This document shows positions 1 to 64,000 of a stretch of DNA of 64,000 nucleotides, one piece after another. Positions within the stretch are counted from its first letter, which is position 1, and each line of letters starts with the position of its first letter. The notes beneath the pieces were generated by a model. The model was given only the letters and a program-made list of their open reading frames with translations. It searched no databases and was not told the origin of the DNA. The stretch is from Gonapodya sp. JEL0774. Its lineage: Eukaryota; Monoblepharomycota; Monoblepharidomycetes; Monoblepharidales; Gonapodyaceae. Where the stretch lies: assembly GCA_027604505.1 (NCBI GenBank), contig JADIIX010000033.1:62001-126000 (forward strand), in the 5' to 3' direction. The position numbers and the translations under genes were made by a program.

Positions 1-185
1 TGGGCGAGCACCATTCCAACGTTTCCACCGGGTCCGCCTGGTGCGTCCCGGTCGAACCACTCGCATCTGCAGTATGATCACCAGACGAAGTAGTGGATTC
101 CCTTCCTACTGCGGCCCGCAATTGATCCATCTGTTGTCTCCAGAACTCTTGCCAATTGATGCGATGAGAGTTTGAGGGTGAACTT
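1..185. other. window edge, no assignable gene
   Basis: A minus-strand frame stays open from about position 480 to the window edge. It crosses what looks like the intron of the neighbouring gene model, so I read it as chance. Nothing recognisable is encoded here. Confidence 0.3.
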
Positions 186-1088
186 TCATCTGAACGGCAT
201 GCGTTTAGGAAGAGAGGAGACAAGTTCAAGAGTAGAAACATGGCGGTGGAGTGGGAATCGTTTGAAATGAGAACAGGCACGACGGAGAGAAACGTCCTGG
301 TCGAATCCGAAATTCGGTCTCCGGATACTTCTCGAACCCATCGCAAACCTAAACTACGAGTGTGGATCGAGTGGGACGTGCCACCCGTGCTGTCTCCACG
401 GTAGTGCACACCAACAAATCCGTATTCCATCCATCCCATCGTTCCCCAGCCAGTTTTCTCTGGTGCATTTTCTCGATGTCGGTTCATCTCCCAAAAACAT
501 ACCAACTCACCCACCTCGCTCTGGCCCAGGCTCCAGCACGTTTCTGCATCCCGGACAATAGTACGCCGCCCGCGTGGCCGTGTTGACGAAGCCCTTACCG
601 TCCACGTAGTGAGGGTACCCAGTGGGGACGTTCGGAGGAGGGCGGGAATCTTGAGCGGTAGTTTGAGAAATGAAAGAAATGGAGATGAGACGTTCACATC
701 GCCGCTACGGTTTGAGAAGTACATGTATGTGCGTTGGTATTACGCCAGCATCGCGACAGAAATGTTTGACACAGAAATCGCAACCCTGTGTGTACAGTTA
801 TGTATCATCCGATCGAGTCCGATCCTGGTGCCTGATACTCCCCACCAACGGAGCCCAGACCACAATCGTCCATATCATCATGTTGCCTAATGCGAGGCTG
901 CGATGGCCGTCGATGGAGAACAGTGTGTCGAACCCACCGATACACGAGCAACAGAGTACGATTCCGTTGAGGTGGCAGTGTTGGTGACCACACTCCTTGG
1001 TCGATTGGACCAAGGGAGCAGATGACGTTGATTGCGCCGTCATACTGAGGATGTGAGGCCTATGCTGGTCTGTGACAGGGCAGCGCAC
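186..1088 (-). CDS. doubtful Cys-rich hypothetical protein
   Basis: I do not recognise this protein. The best-supported part is a minus-strand exon at about 650-490 with a CxxC knuckle (YYCPGC). It ends in a consensus GTGAGT donor and is followed after a TTTAG acceptor by an exon that stops at a TGA at 186-188. A further minus-strand frame at about 798-1000 has CGHQHC and CCSC, which would suit a zinc-binding protein, but I could not join it cleanly. The start codon and upstream exons are unknown. The coordinates are an envelope, not a model. The region could equally be non-coding. Confidence 0.28.
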
Positions 1089-1747
1089 AAATGAGGTTTG
1101 TGTGCACGAACTTTACATACCCTATAAACCACACATTGCTTCCTTGTACCTTCTATTGTAATGAATAAAAACGTCTGAACCCACTCGATCTAGCGACAGA
1201 TTATTAATTCGTCATCTCCAGCTGTGACTCCCTTTCCCCCTTTCACCCCTTCACCACCGCCTCCCGACTCTCCCACCTCCCACCACCTCGTCGAATGCCC
1301 TCAACCTCCACTTTTCCCCCTCCCTCCCGTCCCTCTTCCACACGTTTCAGGTATGCTGCGATTTGTTCGTCAGGATGCGGACCCGCAGGTTGTTGGGGAA
1401 CTTGTTGTTGGGATGAGTGGGCTCGGGAGTAGGTGAAGATGGTGGAGCTGGACGAGGACGGGGTGGGAAGGCGATGTGGGGTGGGAGAGTGAATGGGCAG
1501 GGAGGAGTCGAGGGAATACTGAGGAACATGGTGGTGGCGTGTGTAAGAGGGGTGCGCGGAAACGAGGAATGGGGAAAGGGGAGAGGAGTAGGGATGGATT
1601 GATGGGCCAGAAACACTGGAATAGCGACAGGCACCAGACGCAAGGTCCCACGATTCCACAACACCAAAACACAAACTCCGAGCTTGCTTCACGACCCCGT
1701 CCCAATCACACCCACTCTATCCTGATAGTAATGCAACACAGAACAAA
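1089..1747. other. intergenic, strongly strand-biased composition
   Basis: About 650 bases with no supportable gene. Around 1220-1340 the plus strand is pyrimidine-rich (CCCTTTCACCCC type). Around 1430-1600 it is purine-rich (GGAGG/GAAGG type). Open frames here encode only Pro/Ser or Gly/Arg low-complexity sequence and are composition artefacts. Confidence 0.5.
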
Positions 1748-2922
1748 TCAACTCACCATCCTCTCCCTTTCCCTCCACCTCTTAAAATCCCACACTAAGA
1801 AGCCCGCCACACCCACCACACAAGAAACTGAAATAATCACTCTGGTGCGATGGGAGATGAAAGGTGGAGGTGCCCAGGAAGGGTGGTCTTGCGGTTCGTC
1901 GTGATGGTGAGAGGAGTAGTCGTGGTGGGGAAAATCATCCCAGGTAGATGACTGGGAGTAAGAGCCAGAGTTTTCTCCGGCAGGTCGGTACCGCGTGCGG
2001 TGGGAGGTGCGGTACCCGTTGGCTCCCGCACCGGCCGGTCTTCGCGCAACATAGTCCCCGTTCCAGTTCACGCGCCAGTCCTGTACTTGGTCCACTTTCC
2101 TGCGCTTTTCGGGGTTACGTAGCATATCGTAGGCCGCGAGAACCCGCAGGAGGCGGTCCTTGTCCCTGTCTGCAGGGCGCTTGTGACGGTGGGACTGAGA
2201 GCCGGAGGAATGGGAAGTAGAGGCGTTGGAGAGGGAGGCGTGTTGGCGGTCGGGGTGGAGGGTGAAGAGGAGAGCACGATAGGCTGTTTGGGGTTCGGTT
2301 GTGGAAAATGGAGATGAAGTGGTTGAACCGGACACATCAATCCTACCATCTGAAATGCGCCCTCCCCTGGTTTTCAAAGAAAGTACAAGGATAGGCCACA
2401 CTTCCGTTGCATTCTGCAATCCGATCCTCTAAGTCGTCTCGCCCAATGAACATCCTGACACCGACGAGAAAAACCCTTGGCAATTTCCGCTTTCCTGCAA
2501 TATCTCCAAATCAATGCTAATGATGTGATCCTAAATTGTTCCGTCCGTCGAAGGCGAACCAAGCACACAAACAGCCTGGGCGCCAATCCATCCGACCTAG
2601 TCTTATCGGCATGTATTAGGCGCACTCGGTCTCTTGGCAGCGTACCTTTCTGAATATCGTCCATGGAGGCGTCCCTGGCAACTCCGAGTTCCCGATATGG
2701 ATCCAAGTTTCTGAAGGATGACTCAGCCGCTGCGTTGAATCTCTGAGCACGATTCGGGTGCGAGGAAGAAAAGTTTCTGCAACATCTTTTGGAAGCCGAG
2801 TAAGAAGGACGGGGAAGAGGTGAAGTGGGAAGGGAAATGCGAGCAAGCGCCGGAACAAGGAGGGGAAGCAGCAACGATTGCGAGTGCAGCAGCGGCGCGA
2901 GGGCAGAGAAAGATTGCGGCAT
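1748..2922 (-). CDS. membrane-anchored J-domain (DnaJ/Hsp40) protein, probably mitochondrial
   Basis: Type III J-protein, expected to stimulate the ATPase of an Hsp70 partner. Two exons, 2922-2646 and 2283-1748, give 270 aa. The 362-nt intron falls inside the J domain, and the join restores IQK-AYR in frame. The first 60 residues are rich in Ala, Leu, Ser and Arg with almost no acidic residues, as in a mitochondrial presequence. The J domain follows from about residue 70 (DPYRELGV) with the catalytic HPD in TLHPDR. A Ser/His-rich insertion of about 25 residues separates helix II from helices III/IV (LLRVLAAYDML). A Tyr/Ser/His-rich linker leads to one C-terminal transmembrane segment (about residues 245-262) and a basic tail. 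No Gly/Phe or zinc-finger region is present. Family certain; location inferred. Confidence 0.85.
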
Positions 2923-3390
2923 TGTCGCTCTCAGTGCGATGGCTGGTCGATGAGTTGGATCGTGCCGAGTTGTGGGAGTTCACCGATGCAATGTTGCTGA
3001 GGGTTGTGTTGTGGTGTCACTGATCGCACGATGACAATCTCTGGGAATTAGGCTACATACTTAGTAGTCTGTGCTTATAGATTTTGTTAGTTGAACCAAT
3101 TTATGACGGTCTTTTTCCCTGTTTGCCTCACACATTTTTGTGTTTGTAAATGCTGCCCCTGACAGTCCATGGCTTATTAGAGAACGTGAATGCGACTGTC
3201 TGGCTACATTCATTTAGAAAATTAATCTGGAGAGAGGCAACGTGCTCTTGGGTTCGATGTCGGATTCAGAGATTTGCTGGGGCCTTCGATTTCGGGAGTT
3301 CGCGGCCTCAAGGGCAGAGGGTGCAACGCGGCGATTTTCATTCAACTTGTTCAAGTCTAAACAACGCAGCTCCTCCACAAACCCACTGAA
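2923..3390. promoter_or_regulatory. shared upstream region of two divergent genes
   Basis: 468 bases lie between the start codons of the J-protein (minus) and the FMN oxidase (plus), so both promoters must be here. I see no defined element. The middle (about 3055-3150) is AT-rich. Confidence 0.45.
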
Positions 3391-5852
3391 ATGAGCTCTG
3401 CAACGTTTCCCCAGATAATCATCGAGATCAACCTCCCCCAGATGGGGGCTGCAATCGTTCCAGCCGCTCATGAAGTGCGTGCTTCACCTTCGGCACCGAC
3501 CGAGTCCACATCTCCATCCCAGCCAGAGCAGCAATCGGATGGCGACGACTTCCCCATACCAGTTTGTGTAAAGGACCTTGCCCCCATCGCTAAAAAGAAG
3601 ATATCCAGCTCTGCGTGGGCTTATTATTCCACGGGCGCCAGTACGTTGAACCAAGGGGGATGGATGTCATCGGGAACTTCGTGAGGGGGAGGAAGCTGGG
3701 AAGCAAAAAGATCGCGAAGACCACATAAAGGAGACTGGTGGAGATGAAATAAGCGGATTCAGGGGTTGGTCTGGCTGCCTGGGTCTGGCCTTCTTTGGAG
3801 GTGCGATAACGGTTATCGCAACATCTCGTGACTCGTTATCGAACCTTCGCAGTCTATAAGTCGTATTTTTTGTCGACTATTGCGTCAAATATTGACTAGC
3901 TTTCACCGCTTCTACCGCCGCTTGTCTCATCTCACTTCGTACCCTCTGGTCAATAACAGTGGACGAAGAGACCATGAACAACAATGTCGAGTCATTCAGT
4001 CGCATTAGGATTAGGCCTAGAGTGCTCCGTGATGTGTCGAGCATAGATACTACTGTGAGACTCTCTTTCAGTGCTCTGTTTGATGTGTTTGATGCCCCTT
4101 AATCGATATCTCGATGTGCGCGATATCCAATCCAGGTCAAGCTTTTCGGGCACACCTACGCATCTCCTATCGGTATTTCTCCCACTGCCATGATGAAGGT
4201 ATTATACCCCCGTCTTTCCCTTTCAATCACCGCATTCCTCTATACTCACCTCTTCCTTGTCCCACCACCATAAACTCAAGCTTTGCCACCCCGACGGCGA
4301 ATCCGGCGTCGCTCGTGCCTGCGCATACCTGAACCAATCGCAAACTCTCTCGACATTCACCACCACGTCGCTCGAAGATGTCGCACAAGCAGTGAGAGAT
4401 ATGCCAGGGTACCCGTACGCCAAGGCGGCGAGGCTGCCCAACCTGTGGTTCCAGTTGTATGTGGTGGAAGACAGGGTGAGTAACCGGGAGGACAGGTGCG
4501 GTTGCAAACACCCGTGTCCACCAGCAGTGGTCGGCGCGTTCTGCGAACGTTCCGTCCCCTGGTGGCACGTGTGTCGTGGAAACCGGCTCTGATCCTTCCG
4601 TCCCCATTGAAATATAATCTTGCTCAGTCCAAATCCGCCGAACTTGTCAAACGCGCCGATGCCGCTGGGTACTCGGCCATGGTCGTAACAGTCGACACAC
4701 CGAAGCTAGGAAGGAGATTACATACAATAAGGGAGCCTTTTGAACTACCGGTGGGTTTCTCGGGATGTTGGGACCAGCGTTTGGGTTGCAGTAGAGGTGG
4801 AAGAATAACATTGGTGTATTTGGCATTTGGTGTGGTGCAGAAAAACATGTCGCATGCCAATTTCGATAACTCGGCGAGGTGAGCATGACTCGCATCATTT
4901 GTCGGTATATTCTCGCCTATAATCATCTTCGTTTCACTGTGAACAATCCAATTTTGCTCTGCCGGGCTTTGGTACACCGACGCTAAGTCTCGCCAACATC
5001 AACACGGCAGTAGATGCGTCCGTCAATTGGAAACGGGACATCGGGTGGCTGAGAACGCTTACAAAATTGCCCATCGTGAGTGGTTGGACCCTGTCGGGGT
5101 TCTGGGAATGAGGTCAAGCAAGGATAAGGACCTGACACAACCTGTTTGGAAACAATGAAAGATTGTGAAGGGTGTCCTTACTGCAGAGGACGCAGAATTG
5201 GCCGTGGAGTGAGTAAATCCGGACTGCTCAAAGAATCAAGAGGGACCCTCACATCCTTGTCCTCTTTACAGAGCCGGTGTCGATGCTATCGACGTGTCAA
5301 ACCAGTAAGTTGCATATACTGCAAGTCTGACTTTGTCCACCACACATGTGTTGAATGCGATAAACCTGAAAAAATTTTGTAGTGGCGGCCGGCAATTGGA
5401 TTCGGTCCCCTCATCTTTGGAAGCGCTTCCTGAAATTGCGCGCGCCGTGAAGGGTCGCATCCCCATTATCTTAGGTAAGTCCTGTCCGAATGTGATTACG
5501 ACGCGTCCATGGCGCACTTTCGTTTCTAATATGTATCTTTCGATCAGACGGAGGCGTTCGCAAGGGCACCGACGTTTTCAAGGCGCTCGCATTAGGTGCA
5601 AACTACGTATGTGTGGGGAGACCGTCGTTGTATGCGTTGGCTTATGACGGCGAGGAGGGAGTCAAGACGATGTTGGGGTGAGTGTCTCCTGGTCGCGCAC
5701 AGAAGTTCATAAGTTCAGACACATACTTTGTCTTTTATGGTAGATTCCTCAACGACGAATTGAGACTAGCCATGACACTTGCAGGTACAACTGACATTAA
5801 GTCCATCACAAGAGCGTATGTGAGGGCAGCAGGGGAGTACTCGAAGCTTTAA
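3391..5852 (+). CDS. FMN-dependent 2-hydroxyacid oxidase with PTS1 (glycolate/lactate oxidase family)
   Basis: Oxidises L-2-hydroxy acids to 2-oxo acids through FMN. The closest family types are peroxisomal HAO/glycolate oxidase and cytochrome b2, but there is no cytochrome b5 domain. Twelve exons: 3391-3640, 3960-4054, 4136-4198, 4281-4475, 4628-4750, 4841-4878, 4988-5075, 5162-5208, 5272-5304, 5383-5474, 5548-5677, 5744-5852; 420 aa. Family landmarks in order: [22 protein letters not shown], the flavin-site lysine in IVKG, the catalytic His and substrate Arg in [16 protein letters not shown] and VGRPSLYAL. The protein ends in SKL, a canonical peroxisomal targeting signal. A paralogue lies on the minus strand at 49.5-51.8 kb. 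The second intron (319 nt when counted from exon 1) is unusually long. Substrate not determinable by eye. Confidence 0.93.
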
Positions 5853-5974
5853 GGGAGAGAGATTAAGACTTTATTCGCTTGAAAGACATATGTACGTAGA
5901 TTACCTGCTTATAGAGGCGCAGCTAAAAGTAGTGAATGGTTGGTTCTTGAATTCGGAGAATCCCCATTGCTACT

Positions 5975-7124
5975 ATGCCCGACATTTCCAAATCCAGTGA
6001 TGCACTGCATTTCATCTTCGGATATGGATCGTACGTTCTACCATTTACCTATGCGTGCCATCATGTCAATAATGTATGTCACAACGTCTCCTCTGCCAGG
6101 CTGATATCAGCCACCTCTCGCGCCCTCTCTTCGATCCATCCTGAATCCACCATTGGATCACGAGCGTATCCAGTAAGAGTGCACTCGCTGAAACGCATGT
6201 GGACATGCAGGAATGCGGACACAGGTGACCAATCGGTTGGGGTCACAGAGACGAATCGTTGTGATGGGGAAACCTGCTCGTTTAAAGCACCGACACGTGT
6301 CGCTGGTGGTTCTGTATCAAGTCCTTGTGACTCATCCGTGAATGGAGTTTTGTATCCCCTTGTGGGAGGGGAGGAGGATCTCGCTCTGCTGGATGACAGA
6401 GAACGAAACTACAAACGACTGAGCGTTGACATTGCAGATGTGGAGGAGGTGGAAGCAGAAACCGAAGAGGACTCATATTTTATTCAGCTCCTGAGGAAAC
6501 GGAATCACTCAACCACGACGGGTACCCCAGTCAAGGTTTGGACATACGCAATCCAACGAGAAGACTGGACGTTTCCTGTCGACGGGGGTTTCGGGAACCC
6601 CATACCACAGTCATATGTTGGTGAGCAAACAACATGTGTGCAAAACTGAGTACTTGATGCCGACGTGTGTTCTATGTGTAGACATTATTCTTCTGGGCTG
6701 TCTTCAAATGCACGGGTGCAAGTTTGGTCTCGAATTCGTGTCCTCAACATGGCGATCGACTTACGAAGGACTTGCACAACATATTCTGGTGACTTTGAAT
6801 CGGAGGGTGGAGTGGCACATTCCCACACGATACGGCCACCTGGTGGCACCGCTGCCTCCTCCACTTCGTCTCATCAACGATCGACAATTTGTTCGTGATC
6901 CTCACTCTTCTTATAATGATCGACTTTTTCGCTTGCTGGACTCGATTGTGGACACTGCCCTCGCTCCCTATGGTGGACTTTCCAGAATGAGGGTGCCCGG
7001 GTGTACCCACCTTAGCGCCCCTCACTCCTCCTCTTACGAGGAGTATGTGACATGGAATATGGAAGATCCTTCTCCCTCTGATGTTGGCAAGTGGGAAGAC
7101 CAGCTCAGATTGTTGGATCTCTGA
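5975..7124 (+). CDS. gamma-glutamylcyclotransferase-like protein
   Basis: Three exons, 5975-6030, 6100-6620 and 6682-7124, give 339 aa. The GGCT-like fold is marked by the N-terminal substrate loop FGYGSLI, which is split by the first intron and restored by the join. It continues with PVRVHSLKRMW, GVLYPL and an acidic stretch LLDDRERNYKR, matching the spacing seen in GGCT/AIG2-like enzymes. Members typically cleave gamma-glutamyl peptides to 5-oxoproline, and fungal versions are often uncharacterised. The C-terminal third (about residues 200-339) has no similarity I can name and makes the protein longer than a minimal GGCT domain. The next gene converges on it from the other strand. Confidence 0.75.
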
Positions 7125-7389
7125 TTGAAGGGAAGCGTGCGAACTAACGATAAAAGTCTATGTGGCAACGGTTCGTTGGCTCCGTCGGTACGTAGACTGC
7201 TCACAGTCCCCAGCATTGGCTTGCCACTCCGCGTATGTGAAGGCAGATTCTCTGCACAGTAGATGGGATGGCTGATTCGACAGTGATTGTTATTACTCGT
7301 ATGATGTACGACATCCCCAACCAACAACAGTTATAGTTCGTTTTAAAACATCTAGGAATCTCTATTACCCACTAGTGTGACAGATCCAT

Positions 7390-8567
7390 CTATTTCTCTA
7401 CTTCTGTGTCAAGATCCCTGCTCCTCTCCCGGAAGTACATGAACTTCCACCCTATGGGAATGAGCACTGTAGCAATAACAATCTTAACGGCATCACCTGT
7501 TCCATTGTGGAAAGGGAAAAGAAACAGCGGAAGCAATGAACATGCGAGTCTTAGCCTCATATATAGCACTCTCGCGAGTGAGAACGTACCCGGCAGGAAA
7601 GGGAGAACGCCTTTCGTGAAAGCAACGTTGGCGCTGTTTAGCTTGACGCCAAGCCATATCCCTCCAATGAGGTAGATAATAATATTTCCAAGAATCATCG
7701 TTGCAGCTGTGGTAATGAACCGCTTGTCGGCGCCGAATCGGCGGGAAAGCGAGCCCACGACACACCCAGCGATTGGGAAGGAAATCAAGAACCCGCATGT
7801 GGGGCCAGAAAATGTTGTCCAGCCGGATTTCTGTGCTGTAAAATGGGCAAAAGCAGGTTCGAGACAAGGCAGAACAGATGTATGGAAGAGGTGGAGAACA
7901 AGTGACTCACCAGCAAAGAATGGTGCGCCAGCGATACCAACCAGGTCATAAAAGAATGGAATGGCGAATCCCCAGATTGGACCCGCAAGGGAGCCAATGA
8001 ACAAAACGGCGAACGTCTGCATAGTTACGGGCACTGTTTTGTCGGTGTCCCAAGGCAGGTAGAAGGACATTTGTGCACACGCTGCGAGGAATAGAACCGA
8101 AATGATGCCAAGAAGCAATGGAACCGTATATTTGGCGTAAGGAACACGGTCGAGAACTTGACCGAGTACGGAAAAGTATGTAGGTTGGCTGATCCGCAGG
8201 TTTGATTTGAAATTCGAGAAAGAAATATCATTCATTGAACTTCACGAAGCAAGACTCACCGCTTGAGACGCATTCGCACAGCATCTCCTTCGGGGTTGAG
8301 CTCGGCATCGTCCGGAAGAGGTTGTCCATCCGATCCCAAGAGGCTGGCATTGTTAGGGTCTTCCACAAGTTCTGGAAAACACGACCACACGATCGTTATC
8401 AGGACGATTGGGGCGATACTTGAATGATTCTCACCTCGGTAGTTGGAAAAGATTCGATGGCGAAGCGACTGGACTGTGACCTTTCCTGACACAGCGAACG
8501 ACACAGGTTTTGATTTGAATTGGGGGAGGACTCGGATCCGACGGGTTCCAAGAAGTTCCAGCGACAT
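7390..8567 (-). CDS. BioY-family biotin transporter with N-terminal extension
   Basis: Predicted biotin uptake protein of the BioY family, a membrane S-component family best known in bacteria. Five exons, 8567-8435, 8371-8260, 8188-7911, 7835-7590 and 7496-7390, give 291 aa. About six hydrophobic segments follow residue 85. BioY hallmarks read across the splice junctions: PVTMQTFAVL near the first helices, LAGPIWGF, the FFAG loop, SGPTCGFL and PFLPGD before the last helix. Normal BioY is about 190 aa. The extra N-terminal 80 residues are soluble, with TVQSLRHRI and DGQPLPDDAEL, faintly like a ubiquitin-type beta-grasp fold. No ECF ATPase or EcfT gene is nearby, so it would act alone. A biotin ligase gene lies 30 kb away. 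Confidence 0.85.
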
Positions 8568-9204
8568 TGTGATGATTGAATGGATAAGGTTGGTGGTGGG
8601 TCAGACAAGGATTAAATATTGCTGATGTCAAAGAATGGAAGAAGCGGGAAGGACGAATCGTCAGGTCCAGGAGCGTCTGCATTCCGATTCCGATGACGCG
8701 AGAAGGTATGTTCCTCAATAACAGTCCACTGAAATCATTCGCGCGTTACCAAAAAAAAAAAAAAACTGCGCTTCAACTCTCGAATTCATTCATCCATTTG
8801 TTCATTTGCATTGAACTCACCCTTCCCCAGCCTTTGCTCCGTCAACAGCAGCTTTGGATCCACTAAGTCGCTATCGTGCCCCGCCCTCACGTCATCTGCG
8901 TTCACCATGACAAGAGTACAATTCACAGCAACAACCCTTCTAATTCACGTGAATGGCGTAATGTTATAATGACGCCATGTCATCTATTGCTTAATCTCTG
9001 AACGATACCTAAGTTTGGCAACAATTGTCACACGTATTTAATTGTACCCGGAACGTGCTGTGGAATCGTTGCGAGTTCGAGGAATTGCCCAATCCATGAA
9101 TAGTCTTCAACATTCTGTCGATCTTGGATGTGTACCGACCGTGCCGTGGCACTTCCCGTATCGCGCTCCACTCATGTAATACTTTGAAGAAACCACTATT
9201 GATT
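8568..9204. promoter_or_regulatory. divergent intergenic region with an A15 tract
   Basis: 637 bases between the divergent start codons of the biotin transporter and the calcium-regulated carrier. A run of 15 A lies at 8751-8765. Fungal promoters often carry poly(dA:dT) tracts that exclude nucleosomes, so this is a plausible promoter element. Nothing else identifiable. Confidence 0.45.
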
Positions 9205-11301
9205 ATGGTGATGTCTCTCCAGCAGCTCATCGAGCGGGAAGATCCCGGAAAGCGAATAATGATGTTCAAGGCGCTCTTTTTGGAACTGGATGTTTCAGGG
9301 TACGCATGCAATCCCGAATGCATCAAAAGTATGGTCGATCCGATCCCTCACCATCCATAACAGTGAAGGATATCTGGACAAGGATGAACTTCACAACTAC
9401 TTGGAGCGATTAAACTCGAAAGCCAGCAACCAACGACTTTCTCCGCATCTGGATAAGGTGTTGCGAAATGAGGTTGGTTGGACTCAAGTTATTTTGCATT
9501 ACCTCTTCCAATCACACTCCAACTTTGAACTTTGCCAGAAGCAAATTGCGTACCTAGCTCTGGAGCTTGCAAAGGCGATGGACACATCAGGAGACGGCAA
9601 GGTCACGTTCGACGAGTTCGAAGCGTTCGCCCTCCGAAAAGAACAGGAGCTGTATCAGATATTTGCGGATGCGGACGCCAATGGTGATGGATCTCTTAGC
9701 AAGGATGAAGTTTTCGTGGCCCTACATAAAGCAGGTGAGTGAACATGCAAATCATATCGCATAAGGAGTTCACTTTCGCTCACAATCTCTTTCAGGGTTG
9801 AATATCACAAAGGATGACGTTGACAAGTTCTATCATGTACTAGATCGGGACAGAAATGAAAAGCTAGATTTCTATGAGCTCAGAGGTAGTGTCCCTACTT
9901 GCGCTTTCTGGATATTGTGTTGTCGCTCGACTTACTGAAATGCCAGATGCATTCTTCTTTGACGCCGATGCGCCTGACTTTGGCTCACTGTACACTTTCT
10001 ACCAAAATGTGTACGATCCGACTGTCGTCATCGACGGCTTGCCCACCAACACTCCACCTACAAAGTCAAAAAGTCTGGCGGACCACGCTGGATTCTTCCT
10101 GGCAGGCGGAGTAGCTGGCGCGATATCACGGACTCTGACCGCGCCCATGGACCGGATTCGAACATTTTTCCAAACGTCTGCTCAACAACAGGGCAAGGGA
10201 TTGGGTGGACTTATTCGGGGCATCGCAGATGCAGGGTCAGTAATTTACGAGCAGGAGGGACTCAGAGGACTCTGGAGAGGTGAACCTTTGAAAGGCAATA
10301 GTGTCTGATGTCGAGATACCGACGTCATGACTCACCGCCCCTCCTTTCCTCGATTCTGCCTTCACTCTGTGACAGGCAACGCCATAAACGTCTTCAAGGT
10401 TGTACCTGAAAGCGCACTGACGTTCTGGGCGTTCGAGACTCTCAAAGATTCAATCGCTGCACTGGAGGACCGGAAAGATCCCTCATCGGTCGGGAAGTTC
10501 GTTGCCGGTGGTCTCAGCGGAATGTTCTCAATGGCCGTGGTTTATCCCATCGACACCATCAGAACTCGTCTCATGTGCCTCTCCGCTAACACACATGTGA
10601 AACCGACCGTAGCAACCGCATCGGATCAAGCGATTCCTCTTGGAGTCCCTGTTCACGCTCGCGGTTATGTCACCACAGCGGCCCCGAGAGAAGCGCCGAT
10701 TATCTCCGTCATCAAAGATTTGTGGAGAAGTGGAATTGGAAGCTTCTATCGTGGGGTGCTTATGTTGTTGGACCATATCCATGGGAGCTCCCGGTTGATG
10801 AATATTTGCTTCTGCAGATCGTTCCTGCCACAATCGGGATATTCCCTTATCAAGCAGTTAATCTTTTCACATTCGACTCCTCCAAGCAATTTTTCGTAGA
10901 CAGATTGGCTGCTTCCCAGGGCAAGAAGCATTCCGAAGTTCGACCTAACCCGGGTATTCTCCTGGGGTGCGGCGCCCTCTCTTCCACCGTCGGCTCCCTG
11001 TGTACGTATCCGTTGAACCTCATTAGAATTCGATTGCAGGCGGCGGGCTCGCCAGCACATCCACAGACTTACGACGGGATTGTTGATTGTGTCCGAAAAA
11101 CAGTGGGGAAAGATGGCTTGAAAGGACTTTATCGGGGACAATCGGTCGCTTTGAGTGAGTGCTGCCGTATCAACAATTCGGGTGGGAACGTTTCACATTG
11201 AATGCCAATTCCATGGTGCAATTATAGTGAAATCGATACCTTCCACAGCGTTATCGTATTATGTGTATGAGAGCACCAAAGCTTTCCTTGGCACCAAATG
11301 A
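9205..11301 (+). CDS. calcium-binding mitochondrial carrier (ATP-Mg/Pi carrier, SCaMC/Sal1-like)
   Basis: Inner-membrane solute carrier gated by calcium, in its family exchanging ATP-Mg for phosphate. Eight exons, 9205-9299, 9364-9472, 9539-9734, 9796-9885, 9947-10279, 10376-10755, 10818-11154 and 11228-11301; 537 aa. The N-terminal third holds four EF-hand loops, with acidic ligands in DVSGEGYLDKDE, DTSGDGKVTFDE, DANGDGSLSKDE and DRDRNEKLDFYE. Three mitochondrial carrier repeats follow with the signature PxDxxR (APMDRIR, YPIDTIR), the third reading YPLNLIR. The start is the first ATG of the exon frame; a second ATG two codons on is possible. The intron before residue KQIAY is 66 nt and in frame, so retention would not shift the frame. 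The middle carrier repeat contains an extra Ala/Thr/Pro-rich loop. Confidence 0.93.
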
Positions 11302-11954
11302 TATCTCCCTCACTTTTCGTATCATCGAGAGCTATTTAATAATGTATTTGAGTGACATATTTCCTCCTTTGTATCTCATTTCACCATCAACTGGAAGACG
11401 TGGAGATCCGAACGACGAATGTATGTTAACCATAGGATCGGATCCGTCTGAGTGACTGTCGAGGAGAGGACACCACCCGATAATTAGATGAACTTGTATC
11501 ACACTTGTGGCACGCCCCATTTGGAATTTTCCGGCATTCCCGAGCTTGGTTTTGTGATCATCCGTCAAATACAATGTTTCCAAAAAAAAAAAAAAAACTG
11601 CAGGGACTTCTCTTGCAGTCTCTCCCGTCTCCCTCTCATTTTTGGAGGTGCGCACCCGTGCGTTCGATGCACTCCCTCATGAGAGAGATGCTCCACCCTC
11701 TTCTTGGACACTCTGGACTGTCCCAAGCACAGACCACACATAAATTATGTTCATTGCCATATCTAGAGTACTGTCCTCCCTTTGGACGACCAGGAAAGGG
11801 ATATCACACAGTTGACGTCAATTATGTGTCAGTGTGGAGCGATGAATCGAAAAATTCATGATATGAGGTACGGGGGCCTGTCACTTGTTGTCATCCACTT
11901 CGTCGCTGTTGTGTTGAGAATGATTTATTATTGACATCTCTACAAGTGTCTCAC
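11302..11954. other. convergent intergenic region with a second A15 tract
   Basis: 653 bases between the 3' ends of the carrier and amidase genes. It holds a run of 15 A at about 11582-11596, flanked by CC and CTGC as at 8751-8765. No open frame resembling a protein. Both 3' UTRs and terminators are expected here but not defined. Confidence 0.5.
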
Positions 11955-14053
11955 TTAAGCAAAAGTAACACCCGCGGCTTTGCGAGCTTGATCCACCACA
12001 TCCATGATGGCTAAAGTTTTCTCCTCGTCCCATCTTCTACCTGTAACTTGGATGCCCACCGGGGCATTGAAGAACGCTTCGGGTGAGTAAAATTCTTTGA
12101 TCGCGGCTTCGATCTCATTCCGTGGTTCGTAGGTGGGGTCCACGGTGTCACTTGGGCGAACAAGAGTTGCGGGTATGATGCCAGTCGGCAGATCAAGAAC
12201 GTTGAAGATTATCTGGTCGTGTGTGAATGTGAGTGATTAAACGTCCAATAAAAATGCTTCAGAACACTCTACTTAGTCACCGTGTAATTGTAGTATATGT
12301 TCTTGTTGTGTGGAGGAGCTGGATATGGTGCTTGTGGCGTGATGATGGCATCGACTTTGAAGAGGCAGAGTGAATCCCATGCACCGATGGTCACACCAGT
12401 TATTCGAGAACATCTCACATTCATGTTTGTTCCACTCGTCAAGCCATGTATCCCTCAACGCATCCTTCTTTTTGGCCAGTTGCCAAAACTGGTAGGTGCT
12501 CAGAGACTTTGATCCATCGATCATTCCCTTAATAACCGGCAAGAAAGGCTCTCCCCCTTGTTTCGGTAAATGATTGTGAGCGATGCCACTAAAGATAAAT
12601 ACAACAACCAAATTACTCACCCAGACTGACATCTCTCGAAATATCCTCGCCACCATCGGCAGTCCAGAGCCCAAACGCGACTTCTCCTGCCTCCTGAATC
12701 CTGAGTTTGCTCACATCAATCGCCACGACCTCGTGCCCCGCTTTCTCCAGAGCGTCCAACGTTTCCTTCATAGCACGCTCGACAGGCGCGACAGGCCTCA
12801 CGTGGCCGTTGTCTACGTAGTATCCGAACTTGAGCTTACTTGGCAGTGTCACTGCTCTCCACGGGATTGGGGGGCATGCGTGGTCGAGTAGCCACGGCTG
12901 GCTGTCGACAACGGCCTTCATGAAAATTGTGCAGGATTCGACCGAGTGTGTGAGTGGGCCCAGCACCGAGAGAATGGCTTCTTGCTGTGTCATAGCGTTT
13001 GTGAAGAGAATGGTGAGGATGCAAGGCAACGGTGGTCGGTACTTTCAGACTTACACCAGTCAGGGAATTCTTTGCTCCCTTGTAGGGGACACGGTTGTTT
13101 GATGGCTTGAATCCATAGAGCCCATTGAAAGAGCTCGGTATCCTGTGCAACAAACGTCATCTGAGCATCACGTAAAGCCATCTCTAGGCGTCATCGTGCA
13201 TAGCCACATCATCTCACCTTATCGAACCACCGATATCACTCCCCACGCCAATTGGCGATCCTCTGAGGGCAACTAGTGCACCCTCGCCACCTGAAGAGCC
13301 ACCACAGGTAAGGCTTGTGTTGTAGGGGTTGGTAGTGAGCCCGAAAACGGGATTGGTGGTCTCTCCAACCATCAGCGATTGGGGAATGTTCGTGCGAACG
13401 TAGGGTACTGCGCCTGCATTTTTGAGAATCTTGACAACGACGGAGTCTGCAAGGTGGAGGTGTATCGTGAGGGCAGTTCCACATGGCTCGAACCTGAAAG
13501 TGTAACTCACCTTCCTCGGCAATTTGGCCTGCCCAGCCCGCATATCCCATCGTCGTATCCACTCCTTGCACGCAGAGTTGGTCTTTGAGAGAGACTGGTA
13601 AGCCGTGCAGTGGGCCTACGGGCTTCCCAGTCTTGGCAAGGTGATCGTCCAACTCTTTCGCTCGCGCGTACGCCTTGTCGAGGAAGATCTCCGTCAGACA
13701 ATTAGTGAGCTGATCCGCAATGAGGGCGCGTTTTGCGAACGCTTGGACCACCGCGAGCGATGACCATTCGCCCGACGACAATTTTCGGAGGAGGTCTGGC
13801 ACGTCGGTGGACGTGATGAGCAGTTCTTGAGCAGACAGCAGGCCAGACTTTTCGGGAAAGTCAATGACAGCGAGTGCGCTGGAAGACTTGCTGGAAATGA
13901 TCAACTCGGGCGGGATGGCTGACTTTTTGGCAGCCAGCTTCGCCTGCAACCAAGTGAAAGCTGATGAAACCCAAAGGATTACGTTTGATGGTACGATCGA
14001 CAACTGACATCGCGCACGCTTTCCCAATTCTTGTTTTCGGAAGTCGCCAACAT
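11955..14053 (-). CDS. amidase (amidase-signature family, acetamidase/FAAH-like)
   Basis: Serine hydrolase that cleaves amide bonds. Eight exons, 14053-14009, 13943-13511, 13446-13218, 13142-13055, 12984-12621, 12556-12419, 12354-12281 and 12212-11955; 542 aa, normal for fungal members. The Ser-cisSer-Lys triad is visible: Lys in VSLKDQ, the cis-Ser in GGSSGGEGA and the nucleophile region in GVGSDIGGS. Other family landmarks are GPLHGLPVS, NGLYGFKPS, VLGPLTHSV and ITPQAPYPAP. The first exon encodes only 15 residues. Upstream ATGs in other frames were discarded because only this start gives NWESVRD joined to AKLAAKK. The physiological amide is unknown. Its start lies 132 bp from a divergent gene. 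Confidence 0.92.
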
Positions 14054-14185
14054 TGAACTGTGCTAAGAGGAATGGCGAGGTGGAGAAACGCATTTCGGCC
14101 CCACTTCCGCCGACCCGATCGTGGCACAAGCCGCCTGCGGACTTCACCTCTGACGTTTACTCGAACTAACTAACGCTTCTGCTAA
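14054..14185. promoter_or_regulatory. compact bidirectional promoter
   Basis: Only 132 bases separate the start codons of the amidase (minus) and the RS-rich family member (plus), so they must share a promoter region. No motif identified. Confidence 0.45.
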
Positions 14186-15510
14186 ATGGGGAAATCCACC
14201 AAGAAGTTCAAAAATTGGCAGAGAGTGAACATGAATTCCTCATCATCCCGCACCCCTGAACGGAGTCCGGAGCGAGGCCGAAGTCGCAGGAGAGGGAGAC
14301 GTAAATTTTCAACTGAGAGGCGGCGGGGCTCGTCATCGTACTCGCGGCGAAGTTTCAGTAGGAGTCCTCCCAGGAAGAGATTCAAAGGCAGAAACCCTCG
14401 GTCTCCGTCTCCTCGCACTCTGTCTCTGTCTCTGTCTCCTCCCCTGCGTACTACTTCTCGACGTTCTCTGTCCCGCTCTCCTGGTTTCTCACGAAAAACC
14501 ACGCGTCGCGGTCGCTCTTCGCTTCAAAGGACGGTAATCTCGAACATCCAGCGTGACAGGGCGGTAGTCTTTTCTCTGGTCGAGTGCATGGAGCAGCTCA
14601 TGTTGCTATCCGCCCGTGTATCTGATCTCCCTCGAATCTACGCCACCCACTACAATCGAGAGCTGTCTTGGAAGCCTGCTAATCGTAACGCTACGTTTGT
14701 GGAATGGTTTCGGGACGTTGTGGATCGGGAATCACGAGCAAGGCGAAAGGACGGAGACGAAACACTCACGAATCGCACATTTATTTTTCTGGATGATGTT
14801 GGAGCCGACGGGTGGTGTCGCTTACGAACGGGGTCCAATTTCGTGCACAAGAAACTGGCAACTCACGCCCGCGCTCTCGCGCGATCGATGATAATTGTCA
14901 AGGAAACGAAAAATATAGAAGCTGGTTTGCTCGCGGACGTCCTCCGACTGACTGTTCCCGACGGGGAATACGTGTTTGATGAGATTTGCAGGTGGGCTGC
15001 CGTCCGTCCCTTCGATTTTTGCTCTGCGGTGGTGTTTGATGGAAATTTACTCTCATCTCAAACGACAGTGTTCTGTTTGCCCTTTTCGAAGTAGATATAA
15101 TTGCTCTATTCAGCTACGACCCTCAAGCAGCCGTCTCCGCTTGTGCCGCTGCCGCTCCGTTTTGGCTGTGGGGCGCCAATGGGACCGTTATGGTTCGCGG
15201 ACGGGCCACCTTGTCTCCGACTGTTGCTGTCTCATCTGTCGCATCTCTTTTCCCTGTGCTTAGCAATACCAAGCCGCTGTTGGTATCTTCGGCGACAACA
15301 CAGGCGAGGCCGTCACTGCCTTTGCAGGCTGCGAGCGACCCTCTCCAACCGTCCCATCAATACGAGCCAGCTGCTTCAGCCCCTGGACCGGTGGTAGCTG
15401 CTGCTTCTGTATCTCCTGAAGCCCTCTCCGGTGGTAGGAGACGGGACCCAACACACAGGGCAATAATCAGAGGATTTTGGCGAGTGTGGAAGGCCCCCCT
15501 GTTGGTGTGA
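14186..15510 (+). CDS. RS-rich protein with winged-helix-like module (unrecognised family, member 1)
   Basis: Not recognised as a known family. Two exons, 14186-14991 and 15114-15510, give 400 aa. Residues 1-115 are Arg/Ser-rich with many RS, RSP and SPR motifs, as in splicing-related SR proteins. Then comes a globular part: ARVSDLPRIY, FVEWFRDVV, FIFLDDVGADGWCRLR and LRLTVPDGEYVFDEI. The same ordered motifs occur in the minus-strand genes at 23-24.2 kb and 24.5-26.6 kb, for example READLLKLF, GASGWLRLK and LLLPGSYTLTEI. The helical pattern and the short hydrophobic turn before the Gly-Tyr resemble tandem winged helices. The Ala/Ser/Pro-rich tail ends in GFWRVWKAPLLV. A nucleic-acid role is only inferred. 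Confidence 0.7.
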
Positions 15511-15757
15511 TTTAGGAGCGGCAAAAGACCAAGACAAGGAATTATTCTCGGACTTGTCAAAATTTTGTTGATTACCACATGATTTTGAAAATAGTATTTT
15601 TTCCAGAATAAGGTTCATCGTTCACAAATGGAGGGTGGCCACAGAGGCATCGCCGCACCTCAGGGTGGCGATTTCATTACGAGACGGTTTCGGTGGAACA
15701 CACTCAATGCGCAGATAGCAACCCAGACTGTAAAATCCACAGCTAAAGTACTTGATA

Positions 15758-17970
15758 ATGGCCACTCTTCCAATGCTCCGTCTTTGCCTCTTTCTTCTCT
15801 TCGCTGCACTCGCGTACGCACAAGACCCGGGGCTGTTGGGCAGAGTCTGCCCTCAAACCCATCCTGCAGTTGGATTCACAGGCTCATTTTCTGGCGCGGG
15901 TGCTTCGGGCCATGTTGTGCTTGGTTCCGTCACGGTTATCGATGAGTAAGGTCGCAATGGTGTGTTTCTCGTAGAAGAGCCTTGATGTACCTAATTTTCA
16001 ACACCTACCTGCCCTTTGCTGCACTTCCCGTCATCGTGGATGTTCCAGCTGGTGGGTATAAGTCGTAATCTTTGCAATCCTCTTTTGGGAATACTTGAGC
16101 TAAGGATGTCGAAACCACGAAAATTTCAGCACCTTTCAGGTGTCCAACTTCCGCCTGACGCCAGCAGGCCCTGCAGTCGTCTTCTGGGCTGCGGCCGGTG
16201 AGTCTCGAGCGCAACTGGTGGCAGGTAGAGAAATCAACCCTACCAAAATCATTGGAGAGTACAATGGGGCCAACTGGATGGTGCAGATGGTCAGTGGTAT
16301 CACTTGGGATACGATCAAAGTCCTCTCTGTATGGTGCGAAGAGTTTCAGGCGGATTTCGTGAGTTTCTTTTGCGCCTGAGCAATCCGAAGCTCCGCGTGT
16401 GCTCTGTGTCCACATCTTTTGCCCTCATTTCCTAGGACCATATCGTCATAGGAATCGGAACAGGATCTCCTTCCCCTTCTACGATCCCTTCTGCAACGGG
16501 TGCTGCATCGCCCACCGCCAGCCCAACCTCACTCTCCATCCCCATGCCTTCTCCACCTCCGCCGCCCGGTGGCACATACCCCCCTGGAGCCCCCCTTCCC
16601 TCCGACATGTACGACGGATGCGCTACTCTCCAGGCAGGGTCTTATAACCTGCACTGGAAGGTTTCTCCCGACACCAACACCATCAACCTCGGACTCGAAA
16701 TCCAACCGTCGTCGAATCTCGTGTCCCCACTCGCGTTCTGGGCGGGGTTCGGTGTACCCGATCCGATCAATAACAACTCGGTGGTTATGATTGGCTCGGA
16801 TGTTTCACTCGTCGGTGTGGACAGGAACGGCAACGACTTTGGGCTGGGATACTACCTCGCAGCCCAATCGCAGTGCGATGTGAGTCACTTTCAAGGTCGC
16901 GATTGTGGAGAAAAGTCTGACGTTTTTAACTGTAAACTTGACCTCTCCGCTAAGTACCAAGGCACGAAAACAGCTGGTGTATGTCCCAATTCGGCAGGGA
17001 ACCTCGTCGGGACGCTCGGAGCTGTGGCACAACCAGGGGGTTACCGATTCTTCCACATTTCACGCCCACTGCAACCACCACCGAATTCAACGTTCCACGA
17101 AATATTGCATGATGAGCTACGGGCCTATGGTGAGCTGTAGTACGAGTCGCACGCAGGGATCACGCAGAGTTGTTCACCTATCGTCTCACCTTGTATCCAA
17201 GTCTGGGCATACGGACCGCTCTCTGAAGACACCACACAACCCATCGTTCTGTATCACGGTCCCAAGAACCATGCCCCGTCCGATCTCAAGATCCAGTTTA
17301 CTCCACCTACAAAAACGTGCACCCCACTCACCGTTGGACAGAATACGACGATGAAGCCAAATTTGGTCCCGCCAAAGACGATAAGCAACGTGCAAACTTT
17401 CAACGTGACGATCGGCCAGAATGCGAATTATCCGAATCCACCGGCGTGGTGAGTAGGCGTTTCAAGAGTTTGGCGGCACTTTGTTGTCGACACAATCATC
17501 ATTGGCACAGGGGCATATCGTACCACATCAACGGTCTGGAATCTCCCGTCTTGAATCTCACGCGTGGCACAACGTACTCGTTTTCCATCATGGCGTCGGA
17601 TCAGCATCCGTTCATAATCACGAATTCGATCTTGGGCGGGTTCGGGTTGTCAGGCGTTGCGAACCTCTCCAAGAACGACATTGTATACGCTGGCGGAGAC
17701 AAGTCTTTTGGAACTGCAGCGTCACCGTACACACTCACGTTCACTCCAAACGCGACGACACCCAGTGCGATTTTCTATCAGTGTTGGACGCATCAGAAGC
17801 TGGGGTGGAGAATTTACGTGAGCGATCCTACTCCTTCCCCTTCAACCAATTCCACGGCCGCTCCTGCAACATCGGCAACGCCCAAGGCAGGTTCTGCCTC
17901 CATGGGTAGAAACATGGGCTTCGATACTGCGAGTGTGGTATTAATATTGATAACTGCCTTCATAATGTAA
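15758..17970 (+). CDS. secreted GPI-anchored DM13-DOMON-cupredoxin protein
   Basis: Six exons, 15758-15945, 16130-16358, 16436-16879, 16955-17129, 17202-17448 and 17511-17970; 580 aa. Signal peptide at residues 1-20. A DM13 domain follows (FSGAGASGHVVLGSV, FQVSNFRL, GITWDTIKVLSVWCE). A Ser/Thr/Pro linker leads to a DOMON-like beta-sandwich (LQAGSYNLHWKV, FWAGFGVPDP, VWAYGPL). The last globular part is cupredoxin-like (LNLTRGTTYSF, ASDQHPF, FYQCWTHQKLGW), with His and Cys suited to a copper site. A Ser/Thr/Ala tail and terminal hydrophobic segment indicate a GPI anchor. DOMON domains bind haem or sugar and DM13 may carry a redox Cys, so an extracellular electron-transfer role is inferred. The joins at 17129/17202 are the least certain. 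Confidence 0.83.
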
Positions 17971-18443
17971 AACTAGATGGGCTAATAATGAAACTAATTT
18001 GGAGACTCTAAGGATCGCACTCCATTCAACCTGACTCGAGCGTCTGTAATGATGTGGACACCTTGTGGACAAAAGGTCCGAGTGGCCTCAAGCATCCCCA
18101 CAAAGCTCCCCTTTCCCCATTCACGAGTGCAACTCAGTGTGCTGATCAATTATGGAGAGCTCACGCCGCAAAACACGGCTCTGCAACAAGTATGCATCAT
18201 CCGGATTCTGCCCTCGTGGATCTCACTGCGATTTTGCCTATGGGGAGGGCGAGCTCCTTTGTCGATTCGGCGATACGTGTCGAAAGAAAGACTCCAGAGG
18301 GTGTAGATTCGCTCAATTGTAGAAGGACCGGAACCACCAAATGTATGTTCTGTAGAGAGTACAATGCATCTATATATCTACTGAGATCTAATCTAGCGGA
18401 ATGCCGCATGGCATTGCCGATACAGCCAATCGGAATTCAGATA
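17971..18443. other. 473-base stretch upstream of a small gene
   Basis: Holds the 3' flank of the DM13 gene and the likely promoter or 5' UTR of the next gene. A longer plus-strand frame from about 18054 runs in phase into the small gene and would add 130 residues. Its composition looks non-coding, so I did not use it. Confidence 0.35.
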
Positions 18444-18937
18444 ATGGATCTGTTTCGGGGCACATCGGGACCTGGGTCTGTTGTCGCGCCAGGGTTGCTT
18501 GTAGGACTTTCCTGCGCATGTATGTACTTATTCCACAACATCATCTGCGGCCAGCTGCAGCAAATCAATTGGAATCCACAATCAGGTATCGCTGCCCTAA
18601 CGGTCACATCATCTACGCTATCGGCAGTCGCGGTGGTGCAACGGAAGAGTCAAGGTGAGAGGTTCATGCATTTGCTTCTCCCGAATTATTGATGGACGAT
18701 CAACTTTGATGTATCGAAGGTGCCCCGAATGCAAAGCCCGCATCGGAGGAAGTGGACACCAAGTGGCGGCCGGAAACACTCATGCACTGGATATTGATCA
18801 AGCAGATGAAATTGCATGGGGTGCAAGGTTGGGTCAACCACCGCGCGCCCGGTGATGAGTGTCTTCTCCCCGTTTGTAGTGAAACAAACCCTTCGTCAGC
18901 AAGTTTTGCGATAAAATTGATTAGCATTTACGATTAA
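18444..18937 (+). CDS. small hypothetical membrane protein
   Basis: Not recognised. Two exons, 18444-18654 and 18720-18937, joined CAA-G|GT, give 142 aa. The N-terminal half has one or two hydrophobic segments (GLLVGLSCACMYLF, GIAALTVTSSTLSAV). The second exon is soluble and conserved-looking, with KWRPETLMHWILIKQMKLHG and GWVNHRAPGDE. The start is the ATG just before the hydrophobic stretch; an in-frame start at about 18054 is the alternative. It converges on the next gene with 41 bases between stop codons. Confidence 0.5.
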
Positions 18938-18978
18938 ATACAAAGGAATATTGTCAAGTAGCATGCATTGGCACGACA

Positions 18979-20464
18979 CTACCTAACATAATCTCTCCAT
19001 CCTCCCCTTCGCTCTGACCAACCAACATCGCGTCCGTTTCGATCCCACCCCCTGTGCCGCTCACCTCTCCCGACTCCAAAATCGTAGGGTGAATATCGTC
19101 TGGCATCGAACACACCGTGCCGTTCGCCATCACCCGCACCTCTTTCCGGAGGACCAGTGTGTGGTCGTCGGGGTCGATGGTCGTCATACCACCCGTCCGA
19201 GTGCCCGAAACGCTCGTGGTGATTGAGCTCCCACCCGCGATTCCCCCTGTGATCGTCTCGAAAGTCGCGTTGATCTTCACGCCTGTAGTTCCAGTCGTGG
19301 TTCAAATGTCCATAGGATGGCCCACTCTCCCATTACTCATCACCTACCATACACGACCCCTGCCAAAGTCCTCCCTTCTAGAGTTTTCATTCTCATACCC
19401 TCCCCCCCTTCTCTCATAACCCTCCCCATTTTTGAAGTCATCCCTCCCACGGTCGGTCGAATAACCTCGTCCTCTCCCAAAGTGCCCGGGACTCCTTCCA
19501 GCCCTGTCGCCACCTTCCAAACGGTCTCTCCTAACAAATTGGGGCCTCTCTGCATCCAATATCTCCTCTATGGTCCATGGTCCCTCCTCCCAGCGTTCAA
19601 CCATTCCTCGAATAGCCTGGAAAGGGACTCCGTGAGAGTTTCGCTTCGCCATTTCCTCTACATCCCTAGCTTTCCACCAGGGCGTGTCTGGTTCGCAAAA
19701 CTCCACACGGTAAGTGGCGTCGGATGTCGTTGCTGCCTCCACATAAGGGCGTGCCTCCCAGCGTTGTGTGTTGGTGTTGTCGATCACGATAGGAGTCAAC
19801 CCCCGAGTGATTGCCAGTCGGCACCGCTCCTGATTCCAAGCATGTGCTTGCCCAAGAAGATTAGAATCAAAAGCGTAAGACACATCCGGATTGCTGGTCA
19901 AAGCAATTGGTGGGGTGGGAAGAAGGAGGACCGGAGTCAGAGTTGAGGGGACAAGAAAATAGTCGTCTGTAGACAATGCAATGCCACCGGGAGTGACAAG
20001 AGACTGGGCAAGAGTGGATTTGCCGGATCCCGGGGCACCCCGAACGATCACGAGTCTCTACGCCGGCAAAGAGTGAGGAAGACACAGTGTATCTTGCAGC
20101 TGATCGACGTTGGGCCAAGCACCAAGAGCATGCGCACCTTTTGTGTTCCGTCTGGTGGTGCAGGCACATTCATCACGCTTTCCATTCCCGGAAGAGGACG
20201 TTCCACTGATTTCAGGTCCCCATTCATCTTTGTCGAGGGGCCTGGAGCAACAGTATCTGACTCCAAATCACTCTGATCTTGGCACTTTTGCTTCGTAGTC
20301 AGAGAATCCTGCTCGGACATGGAGAAGAATGGTTTTGTGTGGATGATTCTTTTCACTTGCCCCCACTTTGCCCTTCCTGTCTTCCCTGCGCCCGCCGGAA
20401 CCAAACACGAACACGAACGAGCTGAGTTAACTTGATTGTTACTCTCGATAATAGTTGCTGACAT
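18979..20464 (-). CDS. N4BP2-like P-loop kinase with RGG-rich tail
   Basis: AAA/polynucleotide-kinase-like ATPase of the NEDD4-binding protein 2 (N4BP2L) type. Three exons, 20464-20138, 20057-19348 and 19282-18979, give 446 aa. Exon 1 encodes a polar, disordered N-terminus ending in DGTQK. Splicing to RLVIVRGAPGSGKST restores the Walker A strand and loop. Then come LSTDDYF, AHAWNQERCR, IVIDNTNTQRWEARPYV and KRNSHGVP, all typical of the family. The C-terminal 170 residues are rich in Arg-Gly, Tyr, His and Asp, as in RNA-binding RGG proteins. Family members act on or near RNA/DNA ends, but the substrate here is unknown. The RGG tail supports an RNA link by inference. Confidence 0.82.
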
Positions 20465-20728
20465 AGCGTACAGATGCTCATTTAACTGTGTCGCTGGGAA
20501 TGTTCCCACGACGAAAATGAATGACTTAGTTGTTTTGCTGCCCCACCAATAAGTAATTAAATTATAAGTCGGTCGCTCTGAAGTTCAACCGCATGAAAGT
20601 TTGCCAATCGAAATTCAGGGACAGGTCCCTTCCCAAGGGCCGCCCACTGTAAAACGAGTGCCAGTGCGGGCGTCTCATTCCAACAGGTTCAACACCTTCC
20701 GATCCAATTCACCCCTACGAATTCACTA
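20465..20728. promoter_or_regulatory. divergent promoter region, kinase and rhodopsin
   Basis: 264 bases between divergent start codons. No element recognised. Confidence 0.4.
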
Positions 20729-22461
20729 ATGTCTGCCTCCCAAATCATTTTCGCGAAGCAACCGGTTCTTGAAACTGGCTCCAAGGCGAGATGACGCGGC
20801 TTTTCTCTCCTTTCGAACCAAGTCACTGCTCTTGCCCTAACGCTCACACTCTATCGACCACGACAGGTTTATCAATGGGTCGGATTTGGAGTGTTTACTC
20901 TCAGCGCGGCAGCTGTTCTGATTGTCTCCCGCGGGAAAACTGCCTCTGAACGAAAAGTGAGTTCACCATCATGAAGGCAGCGGCACGGACAAGCTTGCAG
21001 ATACGTCGACCATCGCGGCTAGAGTACATTTCCTAGCATTTTCTAAAACGGAATCCTCCGTGTGGACTTACTCACTCGCCTTCCCTCTGCGCGTTTCCCC
21101 CATTTTCCAACCACGCTGTCGCTGGCTCGTTTCTGACGCGGTTTCCCGCGCCGCGACAGTTCCACCACATGCTCGGTATCGTCATGGTCTTTGTCTCTAT
21201 CTCCTACTATGCTCAGGCAATCGACATGGGGGTCACGAACATTGATGGATGGCCGGTGGGTCGGTTTGACACTTTTCCCGTTTTGGGATAATTCTTATAT
21301 AATTTCGCGATTCACCCACGCGGATTCCCACTCAACAATATTTTCCTTTATTCCCTCGTCTTCTATCCTTTCGGTGGATTTCCAATTTGATTTCTCAAAT
21401 TGGAACGCGACCACCGATGCTGCCTGTTGAACCCTGATCGGGAACAACATCATCATGCCTGCAAAGGTTTCTGTGCCTCGCTACATCGACGTAAGTTTTC
21501 TCTCCTAACGTTAATTCCACTAGAAAGCTCTCATTCTCTCTCGTGCGTGTCTCCATCTTCTCTCAGTGGATTCTCTCGACACCGATTATTTTAGGCAGCA
21601 TCTTGTCTCTCGCTGGAGCTGACTTTCAACGAATTCTGTTCTTGGGGGCTATGGTGAGATAACTTTAAATCTTTGCATGACCATCCTCGCGGAATGTCCC
21701 ATGGTGATCTGAATTATTCATTTCCCCGTTCTTGCTTTCAATCTTTTAGGATTCCGCAATGATGGCGTGTACTTTACGTGAGTGTTCTTGATGCCAGCCT
21801 ATTAGCAGCGAGTCGCTCTGACATTTTCACAATGATCAACAGTTGGTGCACTCACCACGGAGAACCACAAATGGGGAGTGAGTAATGACTCACCCTCGCT
21901 CAGAAAGGAAGGCAGAATGGCTAACTTTGTTTCGGCGCCAGTTCTTCGCCATCGGCAGTGTGATCTGTGAGTCGTAGAACTCCCAGTTTTGCAATGCCGT
22001 ACCCCCCTCACTCAACGTTCTTGTTTTCCAAACAGTCATGGGAATCATCTATGATCTCTTTGCCACCCACCGCCCCGCCGCGCTTTCCATTTCGGCACAT
22101 CACGGCAAAGTATTCGACCATCTGAACTTCACACTCGTTGCTCTGTGGGCCTGCTACCCAGTGGTTAGTAGTCACGTTGGGTATCCCATGAACGGCGTCA
22201 CGTTGTGTTCATCCCACATTTCTTACGCTTCACCACTAGGGCTATATCGTCGGCACAACTCTTCGCATGATCTCTATCGATATGGAGATTATTGGCTTCC
22301 TCGTCCTGGACATTCTTACCAAGGCCGCTTGGGGAGGATACCTGCTTTCTCGCACAGGGGAGCTTGAAGGACGCATGGGCAAGGTGCCAGCCAAGCTGGC
22401 AGAGTATCAAAGGATTCGCGGGGACTCTGAGGAGACTCTTGAGGACACAATCGGGGCTTAG
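20729..22461 (+). CDS. type-I microbial rhodopsin
   Basis: Seven-helix retinal protein, here a light-driven pump or sensor. Ten exons, 20729-20785, 20867-20956, 21160-21255, 21467-21490, 21567-21653, 21750-21777, 21843-21877, 21942-21966, 22036-22163 and 22240-22461; 263 aa. Helix C reads PRYIDWILSTP: the primary acceptor Asp is D89 (bacteriorhodopsin D85), T89 is Ser and the cytoplasmic donor position (BR D96) is Ser100. Helix F has LWACYPVGY. Helix G has LDILTKAAWG with counter-ion D214 and retinal Schiff-base lysine K218. Exon 4 is only 24 nt. Intron 1 seems to use a GC donor (AAG|GC), since a GT donor would drop residues of the N-terminus and the frame otherwise hits TGA. No fused cyclase or kinase domain. 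Confidence 0.9.
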
Positions 22462-22977
22462 GTGCACGCGGTACATTGAACAGGCCCAGAATCACGTCGC
22501 CATGGCAGCTGGTCTCTACATAGTCGAATGGTCTCTGCATAATCATTCCTAGCGACTCAAATTATCATACTTGTAGGAGCAGAGTGGGGGGATCACTAAT
22601 ACAATCAATACCAATGGAACGGTTCACACGTGATTTGCCAATATAATCGAAGTGTCGCCCTATGATTATCTTTCCTAACAACAATATCTTGTTGCTCATT
22701 TTCAGTGTGACAGTTGATGAAATTCGCTTTCTGGTGCATTGCTGCAATTCTATCTTCAGAGGATTTAAAGACCACAACTGGAGACATGTCAGCTACAGGG
22801 AATTAAAGTGAATAAGTGGATCAGATATCAGCCACCATTGCAAATTTCAAAGTAGTGGCAATTACCATCAATTCGAGGGTCCACAGTTTCCAAATATGCT
22901 TTCCTCAAAATACGAGTACACCTGACTTAAGTCTATATCGATTACAGATGCCAATATGCTAAAGAGAGACGAATGCT
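22462..22977. other. AT-rich intergenic region
   Basis: 516 AT-rich bases between the rhodopsin and a decaying minus-strand gene. I see no gene. The last exon of the minus-strand gene, if intact, might extend into it. Confidence 0.4.
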
Positions 22978-24205
22978 TCAAAGCAACAACAGGTTCTTGC
23001 TGCTTAAGTTGCGAACGTACTCATCAATTGATTCCAATGTACCAGGATACAATAGAGCTCGACAGCACCGACTCATCAACTCTTTTATTGGAACGGCGTC
23101 TCTTACAGCTTGCACATCGTCGATCATGCTCCCAATCGCTTGGGCGAAGGACTTTCGAGTTGGATTCATCGTGATCATATTGCAACCTGTCTTTATTCGA
23201 ATTAAAGCACCTTCCCCAATAACAGCAAAAGCGGCATCTGGAGTGCTGGGACTTCGCTCACACGCAACTTTGTCCACTAGAACCAGGAAAAGAAATCACC
23301 ATCTTCCGCATTCCAATTTACTTTTAAGTGAGGTGGGCACATAAGTGGTAAATCTTGAGAGCGAACGCAGATTATTTGCTCCGAGACAAACGTATCCACC
23401 AGCCCTTCCACAACTTGCTGCCTCTCATGGCCAATCGCCCGAATGGACGGTGAGAGAGACGATGCACTTCTTGAGAGGCAGCTGTCATCCTGAACATCAA
23501 TCCTAGTGTCAATCGTAGTGCGCGGTGTGTTTATTGAAGGTTGCACAGCAGACGGCTGTACTCTTCCTACTGGCAGGGAGGCAGAGGGTGCTCTGAAGCT
23601 GGAATATCCAGAAGGATTCCGATTTCCACTCCGATTGCGATGTCTGCTTCGTCGTCCTTTTTCTGTGGCCCGCTCCTGCTGTCGCAGTCCGCTCTCCACG
23701 ACACGACGAGTGCTCCGAAAATCTTCCCACCGTGGAGCACCAACACGAACTGCGTGCTAGGTGAAGGCTCTTCCACCCTGATATTCCAGAAGGTCAGGCC
23801 GCCACTCTGAAATTGCTCCAAGTCCTCGTTTCATATCCCCATCATCAACATTCATGTCCGGGAATACAGCTCGGAATGCCTGCAGTAACTGCGACACGGA
23901 GTACATTCCGGGCGGAAACAGACTGTACAGTATCCATTTGAAGGCTTCCGCGTCTTCTTTGGGACTTCTGCCTCGCCTGAGGTCACGAATTCTATCCTCC
24001 GAAGCAACGAAGAGCGCCCGTGAATGAACCGAGTCGAACGTGGACAAGAGACGCACACCGGAGTGTTGTTGATTGCTCCGTCTATAAAACTGTCGATTGT
24101 AGGAACCTTTCGACGGAAGCTCTTTGCCAGGTGAAAGACCCCAGGTGTCCTTCCCGTAAGTGCAATCGAGAGTTCATCAGAGATTCTTCTTTCATCGATT
24201 TCCAT
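22978..24205 (-). pseudogene. RS/winged-helix family member 2, apparently decaying
   Basis: Same family as the genes at 14.2 kb and 24.5-26.6 kb. The part of the model that can be followed is exon A 24205-24059, a 62-nt intron, then a frame from 23996. Motifs in order: FIDGAINNTP, LYSLFPPGMYSVSQL, WRPDLLEYQGG, an Arg-rich linker (RRSRHRNRSGNRN), LVDTFVSEQIICVRSQDL, FFSWF, AVIGEGALIRIK and ALLYPGTLESIDEY. Two lesions relative to the neighbour: an in-frame TAG at 23757-23759 after GGRAFT, and a shift of frame just after FFSWF (about 23275). The TAG could be removed by a 54-nt intron from CAGG|GTGGAAG to GGGAAG|AT, which keeps frame. The second lesion has no good intron. Start and end are those of the visible homology. 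Confidence 0.6.
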
Positions 24206-24483
24206 CTTCCAATGATAACTTTCCCGTTGCGTGTCAACTCAGAAACGACACCAACCCTTCAATTTTCATATAGAAAAAAATAATAACGGTAATATGCATA
24301 CAGAGAAGAGAACAGGGCAGATGAAAAACCTGTTGTCAGAGACTTGACATTGAAGAAAGACTCATGCTAACAGTATGATACGGATATGTACACACACATT
24401 TTTTATTAATTTCCAGACCATCTTCCTGTGGTTCTGTCCGTAGCAATGTTAGCCCAGAGACCAGACTTCCAGGTGACATGCAC

Positions 24484-26572
24484 TTACAGATCATAAGGCT
24501 CCCTGATCACATCCCAACAAGTTCTGACATGAGCAGCAGTTATTCGCAACTTCCCACTTTGTACGTTGCTTTGGCTGTCGATGACGGGGTCAGAGAGCTG
24601 CATCACAGCGTCGATCATTTTGGCCGCTTGGGCGACTTTGAGAGCCTCGAACTTCTCTTCGCGGTTCCGATAAATGGTCACCGTATCGTTAACTGCATCG
24701 ACAGATGCTCGAGGATCAGTCCGTTCGAAGTACAGCTTTGCCTCGTCACGATTGCCTTGCCAAATTTCCTCCAAGTCAAATGTAAAAATTGCCCAAAAGA
24801 CACTGACAAAAGAGTATCACCATCCATTTTCTTGACAAAAATAACGGATCACCACCACGCACTCTGAGATTTCCGTTAACGTGTATGATCCGGGAAGTAA
24901 TAGGGTGCGAAATGCTTTGCTGACAGTATCTTCAGGAGGTATCGATTCTGTCGCATTCCGCATAGTTGTGTTCATTTGTACCACTTCATCAACGAAGTCA
25001 CGGCGTTGTTGATTGCTTCGTGCCAAGGGTGAGGTGGACTTAAGTCGCAGCCAACCGGATGCTCCCGTCGATTCCAAGCTCACAAACGGCGGATTCTCCT
25101 CGCTTCCAGCATCAAGTTCTTTGCCAACTAAAGCAACAATGTTCCAGAACCAACTGGTCAAGTTCTCTCCAGGCACGTATGGCGGTATGGTCCTCCAATC
25201 AAAACTGCCACCCAAAGCGAAGAGCTTCAGCAAGTCCGCCTCTCTGGCGCACACAACACGTTCCGCGACAAAAGCATCTAAAAGTCTTTCCAGGCAACGT
25301 CGCCGTAGGTTCTGTGGTGTCATGTCATGGCGGAGCGAGAGGGAATTATTTGCAAGAGGGCTCAAGCCACGTCTCCGATCTGGGGTTGCATCTTGTCGAC
25401 GCAGTGGAGTTATGGTGTTAGTTCTAGTTGTGGCTGGAGAATTCTCCGTGGACGAAGCAATCATGGTGGGGGAGCCACCAGAGCGATAAGTAGAGGTGGC
25501 ACCACGAACTGGAGGTGAAGCGGGTCGCCGATGGCGAGATTGACTTCTTCCCTGAGACTGACTTCTTGCTCGGGATTGATGCCTGCTTCGGGACTCGCTT
25601 CTACCTCGGGAATGATTTCTGCCTCGGGATTGGTGTCTGCTTCGGGATTCGTCTCTGCCTCGGGATTGATTTTGACCTCGAGACTGATCCCTCACGCGGT
25701 GCTGGCTTCTTCCCCGTTCTCGCATATCATCCCAGTCGTCATTCCGCCGCTGAGGACTTGATGGGCTTGAAGAAGGGCTCCGCCTTCTCTTTCTGCTTAA
25801 ACCCTCATCTCGGCCTCGTCCTCGGGTGCTCTCTTCCCTTCGACCGTCTATGTCGCCTCCTCTCCTTTCCTCGAACCGATCCCCGCGTATGTGACGCTCT
25901 CGGTCTTCTTCCACAAGTCTCGTCTCTTCGGGCACACGTAATCCGTGCGGAAATAAGCGGACCTTTTTCATTTTCTGGAATGAACTTCCATGGCGTTGGA
26001 TGAGTTGAGGTTCCCTCACTGCCAAACGGTTGAGCACTAGTTCAAAGTCCGCTTCTACGAGTGAACCTTTAAATATGGATGAGTATGCATTGCGAAACTG
26101 CGACAGGGCATACGTGCTGCTTGACCCGTCACTAACGGTGCATGTGTACAATCCAACAGAACACGGCGGCTCACCCAGGTCGAAAAAGATGATATGTAAA
26201 CCACTCAGATTCCTCCTCACTCGTCGGTCGTCGCTGCTGCATCTCGATGGACTCTTCGTGTAGGTACAAGAAATTGGGAGCATGGTACATTTGCCTACTG
26301 TCTGGTAACTTGCAAGAGCGGATCCCCGACTGAGTGTGAAATTGATATCCAACAGCAAAAACCCGTTGTGCGGCTTCGCGGAACTCGTTGCTTCGGGGTT
26401 CATTGTGATTATTCATAACCAACTGAGAAAACCGTAATTAGGGGGTGAGGATAACTGGGTTAGTCGAAATGACGCTCACTGATTTCAAAGCCACTGACGG
26501 ACAAAGCAGGCCCTTGCGCTCGCGAAGTATGGAAACGATGACGCTCAGAACCTCCTGCTCTGCAGAACTCAT
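24484..26572 (-). CDS. RS-rich protein with two winged-helix-like modules (unrecognised family, full-length member 3)
   Basis: Not a family I can name. Four exons, 26572-26480, 26422-26175, 26119-24863 and 24802-24484; 638 aa. Module 1 (residues 1-165) has VIVSILRERKGLLCPS, LFRPGSTYALSQFRNAYSSIF and LNRLAVREPQLIQRHGSSF. A linker of about 160 residues is full of SRGR, SRSRHQS and RSRS. Module 2 repeats the plan: LERLLDAFVAERVVCAREAD, LTSWFWNIVALVGKEL, FVSLESTGASGWLRLK and LLLPGSYTLTEISDVFWAIF. A helical tail follows (VAQAAKMIDAVMQLSD). The repeated pattern of a helix, PG-Y turn, helix, then L..L....P.L with Gly-Phe looks like a winged helix of LOTUS/OST-HTH size, which is inference. It is divergent from CLF1. 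Confidence 0.75.
25530..25700 (-). repeat. imperfect minisatellite encoding RS repeats
   Basis: About seven imperfect copies of a unit of roughly 24 bases; on the plus strand each reads close to CGGGATTGATTTCTGCCT. On the minus strand they encode repeats such as SRGRxxSRSRHQ in the RS linker of the family member. Confidence 0.7.
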
Positions 26573-26794
26573 ACTATACGTGCATCAAAAACAGGGGTCG
26601 CACGGTGATGAACGATTGTAAATAGAAAAAGAACCCAGATTGGTTCTACTCGTCGATGAATTGACTTAGTTGTGTGTCAGCAAGTGCTCATGTGATGTCT
26701 GGCAGACATCATGCACACGGCCCACTCGGCCAGTGAGTTTGAGCTGGTCACCTTTATCACATTAGCCCAGCGCCATTCCGGCTTCCATCCAAGG
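26573..26794. promoter_or_regulatory. divergent promoter region upstream of CLF1
   Basis: 222 bases between divergent start codons. No element recognised. Confidence 0.4.
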
Positions 26795-29771
26795 ATGTCT
26801 AACCGAGAAGCTCGAATATCGAAAGTACGCTTGAGTGGAAACATCTCTAGCTGTTCACTCCTTGGTGTTCTTTATCCCAACGCTGCGCATGGCCTGTCAA
26901 TCTCCGTCCACATCACGTGCTTCACAGGTCAAAAACAAGAATCCAGCTGCAATCCAGATTACTGCTGAGCAGATCCTTCGTGAAGCCAATCAGTTTCAGG
27001 AGGCACCCCCAAAAATCCCTCAGCAGAAGATTGTGGACAAAGAGGAACTTGACGAGTACAAGCTCAAGAAACGGAAGGAGTTCGAGGACAAGGTTAGACG
27101 CAACAGGACTCACATTGGACATTGGATTAAATATGCTAGCTGGGAGGAGAGTCAGCATGAGTACGAAAGGTGAGTTGCACGATATCCAAACCGAAACGAG
27201 AACTACTATTTTCTGAACCAAAGACCCCCTTTTCGCGGTCTGTTGATATCAGAGCTCGCTCGATCTATGAGCGTACTCTTGATGTTGACCACCGCAATCC
27301 GGCGGTCTGGATCAACTATGCTAATATGGAGATGAAGCACCGCAACGTTAATCATGCGCGGAACATATGGGACCGCGCCGTCCAAATTCTTCCCCGAGTT
27401 GACATGTTCTGGTACAAGTACACTTACATGGAGGAAGTCTTGGGCAACGTTGCGGGGGCGAGGCAAGTCTTTGAAAGATGGATGTCGTGGGAGCCCTCGG
27501 AAGAGGCTTGGAACTCGTATATTAAGTTCGAGAAAAGGTGAGCTTTAATTCCACTCTACAGTGATGAAAAGTGGTGGTTCAAATCTGCTTGTGGCTTTCA
27601 GGTACAAGGAGTTCGGCCGTGCGCGACAGGTGTTTGAGCGGTTCGTCTCTTTGCACCCGGAACCCAAGAATTGGCTCAAATGGGCCAAGTTCGAAGAGGA
27701 GCAAGCAGAACTTGGTATGTGACTGATGATAGGGAAAACAGCGCACTTGGGGCGGCGGCCTTGCGGAGCACCTTAATTGATACACTTGCACCAAACGATA
27801 AATTTTCCAGACCGTGTCCGGGCCATTTTTGAACAATGCATTGACCACATTGACACCGTCTCGCGCCAATCCGGTGATACCTCGGTCTTAGACCCCTCCA
27901 TCTTCGTGGCGTTTGCCAAGTTCGAAGTCCGCCAAAAGGAAATGGACCGAGCACGAGCTATATACAAGTACGCGCTGGAGCGTGTGCCCAAGGCAGGTGG
28001 CAAGCTTGATGCGTTACAAGATGCATACGCTCTGTTTGAGAAGCAGCATGGGGAAAGAGAGGGCATTGAGGATGTCATCACGCAGAAGCGGAGGGTAAAA
28101 TATGAGGAGGTAAAGTAGCTACTGGCGTTGCGCTTTGGTGGGGGATTACACAATGTTAAGCCCATTTCTGTCACTGCTGTAGGAGCTGGTGGAGAACTCT
28201 CACGACTACGACACGTGGTTCGACTTTGCACGGTTGGAGGAATCGGCAGGGGATGCTGCTCGCATTCGCGAAATCTACGAACGGGCAATTGCACAGGTGC
28301 CTCCTCTTCAGGAGAAGCGATATTGGAAGCGGTACATTTACCTTTGGTTGTTTTATGCCGTGTGGGAGGAACGAGATGCCAAGGTACGTAATGACCGACC
28401 ATTTCTCGGATTTCACGAAATCAACTCTTCCTTCTGCTCACAGGATCTGGAACGTGCCCAGGAAGTCTACGAGCAGTGTCTTAAAATTATCCCACACAAG
28501 AAGTTTACTTTTGCCAAGGTCTGGCTGCTGTACGCCGACCACCTAATCCGCCGTGGTGATGTTGCGAAGGCGCGTAAGAACTTGGGTGCCGCTTTGGGTA
28601 TGTGTCCAAAAGAAAAGCTGTTCCGGGGATATATCGAGCTCGAGCTTCGCCTGCGAGAGTTTGATCGCGCCCGAACCCTATACGAGAAGTATTTGGAGTG
28701 GAGTCCTGCCAACTGCTACGCATGGATCAAGTACGCCGAATTGGAGCGGATGCTTGGTGATACTGATCGGTCTCGGGGTATTTTCGAGATTGCAGTGCAG
28801 CAGCCCACTCTGGATATGCCAGAGGTTCTTTGGAAGGGATTTATTGATTTTGAAGTAGGAGAAGAAGAGTGGGAAAATGCTAGGGGACTCTATGAGAGAT
28901 TGTTGAAGAGAACCGAACACGTGAAGGTGATCATGAAGTCAATTGATCGGACTGCTTTCTTGCTTTCTTGAACGGTTTTCTGATGGTGTTTGCAGGTTTG
29001 GATTTCATTTGCTAACTTTGAGGCATCTGCAACCGATGTGGAGCCATACCAACGACTGGTGAATGCACGGGCAGTATTTGAACGGGCTCAAAACATCCTA
29101 AAACGTCGTGGCGCTGACTTGAAAGAGGAACGAGTGGTTCTGATGGAGTCGTGGAAGGACTTTGAAAGAACGTATGGCGATGCGGAGTCGTTGAGTAAAA
29201 TCGAAAGTAGGATGCCCAAAGTTGTCAAAAAGAGGCGGAGAGTTGAGGAGACTGGGGCGTGGGAGGAGTACATGGACTATGTATTCCCTGAAGATGAGGC
29301 GGAGCAAAAGCCCGCTCTGAAGCTGTTGCAGATGGTGAGTTTAGTGCTCATGGCTGAATTTGTTCATCTTCTATGTAGGCTAAACCAGTGTTTCTCCCTA
29401 CTCAGGCTCATCTCTGGAAGCGACAACAACAACAAAAATCCTTTGTGCGTGCATCCTCGGCTGAGAATGACGGCGAAAATGCAGATGGTGAGGCAAGAAG
29501 TGCTGGACGGTCAATGCTCGGAGTTGGAGGTATTTTTGGCGCTGCCCTGGAAGAGGCAAGAGTTGAGGAAGCGAGAAACGAAGAGGAAATGGATATACCA
29601 GACGCGGAAGAGGATGGAGATGGCGGGGATGAGGGGGACGAGGAGGATGACGAGAATAATGCGCAGAATGGGGAGAATGGCAGCATTGGAAAGCCCGCCG
29701 GCTCTGCGATAGATAGAGCGAATGGGTCCTCGGAAATGGACACTAACGAAGCAAGTGAAAATGTCCGATAG
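26795..29771 (+). CDS. CLF1: pre-mRNA splicing factor CLF1 (Crooked-neck/CRNKL1)
   Basis: HAT-repeat scaffold of the Prp19/NTC complex, essential for spliceosome activation. Nine exons, 26795-26824, 26928-27169, 27253-27537, 27602-27714, 27811-28109, 28183-28383, 28444-28926, 28996-29334 and 29406-29771; 785 aa. N-terminal motif [19 protein letters not shown] is diagnostic. About 15 HAT repeats follow (for example [49 protein letters not shown]). The C-terminal tail after MDYVFPEDE is acidic and Gly/Asn-rich. The first exon is just 30 nt, so the start depends on splicing [10 protein letters not shown] to VKNKNP. The next gene, also spliceosome-associated, starts 94 bases downstream on the same strand. 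Confidence 0.95.
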
Positions 29772-29865
29772 TGTGAATAGTACCTCTGCAATACAATTTT
29801 TCTGGTGCATGTGGTGTTCACACACACAGAAGCAGTCCAGGAGAACTAACCTCTTCTCCCCATGG

Positions 29866-31146
29866 ATGTCATCTATTCCTTCTGCAGAGCTTCGCACGCT
29901 TAATGGACACACAGGAGGCTCCGTCCACGTGTGCCGCTTCAACAAGGACGGGAATTATGTCCTCACTGGAGCTCACGACAGGACAGCGAAACTCTGGAAT
30001 CCCAACACGGGTCTCTGCATAAAAACTTACACCGGACACGGCAAGGAGGTCCTTGGGATTGATGTGTAAGATGGATTTGATCGCTTCCCCTCCTTCATCT
30101 CGCAAGTTGCTCATGGAAGCTGGGTGTTTACTCCTGAATCCGATATTGTTTCCATCTCCATCAAACGGATTCAATTCGCCTCTCGCAGTGCGGACGATAA
30201 TTCGCGTTTCTGCACCGGTGGAGCTGATAAATCCGTGATGCTATGGGATATTGGAACGGGCCGGATCATTCGTCGGTTCAATGGACATTTTCAGAAAGTC
30301 AATACCGTCGAATTCAACTCCGACGCTACAGTTATTGCATCTGGGTCGTACGACGCTACAGTGAGGCTCTGGGATGCCCGAGCTCAGACTAAGTTGCCAA
30401 TTCAAATTTTGGAGGGGCAGTATGGACCAAAAGATGATGTTACGAGCCTTCGGATGATGGGTGCGGAGCTGTTAATTGGGTGAGTACCGAGATGTTTTTA
30501 TGTGTATCCGTCCGAGATGATAATGCTTGATTTGTCCCCATGGAAAGGTCCGTTGACGGGTTCGTCCGAAATTATGATATTCGTGCGGGGAACATTTACG
30601 CTGACAACATTGGAAGTAGGTTCGAATAGAAAGATTTTACCCCCACAAAAGTCTGACTGCATCGCCATGGGTCTGGTTGTCGCTTTCAGGTCCGGTCACA
30701 TCTGTACAGTTCTCTAATGATACCAACTGTATCCTCGCTTCCAGTCTGGATGGTGTCATTCGACTCTTCGACAAGTCAAACGGAGAGCTGCTTGCAGAGT
30801 GCGTTTAAACAATCGTTTGCGCTAACGCGGTTGTCGGGGGTGATCGTTATCGTGCTCTGTTAACGCTCCGTCACTGATAAGCTTCAAGGGTCACAAAAAT
30901 ACTTCTTATCGAGTCCCCTCATGCCTAACCCCCACTGATGCACACGTGGTTTCTGGCTCCGAGGATGGTCGAGTTGTCTTTTGGGAACTGGTGGACGGAA
31001 AGCTTGTGCGAGAGCTCCGACACTCTGAGGGTAGGAGCATCACCGCGCTTGATGTTCAGCCTGTCAAGGACGCAGCGGTACCTCTGATAGTTTCCGGTTC
31101 AGCGGATGGGACTCTGAAAGTGTGGGGTGCTGCAAAACCTGAATAG
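29866..31146 (+). CDS. WD40-repeat protein WDR83/MORG1-like
   Basis: Seven-bladed WD40 propeller. In animals WDR83/MORG1 is a MAPK scaffold and a spliceosomal B-complex component. Five exons, 29866-30065, 30189-30479, 30548-30615, 30690-30798 and 30882-31146, give 310 aa, the normal length. Blades are marked by TGAHDRTAKLWN, TGGADKSVMLWD, ASGSYDATVRLWD, GSVDGFVRNYD, ASSLDGVIRLFD, SGSEDGRVVFWE and SGSADGTLKVWG. The phrase FKGHKNTSYR is typical of WDR83 rather than other small WD proteins. The start ATG at 29866 precedes AELRTLNGH. A MAPK role in this organism is not implied by sequence. Confidence 0.9.
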
Positions 31147-31200
31147 CATCTAGCCATTATTCATATATATACAGTTCGAAGCATTGGCTTGAACAGGCAT

Positions 31201-34200
31201 CTAGATTTGCACTTCTTCGCCGCTCTGCTCGCTTTCTATTGTGTCTTCGGGTCTGACATAACGAGTTCCGTGCCACTGAAACAACAAACTTTCCTGGTGT
31301 TTCAGAAGGTCACCCATTGCGGTGAGAGTGTATGCCCATGTCGACATACTGAACAAAGTGTAGTACACCCAAAAGTCCCTGGATCACAAGTTTTTGTCAA
31401 TGCGTGGACAAAAGCAGAAGCGGCTGCTCCAATTCAGACCACTAACCAGCTAGCAGGATTTGTGGGGTGTAAATCACCAAAGCCGATTGTCGTAATGGTG
31501 GAGAAACCGAAATACACAGCATCGAGGTAACTCCTGGGAGTGTTTGTTCATTGTCAATTGCAAGGATGTGTCACAAGGCGTCCTTTGCATCTCACCAGTC
31601 TGGCTCTAAGTACGAAAAGCACACTGCGCCAATGAGCCAATTCGCGATGAAAGCCAAAATGACAGCACCGCCGACAAATCTGATTCGATTGCATCACACT
31701 CAACCGGCACAAAATTCGCCCGAATCGACTAAACGGACGTACCTGTCTGTCATTGCTTGTATAGACTCTTCTTCTTTGAGAGCCTGCTTCGGGTTTCGTT
31801 TCAGTGTTGATGCTTGTGGCTGTGCTCCTCTAGCTGACTCGAGGTGACCTTCCTGTTGTTCTTCATCATGCTGGAGTCTAATCGTACAGCTGCAGTCTAG
31901 CAGGGAATATATTGCAGCTGACTCAACTTGAGTGGACTCACGCAGAGACATAAGCAAGAGCCAGCGCAGGATCCTGGAATATTGTGTCCCGCCGCCACCG
32001 AATCTCAAGACCACTCTCTGGTCCCAACGATGCGGTTCTGTCCAAAGCAATGACTGGAAGCGACAATCGCTTTGTTCCATCTCCACGATGGCCGGATGTG
32101 GGTGGAGATCTGGTGATCCGAAACGACACTGTGGGTTGCTGTGTCAAATGGGACATGGACACTGCCGACCGACGATGAGGAGCTCCAGATGTCATCAGTG
32201 GAGCAGACCTAGCAGAAGTGGAAACTTTGGATGGTGATTGTGAGTCGCCGTGTGAACGCGACACTGATTGTCGATCCCCGTCCCTCATATCGGAATCCGA
32301 AATGACCGGCGTGGCATCTTCAATGAAGGATTCGAGGTATGAGGGTACATCCGGAGGAATGTCCATTGGCGATGGAGACGATGACACATTCCGAGTGATC
32401 ATGTTCAGAGAGGGTTCTGACGGTGACAATACAGGCAAGCCTTTAGGTGACGTGCCCATCAACGACTTGTCAGGCTGCGCAGAAAGCAGGCTCGAAGTGA
32501 TCTGCGCTTCACTTCTCTCAGTCTGATACACTGAGCCGATCATTTTTGAGTGCGTGAGTAGCTCGAGCTTAAAAGGCTCCTTGGTCATGAAACGATTGAC
32601 GCTCGCATGATGGGCTTGAGATGTTGAAAATGCGCTGTTGCGTCTTCGGCGGTGATGATTGCGGCGTACATAGGCTTCTACGTGAGGTCTGCGCAGGGCG
32701 ACGGAGATACAATTAGCAACCGCGGTGCTCACCATAACCCTAATAACAATAACCTGATTCTGCGCTCAAGCCAATCAACAAAGACACGTCTCATTGCCAA
32801 TAGGTAGTTGAGGTTGATGCTGATGCCCACAATACCTACGCGATGCGTGTGAACAAGTGCATGGACATTCTTCGGTGTTCTGAATAATCGCTTACAGAAT
32901 ATAACAACCATCACCTTGCCCGCAGAAGACTGTACACTCTCGTTCCCATATCCAACTGAGAAAAGATTGTCTGATCAAATGCAATCGCGAAGAAGAGTCA
33001 TTGCAAGGGACGTACTCGTCGTGACTGTCACCATGGTGAAGATAAAAGAGTCATTGAAACTCCATCCCTGCATCTCAGCCTCGGTCCACATGAAAAGAAG
33101 TGCTCCGATAATGTAGCAGACCATGACAAGAGCTGTGCTGATCACCAGCCGTTGTCGTGGAACATCGAGGAAGCGATTTACTGTAATCTCAACAACGAGA
33201 TGTGATCCTGCTTGTTCCTCGAACCTTGTTCATTTTTAGCTCACCTTTAGGATTGAGCCACAGAATTAGTAGATCGATTACGTGAAGTAGAACGGATATG
33301 GAGCAAGTGATATTTGTGATCCACGCTGTCAGGAGAGATGGAAATTGAACATTTAAGAACACTGAACAATGGACATCCAAGACTCAACTGGAGTAATCTT
33401 TAGTCGTAATTGGAAGAGGTTGCAATCGAATGAAGAAAGTATGGTGAAAGAGAATCGATAAAATCATTGGACCGACTTGAACTTACATCCGGACTGAGGG
33501 ATCCCGCCTTCGAAGGAATGGGCGGAACGGAACTCCGAAAGTAACAAGCTGCAGAAGAGAACCTGACTTGCAACAAAGACCACGCTAAGTTCGCTATTGA
33601 AATGCGGCGATGGAATCCTCAGGTGCTGTACAATCATCAATGAAACGGAGATCACATACGTGGTTCTGAAGACATATTGGTTTGTCGCCCTTTTGAGAAA
33701 GGTCGCCAGGGAGAATCTGTCTCATCTTGAGCACGTATCTAGAGTTATACTATGACCTACCGCATGAGAATCAACACCCATTTCGCACACCCTGCAGCGA
33801 CCACGAGCCCTAGAACGACGAAAGCATTCACGTTGGACATCAAGAAACCGGCCACCAGTGATGGAAAAGGGTAAAGCCCGGGTAGTCACATGCAAAAACA
33901 TTCTCCATCCGCGAAAGGGAAATCTCTGATCCATCGGCTTCAATGAGCCAAACAAAATCTGTTCGCGCGGGGAGGGGGGGAATTTGTCACTGCCCGGAAA
34001 TCACAAGCAGTTCGCACACCCACATACCGGATGCAGCTCTGGACATCGACACGAGGGTAATCTTTTTGATGTGGCGACGGGAGACGGATGATGGGGACGG
34101 ATTTGCGGTGTGAGGTTATTTCACAAGTAAAGGTTTACAGAAAGAAAGACGTTGAAACAAAAGATAAGACTGTCCGGTGGAGAGTTAACAGTACGCTCAC

Positions 34201-34495
34201 CGCATCGAGCATGGTCGCCCAAAACCACCTGTGCATTTGCAGGAGATGAGGACGCGGTCTTGCGTCGTTGAAGCTTCCCTGCTCTCACACACCAAGTCAG
34301 AGCTCTTCCGGGGTTGGTCGGGTCTCCCAATGCCAGCTCAACGATGTTTTCTTTGTATCTTGTCAGCCAGGTGTCCATCGATTGTGTTCGAGTATTTGGT
34401 GCAAAATCGAAAATTCCGCCAGTGGGGTGATCGCCCGGTCGGACTGTTTTGCGGCCTGAGGCCCTGAGTTCCTCCAGGGAGATTTCATTTCCCAT
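31201..34495 (-). CDS. TOK-type outward-rectifier K+ channel, copy 1
   Basis: Fungal two-pore, eight-transmembrane K+ channel of the plasma membrane. The first exons are about 34495 (or 34378)-34293 and 34228-34201; many more follow. Landmarks: ALGDPTNPGRALTW at the N-terminus, ELSVVFVASQVLFC, WITNITCSISVLLH, RQRLVISTALVM, first pore TVTT plus GYGNES (split by an intron), a 270-residue Ser/Pro-rich cytosolic loop ending IFQDPALALAYVSA, second pore TITTIGFGDLHPTNP, and FWVYYTLFSMSTWAYTL. The C-terminus reads WHGTRYVRPED. The start is unsettled: ATG 34378 matches the paralogue best, ATG 34495 adds 39 residues. Not every internal junction was solved. A tandem paralogue lies upstream. Confidence 0.85.
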
Positions 34496-35348
34496 CCATT
34501 CGGATTCCAACCGGAGTTTCAAGAAGATAACAGTAGAGGTGATGCCTTCAAGCTCACCAGGGGCGGGGGGGACATATGCTAGCAATCTTCACAATTGGGT
34601 AAAAGCATGGTAAGGATTGATGCAACAACCAACTATAACATGAACTCATTCCAGTTCGTGCCAGAGAGAAGAATACCCGCAGCCATGCGATTTTATCATG
34701 ATCAACAAGACAGAACAACAATGCAAAGAATAATCTCAACAGAAAGTTCCCAATTTGAGCAGAGTAGGATCACAGGATCACACAGACTTTGTTACGAGAG
34801 TCCCACCGAAATCAAAAACTCGGAGAATGTACTCACGGCAAGATGATATTACAGAATGGGAAGAATTCATCAGAGTACTGATCCACTCGCATTCAAAAAC
34901 CTGGGACGTCACCAAACACGCATGGTCGGTCGAAAGTGTGTGGTTGGGAAGGTAGGTCAGAATATAGATGGAAATACAGTTAGTTATAGATGGAATCAAT
35001 TGGGAAACACGGTGCAGAATACGGACCGGAGATGCGGCAGGGGATTGGTGAAACCGCCAAACAATCAAACGTATCGTTTGGCCTTCTCCGCACACTGCGA
35101 TCTGGAAGCTTCCCCTTCCCTCCTCTCGCTCGCGCAAAATCGCAGTTAGTATGAAACCGTGATTGATGGCAGTATGCACCATTGTCAGGGAGAAGCCCAA
35201 AAATCGCTATCTTGCATTTTTTGTGTAACGTTTTGTGCGTCATCAGGAATTTGTTATTATTCTGTTGCTTGGACTGTTTGAATTACAGTTAGGCACTAAA
35301 CATTTCCGGTACACCATAATTCTGGATGAACTGCCAAACTTAGAACTT
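34496..35348. other. intergenic region between the two channel genes
   Basis: 853 bases between the downstream paralogue's start and the upstream paralogue's stop. Promoter of copy 1 and 3' flank of copy 2 are expected. No gene or repeat recognised. Confidence 0.5.
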
Positions 35349-38300
35349 TCACGGAGTCCTTAGTTCTTCTTCACGGTCCTCAATTGATTCTGGCCGAACG
35401 TAGCGTGTACCGTGCCGTTGAAAACTTATACTCTCTTGGTGTTTGAGGACGTCACCCAATGCCTAGTCACACGCATCTCATCACCTTTTGTACTGTGTGA
35501 CCACAAAAATGGAGCTGGAACGGTACCGTTAGGGTGTATGCCCAGGTTGACATACTGAACAAAGTGTAATAAACCCAGAAGTCCCTGGATTGTAGAATAG
35601 TTCCGTGAATGCATCGTTAGAGGAAGGTATTTCTTTTCCACAGAGGAACGAACCAGCTAGCAGGAGTCGTAGGATGTAAGTCACCAAACCCAATTGTCTT
35701 TGAGATGGACGTGGAGCGATGGCGGCCAACAGAGATGTATAGGTGTGGTATTGCACTCGTTGGTTCTATACTTTCAACTGAAGTAATATTTCATCAACGG
35801 TTTCCAAACTCACGGTAATGGTGGAGAACCCGAAGTAAACAGCATCGAGATAAGTCCTGTATATTCGGTGTTGATCGAGAGCGGGGGTACAGTACAAGAT
35901 CAAGGGAGAGCCGGTGCTCTGGATAGTAGAAAATGTCACAATCTTACCATCGGCCTTCCAAATACGTGAAGCAGGCCGCTCCGAGAAGCCAGTTTGCGAG
36001 AAACACCAGAATGACTGCAGCCCCGACAAATCTGAACAAAGGACACATGACGATCATCCCGAGGACTAGAGAGTAGGACGCATACCTGTCCGTAATCGCT
36101 TGAATCGACTCTTCTTCCCTAAGTGCCCGTTTCGGACTTTGCGTCAAGGAAAGGTTGTGATTGAATCTCTGGTGTTCGTCCATATTGGGTTCTCGGAGCG
36201 TATCGTCGACCTCAGAATCACGCTGCAGAGCGGAGACATACGCGAGTGCAAGTGCCGGATCTTGGAATATAGAGTCTCGGCGACGTCGAATTTCCAGTCC
36301 ACTCTCGTGGGCCGTGGACCTAGTTCGGGACAAAGAAAGCGAAGGAATTGAGGGACGTCGATCACCGAAAGTCTCGACGTAACTCATTCCTCTGTCGAAT
36401 CTAGCGCGAGAAGGAAGGGATGTAGAAATGGAAGTTTGAAACGCCACTGCGGGCTGGCGAGATCGATGCTCAGGTGAGTCAGGAGGGGTAGCAATCTCAT
36501 TTCCTGTAGTGGCGAATATTTGGACGGCTGGACGATGGAGAGGTGTACACCAGGAAGCCAGCAACGATTGCTGATCAGAGAGAATCGTGGATACGAGAGA
36601 CGTTTGCAAAAAGGGATCGTTGCTCTCATAAACGTCCATTGGTCGCGGCGAGGTCGACAAATCGCACGTGAAATAGTTCGAACTAGGTGCAGATTTGGAC
36701 AAGGGTGGAGATCCATTTATTGCACCACGATACGAAGGTTCTTGCTGAGGAGATGGTGAGGTCATTGAAGCTGGAGGATCAGGAAGGTTCTCGGTGGTAC
36801 CATGCGGGGAAAGGAACCCCCGCTGGTGCTCGAAGGTGAGTCACCGAAGAACTCCATCAGAGCTTGAAATGGCATTTGCAAAGACGCTCGAAAATTATTG
36901 CCAGAAGGGAGAGGAATAGCGCTAAGCGCACCCCTCCGTCTTCTGCGACGACTCCGCCGAACATAGTCTTCAACATGCGGTCTGTCAAACCTCGGTAACG
37001 TTCAATGGAGGATAGGAGCGGACACGTTCAATCAGTTACCTGATTCTCCTCTCGAGCCAGTCTACAAAGACACGCCGGATCGCGAGGAGATAGTTAACGT
37101 TTATGCTGATTCCGACGATGCCTATCGAGCGCAGACAAACCTCAACCGATGATTCCCGATATCAGGTAGTATTTGAATAACTCACAAAACAGCACAACAA
37201 TTATTTTGCCTGACACAGATTGCACGCTCTGATTTCCGTATCCGACTGCGGAAAGTTCGAAAGTTGCGATGAAACAGACGCCGAAATCTATCACGGGGTA
37301 AACTTCGTCGCCACACTCACTCGTTGTCACTGTGACCATGGTGAAAATGAACGCATCGTTAAAACTCCACTGCTGAGTAGCAGCCTCCGTCCACATGAAC
37401 AAGAGCGCGCCGACAATATAGCAAGTCATAGCGAGAGCTGTGCTGATCACCAATCTTTGTTGTGGAACATCTTAAAATCGGTTCACTGTTCCGGGAGACG
37501 GCAGCGTTGTCCATCTGGATCTGGATAATAAGTTGTGAGCATCTACTCAAAACCTTCGTCCTCACCGTTTGGGTATATCAGAAGAATAGCCATATCTGTC
37601 AAGTGGAGGACCACCGAGATCGAGCACGTCACGTTGGTGATCCAAGCTTGTCGCCAGAGGAAAACGCGACATCAACAGAGCGAAAAGCGTAGTTCCAAAA
37701 TCACGAGGGGCCACCCAACTAGAGTAGTATCCGGTCTGGGGAATCGAGCCTTCAAAGTTATGCATCCCACGGAACTGGGCGAGCAACAAGCTGCAAAAGA
37801 TCACTTGACTCGCCACGAACACAACACTGAGCTCCCTGCTCGGAGCTGGGTTTCATGTATAATTTCGAAGCATAAAGTTCGAAATGGGTGACACGTACGT
37901 CCCACGGAATACATACTGGTTGGTTGAACTGATTCGGACTCATTCAGTTGCTATGCTCAGTCTCGAACTCCTTAGATAATTACAAACTCACCGAATAAGA
38001 ATCAAGACCCACTTTGCACATCCTGCTCCGACAATGAGCCAAGCAAAGGTATTTTGTGTCTTTGTAAGCGGTATCTCTGTCCCGTCTGCTTCAATAAGCC
38101 AGACACTGTCTGACGCGGCTCGGCTCATGCTGAGAAGAGTCACCTTCAAGGAACGATGAATCCAACAGGGGCCATGACGAATTTAACTTGAGTTAGTGCC
38201 TTACCGCGTCGAGTATGGTTGCCCAAAACCACCTGATGATAGTCAAAAAGAGATTCGTCAGGTGATGGGTGCCTGAGTGGTTCAATCAACCATCCAGCGT

Positions 38301-38496
38301 GTTCCAGGAATCGCATCAGGCATCAGCTCACATGATGTAAGCAACGAGATACGCTCGTGCCATGACCGATACGGACAAGTAATTCGCGGTGACGTCATCT
38401 TCAAACTCACCAGGTCAGAGCGCGCTCTGGGTTATCCTCATCTCCCAGTGCCAGTTCAGAGAGCTTGTGCTTCAATCTTCCCGTTTGACTCGACAT
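35349..38496 (-). CDS. TOK-type outward-rectifier K+ channel, copy 2
   Basis: Paralogue of the gene at 31.2-34.5 kb with the same order of features. Exons at the 5' end: 38496-38411, 38232-38205, 38143-37992 and 37928-37899, encoding ALGDEDNPERALTW, WWFWATILDA and RSTNQYVFRGT. Later come ELSVVFVASQVIFC, WITNVTCSISVVLH, first pore MVTVTT plus IGYGNQS (split by an intron), the Ser/Pro-rich loop ending IFQDPALALAYVSALQ, second pore TIGFGDLHPTTP and FWVYYTLFSMSTWAYTL, ending ESIEDREEELRTP. Before VPQQRLVIST the DNA aligned with copy 1 contains a TAA, and a downstream AAG acceptor must be used to avoid it. Both selectivity filters (GYG and GFG) are intact. Confidence 0.85.
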
Positions 38497-38592
38497 GCTG
38501 ATAAACAAAAAAAAATTTGCACATTTTGGCACTCACAGATCGAAACTGTCGACCTCATCTTACTATGATTTCGACCAGAAAATAAAATAAAT

Positions 38593-41307
38593 TCATCGTT
38601 TCTGTACAATCAGTCCTTTCATCATATCAAACCCATTTCCATCAGGACCAAGTAACACCTCTTCATCCTCCCCAACCACAGATCTTCCAAGAACAACTGC
38701 CGCACCCGACCCATCCCCCACAATTTGCCCGACTCCATGTCTGTCCAAAATCTTGCGACATCTGAGATATCCATTCGAGTCTACCCCGACAATCTTCCAC
38801 TTCCCTTGCAGACCCTCCACACCCACGATCTGGTCCTGGTGGATCCAATACTTTTTGTATCGCTCAACAAGTGGCTCAAAACCCCGCTCGAGATAGAGGG
38901 TATACAAAACAGCGAAGTGGTGGAGGAAACGGGCGAGAACTTTTTCTTGCGTGAAGGGAGCACGCGGTTCTGAAGTCGGGGGCAGTTGTTCAAGCAGGGT
39001 GTTGAGACAAGTGGACGGTTGGCGATTAGCGACATTGAGGCCATGACCTAGAAAGCAAAATTGTGATAACATTGGAGAGTGTTTTGTTGTTGGTCGGAGG
39101 TGATAAGGCGTATCGCAACTCCGACCTTAATTTCAAAACTCAAGACTCACCAACCACCAGCACAAATGTATCATTTACGTAACTTGAGTTCACCAAAATT
39201 CCACCGAGCTTCTTTAAAACCTTTTGTTTGACCTTTTCGCCGTTGTCGTCAACCACTTCGACTGCCTCGTATCCGTACACATCGTTGGGCCACTTCACAA
39301 CCACGGGCATCTCTTCACACCCATCAAAGCTTCTCACAGCCTCTGCCGTGGCAATAGCCACGATGTATTGAACGAACACCACGGAAGGTGCCGACCGGGG
39401 GTGTCGGAGGAGGAAAGAGAATTGCAGGCACCCGGCGGGGGAGATCCACGAGTTGCGCCCGCGGGCTCGGCTGGCGGATTGGTTGGAAGAGACCGCGGTA
39501 AAGCCATCAGGGAGAAAATTGGCGAGGTTTGGGTTTCTGTCGTAGCGGAGAAAAAATCGTGGAGGGGTCTCATCAGTTGATATCCGAAGCGGTCCATCAC
39601 ACTCGTGGACACACGAACTTATCAAGTAGGGTCTGTGTGCTCGGCATCACCTCTCCATACCAAAGTATCCTTCCCAACTTCAGCTTGGGTGCCTCACTTC
39701 CGTATTTCTTCTCAACATCCTTCACCGCCTTCCAATACTCCCCCAAACTAAAGAGTGGCGTAGTCGAGGCAGGTGGATATCCAGTCCTGTACACCACCGT
39801 TGACAGTGTCTGCTTTTTCCCGGGGGGTGGCTGAATCGGGCCAGCAACGGAGGGGGGAACAGTGAGTTTGGGAAGAGAGGAACTGGCACGGGCATCGGCG
39901 TACTGCTGTTTAATGTCTGCGAGTCGAAGTGTCCGGATGAGGTTCTCAGCCTTTTCCACGTCTTTTGATGGAGCAGCGGCTGTCGAATTGCTGATAGCGG
40001 GACGGCCGCCTGATTCGAGGAACTCAAACTCATACGTGAGGTCCTGGAACACTCGCACAGGACTATCATCCACGAGCTTGATCTTCGAATTATCGTATAC
40101 TCCTCTCATCATTGCTCCCGATGCTTCCGGGTCGTAAAAGCTTAGGTGTTGGTTTGAGGCAGGGGGGAAGCCAAACTGCGAGACCACCCCAGCAGCTGAT
40201 ACACGCGGGTTCTCTGAGTCCATGTTCGCGGCAAGTGCTAACGCGTCAAAAATACCCGCTGGACCACCGGCAATGGCGCGGGACAGGAGTGAGAGATGTG
40301 GGTCTGTTGGAGGGAGGGGTTCCGGGGAGAGGACGTCGACGGGTCCTGATATGGAGAGACCCATAGAACGGAAGACGCTTCGAAGCCATGCTTTGCGCTT
40401 GCGTTCCGTCTTCAGAAGCTCTGGAATGACGGCGCTGTCGAGGCGAGAGTCGTGTACTCCCCGTGCGAGCAGATCCCCGTCGTACTCGATGTGCACCCCC
40501 GTGACAAGGGCGACGCCGCGACCAACACGGCAAAGGGCAATAGCGGGTGCGTTCGCGGTACCGTCAAAGACGGGATCAGCGTAGGTAGCCAGAATAGACT
40601 GGGTATGAGACGGTGGGAGGTCGGGGGTGGGCAGGAGGAAGCAACCGCCGTTGTGGTAGATATTGAGTGTGACAGGGGGCGATTGCCGGTCGGCAGCTAC
40701 AGCGGCGTCGTCGGCCAAGTTTGTTGCGATGTGGATTGGTACAGCCCTGGCACCCTCCTCCGAGTCGTAGACGAAACCTGGGAACGCGCTTCCCTTTGCG
40801 ACTCCTCTAAAAAATTGTAGCTTTCGATCTCCGACAACCTCGTAGTTTTTACGCCCGACCTCAAACTCGAGTCGCGTGCACGCAAAGTAGGCGCCTGCAC
40901 AGATACCGAGGTAACGACCGCCTCCGTGGACGTAAGCCGAGATGAGGCTGATTTGCGTTGGGAAAGGTTTCGAAATGAGAGATGGCGAGACAAATTTGGT
41001 TGATGGAGAGAATCAACGACGTTGAATTGCATGCTGAATGAATATCCATTCCGTTCCCTTCCTCCATTGAAAGTGAGTTCTCAACTCACCCCATCCCCTT
41101 CTCCCCGAGTTCCTTGACATAAGGCAGATCCCTTCCACCAGGTACGACAATCATTGCAGCTGAATCGGTCCAGGGCTCTTCAAGAATCGTCTTTGCGTCT
41201 ACCTGCATGACATCGTATGTCGACCCGAGGATCGATTTCAGCGTGGACATGGTGTGCATGACAGAGGATTTGGCCGTACCCGGCCCCGAGTAGACAAGGA
41301 CATTCAT
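38593..41307 (-). CDS. BPL1: biotin--protein ligase (holocarboxylase synthetase)
   Basis: Attaches biotin to carboxylases (acetyl-CoA and pyruvate carboxylase) via biotinyl-AMP. Four exons, 41307-41090, 40947-39619, 39536-39151 and 39047-38593; 795 aa. The N-terminal class-I amidotransferase-like domain typical of fungal Bpl1 is clear: MNVLVYSGPGTAKSSV, VPGGRDLPYV, GICAGAYF. The ligase core has STQTLLDKN, a degenerate biotin loop GRGRNSWISP-type (read here as SRARGRNSWISP), SLKWPNDVY-type VVVKWPNDVYG, KLGGILVNS and VGHGLNVANRQPST. The C-terminal cap domain ends VGVDSNGYLRCR. The start was set at the ATG before NVLVYSGPG because the frame upstream has no ATG. A biotin transporter lies 30 kb away. 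Confidence 0.93.
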
Positions 41308-42061
41308 TTTCGGTGTGAGGGATTGAGGAGGTCGAGGGATGCGAGAAAGGTTCAGGAGGGGTGCGGAAGGTGAAGAAGGCGCGAGGTGAGCGAGCGTGGC
41401 AGCGAGTCGAGAAGCCGTTGCTGCGGATTCCTTGCAATTCAAATAAATTCTGCGCGATTCGCTCGTCCGTGACGGAACAAAAGAAGGACGATTTTGATTC
41501 GGTTTAGCTCCGTCGGTTCCGACTTGTTGAAAAGGGGACCCAACTCTGTGGCCTATGCGCGCATGTCATCAACATCGTCATTCTGCACATCAGTGTCATT
41601 TATATCATTCTCTGCACATAAAAAGGCAACACACGCACCATTTACTGGAAGCGGCAGTGCCCGTCTTCATAAAACATGCACGTTTTTCATCCTTTTGTTT
41701 CTGGAGAAGGGGACAACTATCCTGCATGCGATTGTATTCTCGACAACAGGAGGTACATCACATACAACAATTCGGCAATCTCCGCATAGACGCCTCGCAC
41801 TAATGGAAATCGAAATGTCTATGGGAAGCAGCGTGCACACATCTCCAACTAAAATCAATCCCAGCCCGCTATCGCCGGATGACAGAGTCACATAGCACAC
41901 GAGCCACACCATATAGTCCACAACTCATACATGCAAATTGGTCCGCAATATCCATGCACTGACAGCCTTCCAAGCCTCTGAGGTCCCTTCCAAGCGAGCA
42001 GACAACACCCGCAATATGCAGCTGTACCGAATGCACCACCCGCCAATCACACCAGAGCCTA
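41308..42061. other. intergenic region, no gene seen
   Basis: 754 bases between the biotin ligase start and the Elongin C stop. Open frames here are Ser/His/Cys-rich and do not resemble proteins. It must hold the BPL1 promoter and the Elongin C 3' end. Confidence 0.45.
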
Positions 42062-42684
42062 TCAACAATCCAAGAAATCGGCAGCCATTAGAACCTCGAG
42101 CGCAAGTTCCTTGTCAATCGGGAACTGCGGTATTTCGCCGGAATACTGGCTGTACTTGGCCAGGTAGTAGAGGTACTTGCACACCAGTTCGAGGATGACG
42201 GCTCTGTGGAGGGAGTGGTTCGTAGCAATTGAGAGGTCGCGGTTAGTTCTGCATTTAGCGCCGTCGAAGAGATTGCGATTCGGTCGAACAAAGCAAGCTC
42301 CGTAACCCCTGCAATCATGATGGGCAAGTCACTACACACGAAAAATTTCTCTCTTCCTCTTCGTGATTCCCATTAGGTGGAGTAGGTATTCGAAACGCAC
42401 TTGATATCTCGAAAGTGAATTTCATTCTGAACGGATTCGGTGAACTGACCTGAGCACAAGAGACAAGAGAAAAGCGACCAGAATTAAGCCAACGCCAGAG
42501 AATAGTGTCGAGAACTTGCAGTCCTCTCGGGAATTCTGAATTGCCAGTGTGGCCTTTGGATCTCACCAGGCGAGGAGAGCATGTTCTTTATCGTTCCAGA
42601 TGCGAGCGCACATCTCCTGTCTATAACGAATTCGAATCCGTCGGCGGAGATGAGTTTTACAGTTTCTGCGATTGCGCCTTCCAT
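42062..42684 (-). CDS. Elongin C
   Basis: Skp1-like adaptor of Cullin-type E3 ligases and of the Elongin complex. Three exons, 42684-42567, 42449-42401 and 42203-42062, give 102 aa, the standard length. Reads [54 protein letters not shown] and [23 protein letters not shown], essentially the whole conserved family. The 197-nt second intron is longer than its neighbours. It shares a 163-bp divergent upstream region with the N-myristoyltransferase gene. Confidence 0.95.
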
Positions 42685-42847
42685 TTCCTTCAGCTTGAAA
42701 GTAGGAAAGTCGGTTGAACTGGTGCAGGTTTATCCGGCAATCCCATTCGCAATATTTTAATTCCCTTGTTTTTCTGGGCAGACTGACCTGGAAGAAAACG
42801 CGACATACTCAGTTTGGAAAGAGCATTAGCACATCGAGAACAGAGTG
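42685..42847. promoter_or_regulatory. compact bidirectional promoter, Elongin C and NMT
   Basis: 163 bases separate two divergent housekeeping start codons. No motif identified. Confidence 0.4.
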
Positions 42848-45582
42848 ATGCCGTCCAAAAAGCAGCGAAACAAGGAGCGGGCTGCGTCGGCCGCTGCTTC
42901 GGCAGCTGCATCTGGACACGACCATTCCCATGGGGACCACGGGGGCCACGGAGACCACGACGGACACGGGGCACACGGGGGACATGGGGGGCACGGTGGA
43001 CACGACCATTCTCACTCGCATTCGGCCCAACCGACGGGGAGCCACGACCCTTCTCACTCCCACCATGATCATTCCCACGGAGACCATGATCACTCCCACG
43101 GAGACCATTCTCACGGCGCTCACGCCGACCATGACGACACTATTTCCTCTTTCTCTACTCCGAGAATGCGTGCCGGGAGCCGCTCAAAACTCCCGCCAAC
43201 TGCTATCGCTTCTCGCGCTCACGAAGATGTCGCTGGCTCCCCTGCCGACCAAGAAGCCGCGCTCACTGACGCGATGATGGCTAAGCAGTCCCTCCAGGAT
43301 CTTCTCAGACTTACCGACCAGTCTGCACTGAGGTCAGGATCTGCATCCCAGCCTGGGACTGCATCAACTACTTCCCAGCAGGAAATAGCGTTCCGCGCCA
43401 TCGCTGCAGCGCTGCAAGCCCAGGGTGCATCCGCAATCACCCCATCCACGCAATCGCCTTCCTCTTCTTCTGCTGGAGTTCCCTCCATGGCTACCCTGCA
43501 GGCTCAGTTACGCGCGGCGTCCGCAATTGCCGCAAAGCACGGAGCTGCAGCAGGAAAAGCTGAATCTAAAGATATTCAGGACCACAAGTTCTGGAGTACC
43601 CAGCCTGTCCCAAAATCGAGTGCGTTATTATCAATGTGTTGCGCTGGGGTTGTCGGAGTACCACGTAATGCCAAAGTGATGCAGTGAAAGAAACGGGATG
43701 GACACAATATCTGGACATTCATCTAAGGGAGTGTCTTGAGTACATCAGATGGAGAGAGCAGGGTTGACACATCAAGTGGTTGAACAGTTGATTCCTATAA
43801 CCCCAAAAAAGCCTCGTCTACGCATAATCTAACATCAAGCTGACCAAAAATCAATCTCTACCCAAACATCCGCAGAATCTGACCTCTCATCATCCGATTC
43901 CGGAGAAGGCCCCATCGAAGCCGATAAGGCCCACGACGAAATCCGGGCTGAACCGTACCCACTCCCGAAGGAATTCGAATGGTGTGTGGTAGATATTGGA
44001 AATGAGGCGGAGGTGAGCAAAAGGGCGTTTCTGATTGGCGATGTGAGGGAGAATGCGTGGAAATTGTCATTTTGCCACTCCTACAGCTTAAAGAACTCTA
44101 CACCCTGCTAACTGAAAACTATGTGGAAGACGACGACGCAATGTTTAGGTTTGACTATTCGGCGGACTTTTTGGCTTGGTACGTTACGTCGCAGATTTTG
44201 AAGATCTATGTCAGATTGACAATTCTAAACTTCATTTAGGGCCCTCAAACCCCCAGGCTGGCTTCCTCAGTGGCACGTTGGTGTGCGCGTGGCAGCGAAT
44301 AAGAAGCTTGTGGCCTTTATAAGTGCCATTCCGGCGAGAGTGAGAGCCAGGGCGAAGTAAGTTGGCTTGCGGCGTATTCCAGACTGCGTCCCCGACGGAC
44401 AGAAAAAGTAATTGTGACGGTTTCAAATGGAGGCATAATGTGCTAGAGGGTGCCAGGAATGAGGATTTCATGTGGCAACCATGCCGGAAGTATGTATCGG
44501 TCTTGGGCGCTAATCCACCGTGTTCTCGTTTTCCAACCGAACCCAGCACAAAAGCCATGGTTGAAATCAACTTCCTCTGCTCTCACAAAAAGCTCCGCTC
44601 TAAGCGCCTCGCCCCTGTCCTCATTCGTGAAATCACTCGCCGCGTTCACCTCACCGGTGTCTTTCAGGCCGTTTACACGGGGGGTGCCCGTCTTCCTACA
44701 CCTGTGTCCACCTGTCGCTACTTTCATCGCTCACTCAACCCCCGCAAGTTGATCGAGTGCGGGTTCTCGCAGTTGGGAAGGAATATGACCATGCAGAGGA
44801 CGTTGAAGCTGTACAAGTTGCCTGATACGGTGGCGACTCCTGGGTGGCGGAAAATGGAGAAGAAGGATATAAAGCGGGTGAGGGAGATGGTGGAAGGGTA
44901 TTTGAGCAGATTTGAGTTGGCGCAAGAGTGGAGCGATGACGAAGTCGAGCACTGGTTTTTGCCCAGAGATGGGGTGGTTGGAAGTTTTGTTGTTGAGGTG
45001 AGTGGGTTGCGTTTGAACGGTCATCAACTCCTGTTCTTGCCCTGACAGAATATATTCAGGACCCAGCCGCGTCTGAGGTGACTGACTTCCTCTCGTTCTA
45101 CTCCCTGCCATCCTCCGTCATCGGCAACGAGCGCCACAAGTCCATCCAAGCAGCGTACATGTTTTACTACGTGCCCAAGGGTTGGGACAAGCAGGGCGAA
45201 CACGCTGATGCGGACAGGAGCGCGAGGTTGCATGAGATTGTAGTGTCAGGGCTGATTACCGCGAGAAATGTGAGTGGTGGTTGGAACGAGAATGAAACGT
45301 TGCCACACTGAGCTGATTGGTACGCGTCCACGCTCATGGTTTCTGTTCCTGCTTATCACTAGCTCGGGTACGACGTGTTTAACTGCCTCAACCTGATGGA
45401 GAATAGCCATTTCCTTGAAGAGCTCAAATTTGGTCGTGGAGACGGCGAACTGAACTACTACCTGTACAATTGGAGGTGAGTGGAAAGAATAGTAAGCTCG
45501 TGAAGTCCAACTCTCACACGTATTTTGCGCTTCAAGGACGTATGAGGTGAAGCCGGAGATGATGGGATTGGTGATGCTGTAG
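42848..45582 (+). CDS. NMT1: glycylpeptide N-myristoyltransferase with His-rich N-terminus
   Basis: Transfers myristate from myristoyl-CoA to N-terminal glycine. Eight exons, 42848-43619, 43840-44012, 44087-44178, 44240-44356, 44547-44997, 45060-45269, 45363-45475 and 45537-45582; 657 aa, against 420-500 normally. The core is complete: [98 protein letters not shown] and [12 protein letters not shown], ending MGLVML with the catalytic C-terminal carboxylate. The extra length is at the N-terminus: after a KKQRNKER basic start (ribosome-binding type) come about 75 residues of His/Gly/Asp repeats, then an Ala/Ser/Gln linker. The start is the ATG before [10 protein letters not shown]. Confidence 0.95.
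42910..43130 (+). repeat. His/Gly/Asp-coding tandem repeat in NMT
   Basis: Imperfect repeats of units such as CACGGAGACCA and CCATTCTCAC encode runs like HDHSHGDH and [10 protein letters not shown]. Short codon-level expansion is likely; copies differ at third positions. Confidence 0.75.
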
Positions 45583-45706
45583 CATACCTGACTCGCATGT
45601 ATACCTCGGGAAAGAGCACGCTCCACAAAAAATGTACTTTCGCATGGATTACATCAAAAGCTAACATGTGGATTTCCTCTCCAAGAGCCTGCGAACAGTG
45701 ATTCAA

Positions 45707-47099
45707 TTACAATTTGCTTGATTTACTCGCGGCCTTCTCTGATGCCGCTTTCATCTCCAGTGCGCGCCTCTGCAACAATTTTTGTGGAATACCAACTCCA
45801 AAGTGCTCGCTAAGCCTGTCTTGAGACTTCACAATAGCTCGCATACGGTTCTCCCGGAGAGGTGTGACGATGAGGCGTTTGCTGTGATGTGAAGAAGAGT
45901 GCGTGCACAGCAATGAAGTCACCAAGCTGTGACTTGAAGTGCCATGAAGCAACAAAAAATACCATTCAAGGATTGAAGTCGGGTCACATTCTTCCAGCTG
46001 TTGTTTGAGGTAGTCTAAAACCGCCTTGTGGAAGCCCTCATCAGGGAATACACGGCTAGAGCGGAAAAGACAGACTGGAGATCGGAATCAAATTGGCAAG
46101 CACTAGAAGCCGCCCGTACTTGGCCATTCCTATCCGGTGCATGTCTTCTGCTTGAACGCGTTGAGGGAAGAGGAGGAACTCGGCGGTGCGGTGTGCGCCC
46201 TGTTGTAGTGGGAGCGACAATTGGGGAGAGCTTCTCTAACTGGAGGAACTTCAGCTTTCACTCACTATGTGGTCCACAAAAAGAGATGCAGCGCCTGCTT
46301 CTGCAGGCAGTCCCAATCCGGAGAAAGGAACCATCATGTAGGAGCTCTTAGCAACGTACATCAAGTCGGCGCTGCCCAAGAACCAGGCACACGAGCCACC
46401 GACAGCTGGGCCGTTTAGCGCGGCGACTGAAGTTGGTCCCAATGGCTTTAGAGGGCAGAAAATTGTTTAAAGCATGGCGAGTGAGAAGTCTCACCGATAA
46501 CTTTTGTGTGATCGTTCTGGTAATGCATCGCAAATCCGTAAGATGGCAAGGAATGCACCGTTGTAAATTGTCGTACACACCAGCAGTCGCATAAGCTCCA
46601 CAGATGAGGCATTGCCGAGCATATATGCCATCTTGTCTCTGGTGACATCGGGCTCACCGGCAGGTTGACCTGCACCAGCTGCTCGGAGAAATGCTCCCGT
46701 TATTCCAATGCCGCTCAGCATTGCACTATTAACGAGGCTCTCACGTCCAAGCGCTTTGAGGTCAGCTCCAGCGCCAAAGAATCTCCCCTTGCCTGTTATC
46801 TGCCATTGAGGATTATCATCGGAATCGATTTTTCAGTCCCCGAACAATCGATTCATCGCGTACCACGGTGAAAACAATTTTCGGATCCGCTTCAAAATCT
46901 CTCAATGCCTGAGACGTCTCTAAAATAAGATCATTGCTGATGGCATTTGCGGGGGGTCGGTTGAAACTGAACAACATCATGCACGCAGCGTGCTCAATTT
47001 CAACTCAAGTTTGTGAACGAATCATTGGAGACGAACGTACGTGATTACTCCAATCTTTCCATTGGCCTCCTTTGAGACGATGACAGCCTTGTACGTCAT
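45707..47099 (-). CDS. peroxisomal enoyl-CoA hydratase/isomerase family protein (PTS1)
   Basis: Crotonase-fold enzyme of fatty-acid beta-oxidation. First exons: 47099-47041, 46966-46864, and one starting at 46799. Landmarks: TFNRPPANAIS, KGRFFGAGADLKAL (first oxyanion strand), VAALNGPAVGGSCAWFLG (second oxyanion loop), PFSGLGLPAEAGAASLF, GAHRTAEFLLF, AEDMHRIGM and NRVFPDEGFHKAV. The last three residues are SKL, a peroxisomal targeting signal. The splice pattern between KALGR and LKPLGPTS is unsolved because the intervening frame (MAYMLGNASSVELM, ILRICDALPE) seems coding but does not join cleanly. Hydratase versus delta3,delta2-isomerase cannot be told; the PAEAG sequence suits either. Confidence 0.85.
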
Positions 47100-47485
47100 T
47101 ATCCGAAGCAGTGAGAAGTTCAAATTTGTCGGCTCCTAGGCAGGACGTTCCGAAGACTTATTCAACTCGTCCACCCCACCACAATCAAAAATTTCGCACT
47201 CCAGAAAGCAGTGGCTCTAGTCTCGGTTCTCAAATGCATCATGATTTCTTCAATTTCAGCACAATTACCGAGCACCACAAAATTCGACCAATTATTGTGA
47301 AGACTGGAAATTATTCATCCTAAAATGCCAGTGTAACCAAGACACGTTGCATATGTAGACAAAGTCTGTGGTTGGTTTGTTGCCATGCTGACGCCACAAT
47401 GTGCGGTTGACAAAAGGGCGGGTGCAGCCGCTGAGGCAATCAGTCCAGTTCCAAAGTTGGACACTCTTGCTCAACAAACTCGAAG
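47100..47485. promoter_or_regulatory. divergent upstream region
   Basis: 386 bases between the enoyl-CoA hydratase start (minus) and the fasciclin gene start (plus). No gene or motif identified. Confidence 0.4.
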
Positions 47486-49415
47486 ATGGTCAAAATCTCT
47501 GTCGCAACCATCGCCACGGCCTTCGTTGGTGCCCTGGCAAGCATTTCTCAGGCCGCGCCTTTGCTTCAGGCTCTGGGTGAGAGTGATCCTTGCAGTTCCT
47601 CCGCCTGGGCTCCGCCTCATTCTTTACCTTTGTCCGACTCCAGGCGGGATCACTGGCAAGGCCTACAACATCTCGACTCTACAGACCCTCTTCTCAGCTG
47701 CCGTTCTGGGACAAGCCACCTACACCGAATTGAGCACGGCATTGAGTTCCGGAAACTTCACTCTTTTTGTGTAAGTTCCTCTGCTGAATCTGAATGCCTT
47801 TTCAAACTTCCATCCTCTAGCATGCGTAACATTTCTTTCGCTTTTCCTGTTAGCCCAACGGACACTGCTTTCACGAGCCTCTTGACTCAGTAGGTGTTAT
47901 ATGTTAAACTCCCGCTGCCATGCCAACACATACACTCCTTTCTCTCAAACATAGGCTTGGTGTTACGGATGCAGCTGCTTTGGCCAACATTGCTGGCCAA
48001 GTCCTCCAGTACCACGTTTCCACCACGGTTGTGGACACCGCCTACCTTGCCAAGAACAAGAACAGTTTCATCCCGACTGCTCTTGGTAACGATACTCTTT
48101 CAATCATCGACCCTCAAGTCCTCCAGGTACGTGAACCACAAGTCGTTCATTAGCATGTAAATGAATTTTGTTTCGGCCTTTCCTAGGTTGTCAACAACGG
48201 CAATGGTTTGTGAAGAGGTAACCGCAATCCATGATTGGCCCGATTAACTCAGGGATTTGTTTTTAGTTTCGATCCGCTCTGCGTACGGTGTCCCTTCCAA
48301 GGTCATTGACTCCATCCCTGCCGACAACGGCATCATCCATGTCCGTGGGTATTCGGACTGTCAGATCATTCTTGCCGCACTTTGCATTCAACAATACCTC
48401 TTCGCCTACGACAGTCGACACCGTTTTGCTCCCGCCTGGCAACTTGACCACAACTCTTGCCGTGAGTCTGAGTTAGCTGGCGTATGATCATTGCAAGAAA
48501 TTCAGTCGATAACGCGGTCTCCTTTGATTGCAGCTGCTGAGCGCCACCCCGGGCTCCAAGACCAACTTCACTCAGATTCTCGGTTTGTTCACCTCCTTTG
48601 GCGCCGCTTTGCCAGCTGCTTCCGCACTCTCCAAGGACGCACCTGTCACCATGTAAGTTGCACCCTAAGGAAGTGCTCCCATGTCCGTCGATTCTCATAA
48701 CTTCCCAAATCTCTTCGCCCATAGCTTCGTTCCCACTGATGCTGCCGTGACTGCCGCTTCTGCTTCGCTCTCGGCTATCCCCGCTTCCAACCTCACTGCT
48801 GCTGTCGGCGCCATCCTCTCCTACCACAGTAAGCTCACATTATACCGAATAATGTTTCTCAGATTGCTGAAGCATTGTCACTCTGGATCTTTAGTTGTCA
48901 CCGGTGCTGCTGCCTACCTTCCTTCCAGTGGTGCCATCAAGACTTCAGAAGGCGAGAGCGTCAACAGTAAGTGCTCCCCAGATCCAATGTGTCCCAGGAT
49001 GTACGATTCACCGTGGATGAACTTTTCCAGTCGTCAACGATGCTACCGGCGTTTCCGTCAACGGCATTCCCGTTGTGGACACTATCATTTTGACCAACGG
49101 TGTGGCCCACATCATCAACAGCCTACTTGTCCCTCCCACCCTTGCCGCGGCCCTTGGTGGCGGTGCTTCCACTGCTTCAAAGACATCTGCTGCTCAAACA
49201 GTCACTTCAGCTGCCGCTGCCGCCACTTCGGCAGCCTCCTCTACTCCGTCCGCCTCCGCCAGTAAGTTTTAGATTCGCTGGTTTCTTGTGTGCTGCTCTC
49301 ATTTATTCCTGATCATTTTCGTGATGCAGCCCCCAAGGCTGGAAGTGCCAGTGCTGTTACTAGTGGTGTTTTTGGAATGGTTGCCGCTGCAGTCGCCGGT
49401 GTCGCCCTCCTTTAA
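47486..49415 (+). CDS. secreted GPI-anchored protein with two fasciclin (FAS1) domains
   Basis: Cell-surface adhesion-type protein. Twelve exons, 47486-47576, 47644-47770, 47854-47889, 47955-48126, 48187-48205, 48267-48344, 48415-48461, 48534-48652, 48725-48828, 48895-48966, 49031-49261 and 49330-49415; 393 aa. Signal peptide at residues 1-22. FAS1-1: NFTLFVPTDTAFTSLL, VLQYHV, IIHVLDTVLLPP. FAS1-2: APVTIFVPTDAAV, AILSYHIVTG, GVAHIINSLLVPP. Both hold the H1/H2 boxes of the family. An Ala/Ser/Thr-rich stalk of about 45 residues precedes a C-terminal hydrophobic segment, the usual GPI signal. Exon 5 is only 19 nt. Its stop is 125 bases from the stop of the convergent next gene. Confidence 0.93.
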
Positions 49416-49539
49416 ATAAGATGATTGTTGCTATTTCGATGGTACTGAGGGGAGTCGCGCGTAGTTTTACAATACGAAAAAGGGAAGGAACTAAATGTCT
49501 TGATCCCGAAGCTCATTTTAAATTCGTGATAACATTACA

Positions 49540-51790
49540 CTACAACTTTCCATACTCAGATTCGTGTTTGACATAAGCACGAGTAATTGCTTTCACGGTG
49601 GTAGTGCCGGCCAACACACATGCCAATCGCAACTCTTCGTTGAGCATTTCCAACATCTTCCTTACGCCTTCTTCACCCTCCCAGGTCAGGGCATACAGAG
49701 AGGGTCGCCCAACGCACACAAAGCTGTATACAAATTCAGTGATTCAAGAAGAACGTTGGCAGGGACGAAAGAATTGCCATACCAACACCCCCACAGAAAA
49801 CACACCTTGCACCCAGAGCAAGTGCTTTGAATACATCTGTACCTTTTCTTACACCACCATCTGTTTTGATTGAGGGAGTTGTGAACTTAGAGCGCAGTCA
49901 GACGATCAACCAGCAAGCACCATGGTCTCACCAAAAATGATCGGAACCCTCCCTTTCACCACACGTGCGATTTCTGGAAGTGCTTCGAGGGTGGCGGGAA
50001 CTGTGTCGAGCTGCCTTCCACCACTGTTACAATGGAGAGAAGAAATTATGATTTGACTCTGGAGCCACGCCACAGGTCGACACAGTCACGTACTGGTTCG
50101 ATACTCCAATTGCATCAACGCCAGCTCTTAAAGTTTGCGTGGTATGTGAACGTCAGTTTCCCAAAACACCCAGGAATATATATAAGGTGTGCTTCCTTAC
50201 TTTATGGCGAGTTCTGCATCTTCTGCAGTGAGAATGCCCTTGACCACCTGGAGCAAGGGTGTATGAGTATTCCAGCCATTCACGATGTACCAAAATGCCC
50301 TTCGTTGATCTCGTTCTCGTACTTCATACCACTCACAATCGGAAGTTTTGTGATAGACCTGAGCCATCCGATGTCGCGGTCCCAGTTCAAGGATGCGTCG
50401 TTGGAGTTGTTCAAACCCACACCACCGGGTTTTCCCATCGTGGACGTGCTGTTAGCGGTGTTTGTGAAATTGGCGTGTGAGAGGTCCGACTTTGTTCGAA
50501 AAATGAATTCCATTTGTCCCGTGGGGATCTTGTCAGTTCCCGCCTCGATAATGAGAGCACAATCAGTAGCCTTACCGGCATGAAAAACGGCGTGCGAATG
50601 TTGTGAAGTCGTCTACCCAGTCTTGGTGTGTCGACGGTCACCACAAGAGCGGAGAATCCCGCCTTCTCCGCGCGCCGCACGAGTTCCTCCGCTTTGGGTC
50701 TGTCCTCGACCTGAACAATGAATGCAGAGAGAGCGACAGAGGGCCGACCGCGAGGTGTCAGGACACGGATCGCATTCCCAACCGGGAGACGGGTTACACA
50801 CCACGTAAAGCTGAAACCAAAGGTTGGGAATTCGCTCCGCCTTGGCAAAAGGGTAATCGGGAAGGCTTCATCGGAGAATTTGTGGACAGGGTGAAGATCC
50901 TGGGGACGACCTGTTGCTGTTGCAATCGAGCATGACTCACCTCCTGACCGCACTCGCAACGTCCTCCAAAGATATCGTAGTAAATGTGGATAGCGTTTGA
51001 AGCCTGCATGAAGACACAAATGATGCCAACAGATGTCAATGATGACCAATACGAATGGCATGTCAGCGTTCTTCTTCATCTCTGGGGACTACACGCAAAA
51101 GCCCCCACAACACCGTTGCAAGCTCTCACTGATTAAGACTCGCCGCTGCCCTTCCCACCGCGGCTTCACCCTGCGGGTCGCACAACTTCATCATTGCTGT
51201 GGGGGAGATGCCGATTGGGGTGGCGAAAGTGTGGCCGAACAGTTTGACCTAACGGACGCCGAATCCAATATTCCATCGGTGAGGGACGTGGAAAACAATT
51301 AAGTGTTCCAAAGTCGTGGGGGATGTCCAATTTTTTAGGTGGACCAGAAACTCACGCTTGTGTCAATCTGGGAGACATCGCGGAGCACGCGGGGGCGAAT
51401 ACGGACGCGGGTGAACACCTCGGAGTTCAGCTTGAGTGTTTCTTCTTCCACTATCGAAGAGAAACCGGGTGGCGTGAGCGCCAATCAGTTGTGAGGACAA
51501 ACTGTATCTCCCAAAGAACGGTGTTGGAAGTCCCTTCCACACCCACTCGCGCCGGAGGAAAAATAGTCCCATGCCGATGTCTTGTTAAGTCTACTCTTCG
51601 CAACGGCTTCGATATCCTTAAGGCATACCGGCGTTGGAAGTTCTGGGACAGCAGGAGTTTCCTTCGGGTTTGGTTCCGATGTCGAGGAGGAAGACGGTGG
51701 TGCGATCGTGGTGGTCCCGGGCGACGGAGATGTCGATGATGATACTGATCCCGATGGGAAGTTGATTTCAATAATGATGGAGGCAACCAT
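49540..51790 (-). CDS. FMN-dependent 2-hydroxyacid oxidase, paralogue ending in GKL
   Basis: Paralogue of the plus-strand oxidase at 3.4-5.9 kb. Landmarks in order: [160 protein letters not shown] and [12 protein letters not shown]. Exon 1 is 51790-51547. An upstream in-frame ATG at 51832 would add 14 residues. Differences from its paralogue: no intron at [10 protein letters not shown] replaced by DPQGE, another intron position before VEDR, and a C-terminus GKL instead of SKL, so peroxisomal import is doubtful. Not all exon edges are fixed. Confidence 0.88.
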
Positions 51791-52222
51791 GAGTGAATGA
51801 TGAAGTAGGGGTGGGTGTCCAAATCCCGACATAAAACCGCCGTCTGTTCCAACATTTGCTCCTCATCAGTTATCGTGATATCAACAACTACGTAGATACT
51901 TGATGTGATGACAGATGCACTGAACTACATAACATAAGCCCAGAGGTAACAGGTTTTCTCTTGCTTATTTCCCACCCCGCTGACATGTTCGACATTCATT
52001 TCTCCTTGTTTTCACCAACCACGGTAGTACTTTGCGTGGACTGGGTTACACTTAGGCTGTTGACTGCTACTTTTCAAACACCAATGATATTTGTCTTCTT
52101 CAATCGGTGAGGCAAAACTTTATGTATATACATAGAGATATCACATAAAACACCGCATTGAACGCTCCGTTGAGACACAGAGACGTCTTGACACACATCC
52201 AGAAAAGCACACTGACCACCAT
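51791..52222. other. intergenic region
   Basis: 432 bases between the oxidase start and the stress-protein stop. No gene seen, except a possible 5' extension of the oxidase to 51832. Confidence 0.4.
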
Positions 52223-53274
52223 TCATCTCACGACAAGAACGGGGCACGTGGAGTGATGCACGCAGTAATCCGAAACACTCCCCAGGAAGGTCCTTGTGTG
52301 TGGGGGAATTAAGGCATGAATAAGCTTATAGAAGAAAGTGAGAGTGCATCAAATTCGATTTCTAACCTTTTCATGGCTCCCAGTCCACGTGAACCCATAA
52401 CGAGTAAGTTGGCATTGTGGTCTTTGCAAATGTCGAGAATAGCATCCCGTGGATCTCCGCCGTCGAGAACAATCATTTCACGTGAGATCTGGGTTTGGTA
52501 GAGTAGAGGAATACGAGATCGGAAACGGAAGCGGCAACGAAATGAACTTTAACGGACACTGGTTAAGGAGTCGACACTTTGCAAAACATACCGTGACTTT
52601 TTCGTCGCCTTCACCTTTGAGTGTTTCGGCGTGAGAGTCAATGATTTTGTTCGCCTCTGTATGTGATGGCGAGTTGATGGCGAGGTTGCAATTGTGGTTT
52701 AGTGTCAGCCAAGATCAGTCGAGGTGTTCTCCAGCAAATGTCGACTCACGGGCAATAATTTTCTTCCCGACGTCCTCTGCACTCTTGTGCATAACATCCA
52801 ATTGCTCGGTTGCGAGTTCCGGGTTCACCACTAATCAGAATACGTTCCCGAGAGCACAAAAGATACATTGGTCAAGTTTCGAGGGGGAAGTCTTAAGATC
52901 TGGGGATGTATGACGCGTACATGGAACAAGGCTCGACGCACTTATGGCTTCCCCCATCATGGCAAGCTGCGACTCTTGAATTTTGGTTACGGTGACCTTT
53001 AAAAACAGTGGTGAAAGAGAAACAGCGTCAGCAACGATGGGCGTCTGCTCTTTATTTTGCGAATGTCGGCACTCACGAGGAAAAGCTTGTCACCTCTGCG
53101 CGGCTGGACGATGTTTTCAAGTGTCCATCTGCAGAGCGAGATGGCAAGAGACCGTCAGCATCAGTTTGAATTTGGGACCGGACAAGACTCCTACGTCAGG
53201 GCAGTTTGAGAATGAACGCTGGCGTCGATTGCTACCACGATGTTGCGAGCTGCAGGCTGCGTTGAGTTGGTCAT
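52223..53274 (-). CDS. universal stress protein (UspA family)
   Basis: Small nucleotide-binding stress protein. At least six exons on the minus strand. Pieces in order: NIVVAIDASVHSQTALTW (first strand and Asp of the UspA fold), LENIVQPRRGDKLFLVTV, QLAMMGEAI, QLDVMHKSAEDVGKKIIA, DSHAETLKGEGDEKVT, EMIVLDGGDPRDAILDICKDH, ANLLVMGSRGLGAMKR, and TFLGSVSDYCVHHSTCPVLVV. The MGSRGLG and GSVS parts form the Gx2Gx9G(S/T) ATP-binding motif. Start ATG at 53274 precedes TNSTQPAARN. The ligand and the stress to which it responds cannot be read from the sequence. Confidence 0.9.
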
Positions 53275-54009
53275 GATTGAAGTTCTGTTTGTCGGTATGT
53301 GGTGAAGTTCGGCTGGTTCAGCCCTTTTTGATTCCGTCAGTCAGTTGGGTGAGTCATAATGACAAGCAGTTTACCCGTTTTACCCACTTTACCAACAACT
53401 CAGCCGACGTAGCCAACGTCCGTGATAAAGGGCACCAAGTGGAACGCTTCAATAAACATGTACAAATAGGAGATAGCGCGCTTTCAAGAGAATTCGTTAG
53501 ATCCGGAGCTTCCAATGGGGTATCCCCCGACACTCATCAGTCGCTGAGTTCCGCACCAACCAACTGCTCCCGAGTTACGGCAGGAAGCAGTTATTAGCCT
53601 AATTGCAGGTGACGCCGCGCCTAGTAAGCCAACGTATATTTCAATCGATTGGGAGTTCCAATGGCCGAAAAAGGAACAGATAAAACACACGGTCCTCTTC
53701 GTCAGGAACAGGCCCAACGAAAAGCGACTGGAAGAAACCTTGACAGGGTTTCATGGGTCCATGTTCTATAATACCGTAATAGGTTCTGAGGTGGTTTGTG
53801 CACCTAAATTACTGGTAACGTCTCCTTGCCTGGCGCCCGCCTGATTAATTTCACGTATGCACTGGAAAGCGCTTTTACTTGAATGATTTCTACTTTTGAA
53901 TGTAAGTTTGTTTTCAGGTGAGGGGTCAGTGATTGCATAGTTGTATTACCCCTCGCCCACTCAAAGTCCTTTGAATCCTCGTCTTCACCTTCCCAAAAAC
54001 ATCACGAAA
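53275..54009. promoter_or_regulatory. divergent intergenic region
   Basis: 735 bases between the stress-protein and eIF2B-gamma start codons. Near 53370-53410 there are short repeats of the type TTACCCRYTTTACC. No gene recognised. Confidence 0.4.
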
Positions 54010-56862
54010 ATGTCGACCTCCGCAACGCTAAGGAGGCGGTCCGAATTCCAGGCAGTCATAATTGCCGACAATGGCCCCATCCCAGAGTCTCCCGACTCCC
54101 AATCAATCTATCCTTTATGTTCGCTCATTCCACCCCCGTTCCAACACCAATCAACAACACCATCTACTGAGGTTCTCACCCCCACATCGAACTCTGTATC
54201 GGCACCTTTGCCCGTGCAGTCCCGTCAGGGCACTGGAGCCAGTGCCGGACAAGACGTGCATGTACTCTCGGCGAGCCCGTCCACCGCATCATCCGGGACT
54301 GCTGCTCCAGGGACACACGCTGGCTCAGCGCCGCACGGATCGTTTATGAGTCTTGCTGGGACGGCAGGTGCTGCGTCGAGGACGACACCGCCGAAGGCGT
54401 TACTGCCCCTCGCCAATAAACCGATGCTCGCATATGTCCTGGAATGGTTGGAAAACGCAGGAGTTAATGGTACGTTCTCTCTATCCAGAGGGAATGAATC
54501 GTGATTAAGCAAGAAATGGAGGAACTGGGTCGCGGGGTGGCAGGTCGACTCTCTTGGGTATTTCCTCCTGTTTTGGATGACTGACGGAACTGTGTTAAGG
54601 AGAACACGACGGAGTAAATGCAAATGAAATGAAGCAGAGGGTCCAGACACCTCCACCATATCTCGCTTTCAACACATCACCACACCGCGTGCTCCCACAG
54701 AAATATTTCTGGTTAGCCCTCCTTCTGCCGCATCCCACCTTCGGTCCTTCCTCGCCAAACATTATGACAGTACTGCCGCCGCTTCTACGTTACCGGCCAC
54801 AGAAGTCGTGGTGGTTCCGGAAGATGCCAGAAGTGGGGATGCTCTCAGGGCTGTGGCATCAAGAATTACAGTGGGTTTCTGTATTTGCCCGGATGACAAA
54901 CATCAATTGGATTTCTCTAATGACCGTAATATCGGCTTGCTTTGAATCTTTGACAACTTGCTAGACGGACTTCCTTCTCCTCTCGTGCGACTTGTACACA
55001 GAGTGCAATCCTCGACTTCTCCTCGACCTTCACCGCTTGCACCAGCCATCCGTGACATGTCTGTTTTTTGATGGCGCAAAGTCTGAGCAAGGGGGTGCCG
55101 CGACGGAACGAGGTCTGAACAAGGAGAATGGTGTGTGGAGAGTTCTCAGCCGAGTTTAATCTAAGGAAACAACGAGTCCGGCTGACATCTGTCTGTGCCC
55201 ACTTTTAGAATTGACCGAGTATGTCGGTGTGGACGCTGCGTCATCAAGGGTTATGTTCCTCGCCAACGGTCGAGACTTGGACCCTGAAGAAGGCGTCAAA
55301 ATCCGACTAAGTGCGATGCGAAAGTAGGTTTGCTTTATTTTCTTTGATTTACACACGGACCGTTTCCTCCATAATTGGACCTCTCTTGCACATAGATCGA
55401 CTAACCTCCTTATATCGACCCATCTCCGCTCTTCGCATCTGTACATATTCCGCCCATGGGTTCTGGACATGCTCACTGCGCACAAGGAGCTTGAAAGTGT
55501 TGAAGAGGATTTGATCCCGTTGCTGGTAAAATTCCAATACAGAAGTGAAAGATTTTTGAAGAAATGGGATGTCGGAAAATGTAAGCAAGCACTGCAACCA
55601 ACATTGTTGCAATGCTGAGTTTCACATCCCTAACCGCACACTACAGATATCAAGCCCCCCGCCTCTCACCTCCTTGAACCCCGACGCCTCGCCGCCACTG
55701 ATCTCCACTTTTCAATCGACTCTGACAATGCTCCTTGCCACGCGTCGGACGTGGACTTCCGGGACTTTCTTGGAGGTGCCGAGGCGTTGACAGATGCTCT
55801 AGGGGCCACAGGAGGAGACCCAACCTCCGCAGCACCCACGTCCTCGACCCAAAATCAAAACGACGTGGTGAGCGGGTTACCGCGAGATATGTTCCGGAGA
55901 CCGTCGGTTGCGGCCAGCATGGCGCTTGTGAATTTAGAACCATCTTCAAATGTGCTCGCGTCACCTGGAGCGTCAGCACTTGTGCCTACCTCTCCAAACT
56001 TTCCATTAGGCTCGGCTAGTGCTGTGCATGGGCGAAGGCGCACGAGCGAAACTGTTGGAGGGCCCGGAGCTATAAGTGTACTGAGCTCCTCACCTAGCAC
56101 GAATTCTGAGCATCACTCACACCACCACCACCACATTGGCAGAAGGCACCGAAGCAGGAGCGGCGTACAGAGTGGTCACGTGGGGTTTGTAAGCGTAATG
56201 GCGGTCGTGGCAGAGAACCTGGGATCACCTTCGCCACCGCCACCGCAAGTACCAGTTCCCGGCACAGTTGTTCCTCACGTTCCCTACACTCTCCGCGCTT
56301 CGGAACCGTGGTCATACATTGAACTGAACAGGTATCTTGCGAGGCCCGCTCTCGCTTCGGCAGTCCGCGTTCCTGCTTCGGCGGAGGTGCATCCTCGATC
56401 GACAGTGGGACAAGATTCCTTGGTTGGCGAGGGAACTCGTATGGGGGAGAGATGTAGTGTCAAAAAGAGTGTGATTGGGGCACATTGCGTAATTGGCAAG
56501 GGAGTAAAAATCAGTGGAAGTGTCGTAATGGACTACATTGTGATCGATGACAAGTGGGTTTGAATGGCTGGACGGTCCTCATTCTGTTCTCTCCGGTGAC
56601 TCACTCATTGACGGATTTGTTTTCCGTGATACCTCTCACATTTGTTCTCGATATTCAGCGTCAAACTGGACAACTGTGTTGTCGGTTTCCATGCTAAAAT
56701 AGGAAAAGCGTCCATTCTCACCAATTGTGACATTCTGCCTCGAGCCGTAATCAAGGACAGTAGTAAGTTTTTCAAGTTGCATTGTGCATCGGATCAAAAT
56801 ATTGATTTGCTCTTTGTTGTTCAGCTCAATTGAAGGGGGAGAGAGTGGAGTACGAAGAATAG
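54010..56862 (+). CDS. translation initiation factor eIF2B subunit gamma
   Basis: Catalytic-complex subunit of the guanine-nucleotide exchange factor for eIF2. Eight exons, 54010-54469, 54701-54870, 54965-55130, 55209-55323, 55396-55580, 55647-56553, 56659-56762 and 56825-56862; 714 aa against about 450-580 normally. The N-terminal nucleotidyltransferase-like domain shows FQAVIIADNG, PPKALLPLANKPMLAYVLEWL, VVVVPEDARSGDALRAV, TDFLLLSCDLYTE and TEYVGVD. The C-terminal left-handed beta-helix shows VGQDSLVGEGTRMGE, KKSVIGAHCVIGKGVKISGSVVMDY and KLDNCVVGFHAKIGKASIL, ending LKGERVEYEE. Extra length comes from a Ser/Thr/Pro insertion of about 100 residues after IADNG and one of about 150 residues with a His run before the beta-helix. 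I favour gamma over epsilon because no W2 domain follows. Confidence 0.92.
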
Positions 56863-56999
56863 AGTTAGATTTACATCGACTCTATTCATTCATGGTCATC
56901 AAAAAATGTGTTGCTTTCATGCCGTTTCGGGACAAATTTTATCCTGTGTCAAACTGACATTCACAATCACTTACTCGAATACCGCAAGAGCTGATCCAA

Positions 57000-57369
57000 G
57001 CGCCCAGCTGCGATCAGCCAGTACTTTGAAAATCCTTCCAGTAAGCATCCGATTCTTCTCACGATCGCTGTTTTTGGCCTTGACATCGCTTGCTATTGTC
57101 TCACCATGACAGGGTAAACTCCCGCACGGACACGACAAGCCTCCGATTCTCGAACGCCAGGACTCATCTCAACACGTATTCTCTTCTTTAGCGTCTCATT
57201 CAGACCGAGCGCCACCGTCTGAGTACTGTACGTCACCTCGTACGCGGGGCCCGAGCCAAGTTGTCCATTGTTGTCGATTTCGACCCGATTGGGCACCTGT
57301 CAAGTTCAGAAGCGTCGCATGAAAAGGTGAGTCTTGCAGTGGGGTAATTACATTGCGGAGAGCTCGCAT
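57000..57369 (-). CDS. small hypothetical protein
   Basis: Not recognised. ATG at 57369 followed by MRALRN, an intron with a GTAAT donor and TTGACAG acceptor, then VPNRVEIDNNGQLGSGPAYEV and ETLKKRIRVEMSPG. A second intron may start at ATG|GTGAGA near 57106, and the final exon end near 57000 is a guess. About 90-100 aa, basic, no signal. Splice signals are good but no family match, so treat the 3' end as provisional. Confidence 0.42.
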
Positions 57370-57927
57370 TTTTCGCAGTCTGTGTGAATGCCGCAATCTC
57401 AATTGGTATGGCTCGGACAACAGTGTCTGAGCTCTGGCGTCCGTCCGCGAGCGTTCACGTTGACACAGACGCGACTATGTACATCATCGGGCCGGATTTG
57501 TTCTTGAAGCTTGCATCACCATTGCATACCGACTTCCCCACCACGTCACATGTTGCGCCGGCCATCGCCAACAATGCGATTCGGCGTCAACTTCAATGTC
57601 AAGGCCTTGTTGCTCAATTGGCAGCAATCAATTGCGTTTCCAAAAATTCAACAGCGCCATCCATGATGGTGGCAGATGGTTCTGGGGACCATACCGACGG
57701 AGTTCGCGGGGTCACAAGCTGCCACCCTTTACTTCCGCCAACAGCGCGCATACACCATTAGAGAGGAGAATATTACTGGAATACTTTGTCTTTATTGGTC
57801 AATAACTTGCCTCTCTGATTCTCCACGTATCCAACGTTCTTATCCTTCATCCTCCCAACTATAACCAATATCTCTCCCCAGTTCTGCCTTGGGTCTCTTT
57901 CAAATCCCTCAAATCAACTCAGCAACG
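57370..57927. other. region between small gene and zinc-finger gene
   Basis: 558 bases. A plus-strand frame from an ATG at 57408 runs to 57761 but matches nothing I know. Promoter of the zinc-finger gene is expected here. Confidence 0.35.
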
Positions 57928-59496
<1,569 letters not shown>

Positions 59497-59932
59497 GAAG
59501 CGGGGAGCAAAGTTTCGAAAGTAATGGGAGCGGAGAGATCCTTGATGAGTGCTGCTATGGCTGTGGGGTTCACGCTCCACTGCCTCACAATGCAAATTTC
59601 AAACCTTTTGCAGGAATGTATCAATGAGACTATAGCTTTATAGTGTCGCACGCCTTCTTTAGTAATCCTGCATAATATATATATATTTTTTTGGCAGTTG
59701 TATTTGGAGCCACAGCGGGTAGATAAAGTAGATCGACTTTTCTCCCATTGCAGCGACGTGATATCCGATTCCTTGGTAATGAGCCTAGCTTCTAGGACGC
59801 GCTCAAGTTCAGTTGTAGCAGTGTCACAAGATTGTGAGTTGGAGGAGGGGGGAGCATGAAACGAGCACGCACGGTGATTCCGAGGAGCGTGCCTAAAAGT
59901 ACCTGGCATGATCATTTGTGCCACTTCGCCAC

Positions 59933-60589
59933 TCAGACCCTGCTCGCCTCGTTCCTCATTGACACCTCCGTGTTCGAGTTCTTCTCGGACGCAACAGCCT
60001 TGCGCGCTTTCTTCGCGGTAGCCCTTCCAATCTTCTTCAACATCTCTTCTGCTTTCCCCTTGATCACATCTCCAGTCGTCCTCGGGGGCCACGCGACCTT
60101 TTTTGCCCTACCCTCTTCCCCTGCCCGTCGCGCTAGTTCCGCATTCGCAGCATCCCACAACCTCTTTCCATAACCGAGTTCCTCTCGAGTCCACTCTTCA
60201 AGCGTCACCTTCACCCCTGCGGGCGCGGACTTCACCACGTAGTCCGCCCACACCCGTTGGGTCTCCCACCGCCCAGAGATCACATCTACAGTCAGTTGGT
60301 GCGTTCTCCGCTCAAAAATCTCCTTGGATTTTCCGTGCACGAACGGGGACTTGAGGATGCGGAAGCGGCGGAGTGTTGGTTGGAGCCATGTCGGGGAGCC
60401 TGTTCTGAGGTTGAGGTGAGCGGCAGCGTGGCGGGCAAAGTGAGCAACCATGAGCAGATGGTCGTGCATCGCGGCAGTGAGGGTGAGGCGGGCGGTGAGG
60501 GTGGGCTCGGGGGGCACGGGGGGATGGCGGGCGCGAGGTATTTCCAGTGGTTCAGGACCTGTTTGTGAGCGAGAGCGAATGGATGGCAT
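59933..60589 (-). CDS. mitochondrial small-subunit ribosomal protein uS10m
   Basis: Component of the mitochondrial small ribosomal subunit. The S10 core is clear: RRFRILKSPFVHGKSKEIFE followed by RRTHQLTVDVISG and VKSAPAGVKVTLEEW. Ahead of it stands a helical region (HDHLLMVAHFARHAAAHLNLR) common in mitochondrial S10. The C-terminus is a Lys/Ala-rich tail. As one exon from ATG 60589 it gives 218 aa, but CAAACAG before GPEPLEIPR looks like an acceptor, so an upstream exon with the import presequence may replace the first nine residues. The frame stays open further upstream to about 60742. Confidence 0.85.
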   Translation of the reverse strand: MPSIRSRSQTGPEPLEIPRARHPPVPPEPTLTARLTLTAAMHDHLLMVAHFARHAAAHLNLRTGSPTWLQPTLRRFRILKSPFVHGKSKEIFERRTHQLTVDVISGRWETQRVWADYVVKSAPAGVKVTLEEWTREELGYGKRLWDAANAELARRAGEEGRAKKVAWPPRTTGDVIKGKAEEMLKKIGRATAKKARKAVASEKNSNTEVSMRNEASRV

Positions 60590-60738
60590 GATGTCAGAGC
60601 AACAAACCGTAGGAGCGTAACATCCCGTGTGCGGTAGTCGGTTCTTAGTCTGTGGGCAATGTTTGAGTTGGATGTTCGCCACGATTCTTACTGAACCACC
60701 TGGTGCGGAGGCATGAGTCCATTCTCCTCCAATTTCTG

Positions 60739-61391
60739 TCAACTAAGCTCATTTACGGCTCCACGGGTCGCTTCTCTGAGCGCGCAATCAATTATTCGCA
60801 TATGCAGTGCGTGGACTAACCACTGTCGAACCATGGGGTTCCACCACCTTTCATCCCGTTCCAACATAAGATTCGCGCTGCCCATATAGGGCCAATACCC
60901 ACCCATGTCGAGTGTTTGATGCCCATAATGCCCGGGTACTGGCTCATTTCCAGGAAATGATTTGGTTTTAGCTGGGAGCAATGTCGTGGTTGACAGTAAG
61001 TGGGTGAGAAACACGGGGCAACAACCAGCACATGAGCCAACACATAATCCTTGGGAGTAACTATGCGCGAATACTTACCTGGCCAGTAATATCCACCGTG
61101 CGTTCGGGGGAATGCTGGTGTTGATGAGCTTATCAGAGCAACAGATAGTCATTGTAAACGTTTAGTCAAGCATCCTGTCCCAATCAAGCACCCAAAAAAC
61201 CGCCCGGTGTTTTCGACGCACTGGAAAAGCCTCGCGTGCGGTCGTGTCGCAGAAGGTGCAGAACATTTTGCAGATGCGATGGTGGACTTGATCGCAGACT
61301 TTCCCCCGTTAGAAGATGGCAACGATGGGAGTGGTTGAATAGCGCTGGCGGTACGGGCGATAGACGCAGACGAAGCAATCGCTCGACGCAT
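60739..61391 (-). CDS. small hypothetical, possibly mitochondrial, protein
   Basis: Not recognised. ATG at 61391 opens a frame rich in Arg, Ala and Ser (MRRAIASSASIARTASAIQ), a convincing mitochondrial presequence. Downstream on the same strand are an exon ending ILLA or YYWP at a strong AG|GTAAGT donor (about 61080) and an exon with HYGHQTLDMGGYWPYMG, MLERDERWWNPMVRQWL and HALHMRIIDCALREA ending at 60739. The phases do not settle into one model by eye, so these could be one gene or two. Small size and presequence suggest a mitochondrial membrane-complex accessory protein, which is a guess. Confidence 0.35.
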
Positions 61392-62823
61392 TGAAACTGT
61401 CGGTTGCTCACAGCCTGGGTGAATTGGTGATGTCCCACTGCGGCCCAAGCACCGTGCACATCCGGCCTCAAAAAGGTGCATTTTCTTCCTTCTTCAATTA
61501 TTCGCAATCCAGCTTTTCTGCAATCCTGTCCTCTCCAGTGGGCCGCGATTTCCTCACATTGCTGGAAAGAACAGTGCGGCCGCTAAAGAAGGCGTCTACG
61601 TCTCTTTCCCCGTGGGACTGATGCCGGTTAAAGTTGCCAACAATTTCGATTCACGGACACTACAGGAAGGTGAGTCGACAAGATGATGGCACAATCACCG
61701 GGCTGGTCTCGTCAAGGATTACATTAGTCAACATTGACCGCCGAGCCTTGAGCTGAGAGGCATCGTCAAACGAGCTTTTTAAAACTGAGCATTTGACCAT
61801 CGCCCATGGATTCAATCCACCTGCGAATCGGACGGAGCCATATATGCTAAGAGAAAGCTGACCTTTTTGTGGGGGTTTTCTAGTACACTCCAGTCAGGCT
61901 TCTCCACCGGAATGTGTGGATACATTTGAGGTTCTCGTTGAAATAGAACACAACGAATTCGTTGTCCTTGACCACAAAATCAACTAGACGAAGCGATAGA
62001 ACTCCGAAATGTTTGTGAATCGTTATTTGAATTTGTTGCGAATTACTTACATCTCATGAACGTCCCCGCAGAAAAAGAACTTTCTCTATGCTGCTGTTGG
62101 AGCACTCGATCGCGCTCCAGTCACAATCTCTCCGTATAATGAAAATTGAGACAGTCACGCCTATTCTCACCAAGGTGTGTATCTCGAAGCTTTCCTGGCC
62201 ATTCGCCTGTGTTCCATTGCGACTGCGGCTATGATTAGACTGTATCATGCACCACTCTCAGACTCACCGCTTTGACGGAGTCGATGATGATCATGATCAC
62301 CTTATTAGCTCTATATGATGCCACATGTCGGAATGGCCCGTCGGATGGGATTTGCGACTTCACTTGTTTGTCATTGGTATTGACCAGTTTCTCTCTATCC
62401 TCGCTGCACAGGCCCATTTTCGTTCAGGTTTGGTATATTTATGATAGTTTTGCGTTGTTTATTCGCAGCCGATGAATAGATGAGAGTTGCTGTTTCTTCA
62501 AATGGCATCAAGTCACGTTCTGCAAATCCATAAACGCAAAATTCTATTCTTCACGTCCAGAATAGCGGAAAACAAGGAACGAGAAGGTGGGAAGCTAGCA
62601 TTTGTAACAGTCAAGGGCAGGTTTCGAAATGTGGGCGAAAAGAGAAGAGTGCACTTGCCCACTGAATGACAAGAATCCCTCCTGGATTCTTCCCCACATC
62701 TGCTGTCGCGCAATCTCTCTTCTGCACCGCGAATTCTCCTCGAGTTTCCATCCCCTCTGTACCCCTCTCGGGCTTCTTTCTCTTCCGAAACCTCTCCACA
62801 CCCCGCGAACGCTCCAAAAGCAA
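61392..62823. other. 1.4-kb region without a recognisable gene
   Basis: AT-rich in parts. Frames at 61391-61621 and 62272-62475 (plus) lack any protein-like features. A pyrimidine-rich stretch at about 62690-62815 lies just upstream of the next start codon and is a plausible core promoter. Confidence 0.45.
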
Positions 62824-64000
62824 AATGCCCCCCAAAACCGCCGTTGCCGACAAACTGCTCCTCGGGCGACCCTCAAATAACCTCAAGATGGGTATTGTGG
62901 GTCTCCCCAACGTGGGCAAGAGCTCCACCTTCAACGTTCTCACGAGCTCTCAAGCATCCGCGGAGAACTTCCCATTCTGTGAGCACCAATGCAAATCTTT
63001 TGACGGCGGTCGATGATCCCACGGGACGATTCATTGCGATGAGACCTTGGGTTTCGTCTGGATTGGAGTTGGTCTCACCTTCATGGTTTCTCTTGGGTTG
63101 TGACACCCCAATCCAGGCACCATCGATCCTCAGGAAGCACGGTGCCCTGTTCCTGACGCTCGTTTCGACTGGCTGTGTGATCACTACAAGCCATCGAGCA
63201 AGGTTCCGGCTTTTTTGACGGTCTTGTAAGTTGAGTGACAGATGGTGGCACATGGAGCAGAGGTGGTGGAACAAGATTGAGGTCGGATATGATGTGGAGT
63301 GTTTTCACGCAATGCGCTCAGTACTAAGCTGCGATCATTGATGGGAATGGCTAATGGGAGTCCGCGCATCACCAGTTGTGTAACTTCTGTGCACCACCGT
63401 TTCCACACATTGTACCACACACACTTCCCTGCAGTGACATTGCCGGTCTCGTGAAGGGCGCCTCGAAAGGTGAAGGTCTCGGGAACGCCTTCTTGTCTCA
63501 CGTCCGCGCTGTCGATGGCATCTTCCACGTCGTGCGGTGTTTCGACGACGAGGAGATCGTGCATGTGGACGGGGAGGTGAACCCGGTTCGTGACTTGGAG
63601 ACCATCTCGGAGGAGTTGAGGATCAAGGACGAGGAGGGGTTGGCGAAGAAGGTAGAAGAGCTTGCGGCGATCGTCAAGCGGCTTGGGAACGGTGGTTCTG
63701 CGGCGGACAAGGCCAAAAAGGAGGAATTTGAGATTTTGAAGAAGGTCCACGCTTGGGTTGCAGAGGAGAAGAAGGAAGTCCGAAAGGGAACGTGGTCCAA
63801 CAAGGAAGTGGAAGTCATCAACACTCTGTTCCTCTTGACCGCCAAACCTGTCGTGTACCTTGCCAACCTCTCTGAAAAGGACTTTTGCCGAAAAAAGAAC
63901 AAGTGGCTCGCAAAAATTAAACAGTGGATCGACACCACCAACCCTGGAGATCTTTTGATCCCTTACTCCGTGAAAGTGGAAACACGTTTGTCCGAGCTCA
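62824..64000 (+). CDS. OLA1: Obg-like ATPase 1 (YchF/OLA1), 3' end beyond window
   Basis: Cytosolic P-loop ATPase linked to translation and stress. Exons 62824-62978, 63117-63226 and 63435 to the window edge; truncated there. G1 is [10 protein letters not shown]3 [18 protein letters not shown]4 reads NLSEKD instead of NKxD, the substitution that gives this family preference for ATP over GTP. A coiled-coil helical insert with many Lys/Glu ([15 protein letters not shown]) sits between G3 and G4, as expected. The TGS domain lies outside the window. The start ATG sits after a pyrimidine-rich leader and gives the usual N-terminus ([17 protein letters not shown]). Confidence 0.95.

Follow-up and report, generated by a model that had tools for sequence, protein, structure and literature searches.

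The window analysed here, 64,000 nucleotides of a Gonapodya sp. JEL0774 contig, carries a real, locally duplicated gene family of three members, which we call A, B and C. Gene A occupies 24484..26572 on the minus strand and is read in four exons (26572-26480, 26422-26175, 26116-24863 and 24802-24484) separated by three introns of 57, 58 and 60 bases, all with GT..AG ends, giving a spliced reading that stays open for 637 amino acids up to its stop. The gene that the preliminary description placed here is thus real; its figure of 638 residues for the product had counted the stop codon. A is better described as an N-terminal half followed by an RS-like stretch and a module, and for comparison each of A and B was divided in two, A1 and B1 being the N-terminal halves and A2 and B2 the C-terminal modules. 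The first sub-domain of A1 (residues 6-87, 26255..26557, minus strand) aligns in part to B, its last ~25 residues (from 63) lying within the local alignment and the rest aligning globally only. The second (residues 100-170, 25948..26218, minus strand), which contains LFRPGTY and falls within the A1-B1 match (z 16), is a putative winged helix and has the intron 26174-26117 inside it. The RS-like linker follows at residues 172-382 (25312..25944, minus strand), with an R/S core at residues 265-314 that is 60% R+S. Within A2, sub-domain 1 (residues 383-474, 25036..25311, minus strand) carries AREADLL, WF and GASGWLRL and is predicted by AlphaFold2 to be a winged helix, and sub-domain 2 (residues 507-578, 24664..24939, minus strand; LLLPGSYTLTEIS...), which aligns with B2 and C, is probably a winged helix as well and shows weak profile similarity to sub-domain 2 of A1 and B1.

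Gene B follows just downstream of A in the same orientation, at 22605..24205 (minus strand), and is similar to A along most of its length, with a B1 half, a weakly R/S-rich stretch and a B2 module. Its layout is better described as a broken version of that of A in which the linking stretch is less rich in R/S. An in-frame TAG stands at 23759-23757, and the reading frame changes near 23280 and again near 22893, the alignment to A continuing on both sides of each change; a possible third change near 24070 arises only if the frame from 24205 is taken as the N-terminus, and no resemblance to A has been statistically established for the stretch read from 24205. The two ends are soft: the local alignment does not include the first ~45 residues, leaving the N-terminal end uncertain, and the 3' end at ~22605 is approximate, the match of the last ~55 residues to A being weak (a score as high is reached in 54 of 2000 shuffles). 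With three or four disruptions within 1.6 kb, the plain reading of B is a pseudogene, which we regard as probable, although the disruptions may stem from assembly error; two introns with GT..AG ends (23020-22959 and 22865-22793) are kept despite the disruption, so that the damage looks recent or else reflects errors in the assembly. An intact gene at 22978-24205, as previously proposed, does not agree with the TAG, the two firm frame changes and the similarity to A that extends beyond 22978. A family of three intact members is rejected, B having a premature stop codon and no fewer than two changes of frame.

Gene C lies on the plus strand at 14186..15510 and encodes 415 amino acids in two exons (14186-14991 and 15069-15510) around a single GT..AG intron of 77 bases, the spliced reading being open to its stop. 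It is better described as an RS-like stretch plus one module: the RS-like region covers residues 1-116 (14186..14533, plus strand) and reaches 70% R+S in 20- and 30-residue windows, and an A2-type module, recognised from the A2-C alignment and a three-row alignment with A2 and B2, covers residues 117-313 (14534..15201, plus strand). Next to the start of gene C, an open frame at 13236-14147 on the minus strand that matches amidases stands head-to-head with it, the upstream side of the frame being ~40 bases from the start of C.

The relatedness of the three genes was assessed by Smith-Waterman local alignment, each comparison being set against 1000 shuffles. The z scores were 32.0 for A2-B2, 16.4 for A1-B1, 13.1 for A2-C and 8.1 for B2-C, none of these scores being reached in 1000 shuffles; A2-B1 aligned weakly (2 of 1000 shuffles reach the score), and A1-B2, A1-C, B1-B2 and B1-C remained at chance level. 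The module common to A, B and C spans ~200 residues, with 25-28% identity between paralogues across it. All three copies carry a phase-2 intron at an identical aligned residue just 3' of the PG-x-Y segment, at 24862-24803 within sub-domain 2 of A2 and at 14992-15068 in the module of C. Codon identities at positions 1, 2 and 3 were 0.45/0.48/0.28 for A2-C (191 codons), 0.50/0.50/0.27 for A2-B2 (137 codons) and 0.39/0.48/0.27 for B2-C (132 codons), and this conservation of the first two positions with a third position near random indicates that protein rather than DNA has been conserved. Codon usage gave a weak and mixed signal, the gene's own frame scoring best in 5 of the 11 segments tested. 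The alignment scores, the shared intron and the protein-level conservation together establish that A, B and C share a common ancestry, in agreement with the paralogy first suggested.

That suggestion had rested on a set of motifs said to occur in one order in all three genes, and twice in A. The order is found in A, where PGSY (522) comes after [AV]RxxDL (404), WF (436) and GAxGW[LC]RL (465), and likewise in C, where PDGEY comes after [AV]RxxDL (143), WF (174) and GAxGW[LC]RL (206), but B keeps only the first two motifs (VRSQDL and WF), the last two being replaced by GEGALIRI and PGTL. The fourth motif was originally written PG-Y-x(5)F; the literal pattern PG.Y.{5}F gave 0 matches in A, C and the three frame pieces of B that were searched. 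The full set occurs once in A. Its first half has WF (105) and PGTY (113), with neither AREADLL nor GWLRL found there, and the A1-A2 alignment is confined to ~25-33 residues around PG-x-Y, with a score that is also reached in 8 of 1000 shuffles. Profile comparison with hhalign gave a probability of 8.7% (E 0.0038) for A1 against A2 as wholes and 39% (E 0.0003) for the second sub-domains alone, while the first sub-domains of the two halves did not align. In its strong form a duplicated module in A was therefore rejected, since the PG-x-Y part alone recurs, and from sequence A might be called a duplicated module only weakly; what the N-terminal half of A does match is that of B.

The arginine- and serine-rich stretches, for which the family was first called RS-rich, are prominent in A and C only, the linker of B reaching no more than 55% R+S in 20 residues. 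The maximum over 20 residues is 65% in A (R 30%, S 35%) and exactly 70% in C (R 45%, S 25%). In PMC9479744, SR-related proteins are those in which S+R make up at least 70% of a 20-residue window, each contributing 20% or more, and lower values are still enriched; by this cut-off C is a borderline case and A falls short. Both stretches are strongly basic (net charge +23 and pI 11.8 for the linker of A, +35 and 12.0 for the region in C) and probably disordered. RS/SR dipeptides are not in excess over composition in either (19 against 15.7 in shuffles, p 0.19, for the A linker; 15 against 13.9, p 0.43, for C). Across the 179-kb contig, a stretch of 50 aa made up of R and S to 50% or more occurs in 5 of 498 open frames of at least 100 aa; two of the five, A and C, lie inside the window and the other three elsewhere on the contig. 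In both A and C the stretch directly precedes the A2-type module, which is the strongest hint that the two were not joined by chance. An R/S-rich frame at the start of the contig (L010:7090-7479, plus strand) has long RS/SR runs and 60% R+S in 50 residues, and was not among the matches to the module profiles.

Structure prediction points to winged helices, by the criterion of a helix-strand-helix-helix-strand-strand topology, in the two sub-domains modelled with AlphaFold2 from very shallow alignments. Model 1, of A2 sub-domain 1 (four sequences; pLDDT 66, pTM 0.60), shows H10-28 E32-34 H35-43 H62-78 E98-100 with one wing strand unresolved, and model 2, of the B counterpart of A1 sub-domain 2 (two sequences; pLDDT 71, pTM 0.61), shows H38-52 E56-59 H60-70 H78-91 E96-99 E108-111. 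Foldseek returned no match with E <= 0.001 for either model; among the matches listed, many structural neighbours of both are winged-helix proteins. The proposal of a winged-helix pair in each module accordingly stands as a prediction for these two sub-domains and by extension for the others, which would share the fold. The presumed recognition helices, LTSWFWNIVALVGKELD in A2 and DGDMKRGLGAISEW in B1, are non-basic. Several sub-domains are acidic, namely those of A2 (pI 5.4 and 4.3), sub-domain 2 of C (pI 4.1), sub-domain 2 of B1 (pI 5.1) and sub-domain 1 of B2 (pI 4.6), while the A1 sub-domains are basic (pI 9.2) and sub-domain 1 of C is mildly so.

No named domain family reaches its cut-off in Pfam or NCBIfam scans of the module segments, where every match fell far below (best E 0.032), which upholds the earlier view that the layout belongs to no described family. 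RRM, Tudor and NYN gave no match in the module segments scanned, which for RRM were those of A and C, and the CDT1 and CDT1_C profiles gave none against the modules. PF12872 (OST-HTH/LOTUS) does not appear at E up to 10 in the results for A1, A2, B2, C or the part of B1 that was scanned, a null limited by HMMER filters that drop most weak matches. Over the whole genome the OST-HTH profile found no match, but its controls gave none either; CDT1 and CDT1_C likewise found none, yet the controls returned 0 of 14 for CDT1 and, for CDT1_C, a single sub-threshold one, B. subtilis, so that the two nulls do not establish that the genome lacks Cdt1. In a set of 5.8 billion proteins, with candidates restricted to 0.55 to 1.75 times the query length, neither A residues 385-600 (1567 word-sharing candidates) nor the A2/B2/C alignment (4105) found a relative at E up to 10. 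As a control, an exon of the neighbouring CLF1 gene retrieved 410 relatives, the named ones including fungi, animals and plants, and the highest identity among the 120 proteins listed was 75%; the set therefore covers eukaryotes and seems to be without a close relative of this organism, so that, with paralogues at 25-28%, a null for a fast-diverging family is weak evidence. Sequences of solved structures gave chance-like matches at best (E 2, 0.12 or 0.066 by query, otherwise none), and 111 pattern stretches from viral contigs yielded 0 relatives. Within the genome itself (25.0 Mb, 381 contigs), a word-based search returned the loci of A, B and C only: the A1 query found pieces of A and B1 (E 8.6e-5), the A2 query pieces of A and a weak piece of B2 (E 0.054), and the C query itself only. 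Because this search missed the A-C relation, further distant paralogues may exist; module profiles run on the remaining 115 kb of the contig gave no hit above threshold (best E 1.4). With no known family matched, the three genes look like a young local family.

The reading that we put forward, tentatively and at somewhat less than even confidence, is that the genes form a local duplicate family, small and diverging fast, whose SR-related nuclear proteins would join an RS-like stretch to a protein-docking winged-helix pair. The core common to the members would be a winged-helix pair of ~200 residues set right after the R/S-rich stretch, and A, like B before its decay, would carry a second, more distant pair at its N-terminus. 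Phosphorylated by SR-type kinases, the RS-like stretch could carry the protein into the nucleus and into RNA-processing bodies, where the winged-helix pair would dock not on DNA or RNA but on another protein, such as a helicase or a splicing-complex subunit. The RS-like stretch is what suggests a nuclear place for the family in RNA processing. Docking on protein, which would parallel the eLOTUS-Vasa complex (PMC5458760), is favoured over nucleic-acid binding since the presumed recognition helices are non-basic and sub-domain 2 of A2 and C is acidic, but with A1 basic and sub-domain 1 of C mildly so, this is a lean rather than proof. A more specific and distinctly speculative version, in our judgement improbable, is that the family could represent RRM-free SR-related proteins of a class peculiar to one lineage. 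In such proteins the RRM would have given way to two winged helices in tandem, docking, like eLOTUS on Vasa, on an RNA helicase or a subunit of the spliceosome, and the RS-like stretch would bring the protein to the processing machinery.

Many winged helices bind nucleic acid directly, and the pairs could do the same here, with the RS-like stretch adding non-specific affinity. The topology of the two models, the basic linkers of A and C and the basic A1 sub-domains all speak for this, but the presumed recognition helices of A2 and B1 are non-basic and sub-domain 2 is acidic in both A2 and C, and on this evidence we think it unlikely. LOTUS/OST-HTH domains are also small winged-helix-like modules, known from Oskar, TDRD5, TDRD7 and MARF1, with the element order helix, strand, helix, helix, wing, and LOTUS domains other than eLOTUS are known as RNA binders. 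The models resemble them in size and in order of elements, and PMC5458760 reports LOTUS from fungi too, along with an eLOTUS domain of Oskar that binds Vasa, a DEAD-box helicase, but shows no detectable RNA binding. A far-diverged LOTUS family, partnering a helicase or binding RNA, is nonetheless an improbable reading on balance, given that PF12872 matched none of the modules scanned; among the 50 rows listed for each fold comparison no LOTUS structure was recognised, which in itself excludes nothing.

The C-terminal winged helix of Cdt1 ranks among the top structural neighbours of both models, and the pair might on that ground be of a replication type, derived from or related to Cdt1; other winged helices are close in Z, however, and there is no sequence match, which leaves this reading very improbable. 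Finally, the genes could be orphans without conserved function, a local cluster of duplicates in decay with B broken and A and C drifting. The stop and the frame changes in B would fit, as would the failure to find relatives in the protein set and the low identity between paralogues over the module, but A and C stay open across 637 and 415 codons and between A2 and C the first two codon positions are conserved against a nearly random third, so that we consider decay of the whole cluster improbable.

Taken as an SR-related family with predicted winged-helix pairs, A, B and C combine parts of known kinds, and the combination, a winged-helix pair with an RS-like stretch and no RRM, was not found among the matches listed from the open PMC library. 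The predicted modules are small and winged-helix-like as in LOTUS/OST-HTH proteins, but they consist of paired unlike sub-domains beside RS-like stretches, and the segments scanned in A, B and C have none of the Tudor, NYN or RRM domains; Drosophila MARF1, by comparison, has six LOTUS modules in tandem (PMC6168497). With SR-related proteins, which have an R/S-rich low-complexity domain and may or may not have an RRM, A and C share their R/S-rich stretch, but the segments scanned contain neither an RRM, as in classical SR proteins, nor any other known domain, and predicted winged helices accompany the stretch; in the main text of PMC9479744, 'winged' occurs 0 times. If confirmed in relatives, the family would add a domain pairing, a winged-helix pair with an RS-like stretch and without an RRM, and would offer a handle on how nuclear adaptor proteins are built in poorly studied lineages; if it is merely a local orphan cluster, it would illustrate ordinary fast gene turnover.

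Other genes in the window include, at 26889-29712 on the plus strand, a CLF1/CRNKL1 splicing-factor gene that stands head-to-head with gene A and in which Syf1/CRNKL1 HAT repeats are matched in the frame 28189-28971. With the CLF1 start codon near 26889 read by eye, the starts of the two genes are ~0.3 kb apart, an arrangement that would fit a common promoter. The same window holds a BioY-family frame at 7390-8235 on the minus strand (E 7.4e-23), presumably a bacterial-type biotin transporter, and a frame matching the N-terminal part of biotin-protein ligase at 39597-40718, also on the minus strand (E 5e-16).
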